Shown here piece after piece: positions 1-62,236 of a stretch of DNA of 62,236 nucleotides. The DNA is from Verrucomicrobiota bacterium. GTDB lineage: Bacteria; Verrucomicrobiota; Verrucomicrobiia; JADLBR01. Numbering within the stretch: position 1 is the stretch's first letter; each line of letters begins with the position of its first letter. The translations under genes were made by a program, and so were the position numbers. The DNA lies in assembly GCA_029560585.1 (NCBI GenBank), contig JAKQKQ010000185.1:1-62236 (forward strand). The letters run 5' to 3'. The notes beneath the pieces are model-generated. The model was not told the DNA's origin. It saw only the letters and a program-made list of their open reading frames with translations, and made no database searches.

Positions 1-367
1 GGGTGTACTTGCTGCCGCGCACCACCCAGATGTCGGAGGCGTCGTTGGCGCGCGCCGCGGGGGTGATGCGGGTGCCGTCGAAGAGCCGCTCGCGGATGGC
101 GAGCTGTTCCAGGTTATAGGCGGAGAGCAGGACGATATCGACCAGCCCCTGGCGGATGACGGCCCGGATCTGCGCGCGGTAGTCCTCCAGGGTCTTGTAG
201 CAGCCCTCCGTGGCGTTGAAGCCGTGGGGGCAGGCGTCCCGGCTGGGGCCCGGCGCCGTGATCCCGAAGCCCATGTCCGCGTCCTTCGCGTCCGCCAGGA
301 TGAACTCCCGGCAGCCGCCGGGGTCCGCGTGGATCGCGGCCAGTTTCTCATCGAGGGTCTTGCTCAT
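1..367 (-). CDS. Aldolase-type TIM-barrel-like protein, N-terminal part (cut by window edge)
   Basis: The N-terminal 122 residues of a minus-strand gene that runs off the left end. It begins MSKTLDEKLAAIHADPGG, continues through CREFILADAKDADMGFG, and later has QGLVDIVLLSAYNLEQL and an ITPAARANDASDIWVVRG stretch. The composition is that of a soluble cytoplasmic enzyme with no signal peptide. It resembles uncharacterised proteins of environmental bacteria that are loosely annotated as class I aldolase/DeoC-like TIM barrels; that link comes from memory and the catalytic part lies outside the window. The ATG at 367 is the first in this frame and has no clear Shine-Dalgarno site. A longer frame overlapping it on the same strand has no recognisable protein character. 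Confidence 0.6.
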   Translation of the reverse strand, partial: MSKTLDEKLAAIHADPGGCREFILADAKDADMGFGITAPGPSRDACPHGFNATEGCYKTLEDYRAQIRAVIRQGLVDIVLLSAYNLEQLAIRERLFDGTRITPAARANDASDIWVVRGSKYT

Positions 368-477
368 GGAAGAGATGCATCTTGCGGAAATCCCCATGCG
401 ATTCAAGCAACTCCGCGACGGATTGAGTGTGGCATGGAAACCTCATCCCCCGCGCCCATCGCGATGGTGCGGCGGGC

Positions 478-498
478 GGGCTTTTCAACGGGCCGTTA
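478..498 (+). repeat. Short dispersed motif, TTTTCAACGGGCCG type
   Basis: A 21-base stretch with core TTTTCAACGGGCCG, nearly identical to 50156-50176 behind the cardiolipin synthase gene. It lies between the divergent genes at 367 and 603. Only two copies are seen, so this may be the end of a mobile or terminator-like sequence. Confidence 0.4.
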
Positions 499-602
499 TC
501 ATCCAACGCTTTGATCCGCCAAGCGGCCGCCCCTCGGGAGATTGACCCGAAGGGCGGGTGCCGTAAAATTGAATCAGGCTTCAAGATTTGAGGAGGGCCG
601 GA

Positions 603-1046
603 ATGAGACGGACAATGGCATGGGGCGCGGGCGTTTTCGGATTTGCGTGCTTGGCCATTCAGTTGATCCCCATCGATCGGCGGAATCCGCCTGTCGAGAC
701 GGAGGTGACCGTCGCCCCGGAACTGCGCGCGGTGCTCCGGCGTGCGTGCTATGACTGCCATTCGAACGAGACCGTGTGGCCATGGTATTCTCGGATCGCG
801 CCGATCTCGTGGCTGATCGCCCACGATGTCCACGAGGGCCGAGACGAGATGAACCTCTCGGCATGGAATCGTCTCGCGGCGAATCGGCAGGCACACGCCA
901 GGCGGGAAATCTGGGAGGAGGTGGCCGAGGGGAAGATGCCGCCGCGGCTCTATGTGTTGGCACATCCCGCCGCCCACCTGTCCCCCAAGGACAAATCGCT
1001 GCTGCGCGAGTGGTCCGCGGCGGGGCAGCACCGGGGAAGGGAATGA
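603..1046 (+). CDS. Secreted haem-binding domain protein (c-type haem motif CYDCH)
   Basis: A 147-residue protein. The N-terminus (MRRTMAWGAGVFGFACLAIQLIP) is a membrane anchor or uncleaved signal. The rest matches the small haem-binding domain family (haem_bd): RRACYDCHSNETVWPWYSRIAPISWLIAHDVHEGR supplies the CxxCH haem attachment motif, and the AEGKMPPRLYVLAHPAAHLSPKD stretch with its late Met/His is typical. It would act in the periplasm as a small electron-transfer or haem-sensing protein. The ATG at 603 is chosen over the upstream TTG at 588 because AGGAGG at 591-596 sits 6 bases before it. No partner oxidase or cytochrome gene is next to it. Confidence 0.85.
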   Translation: MRRTMAWGAGVFGFACLAIQLIPIDRRNPPVETEVTVAPELRAVLRRACYDCHSNETVWPWYSRIAPISWLIAHDVHEGRDEMNLSAWNRLAANRQAHARREIWEEVAEGKMPPRLYVLAHPAAHLSPKDKSLLREWSAAGQHRGRE

Positions 1047-1050
1047 GATG

Positions 1051-1140
1051 TGGGAGCGCTCTTGCGCGCGATTCGCGCATGGAATCGCCTCGTAGGAGCG
1101 CGCTTGCGCACGAATCGAATCGCCTGCAAGCAGGCTCCTG
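1051..1140. repeat. REP-type palindrome cluster (three units)
   Basis: Three related units: 1051-1075 and 1092-1117 read forward with the core GGAGCG..CTTGCGC, and 1118-1140 is an inverted unit, AATCGCCTGCAAGCAGGCTC. Each is a short GC-rich hairpin. The second and third form a tail-to-tail pair. The same family recurs at 30535-30602. This design matches REP/BIME sequences, which in many bacteria are linked to Y1 (RAYT) transposases such as the one at 20055-21008. The rest of the gap to 1307 holds nothing recognisable. Confidence 0.7.
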
Positions 1141-1307
1141 CTGCCCGGCAGGCCCGCATGTTGGTGTCCAGCGGGTCGCGAGTCTATTCTCGAGTCAGCC
1201 CCGCCGCCTGCGTGGGTCAACTTCGGGTGAGTGGCATTCACGCGATTTGACGTTCTCGCGCCATTTTGTCCGACTTCCCAAGATCGGCCTGGCTGCTAGT
1301 GTTCTTC

Positions 1308-2060
1308 ATGATGGCGTCGAGGGTGAAGATCGAGCGGAGGCGTGAACCTTTTCTCTACGAGATTGAGCACGCCGAGCGGCAGTTGCTGTTGGGGCGGCGG
1401 GAGCGGGGGGCGGATCTCGAGAGCGCGGTGCGGGTGTTCCTGGAGTTCTTGCGCGGGTACGAGTCGCTGGATTTTGAGGGGCCGTGCGTGACGGTATTCG
1501 GCTCGGCGCGGTTCAAGGAAGATCACCCCTACTACCGGATGGCGCGGGCGCTGGGGAAGAAGCTGGCGCAGGAGGGATTCGTGGTCATGACCGGCGGTGG
1601 GCCGGGCATCATGGAGGCCGCGAACCGCGGGGCGAAGGAGGGCGGGGGATTCACGATCGGCTGCAACATACGCCTGCCGCACGAGCAGAGGCCCAATCGC
1701 TATCTCGACCGGTTTGTGGAGTTCGAGCATTTCTTCGTGCGGAAGGTGATGCTGGTGAAGTACTCGTGCGCGTTCGTGGTGTTCCCCGGCGGCTTCGGGA
1801 CACTCGACGAGACATTCGAGGCGATCACGCTGGTCCAGTGCGAAAAGATCGAGCGCTTTCCGATCGTCGCCATGGGCACAGATTTCTGGATCCACATGCA
1901 CGACTTCGTCCGGAACGCCCTCGTCGCGGAGCGGACCGTGACCCGCGAGGATCTCGAGATCCTGAAGCTGAGTGACTCGGTGGAAGAGGTGGCCCGTTAC
2001 ATCCGGCGCGGCATCCCGGCGGCGCTGGCGCGCCGCATGCGCGAGCGATCGAGGGCATGA
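1308..2060 (+). CDS. LOG family protein (cytokinin-type phosphoribohydrolase fold)
   Basis: About 250 residues of the LOG/TIGR00730 family, once called 'lysine decarboxylase-like'. Visible family signatures are VTVFGSARFKEDHPYY, VVMTGGGPGIMEAANRGAKE and VVFPGGFGTLDETFEAI, the last being the PGGxGTxxE active-site motif. Members cleave nucleoside 5'-monophosphates to base and ribose 5-phosphate; substrate here unknown. The first in-frame ATGs are at 1308 and 1311, so the open frame back to 1266 (TTG) is probably untranslated. No strong Shine-Dalgarno site is seen. It is followed 16 bases later by the metallo-hydrolase gene, probably in the same transcript. Confidence 0.9.
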   Translation: MMASRVKIERRREPFLYEIEHAERQLLLGRRERGADLESAVRVFLEFLRGYESLDFEGPCVTVFGSARFKEDHPYYRMARALGKKLAQEGFVVMTGGGPGIMEAANRGAKEGGGFTIGCNIRLPHEQRPNRYLDRFVEFEHFFVRKVMLVKYSCAFVVFPGGFGTLDETFEAITLVQCEKIERFPIVAMGTDFWIHMHDFVRNALVAERTVTREDLEILKLSDSVEEVARYIRRGIPAALARRMRERSRA

Positions 2061-2076
2061 AAGGAGATAATGGGGT

Positions 2077-3477
2077 ATGAAGATCACCATACTTGGGGCG
2101 GCCGGCGGAGAGGTGACGGGTTCGGCGTACCTGGTTCGCACGGGTGCCGCGCAGGTGCTGATCGATTTTGGGATGTTTCAGGGGGGGCACGAGGCGGACG
2201 AACTCAATCACGTGCCCGCCGAGCTGGCAATGGATCGCCTCGATGCGGTGCTCTTGACGCACGCCCACCTCGATCACGTCGGGCGGCTGCCGCTGCTGGA
2301 GAGGGGTGGCTACGCGGGCCCGGTGCGCTGCACGCCCGCCACGATCGATCTTGCGGGTCTCATCCTGCGGGATTCGGCCAAGGTGCAGGCTTCTGACTTG
2401 GAGAGAACCAATCGTCGCCGCCGGCGCGCCGGGAAGGAGCCGCTGGAGCCGCTGTACGACGCGGGCCATGTGGAGGCGATCATGGGGCGATTCGCGGCGG
2501 TGCCCTACAACAGCCCCGTGGCGGTGGCCGATGGGATCAGCGCGAGGTTCGTGGAGGCCGGACACATGCTGGGTTCGGCGAGCATCGAGTTGACGGTCGA
2601 GGAGAAGGGCGCCCGCAAGACGGTGATCTTTTCCGGCGACCTCGGTCCCTGGGGCGCGCCCATCCTAAAAGATCCCGAGCCCTTCCAGGGCGGGGACATG
2701 GTTTTTCTCGAATCGACCTATGGCGACCGTGACCACAAGCCCTTCGCGCAGACGGTGGAGGAGTTCATCGTGATCGTGCGCGAGGCGGCCGCGGCCAAGG
2801 GCAAGATGCTGGTGCCGACTTTCGCGGTGGGTCGGGCGCAGGTGATGCTAGCGCTGTTGGCGTGGATGTTCCGGCGGGGCAAGGTGAAGCCTTTTCCCGT
2901 GTACCTCGACAGCCCGATGGCTGTGCAGGCCAGCAAGATCTACGAGGAGCACCCTGAGTTGTTCGACGAGGAGACCCTGGCCTTCCTGCGCGAGCGGCCC
3001 ATAGCCGAGGATCTCGAGATGGCGCACTCGAAGGCGACCGTCACGCCAGAGGAATCCAAGGCGCTCAACGATGTCCGGGGGCCCTGCATGATCCTGGCGG
3101 GCGCGGGCATGTGCAACGCGGGCCGCATCCTGCATCACCTGCGCCAGAACCTCTGGAAGCCGGAGACGCGCGTGCTCATCGTCGGCTACCAGGCCCATGG
3201 GAGCCTCGGCCGCCTGCTCGTCGATGGCGCCAGGGAGGTGAAGATATTCGGCGAGCCGATCGCAGTGCGGGCGAACGTGCACACACTGGGCGGTTTCAGC
3301 GCGCACGCGGGCCAGCGGGATCTGCTGCACTGGTTTGGGGCCCTGGCGCCATCGAAGCCGCGCGTGATCCTGACACATGGTGAGAATCGCTCGCGCGAAG
3401 CCTTGGCGAAGTGCATCCAGAACAAGTTCGGGATCCGCAGCTCGACGCCGGGGCTCCACGACACCGTCGAGCTTTGA
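2077..3477 (+). CDS. MBL-fold beta-CASP RNA metallo-hydrolase
   Basis: A 466-residue metallo-beta-lactamase/beta-CASP protein related to eukaryotic CPSF-73 and its bacterial homologues. The zinc motif HAHLDH starts at residue 62 (H62, H64, D66, H67). EAGHMLGSASIEL, FSGDLG, FLESTYGDRDHK and the beta-CASP and C-terminal pieces (PVYLDSPMAVQASKIY, GAGMCNAGRILHHLR, RANVHTLGGFSAHAGQRDLLHW) complete the family set. Members are endo- or exoribonucleases. Start: AAAGGAG at 2060-2066, 10 bases upstream of the ATG, overlapping the end of the previous gene. It ends one base from the convergent gene's stop. Confidence 0.93.
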   Translation: MKITILGAAGGEVTGSAYLVRTGAAQVLIDFGMFQGGHEADELNHVPAELAMDRLDAVLLTHAHLDHVGRLPLLERGGYAGPVRCTPATIDLAGLILRDSAKVQASDLERTNRRRRRAGKEPLEPLYDAGHVEAIMGRFAAVPYNSPVAVADGISARFVEAGHMLGSASIELTVEEKGARKTVIFSGDLGPWGAPILKDPEPFQGGDMVFLESTYGDRDHKPFAQTVEEFIVIVREAAAAKGKMLVPTFAVGRAQVMLALLAWMFRRGKVKPFPVYLDSPMAVQASKIYEEHPELFDEETLAFLRERPIAEDLEMAHSKATVTPEESKALNDVRGPCMILAGAGMCNAGRILHHLRQNLWKPETRVLIVGYQAHGSLGRLLVDGAREVKIFGEPIAVRANVHTLGGFSAHAGQRDLLHWFGALAPSKPRVILTHGENRSREALAKCIQNKFGIRSSTPGLHDTVEL

Positions 3478-3478
3478 G

Positions 3479-4072
3479 TCACTCGAGGCGGATGTCGCTC
3501 GCCGTCCACGAGCCGGGCGGCGGATCGACGATGCCGGGCAAGACCTGCCAGGCGATCGCCATCTGCAGATTGATCGCCACTTGGCCACCCCCGGGATGGC
3601 GAGCGACCAGGGTTGGCAGTGCCGCGATCTTCTTCGCCAGGGCGAAGCGCTCCGCTTTCGCCCGGGTGGGCCCGGTGACGCGGAAGTGCTGCGCGGAGCC
3701 ATCTGCCATGATAAGGCGAAAGTACTGCACCCCGCGCGTGCCTGGTGGCGCATCGGTAAGTTTGATCTTGGTCTGAAGGCGCCGCGCCGCGGATTCGCTC
3801 GCGAAGTCCTCGCCGGTCATCCAGTCGATCAGCTCGATCTCGAATGGGTAGCGCCAGCCGGGCTCTGTGCCAGCGAGATGCAAGAAGTGCACGGTTTCCG
3901 GCCGGATCGCCGCGAAACAGAGGGTCTGGGCAAACCACCAGGGTTCGTGGACGAAGAGCGATTCGGGCGGCGCCTTCGAGAGCGTCGCGGGCAGCTGGGA
4001 ATCCGCGTCGAGATCGACGCGTATGACGCGCCCACCGGCGAGGCCCAGGCGCAATATGATTGGCGATGACAT
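3479..4072 (-). CDS. Protein of unknown function, about 197 residues
   Basis: Not recognised. An acidic, soluble protein without signal peptide or membrane segment; notable stretches are PWWFAQTLCFAAIRPETVHFLHLAGTEPGWRYPFEIELIDWMTGEDFASESAARRLQTKIKL and YFRLIMADGSAQHFRVTGP. The base composition and normal residue make-up support a real gene. It is convergent with the metallo-hydrolase gene, with a one-base gap. Upstream, TACATT lies 5 bases before the ATG and could be a -10 box of a leaderless transcript, but the -35 position is poor. Confidence 0.7.
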   Translation of the reverse strand: MSSPIILRLGLAGGRVIRVDLDADSQLPATLSKAPPESLFVHEPWWFAQTLCFAAIRPETVHFLHLAGTEPGWRYPFEIELIDWMTGEDFASESAARRLQTKIKLTDAPPGTRGVQYFRLIMADGSAQHFRVTGPTRAKAERFALAKKIAALPTLVARHPGGGQVAINLQMAIAWQVLPGIVDPPPGSWTASDIRLE

Positions 4073-4140
4073 GGCACAATGTACTCAGAATGAATCAAAT
4101 GTCGCGCCCGGTGACGCATTGGACGAACCAGATCCATGCG

Positions 4141-4189
4141 GGCTAAGCCCGTATATTTCACAGCCTAGCGGCTGTGAACTTCCGGGCTT
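4141..4189. repeat. Pair of short hairpins ahead of dispersed repeat copy A
   Basis: Two small perfect stem-loops follow each other: CGGGC-TAA-GCCCG (4138-4152 region) and CACAGCC-TAGC-GGCTGTG (4160-4177). A third, GGCTTT-GGG-AAAGCC, spans the start of the dispersed element at 4185-4199. None has a T-run, so intrinsic termination is unlikely. They may be part of the element's left flank, since copy B also has a hairpin at this place. Confidence 0.5.
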
Positions 4190-4368
4190 TGGGAAAGCCG
4201 CGCCATGAAAGCCATTTATTGGGAAAGTTCAGGCAAAGACTGGGTTCTTTCGAGGTTGCAGAGTGTGTATCGCGGATCGATGGCCCCAGACCCTCCAAAA
4301 TCGCGTTTTTCGGAGCGCGGTTTTCCTCTGAGCCTGCATATTTCACGGGGAAGCGTGAAATATGCAGG
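4190..4368 (+). repeat. Dispersed structured element, copy A (about 180 bp)
   Basis: One of three copies of the same non-coding sequence (others 11516-11692 and, inverted, 62096-62236). All share ATGAAAGCCATTTATTGGG (where present), AGACTGGG..., GGCCCCAG and GGAGCGCGGTTTTCC. All end in a hairpin, here 4333-4368 with a 15-bp stem. An extra A in this copy relative to B shifts any reading frame, so no protein is conserved. The paired blocks CTGGG/CCCAG are kept in all copies. Origin unknown: structured RNA gene, untranslated mobile element, or recombination site. Confidence 0.75.
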
Positions 4369-4422
4369 CTAGATGGCCGTCTCAGACGAATCTGATCGTC
4401 CATCTCATCCGGCTTCAAAATG

Positions 4423-4640
4423 GGGAGGGCCCGCGGCCTGAGGCTGTCTCAAAACTCAAACGCCTTGCGCGGAACATCCAACAATCAATGCCCATCTGAT
4501 GATAGAGGGGACTTCCAATGGCGTGCGGCGCGCGACAATGCACGGCATCTCACAGAGATGCCCACAGATTTTTGTAGGCCGCCTGTGCCAGGCGGCGCGG
4601 TTCAGAGGTTTTGAAACACGCTCAGGCCGCGGGCCCTCCC
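4423..4640. mobile_element. MITE-like element with 33-bp terminal inverted repeats
   Basis: The first 33 bases (4423-4455) and last 33 bases (4608-4640) are inverted copies with three mismatches; the outer 20 are identical (GGGAGGGCCCGCGGCCTGAG). The 152-bp interior carries no gene, only a small hairpin CCGCCTG-TGC-CAGGCGG near 4579-4595. Size, lack of coding capacity and long perfect ends fit a non-autonomous DNA transposon. No clear target-site duplication is visible, so an alternative is a large cruciform. It lies 34 bases beyond the stop of the minus-strand gene. Confidence 0.65.
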
Positions 4641-4673
4641 GGCGGATGCGTCAGAACCAAACGAGACACCGCA

Positions 4674-5687
4674 CTAGGCGCACCACGGGCGGGCCCGGTC
4701 GCGCGCGGCAAGGTGGGCGGCGCTGGCGAGCCTTGCGTCCTCGGCGACCTGAAAATCGAACATGCCGGCGAGGATGAAATCGGCGCCGTTGTCGAACGCG
4801 AATTTGAAGGCGTCTTTCGGCAGAATGGCGCCGGCCGCCATGACCTTGTAGGCGATCCAGGGTTGCTTGATGTTCGCCATGCAGGCTGCCGTTTCCTCGG
4901 GGTTGATGCACCAGATTCCGTGCGGCCGCTCCTGGCAGCGGTGCGTGCGATAGAAGTCACTCTTGTCGGCCGCCAGTTCCTCGGGGGTCGGGCACGATGG
5001 GTACTTCAGGTGGTGGAAGGTCTTGAGATAGAAATCGCATTCTATCTTGGCCGCAAGGCAGGCCTTGAGCGAATCGAGGTTGTGGCAGGCCATGCCGGCG
5101 GGCAAACCCGTGGCGCGGATGATGTCCACGAACTCGCCCACGCGCTTGACGTTGCCGTTGGCGACGAGCGGATCGACCGCAGCACCGTGGACATAGATGC
5201 CGGACGCCCCGCCGTCCACGAGGCGCTGCACGACCTCCATGAAATCCGCCGCCTCCTTCGCCTTGGGTTCTGGCGCCACGAAATGCCTCATCTTGCCGCC
5301 GTGCTTATCGCGGTGTTCCTTGAGGAGGCCCAGCACGCGGGGCTCGTCGTGCGTCATGAATGCGTTGACGCCGTTGGCCTCGGCCACCGCGAACGTCTCG
5401 AGTATCTTCGCGTCGGTGTTGTACTGGCGGGAGAGATCTTTGAGATACCACAGGTCGCGCTGGTGCATGTGGCAAGTGATGATGTTGGTGCCGAGGATCA
5501 GGCGCCCGATCTCCATGTCGCCGATCTTGCCCTTGCCCAACGCCGCGCCTCCCGCCGTGTTCGGGGCGGGGGAGGGATCGGCCGCGCGCGTCTCGCCGGG
5601 GACCGCCGCCCCGATCGCGCCCAGGGCCGAAGCCGCGATGAAATCTCGCCTCGTAACTTTTTCTCTGGAGCGTCCTCGGGTGTCCAT
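4674..5687 (-). CDS. Tat-exported TIM-barrel protein, aldo/keto-reductase-like
   Basis: A 337-residue protein with a twin-arginine leader (KVTRRDFIAASALGAIGAA, residues 10-28), so probably folded before export. The mature part (IGDMEIGRLILGTNIITCHMHQRD ... FAVAEANGVNAFMTHDEPRVL ... GASGIYVHGAAVDPLV ... FYLKTFHHLKYP ... YKVMAAGAILPKDAFKFAFDNGADFILAGMFDFQVAED) has the strand-helix rhythm of an aldo/keto-reductase-like barrel, but the usual NADP-binding signature is not obvious. Catalytic role unknown. The ATG at 5687 is preferred over 5705 because a good promoter puts the transcription start on it (see 5694-5722). Confidence 0.8.
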   Translation of the reverse strand: MDTRGRSREKVTRRDFIAASALGAIGAAVPGETRAADPSPAPNTAGGAALGKGKIGDMEIGRLILGTNIITCHMHQRDLWYLKDLSRQYNTDAKILETFAVAEANGVNAFMTHDEPRVLGLLKEHRDKHGGKMRHFVAPEPKAKEAADFMEVVQRLVDGGASGIYVHGAAVDPLVANGNVKRVGEFVDIIRATGLPAGMACHNLDSLKACLAAKIECDFYLKTFHHLKYPSCPTPEELAADKSDFYRTHRCQERPHGIWCINPEETAACMANIKQPWIAYKVMAAGAILPKDAFKFAFDNGADFILAGMFDFQVAEDARLASAAHLAARDRARPWCA

Positions 5688-5693
5688 CTGGAT

Positions 5694-5722
5694 ATAATAC
5701 GGCATGGGGGTCCGGGGTTCAA
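5694..5722 (-). promoter_or_regulatory. Sigma70-type promoter for a leaderless mRNA
   Basis: On the minus strand TTGAAC (5717-5722) and TATTAT (5694-5699) are separated by exactly 17 bases. The -10 box ends 6 bases before the ATG at 5687, which leaves no room for a ribosome-binding site. Confidence 0.65.
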
Positions 5723-5844
5723 TCTCCGCGATGGATCCAGATTCCCATGGGGCGTCGCGCGGCGGCATCCGATCTTGACTGGGGGCCTCGCATGCGGCAA
5801 TCGCGACTTCAGGTGGTGTCCCGGGACGGCGGGCTCCCGAGATC

Positions 5845-7803
5845 ATGATGAGTGACAAATTCGCGCCAGTTCTGCTCTTTGCGGCGGTGATGATCGCGGG
5901 AGGCGAGCCGGTCGCGCCACCGTGGTCCCCGGAGTACAAGATCAGGCCCTCGGACAAGCAGAGGCTCACCGCCGCCGATGTCGTGGGGCCGGATGGCATC
6001 GTGTATCCGAATTGGACCCAGTGTGGGGTGCCCGGGGGCATACCGCGCGTGGCCGACGCAAGGAGGATCGAGGATTTCGGGGCGCGGGCGAATGACGACC
6101 TCGATGATGCCGGGGCGCTGGACAAGGCCTGTCAGTCCGTCGGCGAGAACGGAGGCGGGGCCGTCGTTTTGGGCGCTGGCACGTATCATCTTGATCGGCC
6201 CGTCACCATCGGCCACGACAATGTGGTCATCCGCGGGAAGGGTGCCGACAGGACGAAGGTGATATTCCGGTACGCCATTCCGCCGTCGGGGGCGGCGTTC
6301 TATGGGATGCGGGATGGCGACCGCGTCGGTGCCGGCGCGGTGATCGAGTTGCACTGTCGACCGACCGGCCTGATGGCGATGCAGATCCACATCGATGGCA
6401 AGCCCGTGCACGCCTGGGAGCGCAGCACGCATTCCGGCAACACTTTCGCGACGCGGGTGCCGTGGGGCACGCTCGCGAAATTCCCCGATGGGCGACACCA
6501 ATTGCGCGGTGTTGGGCGATACAAGGACGGCTCCGAATGCGCCGCGACGATCGGGGTGACCCTCGATCGGTCGCTCAAGGCCGCGGCACCCCCGTATTCG
6601 CAGGCGGCGATCTGCTTCCGGGGCGCGGGGGAGCAGGGGCCGCGGATCAAGTTGGCCGCCGACGCGAGGCGCGGCTCGAGTGAACTGGTGCTCTCATCCG
6701 CCTCCGGAATTGCCGCTGGAGACCGCATTCTGATCGAGGGGCCGGTGAGCGATCGGTGGCGCGCCCTGACCCGGAACAAATGCCCGCACGGCACCTATCG
6801 GCGGTATCAGGTGGCTGTGGAGAGGGTCGACGGCGACACCATCACACTGGGCCAGCCGCTGCGACTGGAATTCCCCGTCGCCGATGGCTCTTTCGCTCAG
6901 AAGATCCTCCCGATCCGGCGATGTGGCATCGAGGATCTCTACATTGAGCAGACCGAGAATCTCTGGATCACGACCGTGCTGTTCAGCAACGCGTGGGAGT
7001 GCTGGGCGAGGGGCGTGCGCGTCCGGATGTGCGGCCGGCATCCGGTCTATGCCGGCGGCGCGAAATGGTGCGAGATCCGCGACTGCGTCTTCGACGACGC
7101 GTGGTTCAAGGGAGGCGGGGGCACGGCGTATGGCGGATGGGAGAACGCATGCGATTGCCTGATGGAGAACATCGAGACATTCAAGTTGCGCCACGCGCCG
7201 CTGGTGCAGTGGGCCGCGAGCGGCTGCGTGATCCGCAAGGGCGTGTTCCATGATTCCGACGCGCAGTGGCATTCGGGCTGGACCAACGAGAACCTGTTCG
7301 AGCAGTGCGCCGTCACGGTCACCAAGGGGAATGGGGCCTACGGCTACGGGGCATGGGGTTCGCCGCCCGAGGATACCGCCCACGGTCCCAACGGGCCGCG
7401 TAACGTCGTATACAACTGCGACTTCAATTCGCCGAAGGCGGGCCTCTGGATGGGCGGGATGAACGAGGGGTGGATCATCGCCTACAATCGCTTCGTCGTC
7501 GGCGAGGGACCGGGCGTCTTCATGAAGGACTGCAGTTTCGACCACATCTTGTCCGCGAACGTCTTCGTCCTGAAGGGTGGTGCGTCGCCCATGGTCGAGA
7601 TCAAGACGGCGGACTGCGTCGGGGTCGAGTTGCGGGGGAATCTCCTGTACGGCGGCAATCGGAAGTTCGTCGGTGGCGGGGGGCAACTCGCGGTGGAGGA
7701 CGACAATCAGGCCCGCGCGTCCGGTTCGCCGGACCGGCCCGCGCCCGCGGTCCCATCGATCTACGAGTGGCAGCAGGCGCTTTCCCAGAAGATCCGGCGG
7801 TAG
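5845..7803 (+). CDS. Secreted right-handed beta-helix protein, pectate lyase superfamily-like
   Basis: A 652-residue protein with an N-terminal signal (MMSDKFAPVLLFAAVMIAGG). After a linker it opens the typical helix cap: ARRIEDFGARANDDLDDAGALDKACQSVGENGGGAVVLGAGTYHLDRPVTI (residues about 72-123), the entry motif of pectate-lyase-3/GH28-like helices. Helix turns continue to about residue 620, with IRGKGADRTKVIF, IEDLYIEQTENLWITTVLFSNAWECW, VIRKGVFHDSDAQWHSG and NVVYNCDFNSPKAGLWMGG. An insertion at about 170-235 looks like an Ig-type domain. The substrate is presumably a polysaccharide, unproven. No Shine-Dalgarno site is evident before the ATG. Confidence 0.85.
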   Translation: MMSDKFAPVLLFAAVMIAGGEPVAPPWSPEYKIRPSDKQRLTAADVVGPDGIVYPNWTQCGVPGGIPRVADARRIEDFGARANDDLDDAGALDKACQSVGENGGGAVVLGAGTYHLDRPVTIGHDNVVIRGKGADRTKVIFRYAIPPSGAAFYGMRDGDRVGAGAVIELHCRPTGLMAMQIHIDGKPVHAWERSTHSGNTFATRVPWGTLAKFPDGRHQLRGVGRYKDGSECAATIGVTLDRSLKAAAPPYSQAAICFRGAGEQGPRIKLAADARRGSSELVLSSASGIAAGDRILIEGPVSDRWRALTRNKCPHGTYRRYQVAVERVDGDTITLGQPLRLEFPVADGSFAQKILPIRRCGIEDLYIEQTENLWITTVLFSNAWECWARGVRVRMCGRHPVYAGGAKWCEIRDCVFDDAWFKGGGGTAYGGWENACDCLMENIETFKLRHAPLVQWAASGCVIRKGVFHDSDAQWHSGWTNENLFEQCAVTVTKGNGAYGYGAWGSPPEDTAHGPNGPRNVVYNCDFNSPKAGLWMGGMNEGWIIAYNRFVVGEGPGVFMKDCSFDHILSANVFVLKGGASPMVEIKTADCVGVELRGNLLYGGNRKFVGGGGQLAVEDDNQARASGSPDRPAPAVPSIYEWQQALSQKIRR

Positions 7804-7963
7804 TGCGCGTCGGGACGCCGACGGGGGAAGTGTGGCCATGGGTGCGGATCGGAAAGATGGGCGAGTAGGATGACTCGGGCCGCGGATCGCTCCTGCCTTT
7901 TATTTTCACGCCCTTTGGCCGCGAGCCTTGGCAGCCTTGAGGTTTTTTGGGAGATTGTCCGCG

Positions 7964-9616
7964 TTGAGTCACAGGAAGCCCCCACATGCCGCGGCTGATC
8001 CCGCGCGAGGTTGCGTTCGCCGGGGACGCGCCGTCCTGCGATGGATGACGGCCGGGACCCTCGCCGTCCTCGCGTTCTCCGGGTGCGGGGCGGCACGGGA
8101 GCGTGCGGATCTGGTTTTCATCAACGGCGTGGAACCCGAGAGCCTCGACCCCGCTATCATCTCGGGCCAGCCGGAAGGGCGTCTGGTGATGGCGTTGTTC
8201 GAGGGACTGACATCGCGGGATGCGGCGGGCGTCGTCGGCCCCGGCATGGCCGAGCGCTGGGAGGTTTCTCCCGACGGCCGCGAGTATACCTTCCACATTC
8301 GGGGCGGAGCGCGCTGGAGCAACGGCGACCCTCTGACGGCGCAGGATTTCGTGCGATCGTGGGAACGCACCCTCAATCCCCTCACGACGTCGCCCTACTC
8401 CGAACTCCTTTTCTCGGTCGATGGGGCGGAGGATTACGCCAAGGGCAAGCTGACCGATTTCTCCAAGGTGGGCGTGGCGGTGGTCGACGATCGGACGCTG
8501 CGGGTGCGTCTCCGTGCGCCGACGCCCTATTTTTTGGAATTGTGCGCGTTCCAGACGCACTACCCCGTCCATCTTTCCAGCATCGAGCGTTACGGGATCG
8601 ACTGGATCAAGCCGGGCAAACTCGTCTCCAATGGCGCGTACCGGCTGGTGGAATGGCGGATCAACGACCGCATACGTTTGGAGGCAAACCCCCACTACTG
8701 GCGCGCCGCCTCGGTGCGCCTGAAGACCGTCGAGGCGCTGCCGATCTCGCAGGCGACCACGGCATTCAACTTCTACAGCACCGGCCTGGCGGACCTGACG
8801 CTGGACAAGGGCGTCGTGCCACCGATGTTGCTGGACGAATTGCGGAAGCGCCCCGATTGCCACATCGCGCCGGTCCTCGCGACGTATTTCTATCGCTTCA
8901 ACGTGACGCGGAAACCCTTCGACGACCCGCGGGTGCGGCGCGCCTTCGCAATGGCCCTGGACAAGCAGTTCATCGTGGGCCGCATCACGCGAAACGGTGA
9001 GCCCGCGGCGGGCTCGTTCACACCGCCCGGTATCCGGGGCTATGACCCGCCCCGCGGGTTGCCCCATGACCCTGACGCGGCGCGGCGCCTCCTAGCCGAG
9101 GCAGGCTATCCCGGCGGTTCGGGGTTTCCGCCCTTCGGGTTGCTATTCAACTCCACCGAGCAGGATGAGGAGATCGCGGTCGCGGTGCAGGATCTTCTGC
9201 GGCGCGAGCTGGGTGTCCGCGTCGAACTGCGGCGGCAGGAGTGGAAGGTGTACCTCAATTCACTCAATCGTCTCGACTTCGACATGGCCCGCTCCACGTG
9301 GGTCGCCGACTACCCCGACCCGAACACGTTCCTCGATTGTTTCGTCACGGGTCGCGGGAACAACCGCACCGGCTGGAGCAACGCCCGCTACGACTCCCTA
9401 TTGGACGCGTCGAACCGCACCCTCGATCCGGCCGCGCGCTTCGGGCTGATGCGGCGGGCCGAGGAGATACTGGTCGAGGGCGATGTGCCGATCGCTCCGG
9501 TGTACCATTACGTCGGGGTGAAACTCTACGACGCGCGCCGCATCGGCGGCATCGTGCTGAATCCGATCGACGAGTATCCGATCCGCGAGATGTATCGCAT
9601 CGGGGGTCCCCCATGA
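7964..9616 (+). CDS. Peptide ABC transporter substrate-binding lipoprotein (OppA/DppA family)
   Basis: About 550 residues of the solute-binding family 5. The lipobox LAFSGC marks acylation after a basic region RRGRAVLRW and hydrophobic MTAGTLAVLAF. Family signatures follow: INGVEPESLDPAIISGQPEGRLVMALFEGLTSRD, GMAERWEVSPDGREYTFHIRGGARWSNGDPLTAQDFVRSWERTL and RRAFAMALDKQFIV. The start is uncertain: the only ATG near the signal (8045) would remove the basic region, so the TTG at 7964, 10 bases after GGGAG, is favoured. It overlaps the permease gene by 4 bases. Probably anchored on the membrane to deliver oligopeptides. Confidence 0.88.
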   Translation: MSHRKPPHAAADPARGCVRRGRAVLRWMTAGTLAVLAFSGCGAARERADLVFINGVEPESLDPAIISGQPEGRLVMALFEGLTSRDAAGVVGPGMAERWEVSPDGREYTFHIRGGARWSNGDPLTAQDFVRSWERTLNPLTTSPYSELLFSVDGAEDYAKGKLTDFSKVGVAVVDDRTLRVRLRAPTPYFLELCAFQTHYPVHLSSIERYGIDWIKPGKLVSNGAYRLVEWRINDRIRLEANPHYWRAASVRLKTVEALPISQATTAFNFYSTGLADLTLDKGVVPPMLLDELRKRPDCHIAPVLATYFYRFNVTRKPFDDPRVRRAFAMALDKQFIVGRITRNGEPAAGSFTPPGIRGYDPPRGLPHDPDAARRLLAEAGYPGGSGFPPFGLLFNSTEQDEEIAVAVQDLLRRELGVRVELRRQEWKVYLNSLNRLDFDMARSTWVADYPDPNTFLDCFVTGRGNNRTGWSNARYDSLLDASNRTLDPAARFGLMRRAEEILVEGDVPIAPVYHYVGVKLYDARRIGGIVLNPIDEYPIREMYRIGGPP

Positions 9617-10530
9617 GCCGCGGCGTGCTCATGCGCGTGCTCGGCGCGCCGATCCTGCTCCTGGCGGTGGCGTGCCTGACCTTCGTGCTGATGCGCGCCG
9701 CGCCCGGCGGTCCCTTCGACCGCGAGAAGCAGATCCCCGAGCAGATCCTCCGCCAGCTCGAGCAAAAATATAAGTTGGACGGTCCGGTCTACGATCAGAT
9801 GGGGCGGTACCTGTGGGATGTCGCGCGCGGCGATCTGCGACTCTCGACCCAATACCGCAACCGGACGGTCAACGAGCTGATCGCGCAGACGCTGCCGGTC
9901 TCGATGATGCTGGGAGCCACGGCTTTCGCCATCGCGGTGATGGGCGGGTCGGTGCTGGGCATCTGTGCGGCCGCCGCCCATAATCGCCCGACGGACTACG
10001 CGCTGATGGTCCTCGCTCTGGTGGGCGTGTCGTTGCCGAGTTTCATCCTGGGGCCGCTGCTGATGCTGGTGTTCAGCTTCTGGCTGGGATGGTTCCCGGT
10101 GGGCGGTTGGGGGGAACTTCGGCAACTGTGGCTCCCGGCATTCGCGCTGAGCCTTCCCTACATGGCCTACATCACGCGGCTCGTCCGGGTGAGCATGCTC
10201 GAGGTGCTGGGCGAGGACTACGTGCGCACCGCGCGCTCGAAGGGCGTCCCCGAGGGCCGGGTCCTCTTCGTGCACGCCTTCCGGAACGCCGCGCTGCCGC
10301 TGGTGTCGTATTCGGGTCCGCTGGCCGCGAACATCCTGACCGGCTCGCTCGTCGTGGAGACCATCTTCAACGTGCCCGGCATGGGGCCGTTCTTCGTCAA
10401 CAGCGTGCTGAACCGCGACGTCTTCCTCACCGGGGGCGTCACCCTGATCTACAGCGCGCTGCTGGTCGCATTCAACTTGCTGGTCGATGTCGCCTATGTC
10501 TGGCTCGACCGGCGCATCCGGCTGGACTGA
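9613..10530 (+). CDS. Peptide ABC transporter permease, OppB/DppB type
   Basis: A 305-residue inner-membrane permease. It starts on the ATG of an ATGA overlap with the binding-protein stop, so translation is coupled. The N-terminal segment GAPILLLAVACLTFVLMRAAPGGPFD is the conserved first helix and periplasmic entry of the OppB group. Further helices follow at about 100-125, 135-165, 175-195 and 275-300. The cytoplasmic EAA loop is in EDYVRTARSKGVPEGRVLFVHAFRNAALPLVSY. With the next gene it forms the channel of an oligopeptide importer. Confidence 0.93.
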   Translation: MSRGVLMRVLGAPILLLAVACLTFVLMRAAPGGPFDREKQIPEQILRQLEQKYKLDGPVYDQMGRYLWDVARGDLRLSTQYRNRTVNELIAQTLPVSMMLGATAFAIAVMGGSVLGICAAAAHNRPTDYALMVLALVGVSLPSFILGPLLMLVFSFWLGWFPVGGWGELRQLWLPAFALSLPYMAYITRLVRVSMLEVLGEDYVRTARSKGVPEGRVLFVHAFRNAALPLVSYSGPLAANILTGSLVVETIFNVPGMGPFFVNSVLNRDVFLTGGVTLIYSALLVAFNLLVDVAYVWLDRRIRLD

Positions 10531-10534
10531 CGCC

Positions 10535-11428
10535 ATGGACCGCGCCTTCCTCCGCCGCTGCTTCGCCAACCGCAGGATCTCCGTGTCCGTCGCGATCCTC
10601 GCCGCCGTCGCGCTCGCCGCGGTCATCGGCCCGTGGCTCTCGCCGTACAGTCACGATCAGCTCGGCCCGCTGCGATTCGCCGGTCCGGGTGCGGTCCATT
10701 GGGGCGGCACCGACCTGCTCGGGCGCGACGTCATGACCCGGGCGCTCATGGGCGCCCGCATCTCGCTGCTCGTAGGCCTCTTCGGTGCGGTGGTCAGCCT
10801 GATCATCGGCGTGAGCTACGGCGCGATCTCCGGTTACGTCGGTGGCAAGACCGATGCGATGATGATGCGGCTGGTCGACATCCTATATTCGATTCCGAGG
10901 CTGGTGTTCGTCATCGTGCTCATCAGCGTCCTCGACTTGCAGGTGCGCGCCGCGCTGGTGCGCCTCGGCCACCCGGAATGGGCCCCGCAGGCGAAATTCA
11001 TCCTGCTCTTCGCCGGCCTCGGCGCCGTCCAGTGGCTGGCGATGGCGCGGATCGTCCGCGGGCAGGTGCTCAGCCTCAAGGAGCGCCAGTTCGTGCTCGC
11101 CGCGCGCGCGCTCGGCCAAGGGCACGCGGCCATCATCGTCCGCCACATCCTGCCGAATCTCGTGGGGATCGTCATCGTTTACCTGACGCTCACCATCCCG
11201 GTGGTCATCCTGGAGGAATCGCTGCTGAGTTTCCTCGGCCTCGGGGTCCAGCCCCCGATGGCGAGCTGGGGCACGCTCATCGCGCAGGGGGCGCAGACCA
11301 TCAATCCCGTGAAGAGCTACTGGTGGCTGCTGGTCGTGCCGGCCGCCGCCATGGCCCTTACGCTCATGGCCCTCAACTTCCTCGGCGACGGGCTGCGCGA
11401 TGTCCTCGACCCGCGCGCGCGGCGCTGA
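10535..11428 (+). CDS. Peptide ABC transporter permease, OppC/DppC type
   Basis: A 297-residue permease, 4 bases after the OppB-type gene. It has the OppC N-terminal helix (RISVSVAILAAVALAAVIGPWLSPY), the HWGGTDLLGRDVMTRALMGARISLLVGL entry motif and the EAA loop QFVLAARALGQGHAAIIVRHILPNLVGIVIV. The end LGDGLRDVLDPRARR is typical of the family. The two ATPase genes that usually complete such an operon are not found here; the next 500 bases hold a repeat and then a protease gene. Confidence 0.93.
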   Translation: MDRAFLRRCFANRRISVSVAILAAVALAAVIGPWLSPYSHDQLGPLRFAGPGAVHWGGTDLLGRDVMTRALMGARISLLVGLFGAVVSLIIGVSYGAISGYVGGKTDAMMMRLVDILYSIPRLVFVIVLISVLDLQVRAALVRLGHPEWAPQAKFILLFAGLGAVQWLAMARIVRGQVLSLKERQFVLAARALGQGHAAIIVRHILPNLVGIVIVYLTLTIPVVILEESLLSFLGLGVQPPMASWGTLIAQGAQTINPVKSYWWLLVVPAAAMALTLMALNFLGDGLRDVLDPRARR

Positions 11429-11481
11429 ATCAAGACCTCGGCAGCCGCTCGCGTGAGCGCTGGGCCGCATCGACAAAGACT

Positions 11482-11514
11482 AGGAATCTGTCGGACTTAG
11501 GCCGACAGATTCCT
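11482..11514. repeat. Perfect 13-bp stem-loop ahead of dispersed repeat copy B
   Basis: AGGAATCTGTCGG and its inverse flank a 7-base loop ACTTAGG. It lies 53 bases after the OppC-type gene and directly before dispersed element copy B. No T-run follows, so it is not a standard intrinsic terminator. Its core CTGTCGGACTTAGGCCG recurs without change at 50106-50122. Confidence 0.6.
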
Positions 11515-11515
11515 C

Positions 11516-11692
11516 TGGGAAAACCGAGCCATGAAAGCCATTTATTGGGAAAGGTCAGGCAAGACTGGGATTCTTTGCGGTTGCAGAGTGTGTTTCGCTG
11601 ATCGGTGGCCCCAGGGCCTCCAAAATCGCGTCTTTCGGAGCGCGGTTTTCCTTTGAGGCTGCATGTCTCACGCGGAAGCGTGAAACATGCAG
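11516..11692 (+). repeat. Dispersed structured element, copy B
   Basis: 177 bases, aligned over the full length with copy A (4190-4368); one base shorter in the AGGCAAGAC stretch. It ends in the hairpin 11659-11692, where one pair of the stem has changed from A-T to G-C on both arms relative to the other copies. It lies upstream of the C25 protease gene in the same orientation as in copy A. Confidence 0.75.
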
Positions 11693-11955
11693 AATGAAGC
11701 GATTCACTTTTCAAATGCCCGGCGCCCATGTGTTTGCGAAGCGCTAAAGCTGCGGGCGTCAAGGCATCGGATGCAGAGCGGATCACGCGAATTTATGCCC
11801 GTGAGTGGTTTGATTATGAGAATCTTGGAATGCACGATTGCATCCGAACATCTTTTCTGTGGATCTTTATTATTGCCGAGTCTAGATTATACGAATGGTC
11901 GATGGCGTTCAGCCTAGGCTTCGGGCTTCTGGGAGAACGCGGGGAGGAAGATGCA
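11693..11955 (+). other. AT-richer gap upstream of the protease gene
   Basis: 263 bases with lower GC than the surrounding genes. The protease frame stays open back to 11728, but the residues there look untypical, and the Shine-Dalgarno site at 11941-11948 selects the later ATG. It holds a small inverted pair ATGCACGATTGCAT at about 11829 and A/T-rich stretches at 11874-11893 that could house the promoter. No gene is recognised. Confidence 0.4.
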
Positions 11956-14900
11956 ATGAACACCTGTGACAGCCTCAGTGGGCCAATTCGACAGGGGAAG
12001 CGGAAAGGGGTGAGGGTTCTGTCCGACAATTGCGGGATGTTGTGCCTCGCTGTGGTATCGTTAGCCGGTGTTGCAGCGGATTCGCGCGCCGACCAGGTGA
12101 CGATCCACTGGCCGCACGGGAAAACCGCTGCCGTGGTGGTCGAGCGCGGCGCGCGGGGAGAGGCGATCTTTGGACGAACGCCACCCGCCGGTTCTCCCGG
12201 CGAACCGGCCCTGCCCCGGGAGGTGATCCAAGTACTACTGCCGCCGGGGGCCAATCCGCGATCAGTCACCGCATCCCTGCGGGATCCGGTTGTCGAGGAA
12301 CTTCCTGGGGAATGGGATGTGCCACCGGTGCCGCCGGTGGCCATCAGCGCCCGACCGGGAGTGCCCATTTGGCCGCAAGGGCGTACGATAATCAAGAACC
12401 GGGACGCCGAAATCTATGGGGCGAATGCGGTTTGGCCTCCTTCGTTTGTAACGCGTGTCACCGCGGGCGAACTGCGTGGATGGCGCCTGGCGGAAATCCA
12501 TATCCGCCCCTACCGATACAATCCGGCGACCAGGAAACTCTTGCGGCTTAAGGCCGCCAGGCTGTGCATCCAGTTCGATCGCGTGTCCGCCAAAGTTGCA
12601 GCCTCGGTCTTCACCGGTCGGGCGGCTGCCCAAACCCGCAAGTCGGTACAAGACCTCGTGGTGAATCCTGAAGAGTTTGCGGCGCAGTACGAAACCGCTC
12701 CCGACGCCGAACCCCCCGCGGCGCAGTCCCAGCGATATGTCATCCTGACGCGTTCATACATCCAGTCGGCATCCACCCAGCTTGCGGCGTTCGTGAGTGC
12801 CAAGCAGGCTCAGGGTTTCGACGTCAGCGTCGTGACCGAGGCAGCCTGGGGAGGTGGCACCGGAAATGCCGCCGCCGAGAACATCCGATCCTGGCTCGCC
12901 GCCAACTACGCCTCCCAGAACATCAAGTACGTGCTGTTGATCGGCAATCCCAACCCGAGCACCGGCGACGTGCCGATGAAAATGACGTATCCTCAAGATT
13001 ACAATACTTCTTATCCTGACTGCCCCACCGACTATTATTACGCCGAACTCACCGGCGACTGGGATCTGGATAACGACGGCCTTTTTGGCGAGTATGACGA
13101 CGATTGCGGGCCCGGCGGCGCCGAGCGCAATTGCGAGGTCGTGGTCGGCCGGATCCCCTACTACGGCAGCGTGACCGACCTCGACACGATCCTGGCAAAG
13201 ATCATCTCTTACGGCAATGCGACGGAGGCGCAGGCCGCCTGGCGCAAGAGGGCACTGCTCCCCATGGAGCCCAGCGACGACAGCACGCCAGGCTATCAGT
13301 TGGGCGAGGAGATCAAGAACTCCGTTCTCATCGCAAAGGGCGGCTGGTCTTATCATCGCGTGTATGACTCCACCTATGGCCTGGCGCCGCCACCCGAAAC
13401 CACGCCGTGCGACGAGGACAACGTCACGGCCGCCTGGACAGGGAACCCCACCGGCGCGGTCTTCTGGTGGACACACGGCAGCAACATCGGCGCTTCCGAC
13501 ATCATGGACTTGAGCCACGTGGGCTCGCTCGATGACAGCCTGCCCGCTTTCATCTTTGAGTGCAGTTGCCTCAATGCTTATCCCGAGACGCCGAACAATC
13601 TCTCCTACTCCCTGCTCAGGCGTGGCGGCATCTGCGCGATCAGCGGGACGCGGGTCACATGGTATTGGATAGGGCAAACCAGTTTTGCCGGCACCACGTC
13701 GAATTCCGGCATGACCTTCGAGTACGCTAAGCGGCTGGTGCTCCTGGAGATGCCCGCCGGAGACGCCCTTCAGAACCTGAAAACGGCGCTCGCCCCGCAA
13801 AGCGAAACATCGTGGATGAACTATGTTGATTTCAACGTCTATGGCGATCCGGCCGTGGGACTATATACTTTCCTTCCATCTGACGGCCCTGTTCTTGAGG
13901 CGGAGCCCGCCACCACGCCCGGAACCCAAAACACGATTTCCTGGCAGGGGGAGCAGGGCGCACCGGGCGCCGAAGTCATGAGCGTGGCCGGGGTCGTGGA
14001 CTCTCCCGCGACGGAGTCGCCCACGGTTTCGGACCCGGTGCCGGCGAACGTCCGGTCCGCATTGCCCGCGGCCCCGCAAGATTTCGCAACATCAACGGAG
14101 TCCGCGCCCGCGACGGGGCCCGCCCTGCCCATGGGCCAAACGTCGCAAACCGAGATCGTCACTTCCAGTCCATCCGTTCTCTTTCGCGCCGGCGAGATCA
14201 CCGAGGCGGCACCCTCGGTCACGACTGAGGGCGGCATCATGACTGTCACAAATGAAACGCGCCCCCTTCAGCCGTTCATCCCATCTCCCAATGGTGAGCA
14301 GGAAAGCAAGCCCCCGACCGAATCTCTCCCCTCCACGCAGACGTTCGGAGAGACCTTCGAGGGGGTGTTTCCCGGCAGCAGTTGGACCCTGTACGGAAGC
14401 CCAACGTGGGACGACACCAGCTATGAAAAGCATGGGGGGTCGTGGAGTGGCTGGTGCGCGGAAAGCTCGATGAACCCGGCCGGTGGGTACACGAATAACA
14501 TGAACGCCTGGATGGTGTACGGACCGTTCAGTCTCAGCGATGCCACCAGTGCGAGGTTCACTTTCTGGTACAAGAATCTTTCGGAAAGTGGCTGGGACTA
14601 CTTCAAGTGGGGGGCCTCCACAAATGGCACCAGTTTCTACGGACACCAGGTCAGCGGAAATCAGAGCACTTGGCGCTCGGAGGAATGTGATCTCTCGGCT
14701 GTGCCAACGATTGGAAATCTCTGCGGCAAGAGCCAGGTGTGGATCGCATTCTGGTTCACCAGCGACTCCTCTGTCTGCGGGCCGACCTACACCGGCGCCT
14801 ATGTGGATGACATCGTAATCGAGAAAGACTTTGCGCTGCTGGCCGACCTGACGCCCTATCAGAAATCGGGATGGAACGACCGGATCCCGATCGGCACCAC

Positions 14901-17037
14901 GCAATTGGCCGGCACAGACGCCCACGCGTACAGCGGGAAGTATTCCAGCAATCAAACGCTGTATTTCAACTGGGCGTCGATCAATCAGGGTGCGATCGTG
15001 GCGTCGAATTATACGGTGCGCGCCGAGGTCACGGGTGCCGGCGGCGGCAGTTGGACGTGGAGTGGCCTCGCCTCATCACCCGGTTACCACACTTATCTCA
15101 CCACGGATCAGGCTGTGGGCCCACTCGCGGCGGGCGCACACACTTTTAAGGTGTGGGTGGACTACGACGCGACCGTGCCCGAATCGGGCGAGGCCGACAA
15201 CTATTACGAGCGCACCATCATCGTGCAGTCCTCCGAACCGCCGGCCGACCTGACACCCTACCAGAGGACGGGCTGGAACAACAAGATTCCCATCAGCATC
15301 GCGCAAGGGTCGGGCACCAACGACCACATCTACACCGGGAGTTTTTATAGCGACCAGACGCTGTATTTCAACTGGGCCGCGCTCAATCAAGGCGGGCTGG
15401 GCGCATCCAACTACACGGTCCACGTCGAAGTGACCGGCACCGGCGGCGGCAGTTGGGACTGGACGGGCCTTGCCACGGCGCCAACCTATCACACCTACCT
15501 CACGACGGACCGGGCGGTCGGCCCGCTGGCGGCGGGCACCCACACCTTCAAGGTGTGGGTGGACTACGGCGGGGGCGTGCCCGAGTCGGACGAGAGCAAT
15601 AACTATTGCGAGCGGACAATCAATGTCCTGGCGGCCGGAGCGCGGGCGGACCTGACGCCGGGCCAGAAATCGGGCTGGAATGACGAGATCCCCATTGGCA
15701 TCACGCGACTGGCCGGCACCAATGCCCACACCTACTCCGGGAGCTATTACAACGACCAAACGCTGTATTTCAACTGGGCCTCGTTTAGCCAGGGCGCCCT
15801 GGGCGCATCCAACTACACGGTCCACGTCGAGGTGACCGGCACCGGCGGCGGCAGTTGGGACTGGACGGGTCTCACCACACTGGCGGGCTATCATACCTAC
15901 CTAACGACGGATCAGTCGGTCGGCCCGCTCGCCGCGGGCAACCACACCTTCAAGGTGTGGGTCGACTACGCCAGTGGCGTTTCCGAATCGGACGAGGGCA
16001 ATAATTATTACGAGCGGACGATCGCGGTGCAATCAACCGCCGTTCTGGCCGATCTGGCGCCGTATCAGAGATCGACATGGAACGACAAGATTCCAATCGG
16101 CATCACGCAACTCGCCGGGACCAATGCCCACACGTACGCGGGGACCTTTTATAGCGGCCAGACACTGTATTTCAACTGGGCCGCGCTTAATCAAGGCGCC
16201 CTGGGCGCATCCAACTACACGGTCCACGTCGAGGTGACCGGCACCGGCGGCGGCAGTTGGGACTGGACGGGCATCACCACGGCCCCGACCTATCACAACT
16301 ACCTCACGACGGACCGGGCGGTCGGCCCGCTCGCCGCGGGCAACCACACCTTCAAGGTGTGGGTCGACTACGCCGGTGGCGTTTCCGAATCGGACGAGGG
16401 CAATAACTATTACGAGCGCACGATCAATGTCGTTTCCACAGACGTGGAGTGTTACGCTGAATGCGCGGACAATGCGGATTTCAATTCGCCTCAGGCGTCG
16501 GGGTGGATCCAGGCCACGCAATACACGTTTGGTGGTCTCCAGTCAGGCTGTACGTATTGGTATCGCGTCAAATCACGGAGAGATGACACCGTCAGCGCAT
16601 GGTCCAATGTCGAGCACTCGCAGCAGGAAGCGCTCTCCCCGTATGATGCCTGGAAGGCGACCCATTTTTCCGCGAAGCAACTGGCCGATCCCGCGATCAG
16701 CGGCGACGCAGCCTGCCCCGCTGGCGACGGCATGCCGAATCTCCTGAAGTACGCGCTGGCGCTGGATCCGCACGAACCCCGCGCCGATAGCCTGCCTGGC
16801 GCGGCAATCGCCAACGGCTATCTGACGCTCGCCTACCGCCGGTACAAGCAGGCGACGGACATCGCCTTCCTCGTTGAAGCCTGCGACAGTCTCGCGACCG
16901 GAACGTGGAGCGCCGAGGGCCTGACGGAAATCTCGCGGGTTGACGCGGGCGACTTCTGGTGGATCACGATCCGCGACGCCTTCCCGCGCGCCAGCCGCCC
17001 CAGCCGCTTCATGCGCTTGAGCGTCACAAAACCATAA
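11956..17037 (+). CDS. Secreted C25 (gingipain-like) cysteine protease with four CARDB-type repeats
   Basis: 1693 residues. Signal peptide with a long basic front (QGKRKGVRVLSDNCGMLCLAVVSLAGVAADSRA). An N-terminal propeptide-like region (to about 245) precedes the peptidase C25 domain, with catalytic His507 (WWTHGSNIG) and Cys538 (ECSCLNA), 31 residues apart, close to gingipain spacing. Residues about 795-955 form a jelly-roll/MAM-like domain. Four repeats of 134 residues fill 963-1498. A final domain (MPNLLKYALALDPHEP ... PSRFMRLSVTKP) looks like a cell-surface sorting or anchoring region known from Verrucomicrobia-like proteins. The ATG is set by GGGGAGGA at 11941-11948, 7 bases away. Confidence 0.9.
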   Translation: MNTCDSLSGPIRQGKRKGVRVLSDNCGMLCLAVVSLAGVAADSRADQVTIHWPHGKTAAVVVERGARGEAIFGRTPPAGSPGEPALPREVIQVLLPPGANPRSVTASLRDPVVEELPGEWDVPPVPPVAISARPGVPIWPQGRTIIKNRDAEIYGANAVWPPSFVTRVTAGELRGWRLAEIHIRPYRYNPATRKLLRLKAARLCIQFDRVSAKVAASVFTGRAAAQTRKSVQDLVVNPEEFAAQYETAPDAEPPAAQSQRYVILTRSYIQSASTQLAAFVSAKQAQGFDVSVVTEAAWGGGTGNAAAENIRSWLAANYASQNIKYVLLIGNPNPSTGDVPMKMTYPQDYNTSYPDCPTDYYYAELTGDWDLDNDGLFGEYDDDCGPGGAERNCEVVVGRIPYYGSVTDLDTILAKIISYGNATEAQAAWRKRALLPMEPSDDSTPGYQLGEEIKNSVLIAKGGWSYHRVYDSTYGLAPPPETTPCDEDNVTAAWTGNPTGAVFWWTHGSNIGASDIMDLSHVGSLDDSLPAFIFECSCLNAYPETPNNLSYSLLRRGGICAISGTRVTWYWIGQTSFAGTTSNSGMTFEYAKRLVLLEMPAGDALQNLKTALAPQSETSWMNYVDFNVYGDPAVGLYTFLPSDGPVLEAEPATTPGTQNTISWQGEQGAPGAEVMSVAGVVDSPATESPTVSDPVPANVRSALPAAPQDFATSTESAPATGPALPMGQTSQTEIVTSSPSVLFRAGEITEAAPSVTTEGGIMTVTNETRPLQPFIPSPNGEQESKPPTESLPSTQTFGETFEGVFPGSSWTLYGSPTWDDTSYEKHGGSWSGWCAESSMNPAGGYTNNMNAWMVYGPFSLSDATSARFTFWYKNLSESGWDYFKWGASTNGTSFYGHQVSGNQSTWRSEECDLSAVPTIGNLCGKSQVWIAFWFTSDSSVCGPTYTGAYVDDIVIEKDFALLADLTPYQKSGWNDRIPIGTTQLAGTDAHAYSGKYSSNQTLYFNWASINQGAIVASNYTVRAEVTGAGGGSWTWSGLASSPGYHTYLTTDQAVGPLAAGAHTFKVWVDYDATVPESGEADNYYERTIIVQSSEPPADLTPYQRTGWNNKIPISIAQGSGTNDHIYTGSFYSDQTLYFNWAALNQGGLGASNYTVHVEVTGTGGGSWDWTGLATAPTYHTYLTTDRAVGPLAAGTHTFKVWVDYGGGVPESDESNNYCERTINVLAAGARADLTPGQKSGWNDEIPIGITRLAGTNAHTYSGSYYNDQTLYFNWASFSQGALGASNYTVHVEVTGTGGGSWDWTGLTTLAGYHTYLTTDQSVGPLAAGNHTFKVWVDYASGVSESDEGNNYYERTIAVQSTAVLADLAPYQRSTWNDKIPIGITQLAGTNAHTYAGTFYSGQTLYFNWAALNQGALGASNYTVHVEVTGTGGGSWDWTGITTAPTYHNYLTTDRAVGPLAAGNHTFKVWVDYAGGVSESDEGNNYYERTINVVSTDVECYAECADNADFNSPQASGWIQATQYTFGGLQSGCTYWYRVKSRRDDTVSAWSNVEHSQQEALSPYDAWKATHFSAKQLADPAISGDAACPAGDGMPNLLKYALALDPHEPRADSLPGAAIANGYLTLAYRRYKQATDIAFLVEACDSLATGTWSAEGLTEISRVDAGDFWWITIRDAFPRASRPSRFMRLSVTKP
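14842..16449 (+). repeat. Four in-frame tandem repeats of 402 bp
   Basis: Units start at 14842, 15244, 15646 and 16048, each exactly 402 bases and beginning ADLTP or ADLAP. Each encodes a beta-sandwich of CARDB/APHP type with WNDKIPIGITQ, YFNWA, NYTVHVEVTG, GPLAAGNHTFKVWVDY and ESDEGNNYYERTI. The last three are much closer to one another at DNA level than to the first, suggesting recent duplication. Confidence 0.9.
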
Positions 17038-17092
17038 TCGCGGATGTGGAAATGGGGTTTGTGTGGGAATGGGGGAAAATGGGGGGGGGGAT

Positions 17093-17614
17093 GGGGTCAA
17101 CTCTTGAAACTTGAAAACCGGCGGGAGCCTCCGCTGCTCCTCCGGCATGGCCAGACCGATTCGGGTGGAATCTGAGGGCGCAGGGTATCATCACATCATG
17201 GCGAGGGGCAATGAGCGGCGCGAGATTTTTCGGTCGGACAGGTGCCGGGGGCTATTTCTGGAGACGTTGGAGGAGGCCGTCTTGCGGGCGCATGTGGTGG
17301 ACGCCGGGGAGCACGGGATGCAATTGGTGCGTTATATTCACCTGAACCCGGTTCGACCGCGCAGGAAGAACGAGCGGATCCTGGCTGGGCGGGCTACAGG
17401 ATTGGATGCGTATCCATGGAGCAGCCATCGCTCGTACGCGGGACTTGCGGGAAAACCGGGATGGCTCTGCTTGGATTGGTTGCGATTTTGGGGCATCAGA
17501 GCGGGGTGACGCACGCGGTGAATCGGGTCGAGCCACTGGCGCGGATGGATCGGAAAATCGCCACAAGGCTCGATTCATTCAGGCGGCGAATTTCAAGTTT
17601 CAAGAGTTGACCCC
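17093..17614 (+). mobile_element. Internally deleted Y1-transposase element, 522 bp
   Basis: Bounded by inverted ends: GGGGTCAACTCTTGAAAC (from 17093) and TTTCAAGAGTTGACCCC (to 17614). It is a shortened relative of the intact element 20001-21012 in the same orientation. Two internal deletions remove about 171 and 322 bases; both ends are intact, so it could still be moved in trans. Confidence 0.85.
17147..17610 (+). pseudogene. Y1 (HUH) transposase remnant, catalytic histidines deleted
   Basis: It starts MARPIRVESEGAGYHHIMARGNERREIF like the intact gene at 20055. An in-frame deletion of 57 codons (matching 20193-20363) removes the HYH metal-binding motif. A second, 322-base deletion at a GGCA microhomology (matching 20572-20893) shifts the frame, so translation stops at 17509 while the true C-terminus (HQSGVTHAVNRVEPLARMD ... 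ISSFKS) continues in another frame to 17610. The tyrosine region QLVRYIHLNPVRPRRK is still present. It cannot encode an active enzyme. Confidence 0.88.
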
Positions 17615-17622
17615 TTTCCTGA

Positions 17623-17650
17623 TTGACCTAGGGCGGGCGCAGGATAAACC
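17623..17650 (+). promoter_or_regulatory. Possible promoter of the heparinase gene
   Basis: TTGACC (17623-17628) and TAAACC (17645-17650) with a 16-base spacer, 14 bases before the ATG at 17665. It begins 9 bases beyond the end of the deleted transposase element. Confidence 0.4.
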
Positions 17651-17664
17651 AAACGAGACCCGGT

Positions 17665-19935
17665 ATGCGATGCATCCATTCTGCCGCAAACGTCGGCGCT
17701 GCATTGCTTGCGGTCTGCACGGTCGCCGGGGCGGCGTCCGCGGCGACGTCCCCGCGAGAATCCTCGCTGCCCTGGAAGGAGGCCAACGGGACCCGCATCC
17801 CCGTGCCGCCAGCGGAGCATCCGCGTCTCTATCTTCGCGCGAAGGACGTGCCCGGTCTCGCCGCGCGGATGCGCCACCCCGCGCTGCAGCCCGCCATCGA
17901 ACGCCTTGAGACGCTCGCCAAACGGCACGCGTTTGTGAACATCGAGATGCGCGCGGTGCAACTGCTGCTCAAGCCCGAACCGGAGGCGTCGCGCAAACTC
18001 ATCGCCGACGCGCTCGCCTTCCTCTCCCGCACCAAGCTGGCCGACCGCCAGGACGCCTGCCGCGAAACCGGCCGCGCGATGGTCACGGGCGCGATTGTCT
18101 ACGACTGGTTTCACTCCCAGCTCGATGCCGAGGAAAAGGCCGCCTATCGTCGGGAGCTGATTCGGCTCGCCGGGACGCTCGAGTGCGGCTATCCGCCCGT
18201 GCGCCAGGGCTCGGTGACCGGCCACAGCTCGGAGGGGATGATCATGCGCGACATGCTCTCCGCGGGCATCGCCATGTACGACGAATCTCCGGAGATGTAC
18301 GACTTCGCCGCTGGGCGTTTCTTCCGCGAGCACCTCCCCGCGCGCAACTGGCTCTACGATGGCGGCGCGTACCACCAGGGGGATTCGTACGGGCCGTACC
18401 GGTTCGGCTGGGACACTTTTCCTCTCTGGATCTTCGACCGCCTCGGCGCCGGCAGTGTCTACAATCCAGCCCAGGCGCAGGTCCCGTACTATTACATCTA
18501 CGCCACCCGCCCCGATGGACAGCGGCTCCGCGGCGGGGACACTTTCTGCAGTTCGACGAAGCGCGGAGAGCCGTGGCCCATCGGACCAGGCGCGCTGCTG
18601 GCCGGCAGCTATTACAACGACGGCCACGCCCTCGCGCATTTCCTCACGCAAGGCGGGCTGCGCGAAGGCGAGGCGCTCTTTGAATTGCTTTGGCGCGACC
18701 CGGAACTCAAGCGGATGCCCCCGGACGATCTGCCCAATTGGCGCTATTTCGGCGAACCGTTCGGCTGGATGATCGCGCGCACTGGCTGGGGCCCCGATAC
18801 CGTAATCGCGGAGATGAAGATCAACGTCTATAATTTCTGCAACCACCAGCACCTCGATGCGGGCGCATTCCAGATTTATCACAAGGGCGCGCTCGCCATC
18901 GACTCTGGGCTCTATACCGGTTCCTCCGGGCAGTACGGCAGCCCCCATTGCAGGAACTACGCCTGGCGCACCATCGCGCACAACAGCCTGCTCATTTTCG
19001 ACCCGGCCGAGAAATTCGGCCGTGGCGACACCTTCGGCAACGACGGCGGGCAGCGCCTCCCCAACGGCCGCTCCGAACCCCGAGATCTCGGCGCCCTCCG
19101 CGACCCGAAAAACGGCTACAAGACCGGCGCGGTGCTCGCTCATGGCTGGGGCCCCGACGCATCAAGGCCCGATTACACCCTCCTCAAGGGCGATATCACC
19201 GCCGCTTACGGCCCCAAGGCCAGGCGGGTCGTCCGCTCCTTCGCCTTTCTGGATCTCAAGGACGCGAGACTCCCCGCCGCTCTTGTCGTCTTCGACCGCG
19301 TCGTTTCGGCGGATCCCTCGTTCCAGAAATCCTGGCTGCTCCACTCGATCGAGGAACCGAGGCTCGAAGGCGCCACGGCCGTCGTCGACCGCACCTCCGA
19401 CGGCGCGGCCGGACGTCTGCACCTCACCACCCTCTTGCCCGCCGCAATGACCAAGATCGGTGGGCCGGGCAAGGAATTCTGGGCCGCAGGCACGAACTGG
19501 GTGAACGACCCGCGGCCCGGCGCCGATGGCACATCGATAGAGCCGGGCGCCTGGCGGATCGAAATCTCGCCTCCCAAGCCCGCGGCCGATGACCTGTTCC
19601 TCGTTGTGATGCAGGTCGCCGACCGCGACGGCGGCGCAGTGGCGCCCGTGGCGAGAATCGACACGGGATCGTGGATCGGCTGCGGCATCGGCGCCCCGTC
19701 CGGGCTGCGCGTTGTACTCTTTCGGAAGGATGATGCCTCGTCGGCCGATCCCCTGCGGTTCACGGCTGCGGGATCCGGTCCCATGAAGTGCCTCGTCACC
19801 GATCTCGAACCCGGCCTGTGGCGCGCAACCCAGGCCGCCACACGCCACGTGCAATCGATCGCCGTGCATCCCGACAGCCGTGCGGCTTATTTCGAGGGAC
19901 CCCCCGGCGAATGGTCCCTGCAACGGACCCAATAG
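17665..19935 (+). CDS. Secreted heparinase II/III family polysaccharide lyase
   Basis: 756 residues. Signal peptide MRCIHSAANVGAALLAVCTVAGAASA. An alpha-helical toroid domain (about 45-370; EHPRLYLRAKDVPGLAARM, DWFHSQLDAEEKAAYRREL, GHSSEGMIMRDMLSAGIAMYDE, WLYDGGAYHQGDSYGPYRF) is followed by the Hep_II_III beta-sandwich domain (NFCNHQHLDAGAFQIYHKGALAIDSGLYTG, about 390-420, with the conserved His cluster). Such lyases cut uronic-acid-containing glycans by beta-elimination in the periplasm or outside; the glycan is not predictable. It sits between two direct copies of the transposase element and, beyond the second, next to a sulfatase, which suits degradation of a sulfated glycan. Confidence 0.9.
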   Translation: MRCIHSAANVGAALLAVCTVAGAASAATSPRESSLPWKEANGTRIPVPPAEHPRLYLRAKDVPGLAARMRHPALQPAIERLETLAKRHAFVNIEMRAVQLLLKPEPEASRKLIADALAFLSRTKLADRQDACRETGRAMVTGAIVYDWFHSQLDAEEKAAYRRELIRLAGTLECGYPPVRQGSVTGHSSEGMIMRDMLSAGIAMYDESPEMYDFAAGRFFREHLPARNWLYDGGAYHQGDSYGPYRFGWDTFPLWIFDRLGAGSVYNPAQAQVPYYYIYATRPDGQRLRGGDTFCSSTKRGEPWPIGPGALLAGSYYNDGHALAHFLTQGGLREGEALFELLWRDPELKRMPPDDLPNWRYFGEPFGWMIARTGWGPDTVIAEMKINVYNFCNHQHLDAGAFQIYHKGALAIDSGLYTGSSGQYGSPHCRNYAWRTIAHNSLLIFDPAEKFGRGDTFGNDGGQRLPNGRSEPRDLGALRDPKNGYKTGAVLAHGWGPDASRPDYTLLKGDITAAYGPKARRVVRSFAFLDLKDARLPAALVVFDRVVSADPSFQKSWLLHSIEEPRLEGATAVVDRTSDGAAGRLHLTTLLPAAMTKIGGPGKEFWAAGTNWVNDPRPGADGTSIEPGAWRIEISPPKPAADDLFLVVMQVADRDGGAVAPVARIDTGSWIGCGIGAPSGLRVVLFRKDDASSADPLRFTAAGSGPMKCLVTDLEPGLWRATQAATRHVQSIAVHPDSRAAYFEGPPGEWSLQRTQ

Positions 19936-20000
19936 CCCCGCCTCCGCGCGATTGTTGCCCCCTGCGCAGGCATCCGCCAGGAACTTGGGGCCAGGAACTT

Positions 20001-21012
20001 GGGGTCAACTCTTGAAACTTGAAAATTGGACAGAGCCTCGCACACTCCGCCGCCATGGCCAGACCGATTCGGGTGGAATTTGAGGGCGCGGTGTATCACG
20101 TCATGGCGCGGGGCAATGAGCGGCGCGAGATTTTTCGGTCGGCCCGAGACCGGGGGCTATTTCTGGAGACGTTGGAGGAAGCCGTCTTGCGGTTTGGGTT
20201 GTTGGTGCACGCGTACTGCCTGATGCCGAATCATTACCATCTGGTGGTCGAGACGCCGCGCGGGAACCTGAGCCGGGCCATCGGCTGGTTGCAGGTGACT
20301 TACACGGTGCGATTCAATCGGCGGCACCGGCGCAGTGGCCATCTGTTTCAGGGGCGGTTCAAGGCGCATGTGGTGGACGCAGGGGAGTACGGGATGCAAT
20401 TGGTGCGCTATATCCACCTGAACCCGGTTCGACCCCGCAGGAAGAACGAGCCGATCCCGGCCGGGCGGGCCGCAGAATTGGATGCGTATCCGTGGAGCAG
20501 CCATCGCGCGTACGCGGGACTTGCGGGAAAGCCTGGATGGCTCTGCTTGGATTGGTTGCGATTTTGGGGCAAGAGGGCTGGGGCGGCGCGGAGATCGTAT
20601 CGCGCGGCGATGGCCGGAGCATTTGGCCGGACGCTGCCAAGCCCGTGGGACGAACTTCGGGGCGGGCTGGTCCTCGGGACGGATCGTCTCTGGGAGACGA
20701 CGCGCCGCCTGGTGAAGGCGAAGGAGGCCGATGAGGAATTGCACTGGGCGAAGCGACACGGGGCGAGGCGGGTCCAGCAGGTGGTGAGACAGATGGTGGC
20801 GGACGAGCCCGACGCAGATGTTCGGATGTGGGTCCGGGTGAGATTGGGCGGGGAACCGATGGTCGAGGTGGCCCGGGATTTCGAGTATCGGCATCAGAGC
20901 GGGGTGACTCACGCGGTGAATCGGGTCGAGGCACTGGCGCGAATGGATCGGAAACTCGCCGCAAGGCTCCAGGCGTTCCGGCGGCGATTTTCAACTTTCA
21001 AGAGTTGACCCC
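20001..21012 (+). mobile_element. Intact Y1-transposase element with inverted ends, 1012 bp
   Basis: Left end GGGGTCAACTCTTGAAAC (from 20001), right end TTTCAAGAGTTGACCCC (to 21012): about 25 bp, inverted, with few mismatches. The right end lies inside the transposase gene and encodes its last residues FSTFKS. Y1 transposons of the IS200/IS605 group normally use subterminal hairpins, not terminal inverted repeats, so these ends are unusual. A 14-base tandem repeat (CAGGAACTTGGGGC unit) precedes the left end. Confidence 0.8.
20055..21008 (+). CDS. Y1 (HUH) transposase, REP-associated (RAYT) type
   Basis: 317 residues. HUH motif in MPNHYHLVVETPRGNLSRAI (His60, His62). The likely nucleophile Tyr119 is in MQLVRYIHLNPVRPRRK, followed by YPWSSHRAYAG. 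This matches the RAYT clade of single-strand DNA transposases. The C-terminal half (from about 175) is longer than in minimal IS200 enzymes and ends with a region like a DnaA-type helix-turn-helix (VARDFEYRHQSGVTHAVNRVEALARMD). The ATG at 20055 matches the conserved MARPIRV start. REP-like hairpins of the kind RAYTs act on occur at 1051-1140 and 30535-30602. Confidence 0.9.
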   Translation: MARPIRVEFEGAVYHVMARGNERREIFRSARDRGLFLETLEEAVLRFGLLVHAYCLMPNHYHLVVETPRGNLSRAIGWLQVTYTVRFNRRHRRSGHLFQGRFKAHVVDAGEYGMQLVRYIHLNPVRPRRKNEPIPAGRAAELDAYPWSSHRAYAGLAGKPGWLCLDWLRFWGKRAGAARRSYRAAMAGAFGRTLPSPWDELRGGLVLGTDRLWETTRRLVKAKEADEELHWAKRHGARRVQQVVRQMVADEPDADVRMWVRVRLGGEPMVEVARDFEYRHQSGVTHAVNRVEALARMDRKLAARLQAFRRRFSTFKS

Positions 21013-21050
21013 ATTCCCCCCCCATTCTCCATTCCTGGCGTCCGTTCGTG

Positions 21051-21080
21051 TTGCGCCCGGCGTAGCCCGCCCTCTAGGCT
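21051..21080 (+). promoter_or_regulatory. Possible promoter for a leaderless sulfatase mRNA
   Basis: TTGCGC (21051-21056) and TAGGCT (21075-21080) with an 18-base spacer; the -10 box ends 7 bases before the ATG at 21088. No Shine-Dalgarno site is present. Confidence 0.4.
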
Positions 21081-21087
21081 CGTGCCT

Positions 21088-22452
21088 ATGGCTCGTGCCC
21101 TTCGATCGCTCCTGTTTCTCATCGCCCTTTGTCCCCCGGTATCCGCGTTTGCGAAACCGAACATCATCGTCGTCGTCGCGGATGACCTCGGGTACGCCGA
21201 TGTGCTTTTTAATCCGCGCCATGCCAAGGAGGTGACGACGCCGCACCTCGACTCGCTGGCCAGGCAGGGCGTGATCTGCAGGCAGGGCTATGTGAGCGGC
21301 CACGTCTGTTCGCCGACGCGGGCGGGCCTGATGACGGGGCGCTACCAGCACCGGCTGGGCCTGTACACGGGCGGCGAGGCCGGGAGCGGGTTGCCGATGA
21401 GCGAGACGATTTTCCCGCAGCACCTGAAGGCCGCGGGCTATGTGACGGGGCAGTTTGGCAAATGGCACCTCGGCCCCACGCCGGAGTGGAGCCCGGCGCT
21501 GCGGGGCTTCGACGAGGTCTTCGGGTTCCTCGGCCGCGGGGCGCACGATTACTTCAGGCTTGATGACCCCGCGGACCCGATCTATCGCGGCACCGAGCCC
21601 GTGAAGGAAGAAGGGTATCTCACCGACCGCCTGGGCGAGGAGGCGTCGGCGTTCATCTCAAGGCACAGGGCCCGGCCGTTCTTCGTCTATCTGGCCTTCA
21701 ACGCCGTCCACGCGCCGCTGCAGGCGCCGGACGACGAGATCGCGAAGTTCAACACCGGCAACAAAAACCGCGACACGCTGCTGGCGATGGGCAAGCGCCT
21801 CGATGACGCCATCGGGCGGATCGTTGGCACGCTGAAAAACGAAGGCGTCTGGGAGAACACGCTCTTGTTCTTCATAAGCGACAACGGCGGCCCGCTCGCG
21901 CAGAGCGCCGACAACGCGCCGCTGCGCGGCGGCAAGCACACCGACTACGAGGGCGGCATCCGCGTGCCATTCCTCGTGTGCTGGCCCGCGCAGCTCAAGC
22001 CGGGCGATCTTGTGGCGCCCGTGTTCTCGCTCGACATCCTGCCCACCGCCCTGGCGGCCGCCGGCGTCGGCGCCGTGGACGGAAAGGGCTTCGATGGTCA
22101 GAACATCCTCCCGCTGCTGCGCGGTGAGTCGGCGCCGCTGCCGCGGAACCTCTTCTGGTGTTCCGGGAGCGAGCAGGGCTGGTGGGCCGTGCGCTCGGGC
22201 GACTCGAAACTCGTGGGGGAGAAGGGAAAGATCGGCCTGTTCGATCTCGCCAAGGACGTTTCCGAGGCCAGCGACCTCGCCGCGCAGATGCCCGAGAAGG
22301 TCGCCGAACTCACGAGGCTGCACGACGCCTGGCTCGCCGGCATGGCCAGGCCCGTGAAGGCCGGCGAGAAACGCTACGGCATGGCGGGCGAAACGGGCGA
22401 GAAACCCCAGAAGAAGAAGCGAAAGAAGAGGGCCAGGAAGGACAACACCTGA
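21088..22452 (+). CDS. Secreted type I sulfatase
   Basis: 454 residues. Signal peptide MARALRSLLFLIALCPPVSAFA, then KPNIIVVVADDLGYADVLF (metal ligands Asp-Asp) and the sulfatase signature CSPTRAGLMTGRYQHR, in which Cys74 would be converted to formylglycine. GKWHLG (Lys/His of the active site), FFISDNGGP and RGGKHTDYEGGIRVPFLVCWP are also typical. The Lys-rich tail (PQKKKRKKRARK) is unusual. It hydrolyses sulfate esters of glycans; the partner could be the heparinase upstream. No formylglycine-generating enzyme gene lies in the window. Confidence 0.93.
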   Translation: MARALRSLLFLIALCPPVSAFAKPNIIVVVADDLGYADVLFNPRHAKEVTTPHLDSLARQGVICRQGYVSGHVCSPTRAGLMTGRYQHRLGLYTGGEAGSGLPMSETIFPQHLKAAGYVTGQFGKWHLGPTPEWSPALRGFDEVFGFLGRGAHDYFRLDDPADPIYRGTEPVKEEGYLTDRLGEEASAFISRHRARPFFVYLAFNAVHAPLQAPDDEIAKFNTGNKNRDTLLAMGKRLDDAIGRIVGTLKNEGVWENTLLFFISDNGGPLAQSADNAPLRGGKHTDYEGGIRVPFLVCWPAQLKPGDLVAPVFSLDILPTALAAAGVGAVDGKGFDGQNILPLLRGESAPLPRNLFWCSGSEQGWWAVRSGDSKLVGEKGKIGLFDLAKDVSEASDLAAQMPEKVAELTRLHDAWLAGMARPVKAGEKRYGMAGETGEKPQKKKRKKRARKDNT

Positions 22453-22467
22453 CCCGTCCGTTGCCCG

Positions 22468-23694
22468 TCACTCCGCGACGCCCTGGCCCAGGGGGGTGGC
22501 GTGGCGCCGCGCTGGGGCGAAGCGGACCTCAGGGATGATGGCGAGGGTCCCGAGGAACGCGATGCCGACGGCGATCCATGCGAGGGTCGGGATGGGCATG
22601 TGTTCGGCCAGCTGGAAGGCGAGGAGGGGACCCACGAGGCCGCGGGCGCCGGTCATGAAGGTGTGGACGGCCATGTAGTCCGCGACGCGGTCGGGGGGCG
22701 CGAGCTTCGTCACCCAGAGGCTCCATGAGATTTCGCCGCCAGCCATGTTCATGCCGAAGAGGATGGAGCCCCAGATCAGGCCGAGCGGGGCCGGCATGAT
22801 GAAATAACAGCCGATGGACACCAGCACGATCACGTCGAGGACGGCGCGCAGCAGGAAGAAGTTGATCCTGTCGAAGAGGTTGCCCCAGATCGAGCTGCTG
22901 AGTCGGATGATGCTCGGGATGACGCCGGTGAGCAGGGCCACGGCCGTCGCGGGCAGCGCGATGCCGTAGCGGGCGTTGGCGATGTACTCCACGCGCAGCG
23001 GGAACATCATGAGGTTGCCGAAGCCGACCAGCATCCAGCTGATCAGCATGAGTCCGAACTGGCGATCGTGGATCGCGAAGCGGAGCGCCGAGAACGGGTG
23101 TCCCGCGCCATCCGGCGTGATGGGGCGCGCGGGATAGCGCGCGATCGCGGCGGAGGCGAAGAGGCTCGCGCAGGCAAAGATCGCCAGCACGAGCCGGGCG
23201 CGCCCGATATCGGCCTCGAGCATGCGGCCGGCGCCCCACCCGAACGCGGCCGAGACCAGCACGCGGATGGTGACGGCGCGCGAGAAGAGCTTGCCGCGAT
23301 CACTGTCGGGATAGTTGTCGCGGTAGATCTGGGTGAAGAGGGGCACGCATGCGGAACTGAGGGCCGTGGCCACCATGGCGCAGGCGACGTAGACGTGGAG
23401 TTCCGTGACGATGGCCGCAGCGCCGTAGGCGAGCCCGGCCACCGCCGTGAGCGCCGCCGCGGCGCGGGAGGGCAGGACGCCCATGCGGGTCACGAGGTTC
23501 ACGAGCGCGGGGGTGCCGACGAAGCCGATGCTGCTCGCCGCGGCGATCCATCCTTTGGCCATCGAGCCGGCGTGGAAGTAGCGCACCGCAATCAGCAGCA
23601 GGAAGGTGGTCGCCGCAGTCTCCATGATGCCGTTGGAGACTGCCCGCTGGCAGTCGAGGCGGAACGTCTTGCGCTCAACGTCGGCCGGTGACAT
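22468..23694 (-). CDS. Major facilitator superfamily transporter
   Basis: 408 residues with about 11-12 membrane segments, for example TAATTFLLLIAVRYF, GWIAAASSIGFVGTPALVNLV, AALTAVAGLAYGAAAIVT, VYVACAMVATALSSACVPLF, RLVLAIFACASLFASAAIA and LAWIAVGIAFLGTLAIIPEV. The RDNYPDSDRGKLFSRAVTIR loop after helix 4 has the MFS motif-A-like charge pattern. Substrate not predictable; the closest look is to the sugar/peptide MFS permeases common in Planctomycetes. Convergent with the sulfatase gene, 15 bases apart. Confidence 0.85.
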   Translation of the reverse strand: MSPADVERKTFRLDCQRAVSNGIMETAATTFLLLIAVRYFHAGSMAKGWIAAASSIGFVGTPALVNLVTRMGVLPSRAAAALTAVAGLAYGAAAIVTELHVYVACAMVATALSSACVPLFTQIYRDNYPDSDRGKLFSRAVTIRVLVSAAFGWGAGRMLEADIGRARLVLAIFACASLFASAAIARYPARPITPDGAGHPFSALRFAIHDRQFGLMLISWMLVGFGNLMMFPLRVEYIANARYGIALPATAVALLTGVIPSIIRLSSSIWGNLFDRINFFLLRAVLDVIVLVSIGCYFIMPAPLGLIWGSILFGMNMAGGEISWSLWVTKLAPPDRVADYMAVHTFMTGARGLVGPLLAFQLAEHMPIPTLAWIAVGIAFLGTLAIIPEVRFAPARRHATPLGQGVAE

Positions 23695-23748
23695 GGGACG
23701 GCATCAGTGTGCTACTCCTCGCCCACGAATCAATTCGGATCCCTGTCC

Positions 23749-24111
23749 TCAGCGCCCGCCCTGGCGCGTGGGGGCGAGATATGAGCAGCGGCCATCGGAT
23801 TGGAACTTGCCCCGGCCGATCTCGATGATTCGCACATATCGGTCGCGCCGGAATCCTGGGCGATTCGCGTAGAAGCGCATGACCCGATCCAGATCCCGTT
23901 TTGCGGCGGTGGGATTGTTGCCCCACCCGTTCGGTTGGATGATGACGCGCGACATCGGCACCCCCTCGATCACGGCGAAGTTGACCTTCGTCAGGTCGGT
24001 GGGCCGGGCGGCGGGGGGAGGGGCCTTTGCGGGCGCCGGCGGTTCGGCCGCGCGAGCCTGGATCACCGCGGATGTCACGAGCGCCGCCATGAATAGGTGG
24101 GGACATTTCAT
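23749..24111 (-). CDS. Small secreted protein of unknown function
   Basis: 120 residues: signal peptide MKCPHLFMAALVTSAVIQARA, a proline/alanine-rich linker, then DLTKVNFAVIEGVPMSRVIIQPNGWGNNPTAAKRDLDRVMRFYANRPGFRRDRYVRIIEIGRGKFQSDGRCSYLA. Not recognised. The mature domain is basic and has a plausible fold length for a small periplasmic module. It is divergent from the OmpA-like gene 125 bases away. Confidence 0.65.
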   Translation of the reverse strand: MKCPHLFMAALVTSAVIQARAAEPPAPAKAPPPAARPTDLTKVNFAVIEGVPMSRVIIQPNGWGNNPTAAKRDLDRVMRFYANRPGFRRDRYVRIIEIGRGKFQSDGRCSYLAPTRQGGR

Positions 24112-24200
24112 GCGAGGGGCAAAGTTGCGTCGGTTTGCCGCTCATGGCAAGGCGGGGCGTCTCCGCAAGAATGCGCCGTGGCCGGGGAAACTCCTCGGGG

Positions 24201-24229
24201 TTGAAATCTCGTCGGGGCTCGCGCAGGAT
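24201..24229 (+). promoter_or_regulatory. Promoter for a leaderless ompA-like mRNA
   Basis: TTGAAA (24201-24206) and CAGGAT (24224-24229) with a 17-base spacer. The -10 box ends 6 bases before the ATG at 24236, as at 5687 and 34184. Confidence 0.5.
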
Positions 24230-24235
24230 CGGCCC

Positions 24236-25387
24236 ATGAAATCATGGACCGCGGCACTGATCGCCGCCCTGTTTGTTCTCCTGGGTGCCGGGATCTGGCT
24301 GTATCGTGACCGCGAGAGGCTGGCTGCGGACTTTGCGCGGCTGAGCGGAGAGGCGCAGCGGCTTGGGCAGGAGACGCAGCGGTTATCCGGCGAGGTGGCT
24401 AATTCCGCGACCGAGATCGCGAGGCTCAAATCGGCTATCGAGACGGCCCGGCAGGATGCGCAGTCGAAGGCGCGCGCGGAGATCGATAACCTCAATAGGC
24501 AGATTGGCGACCTGAAGGCGCAGTTGACCGCGTCGGAGAAGAAGGCGGGCGACCTGGCCGATCGCCTGGCGGCGGCAGAAGGCAAGGCGCGGGTGGCCGA
24601 AGTTGGCCGCGTCGACGCGGAGCGCTCGGCGGCCGATGACCTGCGCATGGCGCGCGAGGTCGAACGGCGTCGCGCTGTCCAGAAGATGGAGCACGAGCGC
24701 ACGCTGGCCCAGGAGAAGGCCGCCCTGGAGCGCCAGATCGAGGAGGCCAGGGTCGCGAGGTTGGCCGCGAAGCGGTTGGCCCAGGAAAAGGATGCCCTGG
24801 AGCGCCAGATCGAGCAGGCCAAGGCCGCCCGATCGGATACGACGCGACTGACCCAGGAGAAGGTGGCCCTGGAGCGTCGGATCGAGGAGGCCAAGACCGC
24901 GGAACCGAATCCCGAGCGACTGGCCCGAGAGAAAACGGCTTTGGAGCAGCGGCTTGCCGAGGCGAAGGGCCGACAGGACGTCGAAGTGGCCCAGCGCGAG
25001 GGGCGCATCGAGATCACCGTCGCCAGCCGCATCCTGTTTGAGTCTGGCTCCGATCGACTGCGCACCGAGGGAATGGAAGTTCTCCACACGCTCGCCCAGA
25101 GCGCGGCCAATGACGACCGCGAGATCCATGTCGTGGGCCACACGGATGACCTGCCCATCCGCAGGCAGTACCGGGACCGGTTCGCCACGAACTGGGATCT
25201 GGCGGCGGCCCGGGCCACAGCGGCGGCACGCTACCTGATCGAGGCCTGCAAGGTCGCCGCGGGGCGCGTGGTGGTCCATTCGCACGGCGCGACCCGCCCC
25301 GTCGCCCCCAATGAAACGGAAGACGGCAGAGCCAAGAATAGGCGCATCGAGATCCTCTTCGTCCCCGCCGGGACGACGAAGCATTGA
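24236..25387 (+). CDS. OmpA-domain protein with long coiled coil
   Basis: 383 residues. An N-terminal membrane anchor (WTAALIAALFVLLGAGIWLY) is followed by about 210 residues of coiled coil. This includes four near-repeats of the pattern LAQEKxALERQIEEAKxAR (about 155-245). The C-terminal OmpA/MotB-like peptidoglycan-binding domain (RIEITVASRILFESGSDRLRTEGMEVLHTLAQ ... HVVGHTDDLPI ... RATAAARYLIEACKVAAGRVVVHSHGATRPVAPNETEDGRAKNRRIEILF) closes the protein. It probably links the inner membrane to the cell wall across the periplasm. The frame is open upstream to 23879, but the promoter and the TM start favour 24236. Confidence 0.88.
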   Translation: MKSWTAALIAALFVLLGAGIWLYRDRERLAADFARLSGEAQRLGQETQRLSGEVANSATEIARLKSAIETARQDAQSKARAEIDNLNRQIGDLKAQLTASEKKAGDLADRLAAAEGKARVAEVGRVDAERSAADDLRMAREVERRRAVQKMEHERTLAQEKAALERQIEEARVARLAAKRLAQEKDALERQIEQAKAARSDTTRLTQEKVALERRIEEAKTAEPNPERLAREKTALEQRLAEAKGRQDVEVAQREGRIEITVASRILFESGSDRLRTEGMEVLHTLAQSAANDDREIHVVGHTDDLPIRRQYRDRFATNWDLAAARATAAARYLIEACKVAAGRVVVHSHGATRPVAPNETEDGRAKNRRIEILFVPAGTTKH

Positions 25388-25510
25388 CCGGTTGGCCGGG
25401 GCCGTGACGCCCTGTCGGCCGACCAAAGGGCGCCTCTGGGAGTCGGCATGCGGCATGTGCGGTCCCATGACTCTGGCGCATCCCTGCCTGGAGGCTTGGG
25501 CGGGCTCCGT

Positions 25511-25593
25511 CCGTTCGCCCTGAGCCTGTCGAAGGGCGAGGTATCATCAGACCGTCCTTCGACGGCTTGCCGGCCCGCGCTCAGGACGAACGG
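25511..25593. repeat. Inverted pair of REP-type sequences (second family)
   Basis: Left unit CCGTTCGCCCTGAGCCTGTC at 25511, right unit the inverse of CCGTTCGTCCTGAGC ending at 25593, with GTCGAAGG blocks facing each other. The sequence type (TTCGxxCTGAGCxTGTCGAAGG) is a widespread intergenic palindrome in environmental bacteria. It lies between the convergent ompA-like and rsmI genes, the usual place for REP pairs. Confidence 0.7.
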
Positions 25594-25623
25594 GAGGACA
25601 GCGGTGTTGGGTCAACCGACTCC

Positions 25624-26346
25624 TCAGGGTTCTTCCGCCGACTCGGGATCGGGATCCGCATGCCTGCGCCCGTGTTCCGCGCCGGCGACGACCAGCGTGA
25701 TCTCGCCGCGCCACGCGCGCCCGCGATGGGCGGCGGCGAGTTCGGCCGACGTGCCGCGCAGGCACTCCTCGAATTTCTTGGTCAGTTCCCGCGCGATGCA
25801 GATCTGCCGATCGGGCAATATCGCCTCGAGCGCCCCGAGGGTCTTGGCGATGCGATGGGGCGACTCGAAGAAGACGGTCGTGGCCGCGCGGTCGCGCAGC
25901 GCCTCGAGGGCACGGGTCCGCCGCCCCGATTTCTGGGGCAGGAAACCCTCGAAGACGAAGGGGCAGGCGGGCAGGCCGCTGGCCACCAGGGCGTGGAGCA
26001 CCGCGGAGGGGCCGGGGATGACCTCGACGGGCACGCCCTCGCGGATGCAGTGGGCGATCAGCCGTTCGCCGGGATCGGAGACGCCCGGCATGCCCGCGTC
26101 GGTCACCAGCGCCACGGATTGACCCTGGTCGAAGCATTCCTGGATTCGCCCAAGGCGGCGCGCCTCGTTGAACTGGTGGCAGCTCACGAGTGGCTTTCGG
26201 ATCTCCAGGTGGCGGAGCAGCACCGAGGCGTGGCGGGTATCCTCGGCCGCTATGACATCCGCCTCCCGGAGGGCGCGGATCGCGCGCAGGGTGATGTCCT
26301 CAAGGTTGCCGATGGGGGTGGCGACGACGAAAAGTTTTGCGAGCAT
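25624..26346 (-). CDS. rsmI: 16S rRNA (cytidine-1402-2'-O)-methyltransferase
   Basis: 240 residues of the tetrapyrrole-methylase-fold RsmI family: LFVVATPIGNLEDITLRAIRALREADVIAAEDTRHASVLLRH at the N-terminus, VTDAGMPGVSDPGERLI, VIPGPSAVLHALVASGLP, FEGFLPQKSGRR, FFESPHRIAKTL and ICIARELTKKFEE. It methylates the 2'-O of C1402 in 16S rRNA. The ATG at 26346 gives the usual family start (MLAKLFVVATPIGN); a longer frame to 26421 adds residues the family lacks. At 240 residues it is shorter than the usual 280 or so, missing the small C-terminal domain. Confidence 0.95.
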   Translation of the reverse strand: MLAKLFVVATPIGNLEDITLRAIRALREADVIAAEDTRHASVLLRHLEIRKPLVSCHQFNEARRLGRIQECFDQGQSVALVTDAGMPGVSDPGERLIAHCIREGVPVEVIPGPSAVLHALVASGLPACPFVFEGFLPQKSGRRTRALEALRDRAATTVFFESPHRIAKTLGALEAILPDRQICIARELTKKFEECLRGTSAELAAAHRGRAWRGEITLVVAGAEHGRRHADPDPESAEEP

Positions 26347-26424
26347 ACGACGGTGCGGCGATTCGCGGAATCTTTGCGCGACCGTGCGGGGATTCAACTT
26401 CGGTTTTCTGGATGGAGGCATTCC

Positions 26425-27267
26425 TCATGCCTTCGGGCCGAGAGGCTCCAGGCGACAATAGCCGGACGGGCGGCGGCGGTCTTCGCGGGGGGTGAGGCCG
26501 AAATGCTTGTGGTAGTCGCGTGAGAACTCTTGCGACCGCGCGTAACCGACGCGAAAGGCGATCTCGGTCATGGGCAGATCGGAGTGCTGCACCAGGCCGC
26601 GCGCGTAGCCGAGGCGGATCTCCCGGCGCCGTTTCATGGGTGGCATGCCGGTGGCCGCTTTGCAGGCGCGGATGACCGTGCGCACGCTGAGGCCGCTCAA
26701 TCGGCGGATGTCGGCGAGGGTGCGAGTTTCCTCCAATCGCGTGCGCAGTTGTTTCTCGATGCGCCACCAGAGTTTCGCGGCCGGTTGCGCCGCGGGCCGG
26801 AAACCCGCGCGCGGCAGCAGATGTTCGAGGAGTTCGATCAACGCGCGATGGCAGCGAAGTTGGCGCTCCAGCGGAGGCATTGCGCGATCGCGCCAGAGCG
26901 CCAGCAGTCTCCTGCCTTGGCGCAACGTCACGGGGGCCGCCCGCAGCACGCGCCGGTCATCGGGCGGCGGCGGGATCGCCGGCGCATGGAAGTTGATGGT
27001 GATGAACCGCCACGGCGCGCGCAGGATTTCGCCGCGCACCGGCTCGTTTTCGTGGTACCAGACCACGGCGCCTTTGCTGAAGACCTCGGCGCGCCCCTCG
27101 GCCCATTGGCTGACCGCGCCCGCGGTCACGACGTGCACCAGGTGGCCCGGCAGGCTTTGCGATTGAAAGCCGCCGGTCCGGGTCCGCTCAATCTCGTCCA
27201 CGAAGACCAATCTCTCCACGGGCGCAGAGAGGCCCGCTTTGTCTGCGATGTCACGTGGCGCGGCCAT
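26425..27267 (-). CDS. AraC-family transcriptional regulator
   Basis: 280 residues. The N-terminal sensing part (FQSQSLPGHLVHVVTAGAVSQWAEGRAEVFSKGAVVWYHENEPVRGEI, about 35-85) looks like an AraC cupin. The C-terminal double helix-turn-helix spans about 185-275 (RTRLEETRTLADIRRLSGLSVRTVIRACKAATGMPPMKRRREIRLGYARGL ... EIAFRVGYARSQEFSRDYHKHFGLTPRE). GGAG a few bases before the ATG at 27267 supports this start over 27342. It is divergent from the GATase1-like/GH20 genes with a 100-base gap, so it probably controls them in response to a sugar. Confidence 0.9.
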   Translation of the reverse strand: MAAPRDIADKAGLSAPVERLVFVDEIERTRTGGFQSQSLPGHLVHVVTAGAVSQWAEGRAEVFSKGAVVWYHENEPVRGEILRAPWRFITINFHAPAIPPPPDDRRVLRAAPVTLRQGRRLLALWRDRAMPPLERQLRCHRALIELLEHLLPRAGFRPAAQPAAKLWWRIEKQLRTRLEETRTLADIRRLSGLSVRTVIRACKAATGMPPMKRRREIRLGYARGLVQHSDLPMTEIAFRVGYARSQEFSRDYHKHFGLTPREDRRRPSGYCRLEPLGPKA

Positions 27268-27367
27268 GAATCTCCGCGGCAGAGGGTGGAACGGGCTGGC
27301 AAGAATTGCGACTTTTTTCTGCTGTCGCCGCGAAGCGCCCATGGCGAGGCCATGTTAAAGATTGGCG

Positions 27368-28153
27368 GTGGCGAAGATCTATTATGTCGGCGACTGGGCG
27401 GTGATGCTTGGGCCGATGTTCGCGGAGACGCCGTTCAACTATGCGTGGAAGGGCACGGACGTTTTCAACTACGGCCACTGGCTCAAGGACGCGCTGGAAT
27501 CGGGCGGCGATCATCAGGTGACGAGTGTGCCGACGTGGGAGTTCTACCGCTTGCCGCCGGGACGCTACGAAGAGGTTCTGGATGAATACGACGCGTTCGT
27601 GTTCTCGGATGTCGAGGCGGAGAATTTCCAGCTCGCGCCGCAGTTCTTCGACCGCAGCAAGTTCGGCGCGAAGCCCTTGACGTTTCCCGACCGCGTGCGG
27701 CTGACGGTGGAGGCGTTGCGCATGGGGAAACACATGATGTTTCTCGGCGGCTGGCTGAGCTTCAGCGGCGAGATGGGCAAGGGCGGCTGGGGCCGGACGC
27801 AGTTGCGCGAAGTGATGCCGGTCGAGTGCCTGGAACACGAGGACCTGCGCGAGAGCACGGAAGGCTGGCGCGGCTGGGCGCTGAAACCGGAGCACCCCAT
27901 CTTCAGCGGCCTCGATCTGGCCGCGATGCCGCCGATTCTCGGCTACAACATCGTGAACTCGCGCCGCGGCTGCGAAGTGCTGGCGGTGTGGGAAGGCTCG
28001 CGCGACCCGATGCTCGCGGTCGGGCAGTTCGGCGAGGGCCGCGTGCTGGCCTACACATCCGACCCGGCGCCGCATTGGGGCTGCAATTTCGTTTACTGGG
28101 ATGAATACACGCGCTTCTGGCAAAATGCCGCGGCGTGGTTGTTGGGCGATTGA
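27368..28153 (+). CDS. GATase1-like (glutamine amidotransferase-fold) protein
   Basis: About 261 residues with the signatures of the PF07090-type 'GATase1-like' family: KIYYVGDWAVMLGP, HWLKDALESGGDHQVTSVP, LDEYDAFVFSDVEAENFQL, MGKHMMFLGGWLSFSGEMGKGGWGRT, EVMPVECLEHEDLRE, PILGYNIVNSRRGCEVLAVWEGSRDPMLAVGQFGEGRVLAYTSDPAPHWG and FWQNAAAWLLGD. The catalytic Cys-His pair of true amidotransferases is not evident. It occurs in other bacteria near sugar-degradation genes. Start codon GTG (27368) or TTG (27362); no ATG fits. Its stop lies 11 bases before the hexosaminidase start, so it is an operon. Confidence 0.8.
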   Translation: MAKIYYVGDWAVMLGPMFAETPFNYAWKGTDVFNYGHWLKDALESGGDHQVTSVPTWEFYRLPPGRYEEVLDEYDAFVFSDVEAENFQLAPQFFDRSKFGAKPLTFPDRVRLTVEALRMGKHMMFLGGWLSFSGEMGKGGWGRTQLREVMPVECLEHEDLRESTEGWRGWALKPEHPIFSGLDLAAMPPILGYNIVNSRRGCEVLAVWEGSRDPMLAVGQFGEGRVLAYTSDPAPHWGCNFVYWDEYTRFWQNAAAWLLGD

Positions 28154-28164
28154 AAGGTGAGACG

Positions 28165-30201
28165 ATGATACACTCCGTTGCCATTCTTGTTCTCCTCGCT
28201 AGCAGCGTGCCGGCCGCACAGGTGATTCCGCAGCCGCGCGAAGTGAGTGCCAGCAGCGCAGACTTCGTTCTCGACGCGGATGCCGCCGTGGTGCTTGGCA
28301 AGCCGGACGATGAGCAGGACCGGTTCGCGGCGGGGATGGTGTGCGAAGAGTTGACAACGAAGATGGCCGACAAGGCGAAGCGGCCGATCCTCATCGGTAT
28401 CCCCAGCCGCGACGCGCCCGTGCGCGCCGCGTGTGAGCGACGGGGGTTGAAGGTGACGCCGGAACTCGGCGACGAGGGTTATATGATCGACGTGAGCGCC
28501 GACGGGATCGTCGCTGCGGCCAACGCGGCGCCGGGCGTGTTCTACGCGGCGCAGACCCTGCGGCAACTGGTGAAGCGGCTGCCGGATGGCCGCGCGGCCA
28601 TCGAGGGTGTGCGCATCCGCGACTGGCCGGGGCTGCGCTATCGAGGCGTGCAGGACGACGTGAGCCGCGGACCGGTGCCGACGATGGAGTATCTCAAACA
28701 GCAGATTCGCACGCTGTCGGCGTTCAAAATCAATGTCTTCTGCCTCTACATCGAGCACGTCTTCAAGTTTCGTAAATACCCGCGGCTCGCGCCGGAGGGC
28801 GGCGAGATCACGGCGGAACAGATCCGGGAGCTGATTGCCTGCGGGCGGAGGCATCACGTCGAATTGCTGCCGCAGATCCAATCATTCGCGCACCAGGCGC
28901 ACATCCTCAAGCATCCGGAGTTCGCCGAACTTCGCGAGATGCCGGACGGCGGGGGTGTGTTCTGTCCGCTGTCCGAGGGCACCTACAAGTTGTTGGCCGA
29001 CTTCTACTCGGAATTCGTGCCGGTCCACGACATGAAGTTCTTCCACGTCGGTTGCGATGAGACATTCGAGTTGGGCAAGGGCCGCAGCAAGGAGAAGGCC
29101 GCCGAGATCGGCGTGGACGGCCTCTATCTCCAGCACATGAAGCGGCTGCGGGAAATCCTGCTGCCCTACGGCAAGCGACTGATGTTCTGGGGCGACATCG
29201 CATTGCATCACAAGGAGATGATCCCGAAGCTGCCGAAGGATTACGTCGTGATGAACTGGACCTACGGCGGCGCGACGAACTACATCGCGCGGCTGGAGCC
29301 GTTCAAGGAGGCCGGCCTCGAGCAGTGGGTCTGTCCCGGCGTGAGTTGTTGGCGCCAGATTTTCCCCGATTACGTGACGGCGCGGACGAACATCGCTTGC
29401 TTCGTTCGCGACGGCGCGGCGATGGGCGCAGTGGGCATGCTCAACACGGCGTGGGATGACGACGGCGAAAACCTCACCGAATACAACTGGTATGGCTTTC
29501 TGTGGTCGGCCGACTGCGCGTGGCAGCCGGAGAGGTTCGACACCGGGCGGTTCGAAGCGGCGTTTGCTCCCGCGTTTTATGGTGCCGACGCGCCGGAACT
29601 GACGGAGGCGGTGAACCTGCTTGGGTCGCTGCCTGGCGTCTTGCGCGCGCCGCGCTACACCGACGCGGCCTTCTGGGAAGATCCGTTTGCGGGTCAACGG
29701 CCCGCGGGGTCCGATCTCGCAAAGCGGCTGCGACAGATCGTCGAGTCCTCGGGCCGAGCGCGAACGCTCATCGGCCGGGGCCGCTCGAAAGCACGTGTCC
29801 ACCGGACAAGCCTCGACGCGATGGACTTTGCCGCGAGCCGTTGGAGCTTCCTTGGCCGGAAGTTCCTGGCCGCGGACGATATCGCCGCTGCCTACCGCCG
29901 CGCCGCGGAAGATCCTCGAAACCACACGCCGGCCCAGGCCGCGTTGCACGACGGTGCTTCGCGATTGCACGCGCTGGCGGCGGAGGTGTTGCAACTGCGT
30001 GACGAGTATCGCAGGCTCTGGCTCGTCGAAAACAGGCCCTATTATCTGGAGACCATCACCGCTCGTTACGACGCGCTCGCCGCGAGGCTGGAAGCGAAGG
30101 CGAAGCAACTCGACGAGACACTCGCGGCCTTCGACCAGACCGGACTGTTGCCGGAGCCGGAGAAGCTGAGCCTCGGCGACCGCATCGGAAATCGGCCATG
30201 A
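28165..30201 (+). CDS. Secreted GH20 beta-N-acetylhexosaminidase
   Basis: 678 residues with signal peptide MIHSVAILVLLASSVPA. An N-terminal GH20b-type domain (IPQPREVSASSADFVLDADAAVVLG ... AGVFYAAQTLRQLVKRLPDG) precedes the TIM barrel from about residue 150 (GLRYRGVQDDVSRGPVPTMEYLKQQIRTLSAFKINVFCLYIEH). The catalytic pair Asp298-Glu299 lies in HVGCDETFELGKG. It releases terminal N-acetylhexosamines. AAAGGTGAG at 28153-28161 is the Shine-Dalgarno site. A helical tail (about 500-678) is longer than in typical GH20 proteins. Its stop overlaps the next ATG. Confidence 0.92.
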   Translation: MIHSVAILVLLASSVPAAQVIPQPREVSASSADFVLDADAAVVLGKPDDEQDRFAAGMVCEELTTKMADKAKRPILIGIPSRDAPVRAACERRGLKVTPELGDEGYMIDVSADGIVAAANAAPGVFYAAQTLRQLVKRLPDGRAAIEGVRIRDWPGLRYRGVQDDVSRGPVPTMEYLKQQIRTLSAFKINVFCLYIEHVFKFRKYPRLAPEGGEITAEQIRELIACGRRHHVELLPQIQSFAHQAHILKHPEFAELREMPDGGGVFCPLSEGTYKLLADFYSEFVPVHDMKFFHVGCDETFELGKGRSKEKAAEIGVDGLYLQHMKRLREILLPYGKRLMFWGDIALHHKEMIPKLPKDYVVMNWTYGGATNYIARLEPFKEAGLEQWVCPGVSCWRQIFPDYVTARTNIACFVRDGAAMGAVGMLNTAWDDDGENLTEYNWYGFLWSADCAWQPERFDTGRFEAAFAPAFYGADAPELTEAVNLLGSLPGVLRAPRYTDAAFWEDPFAGQRPAGSDLAKRLRQIVESSGRARTLIGRGRSKARVHRTSLDAMDFAASRWSFLGRKFLAADDIAAAYRRAAEDPRNHTPAQAALHDGASRLHALAAEVLQLRDEYRRLWLVENRPYYLETITARYDALAARLEAKAKQLDETLAAFDQTGLLPEPEKLSLGDRIGNRP

Positions 30202-30530
30202 ATCGACGCGACTTTCTCAAGACCGGCGTCGGCATTACTGCCGGCACCTTATTCTCCGGGTGCGTGAAAAACCCCAGACCTCCGGCTTCGCGCCCCGCGC
30301 CCGCGAAGACGCCCGCCATCCTCGCATCCTACTCCGCCGGCGGCTCGAAAACATCGCGCTCGGCGAGCGCGCCGAAATGCCCGGCATCAACTACCCGCCC
30401 GAGGAAAAATGTTTCTGGACGCGCTGTCTTCACGCAATCGGAAAGCATTATCGCGGGCACCCCGAAGGCCCGCACAGCTACGGATGGTGGGATTCGTGCC
30501 CGGGCCGCCATGCGCCCCACCAGTCCGCAC
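30198..30530 (+). pseudogene. Decayed Tat-secreted gene (frameshifted, truncated)
   Basis: It begins with an intact twin-arginine lipoprotein-like leader, MNRRDFLKTGVGITAGTLFSGC, starting in an ATGA overlap with the hexosaminidase stop. Around 30325-30340 the protein-like reading moves to another frame (RRRLENIALGERAEMPGINYPPEEKCFWTRCLHAIGKHYRGHPEGPHSYGWWDSCPG). It ends where a REP pair begins at 30535. The mature part resembles the start of Planctomycete-type secreted proteins of about 400 or more residues. Now probably non-functional. Confidence 0.7.
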
Positions 30531-30534
30531 AACG

Positions 30535-30602
30535 CAGGAGCCTGCTTGGAGGCGATTGGAACGGACCAGGGTCGCGGGAATCGCCCGCAGGCGGGCTCCT
30601 AC
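30535..30602. repeat. REP pair of the GGAGCCTGCTTG family
   Basis: Left unit CAGGAGCCTGCTTGGAGGCG (30535-30559) and right inverted unit ending GCGGGCTCCTAC (30579-30602), with a 19-base gap. Same family as 1051-1140. The following 234 bases to 30836 hold no recognisable gene or terminator. Confidence 0.7.
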
Positions 30603-30836
30603 AGGACGATTGGAAGGACCGGAAACGGACCGTAAGGCGATCCCCTCTACTGAAAGACGTTCTATGACCTGTGCAGAACGCTTCGATGGACCTCCTCTCA
30701 CCCACGCTCGCGGCCACACCCGAATTTCGCTCACAAGATGCGTCGACGCCGAGTTTCTCCGGGGGCAGGCGGGGTAGAGGGGAGCGTGAGCGACCCGTGC
30801 GACGGCCCAGTCACGGTTCGTTCAAGGAAGGACTCG

Positions 30837-31961
30837 TCAGTAGGACAGTTCGAGGATCTCTTTGGCGGCGCGGCGCGAGGCGCCCGGGCCGCCGAGCAGG
30901 CCGATCGCGCGATCGAGATCCTCGCGTTGTTTCTGCATGCGCGAGGGGTTGGAAAGGAGATCGAGTGCCGCCCGGGCCATCGCGGCGGGGCGGGCGCGCA
31001 CCTGGATCAGCTCGGGCACGGCGCCGCGGTTGAGAAGGAGGTTGACCATCGCGAGATAGGGCACCTTGATCAGGAACTTGCCCGGAAGGTAGGTGAATGG
31101 CCCCACATGATAGTAGACGACCATGGGGGTGCCCGCCACGGCGCATTCCAGGGTCGCCGTCCCGCTGGTGACGAGCGCCAGATGGCACCGCGACATGTGC
31201 GTGGTCGTGTAGCCGATCCGCACGCGCACGTCGATGGCATAGCCCACCTCGCGCGCAACGATCTCTTTTATCAGGGCGCCGACTCGAGCGTTGGGGGCCA
31301 GGCATATGAACCGCGCCGGGCGGGATTCGTTCATGATCGCGGCGGCCGCCAGCATGACCGGCAGGTGCCGGCGCACCTCTTTCTCGCGGCTGCCGGGCAA
31401 AAGCGCCACGGAGGTGGTTTCGTCATCCCGGTCCTCGCCGCGCGACACGAACAGGCGGTCGAGTATCGGGTGCCCGACCCAGGCCACCTTGAGCGCGGGC
31501 TGCCGCTCCTTGAACCACGCCTCCTCGAAAGGGAGGATCGATAGCAGCAGGTCCGCGTATTTCTGCAGGAGGGCGGCCCGGCCCGGCCTCCACGCCCAGA
31601 CCTGCGGGCTCACGTAGTAGATGATTTTGGTCTGCGGCAGGACCGCACGGATGCGCCGCATGAAACGCATGTTGAAGCCGGGGTAATCGATCAGGATGAC
31701 GGCATTCGGCTGGAGCGCCGAGCAGTCCTTCACGAGCTGGGAGAAAAAGCGCAGGTACTTCGGGAACTGGAGCAGGACATCCCAGATGCCTATCACTCCG
31801 TGCGATGCCAGGTCGAGCGACTGGCGCTGTCCCGCGGCCAGCATTCGCTCGCCCCCGGCCCCGTAGCATTCGATCGCGGGGTTGCGCTGTCGCAACGCCT
31901 CGATGAGGTCGGCGCCAAGGTGGTCGCCGCTCGCCTCTCCGGCGATCAGGAACACGCGCAT
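30837..31961 (-). CDS. lpxB: Lipid-A-disaccharide synthase
   Basis: 374 residues of the GT19 family: VFLIAGEASGDHLGADLIEALRQRNPAIECYGAGGERMLAAGQ at the N-terminus, ILIDYPGFNMRFMRRIRAVLPQTKIIYYVSPQVWAWRPGR, WVGHPILDRL, SVALLPGSREKEVRRHLPVMLAAA, ALVTSGTATLECAVAGTPMVVYYHVGPFTYLPGKFLIKVPYLAMVNLLLNRGAVPELIQ. It joins UDP-2,3-diacylglucosamine and lipid X at the inner membrane to make the lipid A disaccharide. Last gene of an lpxI-oxidoreductase-lpxB operon; the three genes are 3 bases apart. Confidence 0.97.
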   Translation of the reverse strand: MRVFLIAGEASGDHLGADLIEALRQRNPAIECYGAGGERMLAAGQRQSLDLASHGVIGIWDVLLQFPKYLRFFSQLVKDCSALQPNAVILIDYPGFNMRFMRRIRAVLPQTKIIYYVSPQVWAWRPGRAALLQKYADLLLSILPFEEAWFKERQPALKVAWVGHPILDRLFVSRGEDRDDETTSVALLPGSREKEVRRHLPVMLAAAAIMNESRPARFICLAPNARVGALIKEIVAREVGYAIDVRVRIGYTTTHMSRCHLALVTSGTATLECAVAGTPMVVYYHVGPFTYLPGKFLIKVPYLAMVNLLLNRGAVPELIQVRARPAAMARAALDLLSNPSRMQKQREDLDRAIGLLGGPGASRRAAKEILELSY

Positions 31962-31964
31962 GGC

Positions 31965-32948
31965 CTAATTGCCGCCCGGAGACCCCGCGGCCTCGGCGCG
32001 GCTGTTCGCCGCGATGCTGGCCCCCCCACGTTCGCCCGCCCAGATCCGGTCGGTGATCTCGATCGCCACATCCAGGGCGGCCGTCCCCTGCTCGCCGCTC
32101 ACAACCGGCTCCCGGCGCGCGCGCGCGCACTCGGTGAACGACTGCAGTTCGAGGCGCAGCGGCTCCTCTTTTTCCACGGGCACCCGCTCGCGCACGATCT
32201 GCGACTTGAGCTTTCGGAAGATCTCGCCCGACTGGTTCTGGTAATCGAGCGACATGTAGGTGTCCTCTTGGAAAACGCGTATCTTGCGCATCTTCTCGGG
32301 GCTGATGCGGCTGGTGGTGATGTTGGCGACGCAGCCATTCTCGAAGCGGATCCGCGCGTTGGCGATGTCCTCGCCCCTGCTCAACACCGCCACGCCCACC
32401 GCGTCGATCGAGCTGATCGGCGAGCGCACCAGGTGCAGGATGACATCCAGGTCGTGGATCATGAGGTCCAGCACGACCCCGATATCCGTGCTGCGGCCGG
32501 GATAGGGCGAGAGGCGATGCGCCTCGATGAAGCGGGGTCGCGTGAGCCGGTCCTCCAGAACCCTGAGCACGGGATTGAATCGCTCGATGTGGCCGATCTG
32601 AAGGACGGCGCCATTCGCCCGGGCCATGCGGACGAGTTCCCGGGCGGGCTCGGTCGAGTCGGCGATGGGTTTCTCCATCAGGACGCTGCGCCCCGCGGCG
32701 AGGAATGGCTTGGCCACCTCGAAATGGGTCGAGGTTGGCGTGGCCACGGAGACCGCGTCCACAGATTCCAGCATGTCGCCCAGGGTCGAGAAACACCGGA
32801 TGTCATACTGCTGCGCGATCGATCTGGCCACCGCGGGGTCGATGTCAAAGACGCCCACGAACTGGACGTCGTCCAACAGTGAATAGATCCGCGCGTGTTC
32901 GCGGCCGATGTGGCCGACACCCACGACGCCAATTTTGAGCTTTTGCAT
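31965..32948 (-). CDS. Gfo/Idh/MocA-family NAD(P)-dependent oxidoreductase in a lipid A operon
   Basis: 327 residues. Rossmann start KIGVVGVGHIGREHARIY and the family's VLMEKPIADSTEPARELV motif (Lys of EKP), then IGHIERFNPVLRVL, YPGRSTDIGVVLDLMIHDLDVILHLVRSPI (conserved Asp/His of the active site). It oxidises or reduces a sugar or sugar nucleotide. Lying between lpxI and lpxB suggests action on a UDP-sugar of LPS. In some bacteria GnnA of this family oxidises the 3-OH of UDP-GlcNAc; no GnnB-type aminotransferase is nearby, so the exact reaction is open. Confidence 0.88.
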   Translation of the reverse strand: MQKLKIGVVGVGHIGREHARIYSLLDDVQFVGVFDIDPAVARSIAQQYDIRCFSTLGDMLESVDAVSVATPTSTHFEVAKPFLAAGRSVLMEKPIADSTEPARELVRMARANGAVLQIGHIERFNPVLRVLEDRLTRPRFIEAHRLSPYPGRSTDIGVVLDLMIHDLDVILHLVRSPISSIDAVGVAVLSRGEDIANARIRFENGCVANITTSRISPEKMRKIRVFQEDTYMSLDYQNQSGEIFRKLKSQIVRERVPVEKEEPLRLELQSFTECARARREPVVSGEQGTAALDVAIEITDRIWAGERGGASIAANSRAEAAGSPGGN

Positions 32949-32951
32949 AGG

Positions 32952-33755
32952 CTATCCGATGGCGACGAGCGATACCCGCAGCCGAGAGGCAAGCTCGGTT
33001 AATGCCTCCATGCGCAAAATCAAGGTTTTTCTCGCCTCGATCGCCAGCAGCGCGATACCGGATTCGGCTGCGACCTCGAGGGTCCGGGGGCCGATCACGG
33101 GCACGTCGAAGCGCATGTCTTGGGCGGGTTTGCTGACCTTGACGGCCACCGCGCCCCCGTGGCCAAGCGCCCCGCCGCGGCGCATCAGGTCGTTGGTGCC
33201 CTCGAACGCCTCGACGGCCAGGACGGTGCCGTTCTTGACCACGACCGCCTGTCCGATGTCCAGGCGGCTGATCTCTTTGGCGATGCGGAAACCGAACTCC
33301 GCCTCGCGCAGGGCGCGCGCCTTGGGGCGGGGCCCCGCCCGCCACCCCGGCCCCGGCACCCGATCCTCCATGAAGGTGGTTGCCGGGGCGAGTTCGATGC
33401 CCGCGGCCGCGAGCTCGTTCGCGATGGCGCCGAACAACGTCTCCGCGTTGCGCTCGGGCAAGCGCGCGAGCAGCATGAGGGCCTTTATGTCGGGCCTCAG
33501 GTCGAAAAGGTTCTTGGGCCGGATCTGGCCGGCCATCACGGCGCGGGTCACGCCGGATGCCTTCAGGTGCTCCAGCATCCGGCCCAATTGGCCGACGCGC
33601 ATCCAGGCCACCTCGTCGGCGGCCCGCCCGATGGCCGGGTCTGTCTCGCCCTCGAACGCGCACGCCGCGATGCGGGATACCCCGGCGCGCCTCGCGGCCT
33701 CGATCCACTCGAGGGGATAGTCGCCCCTTCCCGCGATCAGGCCCATCGGCTCCAT
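32952..33755 (-). CDS. lpxI: UDP-2,3-diacylglucosamine hydrolase, LpxI type
   Basis: About 267 residues of the LpxI (DUF1009) family: MGLIAGRGDYPLEWIEAARRAG, KASGVTRAVMAGQIRPKNLFDLRPDIKALMLLARLPERNAETLFGAIANELAAAGIELAPATTFM, IAKEISRLDIGQAVVVKNGTVLAVEAFEGTNDLMRRGG and VKVSKPAQDMRFDVPVIGPRTLEVAAESGI. It releases lipid X and UMP in the lipid A pathway; LpxI is an alternative to LpxH. Starts at 33755, 33746 (MGLIAGRG, preceded by GGAG) or GTG 33773 are possible; 33746 may be the true one. First gene of the lpx operon. Confidence 0.93.
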   Translation of the reverse strand: MEPMGLIAGRGDYPLEWIEAARRAGVSRIAACAFEGETDPAIGRAADEVAWMRVGQLGRMLEHLKASGVTRAVMAGQIRPKNLFDLRPDIKALMLLARLPERNAETLFGAIANELAAAGIELAPATTFMEDRVPGPGWRAGPRPKARALREAEFGFRIAKEISRLDIGQAVVVKNGTVLAVEAFEGTNDLMRRGGALGHGGAVAVKVSKPAQDMRFDVPVIGPRTLEVAAESGIALLAIEARKTLILRMEALTELASRLRVSLVAIG

Positions 33756-33818
33756 CCGCACAGCTTGGGGCACACGATGCCGTGAATCAAACGGATACGG
33801 CGGCGAGGCGGGGCGGGG

Positions 33819-34184
33819 TCAGGGGCCACCCACCTGGATCGTGTCCGACCAGCCTCCCATCGAGGCGTGCTCGGCATCGGAGCAGGGTGCGTTGGTCGGC
33901 GCGTCCGCGGGGCTGTCGCTGGCCCGCACGAGTCCTTCCCGGATCAGCCATTCCTCGACTTCCTCGCCGCTGACGTCGGACACGATTCTGCCGCCGATGT
34001 CGAGTGTTGGCTGGAGTGTTTGGCCGCTCTTCTGCACCATCTCCGCAAAGTTTTCGGGATCGCCGATAATGTCGCGATCCTCGTACTGGAGATTGTATTT
34101 CTGAAGCACGGCGCGCACTCCGCGGCTCCATCCGCACGACGGCTTGAGGTAGGCGATGATCTTGGGCTGTCCTTTTTCGAGCAT
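33819..34184 (-). CDS. Glutaredoxin-like protein with CGWS motif and C-terminal tail
   Basis: 121 residues. The thioredoxin-fold N-terminus KIIAYLKPSCGWSRGVRAVLQKYNLQYEDRDIIGDPENFAEMVQKSGQTLQPTLDIGGRIVSDVSGEEVEEWLIREGLV spans about residues 6-80 and has a single Cys in the usual CPYC place (CGWS), plus the cis-Pro of TLQPT. A low-complexity tail follows, with DAPTNAPCSDAEHASMGGWSDTIQVGGP. It may work as a monothiol glutaredoxin-like adaptor. ATG 34184 is favoured over 34205 because a -10 box ends 6 bases upstream. Confidence 0.8.
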   Translation of the reverse strand: MLEKGQPKIIAYLKPSCGWSRGVRAVLQKYNLQYEDRDIIGDPENFAEMVQKSGQTLQPTLDIGGRIVSDVSGEEVEEWLIREGLVRASDSPADAPTNAPCSDAEHASMGGWSDTIQVGGP

Positions 34185-34190
34185 GCGGGG

Positions 34191-34218
34191 AGTATAAATT
34201 TGCATTTGAAGACTGCAA
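34191..34218 (-). promoter_or_regulatory. Promoter for a leaderless glutaredoxin-like mRNA
   Basis: On the minus strand TTGCAG (34213-34218) and TATACT (34191-34196), spacer 16. The -10 box ends 6 bases before the ATG at 34184. It sits in the gap shared with the divergent rsmA gene. Confidence 0.55.
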
Positions 34219-34258
34219 ATCGGCTAATGGCTCGCGGCGCGCGGGCGGGGTGGGGGGC

Positions 34259-35113
34259 ATGACGCTCACCGAGATCCGGGCGATCCTCGCCGAGCGCGGG
34301 CTGGCGCCGCAGCGCCGCTTCGGCCAGCATTTCCTGCACGACGAGAACCTCTGCCGCTGGCTGGTGCGGGAGGCCGGGCTGGGGGCGGGGGAAGCCGTCT
34401 GGGAGATTGGGCCCGGGCTGGGCAGCCTGACGGGGGCCCTGATCGGGGCCGGCCACCGGGTCCGCGCGGTGGAGATCGACCGCGGGTTCGCGCGGTTCTT
34501 GGAGGAGCGATTTGGCCCGGGCGGGATGCTCGAGGTTTTCGAGGCCGATGCGGTGGCTTTCTGCGAGTCGGGGAGACTCCGGGGCCGGGTGGTGATGGGC
34601 AACTTGCCCTACAACGTGACAACGCCGCTGATCATGGCGCTCGTCAGCGGGGGGGCGGTGAGCGAGATGCTGTTCATGGTGCAAGAGGAGGCAGCGGACA
34701 GGCTCGTCGCACAGCCCGGTGAGCCCGACTACGGGGCCGTCAGCGTGCTCGTCCAGAGCCGTTGCCGGGTCGCTTTCCTTCGCCGGGTGTCGCCTTCGGT
34801 CTTCTACCCTGAACCCGCTGTCGATTCGGCCATCATCCGTCTCTCGGCCCTCCAACAGGCCCCTGACGATGCTGCCTTCACACAACTCAAGGTCTTCGTA
34901 AAACGAGGTTTCTCAAACAAACGCAAGCAGTTAGCGAAGCTGCTGGCCGGATGGAGCCCGGGAACCAACCGCCCCCCGCTTGATCGGTCCTATTGGTTCT
35001 CCGCCTTGCAATCGCTGGGGATACGCCCCGATGCGCGCGCCGAGGACCTCGCCCCGAAATCCTGGCAGGCCCTCGCGGCCCTTCCCGGGGGCCCGGAAAC
35101 CAAAATTTCCTAA
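34259..35113 (+). CDS. rsmA: 16S rRNA dimethyladenosine transferase
   Basis: 284 residues of the KsgA/RsmA family: LAPQRRFGQHFLHDENLCRWLVREAG, VWEIGPGLGSLTGALIGAG (SAM-binding motif I), VRAVEIDRGFARFLEERFG, VVMGNLPYNVTTPLIMALV (the NLPY catalytic motif), VQEEAADRLVAQPGEPDYGAVSVLVQ and FYPEPAVDSAIIRL. It dimethylates A1518 and A1519 of 16S rRNA. The ATG at 34259 follows a G-rich stretch and is preferred to the GTG-like start at 34250. Confidence 0.96.
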   Translation: MTLTEIRAILAERGLAPQRRFGQHFLHDENLCRWLVREAGLGAGEAVWEIGPGLGSLTGALIGAGHRVRAVEIDRGFARFLEERFGPGGMLEVFEADAVAFCESGRLRGRVVMGNLPYNVTTPLIMALVSGGAVSEMLFMVQEEAADRLVAQPGEPDYGAVSVLVQSRCRVAFLRRVSPSVFYPEPAVDSAIIRLSALQQAPDDAAFTQLKVFVKRGFSNKRKQLAKLLAGWSPGTNRPPLDRSYWFSALQSLGIRPDARAEDLAPKSWQALAALPGGPETKIS

Positions 35114-35122
35114 AAATTTCCC

Positions 35123-35150
35123 TTGACGGAACCACTGGGGCTGACAACTT
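35123..35150 (+). promoter_or_regulatory. Candidate promoter of the tRNA-Thr/tuf unit
   Basis: TTGACG (35123-35128) with CAACTT (35145-35150) at a 16-base spacer, behind an AT-rich stretch (35101-35122). A perfect 12-base palindrome TTAGCCGGCTAA follows at 35162-35173. The next 150 bases up to the tRNA hold only a small hairpin GTCGGC-TTG-GCCGAC near 35252. Confidence 0.4.
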
Positions 35151-35319
35151 AGCCGTTCACTTTAGCCGGCTAAGGCGGGGTGCGCTGTGTCGATCTGCGC
35201 GGGAGCGCTGGATCGGAGTGGGGCCCTCGTTGCGGCGGAGCGTCGGCTTGGCCGACGTCGGCTGGGTGGAGACTCGGCGCCCGGAGGCACGACGCGAAGA
35301 CAGAGAACAGATCGGATTT

Positions 35320-35392
35320 GCCCACGTAGCTCAGTCGGTAGAGCACGTCCTTGGTAAGGACGAGGTCGTCGGTTCAATCCCGATCGTGGGCT
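35320..35392 (+). tRNA. tRNA-Thr (anticodon GGT)
   Basis: Full cloverleaf: acceptor GCCCACG/CGTGGGC, D-arm AGCTCAGTCGGTAGAGC, anticodon stem CGTCC/GGACG with loop TTGGTAA (GGT), T-arm GGTTCAATCC. Discriminator T at 35392; CCA is not encoded. Located 84 bases before tuf, the position of the tRNA cluster in many genomes. Confidence 0.97.
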
Positions 35393-35476
35393 GTCGGCCG
35401 AAGAAACAGAGAGATAGGTCCTGGGCGAGAGAACGAAGCTTGGAACAACCGGCAAACTGAGGAGAAGAGAAGCACT

Positions 35477-36670
35477 ATGGCGAAGGAATCGTTCAAGAGG
35501 GATAAGCCCCACGTCAACATCGGCACCATCGGTCACGTCGACCACGGCAAGACGACGCTGACGGCTGCGATCACGGCGGTGCTAGCCAAGAAGGGCTTGG
35601 CTGAGGCCAAGAAGTATGACGACATCGACAACGCGCCCGAGGAAAAGGAGCGCGGCATCACGATCAACACCGCGCACGTGGAGTACCAGACCGAGCACCG
35701 CCACTACGCCCACGTCGATTGCCCGGGCCACGCCGACTACATCAAGAACATGATCACCGGCGCCGCGCAGATGGACGGCGCGATCCTGGTGGTCAGCGCC
35801 ACCGATGGCCCAATGCCGCAGACCCGCGAGCACATCCTGCTCGCCCGTCAGGTCGGCGTGCCCGCGCTGGTCGTGTTCATGAACAAGGTCGACATGGTCG
35901 ATGACAAGGAACTCCTCGACCTCGTCGAGCTCGAAATCCGCGACCTGCTCACCAAGTACGAGTTTCCGGGCGACGAGATCCCCATCGTCAAGGGCAGTGC
36001 CCTCAAGGCCCTCGAGGCCGGCGACCCCGCCTCGCCGGACTGCAAGGCGATCCTGGACCTGATGAAGGCCGTCGACGAGTACATCCCGATGCCCGAGCGG
36101 CCCAAGGACCAGCCCTTCCTGATGGCGGTCGAGGACGTGTTCAACATCGAAGGTCGCGGCACCGTGGCCACCGGCCGCGTCGAGCGCGGCGTCCTCAAGC
36201 GGATGGAGGAAATCGAGATCGTCGGCCTTAGGCCCACGCAGAAGACCGTGGTCACCGACATCGAGATGTTCCGCAAGCTCCTCGACAGCGCGGAGGCTGG
36301 CGACAACGTCGGCATCCTGCTGCGCGGCGTCAAGAAGGAGGACGTGGAGCGGGGCCAGGTCATCGCCAAGCCCGGCTCGATCACCCCACACAAGAAGTTT
36401 AAGGCCGAGGTGTACGTGCTGACGAAGGAGGAGGGAGGCCGCCACACGCCTTTCTTCAGCAACTATCGTCCGCAGTTCTACTTCCGGACCACCGACGTGA
36501 CCGGGACCATCAAGTTGCCCGAGGGCGTCGAGATGGTGATGCCCGGCGACAATATCTCTATCGAGATCGAGCTCATCGCCCCGGTGGCGATGGAGAAGAC
36601 GATCCGTTTCGCCATCCGCGAGGGTGGCCGGACGGTCGGCGCCGGTCGCGTTTCGGAGATCCTGGAGTAA
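35477..36670 (+). CDS. tuf: Elongation factor Tu
   Basis: 397 residues. [32 protein letters not shown] carries the P-loop [65 protein letters not shown] and KGSALKAL complete the G motifs. Domains 2 and 3 end with [28 protein letters not shown]. It delivers aminoacyl-tRNA to the ribosome. GAGGAGAAG (about 35459-35467) is the ribosome-binding site; the open frame upstream includes the tRNA and is not translated. rpsL, rpsG and fusA, which often precede tuf, are not next to it. Confidence 0.99.
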
Positions 36671-36712
36671 GATTGAAGCTCAGGTCGCGACGGCGCGGGT
36701 GGATCGCCGAAC

Positions 36713-36788
36713 AGGAGAGTAGCTCAATTGGTAGAGCAGCGGTCTCCAAAACCGCCGGTTGCAGGTTCGAGTCCTGTCTCTCCTGCCA
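36713..36788 (+). tRNA. tRNA-Trp (anticodon CCA)
   Basis: Acceptor AGGAGAG/CTCTCCT, D-arm AGCTCAATTGGTAGAGC, anticodon loop CTCCAAA (CCA), T-arm GCAGGTTCGAGTCCTGT, discriminator G, and an encoded 3' CCA (36786-36788). It lies 42 bases after tuf and 54 before secE, its conserved place in many bacteria. rpmG, often found here, has no room. Confidence 0.98.
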
Positions 36789-36842
36789 GATCCCGGCGGG
36801 GGGGCGGACACCCAGGCCGTTTCGACCGAGCAGGTATTTGCC

Positions 36843-37208
36843 GTGAATCTTTTCATCGCACAGGCTAACGAGTTGACCGCGGGGCCGCAGGGCGGCGCCG
36901 CGGGTGTCCTCCACTGGCTCCGGCTCAACTGGGGCCTGGTGGGGTGGATCATCGGCCTCGCCATCCTGGCGCTGGTCGCGTGGCAGAACCGGGCCCTGGT
37001 CCGCAAGTTCTTCCGCGAGGTTCTGGTGGAGCTCCGGAAATGTTCTTGGCCGTGGGACCCGACCCAGAGCGGCCTCCGCAAGTACAAGGAACTGATCGAC
37101 TCCTCGGTCGTCGTCCTGGTGTCGATGGTCCTCTTGGGCGCCTACACCAGCGTCGTGGATTTCTTCCTCGTGAAGGCCACCGGCCTCGTCATTCACTGGA
37201 AACTCTAG
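36843..37208 (+). CDS. secE: Preprotein translocase subunit SecE
   Basis: 121 residues. The core is RALVRKFFREVLVELRKCSWPWDPTQSGLRKYKELIDSSVVVLVSMVLLGAYTSVVDFFLVKAT, with the amphipathic helix, the conserved Trp-Pro hinge and the single essential TM segment. An extra N-terminal TM helix (NWGLVGWIIGLAILALVAW, about 35-53) is present, so it has two TM segments instead of the usual one. SecE clamps SecY of the export channel. Start is GTG at 36843; no ATG precedes the domain. Confidence 0.92.
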   Translation: MNLFIAQANELTAGPQGGAAGVLHWLRLNWGLVGWIIGLAILALVAWQNRALVRKFFREVLVELRKCSWPWDPTQSGLRKYKELIDSSVVVLVSMVLLGAYTSVVDFFLVKATGLVIHWKL

Positions 37209-37215
37209 GGATCGC

Positions 37216-37881
37216 ATGACCGACGCCAATCCACAGAACGGGCTAGAGTCAGAGGCCGCCCCCCAGGGGGTCGGCGGAGAGGCACCGGCCGCGGATGTCG
37301 CGCCCGCCGAGGAGCCGCGGCACCCGGACTATGAGAAGGCGCAGTGGTTCGCCCTGCACGCCCTGAGCGGGCAGGAGTACCGCGTTCGCGACCATCTCAT
37401 GCGGCGTCGCAAGACCGAGGAACTCGGGGATGTCATCCACGAGGTGGTCGTGCCCACCGAGAGGATCTCGGAGGTCAAGCGCAACAAGAAGATCGAGACC
37501 GAGCGCAAGCTTTACCCGGGCTACGTCTTCGTCCGGGCCAACCTGCTCGACGAGAATAACAACATCATCGAACGGACCTGGTATAGCCTGCGCGAGACCC
37601 CCGGCGTCATCGGCTTCGCCGACGGCCAGAGGCCCATCCCCATGCGCCAGGGCGAGGTCGATGCGATGCTCGCCCAGATGAAGGCCTCCGAGGAGCGAGT
37701 CATCCCGAAGACCAAATTCGCCGTGGGCGACCGCGTGAAAGTCGGGGACGGGCCATTCCTCAATCAGGATGGCGCCGTCGAGGAGGTCTACCCGGACAAG
37801 GGCCGCCTGCTTGTCTCGGTGAGCATCTTTGGGCGCAGCACCCCCGTGGAGCTCGAATATTGGCAGGTGGAAAAGTCGTAG
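37216..37881 (+). CDS. nusG: Transcription termination/antitermination protein NusG
   Basis: 221 residues. After an acidic low-complexity N-terminus (1-35) comes the NGN domain, QWFALHALSGQEYRVRDHLMRRRKTEELGDVIHEVVVPTERISEVKRNKKIETERKLYPGYVFVRANL, followed by TPGVIGF and a KOW domain (KFAVGDRVKVGDGPFLNQDGAVEEVYPDKGRLLVSVSIFGRSTPVELEYWQVEKS). It couples RNA polymerase with Rho and the ribosome. Seven bases after secE. Confidence 0.98.
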   Translation: MTDANPQNGLESEAAPQGVGGEAPAADVAPAEEPRHPDYEKAQWFALHALSGQEYRVRDHLMRRRKTEELGDVIHEVVVPTERISEVKRNKKIETERKLYPGYVFVRANLLDENNNIIERTWYSLRETPGVIGFADGQRPIPMRQGEVDAMLAQMKASEERVIPKTKFAVGDRVKVGDGPFLNQDGAVEEVYPDKGRLLVSVSIFGRSTPVELEYWQVEKS

Positions 37882-37887
37882 GATATC

Positions 37888-38313
37888 ATGGCTAAAGAGA
37901 TTGTCGCGCAGATCAAGTTGCAGATACCGGCGGGCCAGGCCAACCCGGCGCCGCCCGTCGGCCCCGCGCTGGGCCAGCAGGGCGTCAACATCATGGCCTT
38001 CTGCAAGGAGTTCAACGCCCGGACGCAGAAGCAGGCCGGCGATATCCTTCCGGTCGTGATCACCGTTTTCAAGGACAAGAGTTTCACGTTCATCACCAAG
38101 TCGCCCCCGGCCGGCGTGCTGCTCAAGAAGGCGGCCAAGATCGCCAGCGGTTCGAAGGAGCCCAACAAGATCAAAGTGGGCCAGGTCACCCGGGCGCAGG
38201 TGATGGAGATCGTGCGGCTCAAGATGCCGGACCTCAACTGCTCGGACGAGGAGGCGGGGTTCCGTATCATCGCGGGAACCGCCCGCCAGGCCGGCATCGA
38301 GATCGTGGGTTGA
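37888..38313 (+). CDS. rplK: 50S ribosomal protein L11
   Basis: 141 residues: [43 protein letters not shown] at the N-terminus, [20 protein letters not shown] in the middle and the C-terminal rRNA-binding domain ending [12 protein letters not shown]. Normal family length. It binds the GTPase-associated region of 23S rRNA. Six bases after nusG. Confidence 0.99.
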
Positions 38314-38411
38314 CGTGCTCTTCGCGTCCCGCCGGGTGGCGGGGCGGCAGGGAGCGAGGCGTAGGAGATCCCGGCACCACCGGGATCGGAAGCACTACGG
38401 GAGACAGCGCA

Positions 38412-39119
38412 GTGGCGAACAAGAGAAGCAAACGTTACAGGGAGGCGGCGAAGCTCGTCGATGGCGAGCGTCAGTATCCGCTGGCCGAAGCAATCAAAAT
38501 CATAAAATCCATGCCGCCGGGCAAGATGAACCAGACACTCTCTCTGGCGTTTAAACTGTCCGTCGATCCCCGCCAGAGCGACCAGGCCGTCCGGGGCACG
38601 GTCAACCTGCCCCACGGCAGTGGCAAGGCCGTCCGCGTCCTGGTCTTTGCCAAGGGCAAGGCCGCCGAGGCGGCCACGGCGGCCGGGGCCGATATCGTCG
38701 GCTTTGAGGACCTGGTCAAGAAGGTCTCCGAGGGCTTTCAGGATTTTGACGTGGCGGTCGCAACGCCCGAGGCCATGCAAGAGGTCCGCAAGCTGGGCCG
38801 CGTGCTTGGCCCCCGCGGCCTGATGCCCAACCCCAAGACCGGGACCGTCACCGACGACACCGCCACCGCCGTCAAGGCGTGCAAGGCCGGGCGCGTCGAG
38901 TTCAAGGTCGACAAGGCCGCCAACCTGCACGTGCCATTTGGCAAGGCCGCATTCTCCGAGGAACAGCTTGTCGAGAACGGCATGGCCGTGGCCGATGCCG
39001 TGTTCAAGGCCAAACCCGCCTCCACCAAGGGCACCTACATCGAGCGGGCATTCGTCAGCGCCACATTCTCGCCGGGGCTCAGGCTCGAGATCGGCTCGCT
39101 CGCCTCGAAGAACAACTGA
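38412..39119 (+). CDS. rplA: 50S ribosomal protein L1
   Basis: 235 residues: [102 protein letters not shown] and [20 protein letters not shown]. It binds the L1 stalk of 23S rRNA and often represses its own mRNA. GTG start at 38412, after GGGAG. The 98-base gap to rplK is long for this cluster and could hold an L1 control site. Confidence 0.98.
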
Positions 39120-39148
39120 GCGGGCATCGCGACAGGAGGAACCACGAA

Positions 39149-39664
39149 ATGAGACCCGAAAAAACGATGCTGCTGGAGGAAGTCAAGCAGCGCATCCAAG
39201 ATAGCCCCTACGCGATCATCACCGACTACACCGGCCTGAAGGTGTCGGAGATATCCGAGCTGCGAAAGCGCCTGCGCGCCGTCGGGGCACGCTACACCGT
39301 CGTCAAGAATTCCATGCTCCGACTGGCCGCAGAGCAGCTCGGTTGGCCCGAGTTCGGCGGGCTGTTGGCCGGCCAGACGGCGATCATCGCCGGAAGCCGC
39401 GATGTCTGTTCCGCCGCCAAGGCCGTCAAGAATTTCGCCGCGGAGTTCAAGCGGCCCGTCATCCGGGGCGGCGTCCTCGATGGCAGGCTCCTCGCGGCAC
39501 CCGATGTGGCCGCGCTCGCCGATCTGCCCTCCAGGGAGGTGCTGCTCGCGCGCCTGCTCAGCGTCATCAGCGCGCCCGCCACGCAATTGGCCAGGATCAT
39601 CCAGACGCCGGGCGCACAGCTCGCCCGCGTCATCAAGGCCAAGTCCGACAAGGGGGATTCCTGA
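39149..39664 (+). CDS. rplJ: 50S ribosomal protein L10
   Basis: 171 residues: EEVKQRIQDSPYAIITDYTGLKVSEISELRKRLRAVGARYTVVKNSMLRLAAEQ is the rRNA-binding part. The helical tail (VISAPATQLARIIQTPGAQLARVIKAKS) carries the L7/L12 binding sites. GACAGGAGG gives a strong ribosome-binding site before ATG 39149. Confidence 0.97.
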   Translation: MRPEKTMLLEEVKQRIQDSPYAIITDYTGLKVSEISELRKRLRAVGARYTVVKNSMLRLAAEQLGWPEFGGLLAGQTAIIAGSRDVCSAAKAVKNFAAEFKRPVIRGGVLDGRLLAAPDVAALADLPSREVLLARLLSVISAPATQLARIIQTPGAQLARVIKAKSDKGDS

Positions 39665-39843
39665 GAGCGCCAGAAGATTTGCGCCGGAGGAAGCGGTGCA
39701 CCCGCTGCGGCCGGCGCCAAGAGAGAGAACAAAGAAGGGCAGATAATCCAAGGGTCGGCTACCCCTAGTCCCGGAGCCCTTCGGGATTAATTGGGCCGCG
39801 GGTGCGGCCCGCTAGGAGACCGGCCAAAGGTGAGGTAAAAATT
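39665..39843 (+). other. 179-base rplJ-rplL gap with hairpins
   Basis: Contains two stem-loops: TCCCGGAG-CCCTTCGGGA region near 39770-39786 and GGGCCGC-GGGT-GCGGCCC at 39793-39810. It then has AAAGGTGAGG as the rplL ribosome-binding site (39825-39834). The gap may set the higher L7/L12 yield through mRNA processing or structure; no gene is visible. Confidence 0.4.
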
Positions 39844-40236
39844 ATGGCAGCAGATCTGGATTCGATCGCTGAAAAACTGAGTGGGCTGACGGTCCTCGAG
39901 GCCGCCGAGCTCGTCAAGAAACTCGAGGAGAAGTGGGGCGTTAGCGCCGCCGCGCCCGTCGCCGCCGTCGCGGTTGCCGCGCCCGGTGCCGGTGCCGCCG
40001 CCGCCCCCGCCGCCGAGGAGAAAACCGCCTTCGACGTCATCCTGACGGATGCCGGGTCGAACAAGATCGGCGTGATCAAAGAGGTCCGCGCGTGCGTCGC
40101 GGGGCTCGGCCTGGCCGACGCCAAGGCCCTCGTCGAGTCGGCGCCCAAACCCATCAAGGAGGGCGCGACCAAGGAAGAGGCAGCCGAGATGAAGAAGAAG
40201 CTCGAGGCCGCCGGCGCCAAGGTCGAGATCAAGTAA
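39844..40236 (+). CDS. rplL: 50S ribosomal protein L7/L12
   Basis: 130 residues: N-terminal dimer domain ([28 protein letters not shown]), Ala/Pro hinge (about 40-62) and C-terminal domain ([72 protein letters not shown]). It recruits translation GTPases as the stalk protein. Confidence 0.98.
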
Positions 40237-40335
40237 AGGCGTTTCGATGTCCTGCCCCGACCGGCGCGAGCCGCGCGCGGGGCAGTGATCGGGCCGCCAT
40301 GTGGGCCAGACGGAGAGCAAGCGCGGGACTAAGCC

Positions 40336-44211
<3,876 letters not shown>

Positions 44212-44331
44212 CCCGAGATCGGCGGCGAGAACGGGCCGGATGGTTTTTTTGTTGGTTGAGGAATGATGTGGCGTGGGCCGGAGACGCGGGCGACCGCGGT
44301 CCCGCCCCGCTAGGAAGGAACGGGAAGAGCT

Positions 44332-48486
<4,155 letters not shown>

Positions 48487-48670
48487 CCTGGGTCGTCGCG
48501 TTTTTTCAGCGCTGCGGGGACGGGAAACGCCCGTGGCCGTGGGCGGGAGCGAGCTGGGAAACGGCTTGCCGACCTTCGCCGCCGGGGTCCCGCCATCTTT
48601 TCGGCTCAAAGGACCGCCGACCGCTCGCTCTGCGCTTGACCCGGCGCCGCGGTGGCTGTCCCATTTCCCC

Positions 48671-50101
48671 GTGGCGTGGTGGCAATGGTTCTTGGTCTTG
48701 TTTGAGCTGGGGGTCGGGGGTGGGGCGATGATCCACGTCATCCTCCGCAAGCGCGACCCGCGCGCGGCCGCGTACTGGATAGCGATCATCCTGCTGGTGC
48801 CGCTGGCCGGCGCGGGGCTGTATCTGCTCTTGGGCATCAACTTCATCCAGCGCAGGGCCCGATTCTATCGCGAGGGAAGCGGACTGGATTACGCCGCCGT
48901 GGCACCAGGCGCCATCCCGCCCGTGGTTTTTGAGCCCGAGCCGGAGATCATCGCCATGGGACCGCTGTTCCAGGGGTTGCGTCGGCTCTCGCGGCTCGCC
49001 GCGACCTCTGGCAATGCCGTGGAGATCCTGCGAAACGGCGACGAGGCCATGCCGGCCATGCTCGCGGCGATCGATCGCGCACGCGAGTCGATCTGCCTCG
49101 CCACCTACATATTCGAGTTGCAGGGCATAGGCTCAAAGTTCGTGGATGCCCTGGAACGGGCAAAGACGCGCGGTGTGGAGGTGCGCGTCATGGTCGATGA
49201 TGCGGGGACGCGCTATGCGTGGCCGCCGGTCACCCGCGAGTTGCGAAGCCGCGGGGTGCCGGTCGCGCGCTTTATGCCGAACCGTTTCGTCCTGCGCCTG
49301 CTCTCCATGAACATGCGCAATCACCGCAAGTTCCTGGTGGTGGATGGTCGGGAGGGCTTCACGGGCGGCATGAACATCCGACAGGGCAACATGCTCCGCG
49401 AGAATCCGCCGTATCCCGTGCAGGACATCCACTGCCGGGTCAGGGGACCGGTCGTGGCCGAAATGATGCGCATCTTTGCCGAGGATTGGCACTTCTGCAC
49501 CGGCGAGACCCTCTCCGGCCCCCGCTGGTATCCGGAACTCGCCGCGGTCGGCGACGTGTGCGCGGTCGGCATCCCCGATGGACCCGACGAGGACCTCGGC
49601 GTCGCCGCCTCCGCGCTGGCGGCCGCGCTCGCCGCAGCCACCCAGGACGTCCGCATCGTCACGCCCTACTTCTTGCCCACCCCGCAACTCTACTTTGGCC
49701 TGATCGCCTGTGCCTTTCGCGGCCTCGATGTCCGCGTCATTGTCCCTTCGAAGAATAACATTCCCCTGATCACATGGGCATCCCGCACCATGTATCCGCC
49801 GCTCCTTGAGCGCGGCGTTCGCATCTTCGAGTCCCCGCCGCCCTTTGACCATTCCAAGATCTTTACCGTCGACGGCAAATGGTCTTGCGTCGGTTCCACC
49901 AATTGGGATCCCCGCAGCCTGCGGCTCAATTTCGAATTCGATCTCGCCTGCTTCGACGAGATCCTCGCCCGTGATCTCAACCGTGAATTCGACGCTAAAC
50001 TCAGGGGCGCCACCGAGGTCACTCAAGATGCGCTCGATCGCCAGTCCCTCCCCGAGCGCTTTCGCAACGGCGTGGCCAGGCTCTTCATCCCGCTGCTCTA
50101 G
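48671..50101 (+). CDS. Cardiolipin synthase (phospholipase D superfamily)
   Basis: About 476 residues. Two N-terminal TM helices (WWQWFLVLFELGVGGGAMIHVIL, AAAYWIAIILLVPLAGAGLYLLLG) and two HKD sites: NMRNHRKFLVVDGREGFTGG and PFDHSKIFTVDGKWSCVGSTNWD. It joins phosphatidylglycerol molecules (or PG and PE) to cardiolipin in the membrane. The GTG at 48671 keeps both TM helices; earlier GTGs at 48533 and 48539 are possible but add atypical residues, and ATG 48728 would lose the first helix. Confidence 0.9.
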   Translation: MAWWQWFLVLFELGVGGGAMIHVILRKRDPRAAAYWIAIILLVPLAGAGLYLLLGINFIQRRARFYREGSGLDYAAVAPGAIPPVVFEPEPEIIAMGPLFQGLRRLSRLAATSGNAVEILRNGDEAMPAMLAAIDRARESICLATYIFELQGIGSKFVDALERAKTRGVEVRVMVDDAGTRYAWPPVTRELRSRGVPVARFMPNRFVLRLLSMNMRNHRKFLVVDGREGFTGGMNIRQGNMLRENPPYPVQDIHCRVRGPVVAEMMRIFAEDWHFCTGETLSGPRWYPELAAVGDVCAVGIPDGPDEDLGVAASALAAALAAATQDVRIVTPYFLPTPQLYFGLIACAFRGLDVRVIVPSKNNIPLITWASRTMYPPLLERGVRIFESPPPFDHSKIFTVDGKWSCVGSTNWDPRSLRLNFEFDLACFDEILARDLNREFDAKLRGATEVTQDALDRQSLPERFRNGVARLFIPLL

Positions 50102-50130
50102 GAAACTGTCGGACTTAGGCCGGCGTCCCT

Positions 50131-50163
50131 CCCATGCCCAGCGCGGCTGCTGTGTGGGTTTTT
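50131..50163 (+). terminator. Intrinsic terminator candidate after cardiolipin synthase
   Basis: A stem between CCCA and TGGG with an inner CAGC-GCG-GCTG, followed by TTTTT. It lies 30 bases after the stop. The T-run belongs to the motif TTTTTCAACGGGCCG shared with 478-498. The 17-base CTGTCGGACTTAGGCCG at 50106-50122 (seen also at 11488-11504) lies just before it. Confidence 0.5.
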
Positions 50164-50243
50164 CAACGGGCCGCTAGGTGGCCACGTGGACAATCGGGTT
50201 TCCCGGGGTAGACATCCCTGTGCCGCCGACTGCGCAAGAGAAC

Positions 50244-50897
50244 ATGACCCGGGCGATCCTGTTTGACAGCGATGGCGTTCTGGTTGACTCAGAACAGTTG
50301 TTCTTTGAGGCAACCCGCGCCGCCTTCCAGCGGGCCGGTGGCTCGCTTTCCCGCGAGCAATGGGCGAGGTGGTATTTGGGGCAGGGGAAATCTTCCCGTG
50401 AGATCGCGGGACTGGTTGGCATCTCCGCCTCGCGCGTGGACGAGATGATAGCCAGACGAGATAGGTGGTTTTGGAATCGGATCGACCAGGGGGTGGCGAT
50501 CCGCCCGGGCGTGATCGAGGCGCTGAATATCCTCGCCGAGGATTTTCGACTCGCGGTTGTGACCGGCGCGTCCCGCGAACACTATGAACGCGTGCACGCT
50601 TTATCGGGGCTGCGCGATTTCTTTGAGGTGACGGTCACGAGCGATGAGTGCGAGCACGTGAAACCACATCCCGAGGGATACCAGAGGGCCCTGCAGAGGC
50701 TGAGCCTGAAGCCCTGCGAGTGCCTGGCCGTCGAGGATTCTCCTCGCGGCGCGATCGCCGCGCTGGCGGCCGGGATTCCTTGCGTCGTGATCCCAACCCA
50801 TCTGACGGATCTGCCGCTTTGCCCGTCCGAGTGCGCGCTCCTGGACAACGTGTCGCGCCTCGCGCAATTTCTGGAGAGGGAAACATCCGCGTCATGA
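50244..50897 (+). CDS. HAD-superfamily phosphatase, beta-phosphoglucomutase-like
   Basis: 217 residues. HAD motif I is ILFDSDGVLVDSE (nucleophile Asp and the DxD pair), motif II VVTGASREHYERV, motif III EHVKPHPEGYQRAL and motif IV CLAVEDSPRGAIAALAAGIP. A helical cap (ATRAAFQRAGGSLSREQWARWYLGQGKSSREIAGLVGISASRVDEMIARR) is of the beta-PGM/phosphoglycolate type. Substrate unknown. It overlaps the carbonic anhydrase gene by 4 bases, so the two are co-translated. The upstream frame to 50178 is not needed. Confidence 0.9.
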   Translation: MTRAILFDSDGVLVDSEQLFFEATRAAFQRAGGSLSREQWARWYLGQGKSSREIAGLVGISASRVDEMIARRDRWFWNRIDQGVAIRPGVIEALNILAEDFRLAVVTGASREHYERVHALSGLRDFFEVTVTSDECEHVKPHPEGYQRALQRLSLKPCECLAVEDSPRGAIAALAAGIPCVVIPTHLTDLPLCPSECALLDNVSRLAQFLERETSAS

Positions 50898-51523
50898 AAA
50901 CGCTGTCGGGGCTGTTCGAGAGCAACAGGCAATGGGCGGCGAAGATCACCCGATCGGACCCCGAATTCTTTCAGAAGCTCGTCCGGCAGCAGTCGCCCGC
51001 CTTCCTGTGGATCGGGTGCTCGGATAGCCGCGTTCCCGCGAACGTGATCGTCGGCCTGCAGCCAGGAGAACTTTTTGTGCACAGGAACATAGCCAATCTC
51101 GTGGTGCACTCCGACATGAACTGCCTCTCTGTCATCCAGTATGCCGTAGAGGTATTGAAAACGAGACACATCATCGTTTGCGGGCATTACGGGTGTGGCG
51201 GCGTGAGGGCCGCAATGGAAAGCCGGCCACATGGTCTGATCGATAATTGGCTGGCCCACATACGGGATATCTACGAAGAGCGGCGGGATGAGCTGATGCT
51301 CCTGGCCGACGAGGATGCGCGGGTGGATCGTCTCTGTGAATTGAATGTCGCGGAACAGGTGAAGAATGCCGGCAACACGACCATCGCGCAAGAGGCGTGG
51401 GGAAGAGGAGAACCACTGGTGATCCATGGCTGGATCTACCGTATAGCAAATGGACTCTTGAAGGACCTGGGTTTTTCCGTGGCATCGGCCGAGGAACTGA
51501 AGGCACTGGAGCGCGGAAGTTAG
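50894..51523 (+). CDS. Beta-class carbonic anhydrase
   Basis: 209 residues. The zinc ligands are in CSDSRVPANVIVGLQPGELFVHRNIANLV (Cys and the Asp-Arg dyad) and GHYGCGGVRAAM (His, Cys). The tail TTIAQEAWGRGEPLVIHGWIYRIANGLLKDLGF is that of the type I beta-CA family. It interconverts CO2 and bicarbonate in the cytoplasm. It starts in an ATGA overlap with the HAD gene, with GGAGAGG upstream. Confidence 0.94.
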   Translation: MKTLSGLFESNRQWAAKITRSDPEFFQKLVRQQSPAFLWIGCSDSRVPANVIVGLQPGELFVHRNIANLVVHSDMNCLSVIQYAVEVLKTRHIIVCGHYGCGGVRAAMESRPHGLIDNWLAHIRDIYEERRDELMLLADEDARVDRLCELNVAEQVKNAGNTTIAQEAWGRGEPLVIHGWIYRIANGLLKDLGFSVASAEELKALERGS

Positions 51524-51553
51524 AGGGGATAAGGAGCACCATCAATCGGGCGC

Positions 51554-51583
51554 TTGTTGGCGCGGGTTGATCCGTGATAGCAT
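51554..51583 (+). promoter_or_regulatory. Promoter for a leaderless heparinase mRNA
   Basis: TTGTTG (51554-51559) and TAGCAT (51578-51583), spacer 18. The -10 box ends 6 bases before ATG 51590, with no Shine-Dalgarno site. Confidence 0.45.
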
Positions 51584-51589
51584 GAATCC

Positions 51590-54190
51590 ATGAGGCGCTG
51601 GATGTGGGTTCTTGCCGCGGCGGCGCCGCTCGGGCTGCGCGCCGAGATGGTCATCAGCCATTGTGATGTTGCCGCTTCATGGGAAGGTGGGGTTGGGATC
51701 GAGGCACGCGACGTGAAGGAGGGAAAGGGGGCGGTCCGCTGGGCGATTGGGTCAACCCACAGCATCTCCCTTCGCGAGATGCCCCACGATTGGTCGTCGG
51801 AATCGGGGCTGAGTTTCTGGGCCCATAGCGCCGTGGCGACCGGCTCGCGGTTCTGGGTGATCCTTGCGTCGGAGGACCCGAAATCCGAGGGATCGGACTA
51901 CTTCAGTTTCTCCAGCCAAATCGATTTCGTCGGTTGGCGGCGATTCGTGATCCCGTTCGAAGAGATCGGGCGCGTGCGGCACCCGGTGGGGTGGAAGAAG
52001 ATCGACAGGGTGACATTCCATGCCGCGTGGGATCCGGGAATCAAGCCTGATCCGCGGACGGTGCTGGTGATCGATGACATGCGGGCGACGAGGGTGGCCA
52101 CGGTGGGTCAGGGACCGCGGATCACGCACGAGGAATTCTGGTCGGCACTGGACCTCGGGCGGCCGGAGTTGGCCGCCGTGGGGGCGGCGGTGGGGCGCAA
52201 GGACTTTTCGGGGGCCGCACGGGCGCTGTCCGAGCACCTGCGGCGGCGGGAGCGCCCGCGATGGCTGGTGGATTTCCGCTCGAGGCCCGCGCCCGATCCC
52301 AAATACAGGACCGCGGCGGCGGACAAGATCTTGGCGCACGAGTTCACTTTCATCAAAACGACCTACCGGCCGGAGGGCAGGATCGACTGGTCGTTCAATG
52401 CCATGACCGAGGGCGAGAGCGCGACCGTCGAATGGAACGCGCAGTTCAACCGCCACTTCCATTTCGAGCGCGTGGCGGACGCATACTGGCACACCGGCCA
52501 AGACAAGTACGCGCGCGAGATCGCGGACGAGATGGTCGCATGGATCGAGGACTGCCCGGTGTTGCTATGGCGGTCGGGCAATTCACCGTACCATCACGCG
52601 TGGGAGACGCTCAACACGGGCGTGCGGATCAGCAGCACCTGGCCGGATGCCCTGTTCCGCTGCCTGGATAGCCCCGCGTTTACGCCCGAGGTGCTGGTGA
52701 AGATCCTCAAGTCGTGGTACGAGCAGGCCGAGCATCTGGTGCGCTGGCCGTCCCACGCCAACTGGCTCACGTGCGAATCGTGCGGCGTGTATTTCGCGGG
52801 CGTGCTTTTCCCCGAATTCAGGCGCGCTGCGGAATGGCGGCGCATCGCGATCGAGCGCCTGTACCGGCAGTTGGACGAGGAGGTCTATCCCGACGGCATG
52901 CAGGTTGAATTGGCCTTGGGTTACAACAACTGGGTGCTCCGGGAGTTCTCTAGCGTGCTGAAAGTCGCCAAGCACAATGACGCGATCGAGGGCGTGCCCG
53001 GCGATTTCAGGGACCGGCTGGAGAAGATGTATGATTATCAGCTCCGCGCGATGCGGCCCGATGGCGTGGTCTGGGGGCTCAACGACGCGAGCGACGCGGC
53101 GCCGCGGAAAGCCCTAGAGGAAGGGGCTGAGTATTTTCCGTCACGCGCTGACTTTCGGTGGGCTGCCACCGGCGGCAAGGAGGGCAAGGCGCCGCCTGCG
53201 GAGTCGGCCGCGATGGCCTACAGCGGCCATTACATCATGCGCGGTGGCTGGCGGCCAGAGGACCCGCACATGCTTTTCGACGCTGGCCCTTTCGGGGCGG
53301 GTCACCAGCACGAAGATAAGCTGGGCGTGCTGGCCTACGCCCACGGCGTGCGCCTCCTCATCGAGGGCGGTAACTACATGTACGACAAGTCCCGTTGGCG
53401 GCGATACGTTCTCTCGACCCGAGGGCATAACACCATCCGCGTGGATGATCAGGATCAGCGCCGCAGGGGGGAGCGCGAGAGCTGGGTGCTGCCTTATCCG
53501 TTCCAACCCATCGCCAACCCATGGGTCACTGGCCCCGACGCGGACTTTGTGGAGGGCACCTACAATGATGGGTATGGCGCCCCGAAGGAAAAACTCGCCG
53601 ACGTGGTCCATCGCCGGGCAGTGCTGTTCGTGAAGCCGCGATACTGGATCATCTCGGATGTGCTCGAGCCGTCGGATGACAGGGACCACCGATACCAGGC
53701 CATTTTTCATCTGAATGCGGAGGAGGCACGGGCGGATGGCACCTCCGTGAGGACGCTCAGGCCCGACGCGAACCTGCACATCGTCCCGGCAACGTCGGAG
53801 GGATTGGGGGTTCGGGTCGTCAAAGGCGTGGGCGAGGAACCGGTGCAAGGATGGGCCAATGGACCGTGGCGTCCGGTCCCGACGGCCCTCTACGAGTGGC
53901 AGGGTTCGAGGACGCAGCGGCGCGTTTTCGTCCTCTACCCCACGGCCAAGGGAGAGGCATGCCCCATCGCGCGTGCCAGGGCATTGCCAGTCACCGCATT
54001 CGACGGGAAACCTGCCCGGGCCGTGGCCGTCCGGATCGAATTTGCGGACGGTTCGGCCCAAGTGTTCTGCCACGCCGATGCCGGAGAGGGGCCCTGCCGT
54101 TTTGGCGAATGGACCACCGACGGCCGCTGCGAGTGGATCGCGATCGGGCCCGATGGGAAGGCCGTGCGCCAGTTTCGGGCGGCGCGATAG
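51590..54190 (+). CDS. Secreted heparinase II/III family lyase with N-terminal sandwich domain
   Basis: 866 residues. Signal peptide [18 protein letters not shown]. Residues about 20-165 form a carbohydrate-binding-like beta-sandwich ([29 protein letters not shown] ... [32 protein letters not shown]). Then comes the Hepar_II_III_N toroid ([49 protein letters not shown] ... [19 protein letters not shown]). The catalytic beta domain starts at about 545 ([53 protein letters not shown]). Probably cleaves uronic-acid-containing glycans. It heads the secreted-enzyme locus that runs to 58870. Confidence 0.9.
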
Positions 54191-54335
54191 TCTTGTCGGG
54201 TGGCCCAGGTTGACGGATCTCGCCGGTGCCCAACGAGTCTTGAGACTGTTGCGCCATGGAGAAGGCGGCGCCTTGACACCTCGTGTGGGCGCGCGTTTGC
54301 TGGTTGGGCCGCGTGGCGGCAAAGGAGACCCGACG

Positions 54336-55682
54336 ATGATGGCGCGCATGTTCCTAGGCGGGGTGGTCGCGGTGCTGTTGGGGGGCGTTGGCCGCTCCGC
54401 AATGACGGACCTGTGGAGCCCGGCGGCGCCGCGCGATGAGATCAGGCCGGAGTTCCGGCAGGAGGCCGGGGCCGGTCGCGATGGGGGCGAGGCCCTGATC
54501 ATCGATGCGAGAGGATTCGAGGGGGCACACGGATGGTGGACGCGCACAATGCCGGTGGAGGGTGGCAAATCGTATCGGTTTCGGGTTTTCCACAAACTGG
54601 ATGGCGTGCGTCTGCCGCGGCGATCGGCGTGGTCGCGAATCCTGTGGGTGAATGACAATGGCAAACCCGTCTATCACGACGAAAAGGGGCCGGACGTCCA
54701 CTTTTCCGAGACTCCGACGCCCAGGGCAGAACCCGAGTATCCGGCGGATGGCGCGACGGATGCGAGGGGCTGGACCGAGGTTTCGGGCGTATTCCACGCT
54801 CCCTCCGCGGCGAGGAGGGCGGTGATCGAACTACATCTGCTCTGGTCGGGGGGCCGTGTCGCCTATAGCGGGATGTCGTTGGAGGCGACGGCCCCGACCA
54901 CCCGAAAGGTGAGGCTCGCCACGGTCCATTTGCGGCCGAAGAGCCCTGAGAAGACACCCGAGGGTAATCGGCGCATGTTCGAGGCGCCGATCGCTGCGGC
55001 CGCGGCGCAGAAGGCCGATCTTGTCGTGTTGCCGGAGACCTTGACCTATTATGCGACGGGCCGACCGATGGTCGATTGCGCCGAGACCGTGCCGGGGCCA
55101 TCGACCGAATACTTCGGGAGCCTGGCGAAACGGCACGACCTCTACATCGTCGCCGGATTGATCGAGCGCGATGGGCGCTTGGTCTACAACACCTCGGCAC
55201 TCGTCGGACCGGATGGCAAACTGGTCGGCAAGTACCGGAAGGCGACCCTCCCGCGCAGCGAGATCGAATCGGGCATCCAGCCGGGGGATCAGTACCCCGT
55301 CTTTGAGACGCGTTTCGGCAAGGTGGGGATGATGATCTGCTACGACGGGTTCTTTCCGGAAGTCGCCCGGCAGCTGGCGATAAATGGCGCGGAGGTGATC
55401 GCGTGGCCCGTGTGGGGCTGCAACCCCTTGCTGGCCGCGGCGCGGGCCTGCGAGACTCACGTGTATGTGGTGAGCTCGACTTACACCGATGTTGACAGAC
55501 GATGGATGATTTCAGCGGTGTTCGGTCACGATGGCAAACCGCTGGCACAGGCGAAGGAATGGGGGGCGGTGGCGGTCGCTGAGGTCGATCTCGACGCGCC
55601 GCTGCATTGGCCGAGCCTGGGCGATTTTAAGGCCGAGATACCGCGCCATCGACCCGTCTGGCCGGGCGAGGCGCGGCGATGA
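54336..55682 (+). CDS. Secreted nitrilase-superfamily (C-N) hydrolase with N-terminal sandwich domain
   Basis: 448 residues. Signal peptide [22 protein letters not shown]. Residues about 28-185 form a CBM-like domain ([37 protein letters not shown] ... [39 protein letters not shown]). The C-N hydrolase domain follows, with the catalytic triad Glu234 (LPETLTYY), Lys302 ([15 protein letters not shown]) and Cys335 ([14 protein letters not shown]). It would hydrolyse an amide or nitrile outside the cytoplasm, perhaps on amidated or N-acylated sugars. AAAGGAG 8 bases before the ATG. Overlaps the next gene by 4 bases. Confidence 0.9.
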
Positions 55683-58600
55683 AGTTCTGCCGGAACCGTT
55701 TCGTGCCTTCAGCGTGCATTGGGGCCCTATTCGCCGTATTGGCGGCACCGCAATCGTGGGGCGAATGGGCGGATCCCGCCCGACCCTTTCGCGTGCGAGC
55801 GACGGTGCCGGTCGAGGAATGTGCCACCGATTGCCTGTTGGCGACGATGCCGGTGGACATGGCAAAGGATCTCCGCCAACTCGGCGTCCGCGGCGAGGTG
55901 GATGCCTCGTCATTCCGTCTGTTGGAGGTTGGACCAGAGGCCCACGAGATCGCGGCTTCGTTGCGCGATGGCCGCGTCGAATGGGACGTCGGCGCCAGGG
56001 CGCCGGGAGAAGAAGCAGCCTTCGATCTCTATTTCAGCCTCACTGGTGCGCCCGGATCCAGAGTTTCCGTGATGGCGGCCCCCAAGGCGACGCCCGATTT
56101 TTTTGAGGAGTGTTTTGGACGCCCGTGCGATTTCGACGACGGCGGTTTCGGGGGTATCACGAGCTGGGGGAACCGCCCGGAGTTCATCCGGCGCCGCGTC
56201 GAGAACGGTGTCCTAATCCTGGATGTGAAACAGGACGGCTATTTCATCTGGGGGACGATGTGGGGTCCCGAGAGGGAGGGGGTCAAGGCTGTTCGGATCG
56301 ACGTCGATCGGCGCTGGATGTTGGAGATCAGGCTGCGGCAAAGCATCGAGCGCGCAAATTGGGATCTCTATGGTCGTCCCCTCGGCAAAGAGGATTTGCT
56401 GCACCACGAATTCTCGGTGCGGGGGACGAACTGGCAGACGGCGCGCATCGACTTGCGACACGATCTTCGGTGGCACGGCGTGCTCTCGGCCCTGCGAATC
56501 GATCCTGCCGGGGAGGCGGCCGCGCGCGTGGATATCGACTGGATTCGGCTCGTGCCGAGCTTGGCCGCCAGGCGTGCGGCGGTGGAGACCCTGGGCGCAC
56601 CGAGTGCCGAGGTCCGAAAAGTAGAACTGGTTCCCGGCAGCAAGGATGTTGCCGCGGGGAGCGAGCAACTGGTGGCCGTGATGGCGAGCGATGCGGAGGG
56701 GAAGCCTGTGCGGGGGCAACCGGTGAGGCTGTGGGTTCACGAAGAACCGGACGGCGTCTTTAGCCTGAACCGCAGGGCGGGCGCTTTGAACGATGCCCCG
56801 GGCTTCGCCTCGTTGGCGCTGGATCCGGGCTCGCGGCGCGCCCTCACCGACTCGGCGGGGTGCGCCAAGTTCCGGTATTTCGCCACGCGGATCGCGACAG
56901 GGCCCGAGCGTCTGTTGGCGGAGGCTGAGTTCGCAAGAGCGCCGTCCGCCGAGGCGAGCGTGGTGGTGCGCCCGTGTTTGCCGCACCACTATGTTGTTGA
57001 ACCCGCCCGTCCTCGCATCGTGCGACCGGGAGAACGGCCGACCGAACTTCTCGCGCGCCGGGCCGATGAATTCGGCAATCCGCTGTCCAGCGATAGCCCG
57101 GCGCTGTCGTGGGATGCCCCGGGCGCCGAGGTCGTTCCCGCCGCGCCATCGGGATCGGGTGATGCGCGGGCGACGCTGCGCTGCGACCCGGCGACGCGCT
57201 GGGTCACCTCGGCGGGGGTGACCGACGCGGCGGGTCTCTCGGGCCGATCGGCGCCGATCTCGTTTCTCCCAGGGAGTCCCAGGCCGGAGCCGGTGCGCCT
57301 GCTCCCCAATGGCTATTTTGCGATCGGAGGGAAGGCATGGCTGCCGCTCGGCGGTTTCTACGCCAACTGGGTCGGCCTGCCCACGCCCGATGGCGAGTGG
57401 GACAAGCGCGCGTCATTTACCGATGCGACCGAGGCGCAGATCGTCGAGTGGCTCAAGCTTCTGAAATCGAACGGCGTCACCGCCCTGCGATTCATGCTGC
57501 GGAGCCACCGCAACAACGGCATGGAGCCCATGGACATCGGCGGCCGGGTGAATCCAGGGCTGTTCCCGGCCTTTCTCCGTTACCTGGATCTGGCGCGGCC
57601 ATTCGGCTTCCGATTTCTCGTCGTCATCCACGAGGACTATTCGAAGCCGTGCTATTTCAATGGCGCGGCGCTGGAGCGTTTCTGCCTGCCGTGGTACGAG
57701 GGGGAGAAGATCGACGGTTTGCCGGCCTTCCAGCGCCGATTCATCCGGGATCGGAGACTGATCGGCGACCCTGCCGAAAAATACACCGACCGCGATGTGA
57801 TCGCGTGTCAGGACGCGTACGCGCGCGAGATCATCGGGTTGCTCAAGGACAACCCGGCGGTGTTCGCGTACGAGCTGGAGAACGAGATGGTGAATTGTCC
57901 CGCGGCATGGGCCGATCACGCCATTGCGACGATCCGTTCGGTGGATCCGGGGACACCGGTCTGCGTGAGCCACGGTGGAGGAGGCCTGATCACGGCGGAT
58001 CCCGCCTGGTGGAAGGCGAAGACGTCGATCGATTTCTACACGTACCACCTCTATCCCCACGGCACGACCTCCCCGGAGATGGACTATGGCATCGCGACCG
58101 ATGTGCTGACGCGATACGGACGAATGGGAAAACCGGCCTTCCTGGGTGAGTCTGCGGGCGACCAGTTCTCGTATGGGCCGGATCGCGAGACGCGGCGATG
58201 GACCATGCGCGATGTCATCTGGTTTTCTCTCCTCAATGGCAACCCGGGTTGCTTCTTCTGGAACGCGCGGGCGAGCGAGTTCGCCGAGTTTCGTCTGGCG
58301 GCGGAGGTGTTTGGGCGCGTGGACTGGGCGACGTTCCGGCGCGAGAGGCCGCCGCTGGCCATTGCCGTGCCGCACGCTCTGGACGATGACAAGTGGTTCC
58401 GATCCGAGGCGGGTCGCGCCGCCCACGCGATGATGGGGCGCTATGCGCGGCACTATCTGGACAGGGGCGCCGATTTTGATTTCATCCTTGGGGAGGCTTC
58501 GGATCATGCGCTGCATGCGGGCGTCGATCATTTCGCCCCGCCGGATCCCGGGGCGACAGCCTTCGGCATTTCGCCCGGTTACCAGCTCAAGGCGCTCGTG

Positions 58601-58870
58601 CGCGAGGGAGGCGGCGAGGCGATTCTCTATGCGCGCAATTACGCGGGGGTGCGCCTGTGGGAGTGCGAGAAGCCGCACCGCTGGATCCAGTACCTGCGGG
58701 CACGGAAACCCGCATCCTTGCGGGTGACGGTGGCGCTGCCCGGCCGGTTTGATGTGGAAATCTGGGACCTCGACGCGTGCCGTCATGAGATCCGACCCGC
58801 GCAGGCGGGCCGGACACTCGAACTGGGCTTAAGCGATCACGACTTTGCCATCCTCCTCAGGAGACGCTGA
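55679..58870 (+). CDS. Large secreted glycosidase, clan GH-A type barrel with Ig-like domains
   Basis: 1063 residues. Signal peptide to about 28. Residues 30-285 look like a beta-sandwich domain ([25 protein letters not shown] ... [29 protein letters not shown]). Two Ig-like/invasin-like domains follow at about 310-530. The TIM barrel from about 545 ([21 protein letters not shown] ... [21 protein letters not shown]) has the acid-base candidate Glu736 (YELENEMVN) and the nucleophile candidate Glu824 ([10 protein letters not shown]), the spacing of a retaining GH5/GH2-like clan. Substrate unknown. Translationally coupled to the nitrilase gene; its 3' end overlaps the convergent kinase gene by 14 bases. 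Confidence 0.85.
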
Positions 58871-61800
58871 TGCCCTCCGGGTGTTGGTGGGGTGTCCCGA
58901 GGTTGGCCCCGTCACCGAGGACCCGCTGGACCATCGTGATCAATTCCGATCTCTTGAAGGGCTTCTGAAGGAAGCCTGAGATGGAGATCCCGCGCATCTT
59001 GTCGATGACGCCGGATTCGTCATAGCCGCTGGTCATGATGACCGGGATATTGGGTTTCAGGGCGCGCAGTCGGCCCAGGCATTCGTCGCCGCTCATCTGC
59101 GGCATGGCGAGATCGAGGATGACCAGCGCGACGTTAGGGTGATCCGTGAACTGGGCGATGCCCTCCGGGCCACCTTCGGCGGAAAGGACGCGGAAACCAG
59201 ACCTTTCGAGGTGGCGCGACATGACGGCTAGGATGCCGGTTTCGTCATCGATCACCAGGATCGTGCTCTTGCCATTCCAGTCCACCTTCGGTTCATGCGC
59301 GGGTTCGTCGGGTGGGGTGGCATCGCTCGTCGCCTGAAACAGGACCGTGAAGGTGGAGCCTTTCGCGGGTTCCGACAGCACCTTTATGGCGCCCCTGTGC
59401 CCGCGCACGATGCCGAGCACCGAAGCGAGGCCCAGGCCGCGACCCGTGAATTTGGTCGTGAAGAACGGATCGAATATGCGGGCCATCGTGGCCGCATCCA
59501 TGCCGCAGCCCGTGTCGCTGACCTCGACGTAGACATAATCGCCATCGGGAAGATGGTCATCGACATAGGCTTCCGACAGAAAGGCCGCGTCGCAGTGCCT
59601 GATCCCGGTGGTGATGGTGATGCAGCCCGAGTTGTTTTCGATCGCCTCGGACGCGTTCATGACGAGGTTCATGACGATCTGGCGCAGGTGTGTGGCATCC
59701 AGCCAGACCGCCGGCAATCCATCCGCCAAGCGGAAGTGAACATTGGCGCGTTTTGAGACCGATACCTCGAGGAGACGCACCATCTCCACCACGATGCGGT
59801 TGACGTCGACAGCCTCGGTCGTGGGTTTGGACCTGCCCGCGTAGGCGAGCATCTGGCGACAGAGTTCGGCGCCACGTCGCGACGCGATCTCGATCTCCTT
59901 GGCCGACGGGAGGAGGTGGGAGTCCCTGGGCAACTCCTCGAGGCACACCTCGACGTGGCCCAGGATGGCCATGAGGAGGTTGTTGAAATCGTGGGCGATG
60001 CCCCCGGCGAGCACCCCGAGGCTCTCGAGCTTTTGCGATTGGAGCATCTGGGCCTCGGCGTCCTTCCTCTCCTGCTCGAGCCGCTTGCGCTCGGTGATGT
60101 CCTCGACCATGGTGATCGCGTGCTCGATCTTGCCGCTCTCCTGTCGGATCGCGGTGACCTCGACGTTGCCCCAGACGATGCGGCCGTCGGCGCGAATATA
60201 GCGTTTCTCGATTCGAAAGGATTCGCGTTCGCCGCGGAAGAGCTCCTCGAACATGCCCCATCCGGGCTGTGCGTCCTCGGGGTGGGTCAGGTCGATGAAG
60301 CTCATCGACCGGAGCTGTTCGGCGGAGTAACCGATCATCTCTTCGAACGCCCTGTTGGCGAGGGCGAAATGTCCGCCGCCGTCGACGAGCGCAGTGCCGA
60401 TCGGCGCGTTCTCGAAAAGGATTCGGAATTGCTCCTGGCTCGCGCGGATGGCCTCCTCATGGGTTCGGCGCTCGGTCACGTCGCGGAAGATGCCTATGGA
60501 CACTGGGCCCTCCGGCAGCACGATCTGGGCGGTGCCAACGTCCGCGTAAAAGATGGTGCCGTCCTTGCGCTGGACGCGGAGTTCTGGATGGAGGGATACC
60601 TCTCCGCGTGCGTTCCTTTCGAACTCGGACCGTATGAAGTCGGCATCCTCGGGAGGGTGCAACTGTTCGACGGTCATCCCGAGGAGTTCCTCCGGGCGGT
60701 AGCCGAGTCGGTTGGCCAGCCGCTGATTGACAGCGGAGATCTTCTTCGTGGAGTTCACGACAAGGACGATGCCATCGCCCGCCCCCTCGAACAGGGTTCG
60801 AAACTTCGCCTCGCTTTGCCTCATGGCTTCTTGTGCGGCCCGCTCGTCGGTCACGTCGCGGATGATGCCCAACTGGAGCGTGCCCTCGGGCAGGACGACA
60901 GGGGTCGAGATGAGGCTCGCGAAGACAGTGGAGCCGTCCTTGCGCCGTAAGAGGATCTCGCGGTGGCGGGGTATTTCGGATGTGGTGTCCTTTCCGAATT
61001 CGGCGATGACCTGCGCCGTTGTTTCGGGCGGGTGGAAATCATCGACCCTGAGGTGGACCGCCTCCTCGCGGGTGTAGCCGAGCATGTCGGCGAATCGCTG
61101 GTTTACGGCCACCAATTGGCGGGTGCGTGGATCGACGAGCACGATGCCATCGCCCGCGCACTCGAATATCACCCGGAGCTTGGTCTCGCTGGCCGCCAGG
61201 GCCCTGACGGCGTTTTTCTGGTCGGTGATATCGACCGATATGCCGCCCAGCAATGGCGGCCCCTCCCCGCAGGGGATGACGAACTTTTGGGTCTTGTATT
61301 CGTGGATGAGGCCATCGGCGCGGGGAACGGCCTCCTCGCATTCCTTGAAACCGAGTTTGGCGGCCTCGATGTCAGCTTCTCGCATCGCCTGGCCGAGCGG
61401 CCCCGGCCACAGCTCGTCTGTGCGTTTCCCGAGCCAGGAGTCATCCGCACCAAGCACCTCGCGCATGAATCGGTTGAAATACAACGTCCGGCCCTCGGCG
61501 TCCTTGATGTAAGCGGCCGCGGGAAGGCGGTCCATGAAACGATCGAATTCCCTGCGAGACAGAGAGACCTGGTGCGGGCCTTCGGCCGTTGGAGGCTTCT
61601 TCTTCCAAACAGACATGATGCAAGTGTGACCATCGATATCGCACCGGGTGGCCTCTAGATCGGCGGGTACCTTGCGACCATCTTTGCAGAGGAGGACCGT
61701 CTCTATGTGACAGCGACCCAACTGCAGCGTGGACCCGACCCATCGGTCCACGAACGGCCTTTCCTCAGGGGCGAGGATGTCATTCGGGGTTTGCCCCAGC

Positions 61801-61919
61801 AGCTCCTCGCGGGTCCATCCGAGGCGCTCGCAGGCCACGCGCGTCGCATGGATAAATCGACCCCCGGGAATGTGGGCGAAGATCGCTTCGCCAAGTGCTT
61901 CGAGCAAGGCACCATCCAC
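58857..61919 (-). CDS. Hybrid sensor histidine kinase with five PAS domains and a receiver
   Basis: 1020 residues, no TM helix, so a cytoplasmic sensor. PAS/PAC units lie at about 5-115, 125-240, 240-360, 360-485 and 485-610 (for example LFEGAGDGIVLVVNSTKKISAVNQRLANRLGYRPEELLG). HisKA has His643 in GGIAHDFNNLLMAILGHVEV. HATPase signatures: NLVMNASEAIENN, SDTGCGMDAATMARIF, GRGLGLASVLGIV. The receiver (STILVIDDETGILAVM ... LVILDLAMPQMSG, Asp936; TSG; Lys in LQKPF) is C-terminal. GTG 61919 has GAAGGA 9 bases upstream; TTG 61940 is the alternative. It faces the secreted-enzyme locus and may govern it. Confidence 0.93.
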   Translation of the reverse strand: MDGALLEALGEAIFAHIPGGRFIHATRVACERLGWTREELLGQTPNDILAPEERPFVDRWVGSTLQLGRCHIETVLLCKDGRKVPADLEATRCDIDGHTCIMSVWKKKPPTAEGPHQVSLSRREFDRFMDRLPAAAYIKDAEGRTLYFNRFMREVLGADDSWLGKRTDELWPGPLGQAMREADIEAAKLGFKECEEAVPRADGLIHEYKTQKFVIPCGEGPPLLGGISVDITDQKNAVRALAASETKLRVIFECAGDGIVLVDPRTRQLVAVNQRFADMLGYTREEAVHLRVDDFHPPETTAQVIAEFGKDTTSEIPRHREILLRRKDGSTVFASLISTPVVLPEGTLQLGIIRDVTDERAAQEAMRQSEAKFRTLFEGAGDGIVLVVNSTKKISAVNQRLANRLGYRPEELLGMTVEQLHPPEDADFIRSEFERNARGEVSLHPELRVQRKDGTIFYADVGTAQIVLPEGPVSIGIFRDVTERRTHEEAIRASQEQFRILFENAPIGTALVDGGGHFALANRAFEEMIGYSAEQLRSMSFIDLTHPEDAQPGWGMFEELFRGERESFRIEKRYIRADGRIVWGNVEVTAIRQESGKIEHAITMVEDITERKRLEQERKDAEAQMLQSQKLESLGVLAGGIAHDFNNLLMAILGHVEVCLEELPRDSHLLPSAKEIEIASRRGAELCRQMLAYAGRSKPTTEAVDVNRIVVEMVRLLEVSVSKRANVHFRLADGLPAVWLDATHLRQIVMNLVMNASEAIENNSGCITITTGIRHCDAAFLSEAYVDDHLPDGDYVYVEVSDTGCGMDAATMARIFDPFFTTKFTGRGLGLASVLGIVRGHRGAIKVLSEPAKGSTFTVLFQATSDATPPDEPAHEPKVDWNGKSTILVIDDETGILAVMSRHLERSGFRVLSAEGGPEGIAQFTDHPNVALVILDLAMPQMSGDECLGRLRALKPNIPVIMTSGYDESGVIDKMRGISISGFLQKPFKRSELITMVQRVLGDGANLGTPHQHPEGISVS

Positions 61920-61940
61920 AGGGTTGTTTCCTTCAGTCAA

Positions 61941-62095
61941 ACGGACGCCCTCACGCGGAACTAATTGAAATTAAGTACGTTACAACAATTAACAAACCAG
62001 ACATTCTGTCGTCACGATGTAAACATAGCCAATTATTGTCCAAATGCGATAATCATTTGAGCGTGCTTTCGGCTGGGGTGACTGACCACCGCTAA
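61941..62095 (-). promoter_or_regulatory. AT-rich upstream region of the histidine kinase gene
   Basis: Roughly 60% A+T between 61960 and 62060, against about 35% elsewhere, so a likely promoter region for the kinase. It is bounded at 62096 by the dispersed repeat. I cannot pick one -35/-10 pair with confidence; there are several TTG-N-TAAT-like choices. Confidence 0.45.
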
Positions 62096-62236
62096 CCTGC
62101 ATATTTCACGCTTCCGCGTGAAATATGCAGGCTCAACGGAAAACCGCGCTCCGAAGAACGCGACTTTGAAGGGTCTGGGGCCACCGGTCCGCGAAACACA
62201 CTCCGCAACCGCGAAAAAACCCAGTCTTTGCCTGAC
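62096..62236 (-). repeat. Dispersed structured element, copy C (cut by window edge)
   Basis: The inverse complement of 141 bases matches copies A and B, from AGGCAAAGACTGGG to the terminal hairpin (62096-62131), a perfect 16-bp stem closed by a GGAA tetraloop. A second small hairpin with a UUCG loop (CGTTC-TTCG-GAGCG) is present in the transcribed sense. The rest of the element lies beyond the window. Confidence 0.75.

Follow-up and report, generated by a model that had tools for sequence, protein, structure and literature searches.

A probable IS1380-type miniature transposable element with a two-hairpin composite build in a verrucomicrobial genome

We analysed a window of 62,236 nucleotides, which is the whole of contig C243 of a 7.06-Mb verrucomicrobial draft genome. 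The window holds a gene for a REP-associated tyrosine transposase (RAYT; 20055-20999) and an internally deleted copy of it (17092-17619), both lying between GGGGTCAACTCTTGAA / TTTCAAGAGTTGACCCC ends, and an open reading frame of 1769 aa (11728-17037) containing four 402-nt tandem repeats (14838-16343) that are 73-74 % identical. Comparison of the window with itself returned a direct repeat of 132 nt at 87 % identity and an inverted repeat of 144 nt at 91 %, and the three related copies noted earlier from the letters alone (hereafter the sequence-only reading) were confirmed at their places and strands, A and B on the forward and C on the reverse strand. Copies A and B each follow, as had also been noted, directly after an open reading frame and precede another. 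The contig, which makes up the whole window, terminates within a repeat, and copy C is truncated for that reason. An alignment of the window copies and 30 others of this genome gave sharp borders running from CTAG to CTAG. The repeat unit itself stands but its borders had to be redrawn, the unit spanning about 221 bp rather than about 180, and copy A begins not at 4190 but at 4148 (copy A = 4148-4368), a left hairpin at 4148-4186 having been overlooked. The features of the three copies are as follows.

4144 to 4147, no strand: left target-site duplication of copy A, decayed (TAAG), from alignment to 65 full copies with consensus CTAG/CTAA
4148 to 4186, forward: left hairpin of copy A, its outer arm CCCGTATATTTCAC being the left terminal inverted repeat, as in IS1380-type insertion sequences
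4191 to 4203, forward: left arm of the closing stem of copy A (GGGAAAGCCGCGC)
4204 to 4314, forward: core of copy A, about 111 nt, non-coding
4315 to 4327, forward: right arm of the closing stem of copy A (GCGCGGTTTTCCT)
4332 to 4368, forward: right hairpin of copy A, its outer arm GTGAAATATGCAGG (4355-4368) being the right terminal inverted repeat
4369 to 4372, no strand: right target-site duplication of copy A, CTAG
11480 to 11483, no strand: left flank of copy B, CTAG
11484 to 11512, forward: left hairpin of copy B, of the second family (GAATCTGTCGGACTTAGGCCGACAGATTC)
11517 to 11652, forward: closing stem and core of copy B, of the first family
11657 to 11693, forward: right hairpin of copy B, of the first family; the target duplication next to it is decayed (ATGA)
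62092 to 62095, no strand: target-site duplication of copy C (CTAA on the forward strand, TTAG on the reverse)
62096 to 62236, reverse: right hairpin, closing stem and partial core of copy C, cut by the contig end

The consensus copy is bounded by CTAG on either side, measures about 221 bp without the target duplications, and reads CTAG / CCCGGATATTTCACAGCC TGCC GGCTGTGAAATTCCGGG CTCT / GGGAAAACCGCGC / 111-nt core / GCGCGGTTTTCCT / TTGAGCCTGCATGTTTCACGCGGAAGCGTGAAATATGCAGG / CTAG, with outer ends of the form CC[C/T]G[G/C]ATATTTCAC. Its core lies between the two hairpins and is closed by a 13-bp inverted repeat. The element carries no transposase or other coding capacity. The lack of a shared reading frame in the sequence-only reading holds for copy B alone; a 55-codon frame is kept in 54 of 63 copies, although its substitutions lack a codon signature (the synonymous fraction is 0.27 in the first family, with 0.29 expected) and it is thus not a gene.

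The end motif matches five times in the window against 0.01 expected and, allowing at most one mismatch and including inner arms, at 360 sites in the 7.06-Mb genome against none for the reversed control. We identified at least 65 full copies with a mean identity of 90 %, together with 27 lone hairpins and many halves, most of the latter cut by contig ends; these counts are lower bounds, since the loci examined cover part of the genome. Many contig ends of the draft genome, including that of the window (62092-62236), fall inside elements, which probably leads to an underestimate of copy number and of any autonomous partner. A second genome of the genus, SJ186 (a Verrucomicrobiia MAG, JADLBR), contains a sister family with the same ends and closing stem and a different core, which is weakly alignable at best to the present one (score above all 500 shuffles, z of about 4). 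The 12-bp stem pattern was absent from 382 further genomes of the class, and blastn searches for the element against plasmids and phages, as well as in viral contigs, returned no match. So far the element is restricted to one verrucomicrobial genus.

At both ends of the element, the 14 bases furthest out form inverted repeats of the IS1380 type. The exact end GTGAAATATGCAGGCTAG is also present in unrelated genomes, and in a betaproteobacterial MAG (L126) the same end bounds a complete 1.6-kb insertion sequence between CTAG sites, the protein of which matches DDE_Tnp_1_4 (E 3e-170) and the NCBIfam IS1380 model (415 bits, cut-off 180). Three plasmid-borne elements of the family have corresponding ends: ISPosp7, annotated as IS1380 (CTAG/CCTGAATATTTCAC...GTGAAATATGCGGG/CTAG), an Acidovorax IS1380 copy (CTAG/CCCGGATATTTCAC...GTGAAATATCCGGG/CTAG), and ISPa33, also annotated as IS1380 (CTAA/CCCGGATTTCTCAT...ATGAGAAATCCGGG/CTAA). 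The Acidovorax end is identical to the left end of the element at 14 of 14 bases. The sequence-only reading had brought no known IS family to mind, which these ends and the duplication described below contradict; the mobile unit that it offered as one of two possibilities agrees with both. It had also named a match to a known transposon end as evidence against its proposal, and the IS1380 ends are such a match.

The 4-mers flanking full copies are matched in 46 of 57 cases, where 30.7 were expected and 20,000 permutations reached at most 40. CTAG is the commonest, and the matched pairs include CTAA/CTAA in seven copies and TTAG/TTAG in two; the unequal 4-mers of the remaining 11 copies reflect decay or recombination. 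For four copies, joining the flanks with a single 4-mer recreates other repeats without interruption, the junctions being gap-free for two of them. Of the four, L079 is inserted in a GTAG REP; REP-like palindromes of this kind (GTAGGAGCGCGCTTGCGCGCGAT...) are common in the genome (L074, L207, L269 and others). As CTAG is palindromic, empty sites alone cannot separate a 4-bp duplication from a 2-bp duplication of TA; the CTAA pairs do. The 4-bp duplication and the empty sites are the mark of a DDE transposon, and the duplication falls within the 4-5 bp of IS1380-type elements, with CTAG and CTAA as in ISPosp7 and ISPa33 and 5 bp reported for IS1247 of the same family (PMC3281130). We conclude that the element is very probably a miniature inverted-repeat transposable element (MITE), that is, a non-autonomous DNA transposon, moved in trans by a DDE transposase of the IS1380 family.

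An intact IS1380 transposase with these ends was not found in the present assembly. The only IS1380-like gene found is a divergent one located at an end of contig C4, with no ends of this type close by. The helper in this genome has therefore been lost, has decayed or is unassembled. SJ186 contains two stretches of a broken IS1380 gene, both at contig ends, one of which is followed by CTAATCCGGACATTTCAT, three changes from the left end of the SJ186 element itself (CTAGCCCGGACATTTCAC). These remains point to a helper transposase of the lineage that is now mostly lost; the majority of copies are therefore probably unable to move at present.

Between CTAG sites there are also solo hairpins of 42-47 nt, each consisting of two end repeats placed tail to tail; they occur in the present genome and in a Nitrosomonas and a gammaproteobacterial MAG. 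Each end of a full element is a hairpin built in the same way, and in one copy (L081/L098) as well as in SJ186 copies (L080, L142) the left hairpin retains a CTAG on its inner side. We infer that two such solo hairpins and a core were combined to give the full element. The hairpins may have originated from an IS1380 element by deletion down to a minimal form and come to flank the core, their inner ends then losing CTAG in most copies, which would have rendered the whole composite mobile as one unit. The transposase would bind the outer ends, excise the element and join it into CTAG.

The element shares terminal inverted repeats and the 4-bp CTAG/CTAA duplication with ISPosp7, ISPa33 and the Acidovorax pEP1 copy, but lacks a transposase gene, measures 221 bp instead of about 1.6 kb, and carries at each end a second, inward-facing copy of that end, giving the hairpin. 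Bacterial MITEs such as the Correia elements of Neisseria and Nezha of cyanobacteria are, as far as is known, tied to other IS families. Like the present element they are short, non-coding and of high copy number, with inverted-repeat ends and a target duplication, whereas the full-hairpin ends and the core with its own closing inverted repeat and fixed length set the present element apart. Non-autonomous elements of 200-260 bp with the same IS1380-type ends occur in Lysobacterales, Oleiharenicola and other proteobacterial MAGs (L114, L130, L136, L144, L157, L161, L163, L170), and IS1380 MITEs seem to be widespread. Many contigs of CAMDKM, a MAG labelled Bordetella parapertussis (L116, L137, L141, L154, L158, L166, L175), likewise bear an end of the IS1380 type, often some 130 bases away from where the contig stops, and an element with such ends is thus probably present in multiple copies in that MAG.

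We identified a second family in both genomes (L290-L319), with ends CTAG-[GC]A[AG][TC]CTGTCGGACTT that differ from those of the first and the layout CTAG / GAATCTGTCGGACTTTGTCCGACAGATTC CTC / TGGCAAAACCGCCT / core / AGGCGGTTTTGC / TTT CTAG CAGCCTGTCGGACTT..AAGTCCGACAGGCTG / CTAG; the plan of hairpin, closed stem and hairpin is shared, and nearly all flanks are CTAG. A candidate autonomous form, a 1624-bp pair of CTGTCGGACTT ends in SJ186, encloses a first-family copy and does not indicate an IS. In a draw of 241 genomes of the phylum, the second-family stem pattern had a single match outside the genus; its core is unrelated, and chance is the most likely cause. Families with distinct ends exchange hairpins. 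The left hairpin of copy B is foreign to its core and of second-family origin, second-family hairpins sit on first-family cores also in L229, L180/L038 and L168, and the reverse combination is found in L294 and L296. The exchange of hairpins as units resembles the stem-loop-replacing transposition of IS1272 (PMC5678879); IS1272, however, lies outside the IS1380 elements and does not duplicate its target. Recombination in the shared CTCTGG[GC]AAAACCG would account for the exchange more simply.

The length of the core is fixed in both families. In searches extending to 1200 nt, the distance between stem motifs was 136-138 nt in 77 of 79 first-family copies and 129-131 nt in 30 of 31 second-family copies, although the second-family cores fall into several diverged subfamilies with a mean identity of 63 %, down to 38 %. 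These cores are non-coding (no frame with z above 1.0), and relatedness to first-family cores was not detectable in comparisons that all gave z below 2. The fixed length goes beyond what a plain MITE accounts for, and our guess is a spacing demand of a paired-end complex. Both families may, more broadly and quite tentatively, belong to a genus-wide class set by form rather than sequence (CTAG, hairpin, closed stem, fixed-length core, hairpin, CTAG), and some step in its movement might then read the folded shape or the exact spacing of the DNA.

Other readings of the repeat fare less well. Takeover by the host, for example as a two-way transcription terminator between genes, would suit the long hairpins at both ends and the position of copies A and B immediately after one open reading frame and ahead of another; the consensus however has no T run after the hairpins, and the many solo hairpins and fragments look like decay, making such a role very improbable.

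The sequence-only reading had also offered an undescribed structured RNA, in which a conserved RNA transcribed from each copy would be the selected product and mobility secondary. The predicted folding is indeed strong (z of about -3.5), RNAalifold on 63 copies recovers both hairpins and the closing stem, these are retained in nearly all copies, and the length of the core stays constant despite sequence divergence. Stable stems are however the inverted repeats that any DNA transposon must have, and the covariation term amounts to -0.63 of -62.6 kcal/mol in the 63 copies and 0.02 of -15.7 kcal/mol in the cores of 29 diverged second-family relatives. Column shuffles are exceeded by a few double changes in the hairpins and by three cells of CTGGG/CCCAG, but compensatory changes are few, confined to the hairpin ends, and near zero in the core and closing stem, with no double change in the closing stem in either copy set. 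The A-T to G-C double change from which selection on structure had been read does exist; it is one position in the right hairpin that tracks subfamilies (AU in 27, GU in 17 and GC in 18 of 63 copies). The CTGGG/CCCAG pairing, which the sequence-only reading saw in all three copies of the window, has lost its innermost pair in 20 of 63 copies genome-wide. Other repeats contain some of the copies, and the Rfam search returned two tRNAs as sole matches and no family for the element. With no Rfam match and almost no covariation, an RNA as the selected product is very unlikely.

Movement of a REP/REPIN-type palindrome by a RAYT draws on the occurrence of single hairpins with a fixed tetranucleotide and on the RAYTs of the genome, one intact and one deleted in the window. 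REPs and REPINs of the GTAG type resemble the element in having hairpins of about 40 nt, alone or paired in inverted orientation, and a fixed tetranucleotide (PMC3733652); in the element, by contrast, that tetranucleotide is the target duplication and a link to a RAYT gene is lacking. A REP tetranucleotide of the GTAG/CGTC type is not what the element carries, its CTAG or CTAA being the duplicated target. Element ends flank none of the 14 Y1-transposase (RAYT-type) loci in the two genomes, and the RAYTs of the window have GGGGTCAACTCTTGA ends. RAYT/IS200-type transposition is not known to duplicate its target, unlike the element, and we regard this reading as extremely unlikely. Equally implausible is a Tc1/IS630-type MITE duplicating TA within CTAG, for although the sites are centred on CTAG, a palindromic target, the base inside TA on the left covaries with the one outside TA on the right (CTAA/CTAA in seven copies), indicating a 4-bp duplication, and IS630-type genes, none with these ends, number two in the present genome and zero in SJ186 despite the same elements.

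We accordingly regard the element as a new MITE of the IS1380 type whose composite build from two hairpins is unusual. IS1380-derived MITEs have hardly been described, and we found in the literature no description of a two-hairpin, fixed-length design and no IS1380-derived MITE like this element. Its assignment removes a candidate structured RNA and places a major repeat of the genome, one that also breaks the assembly, with a named transposase family. That the core keeps a strict length while its sequence turns over, in two families whose ends differ, presents a clean and testable puzzle on how a transposase pairs two ends, or on a folded DNA intermediate.
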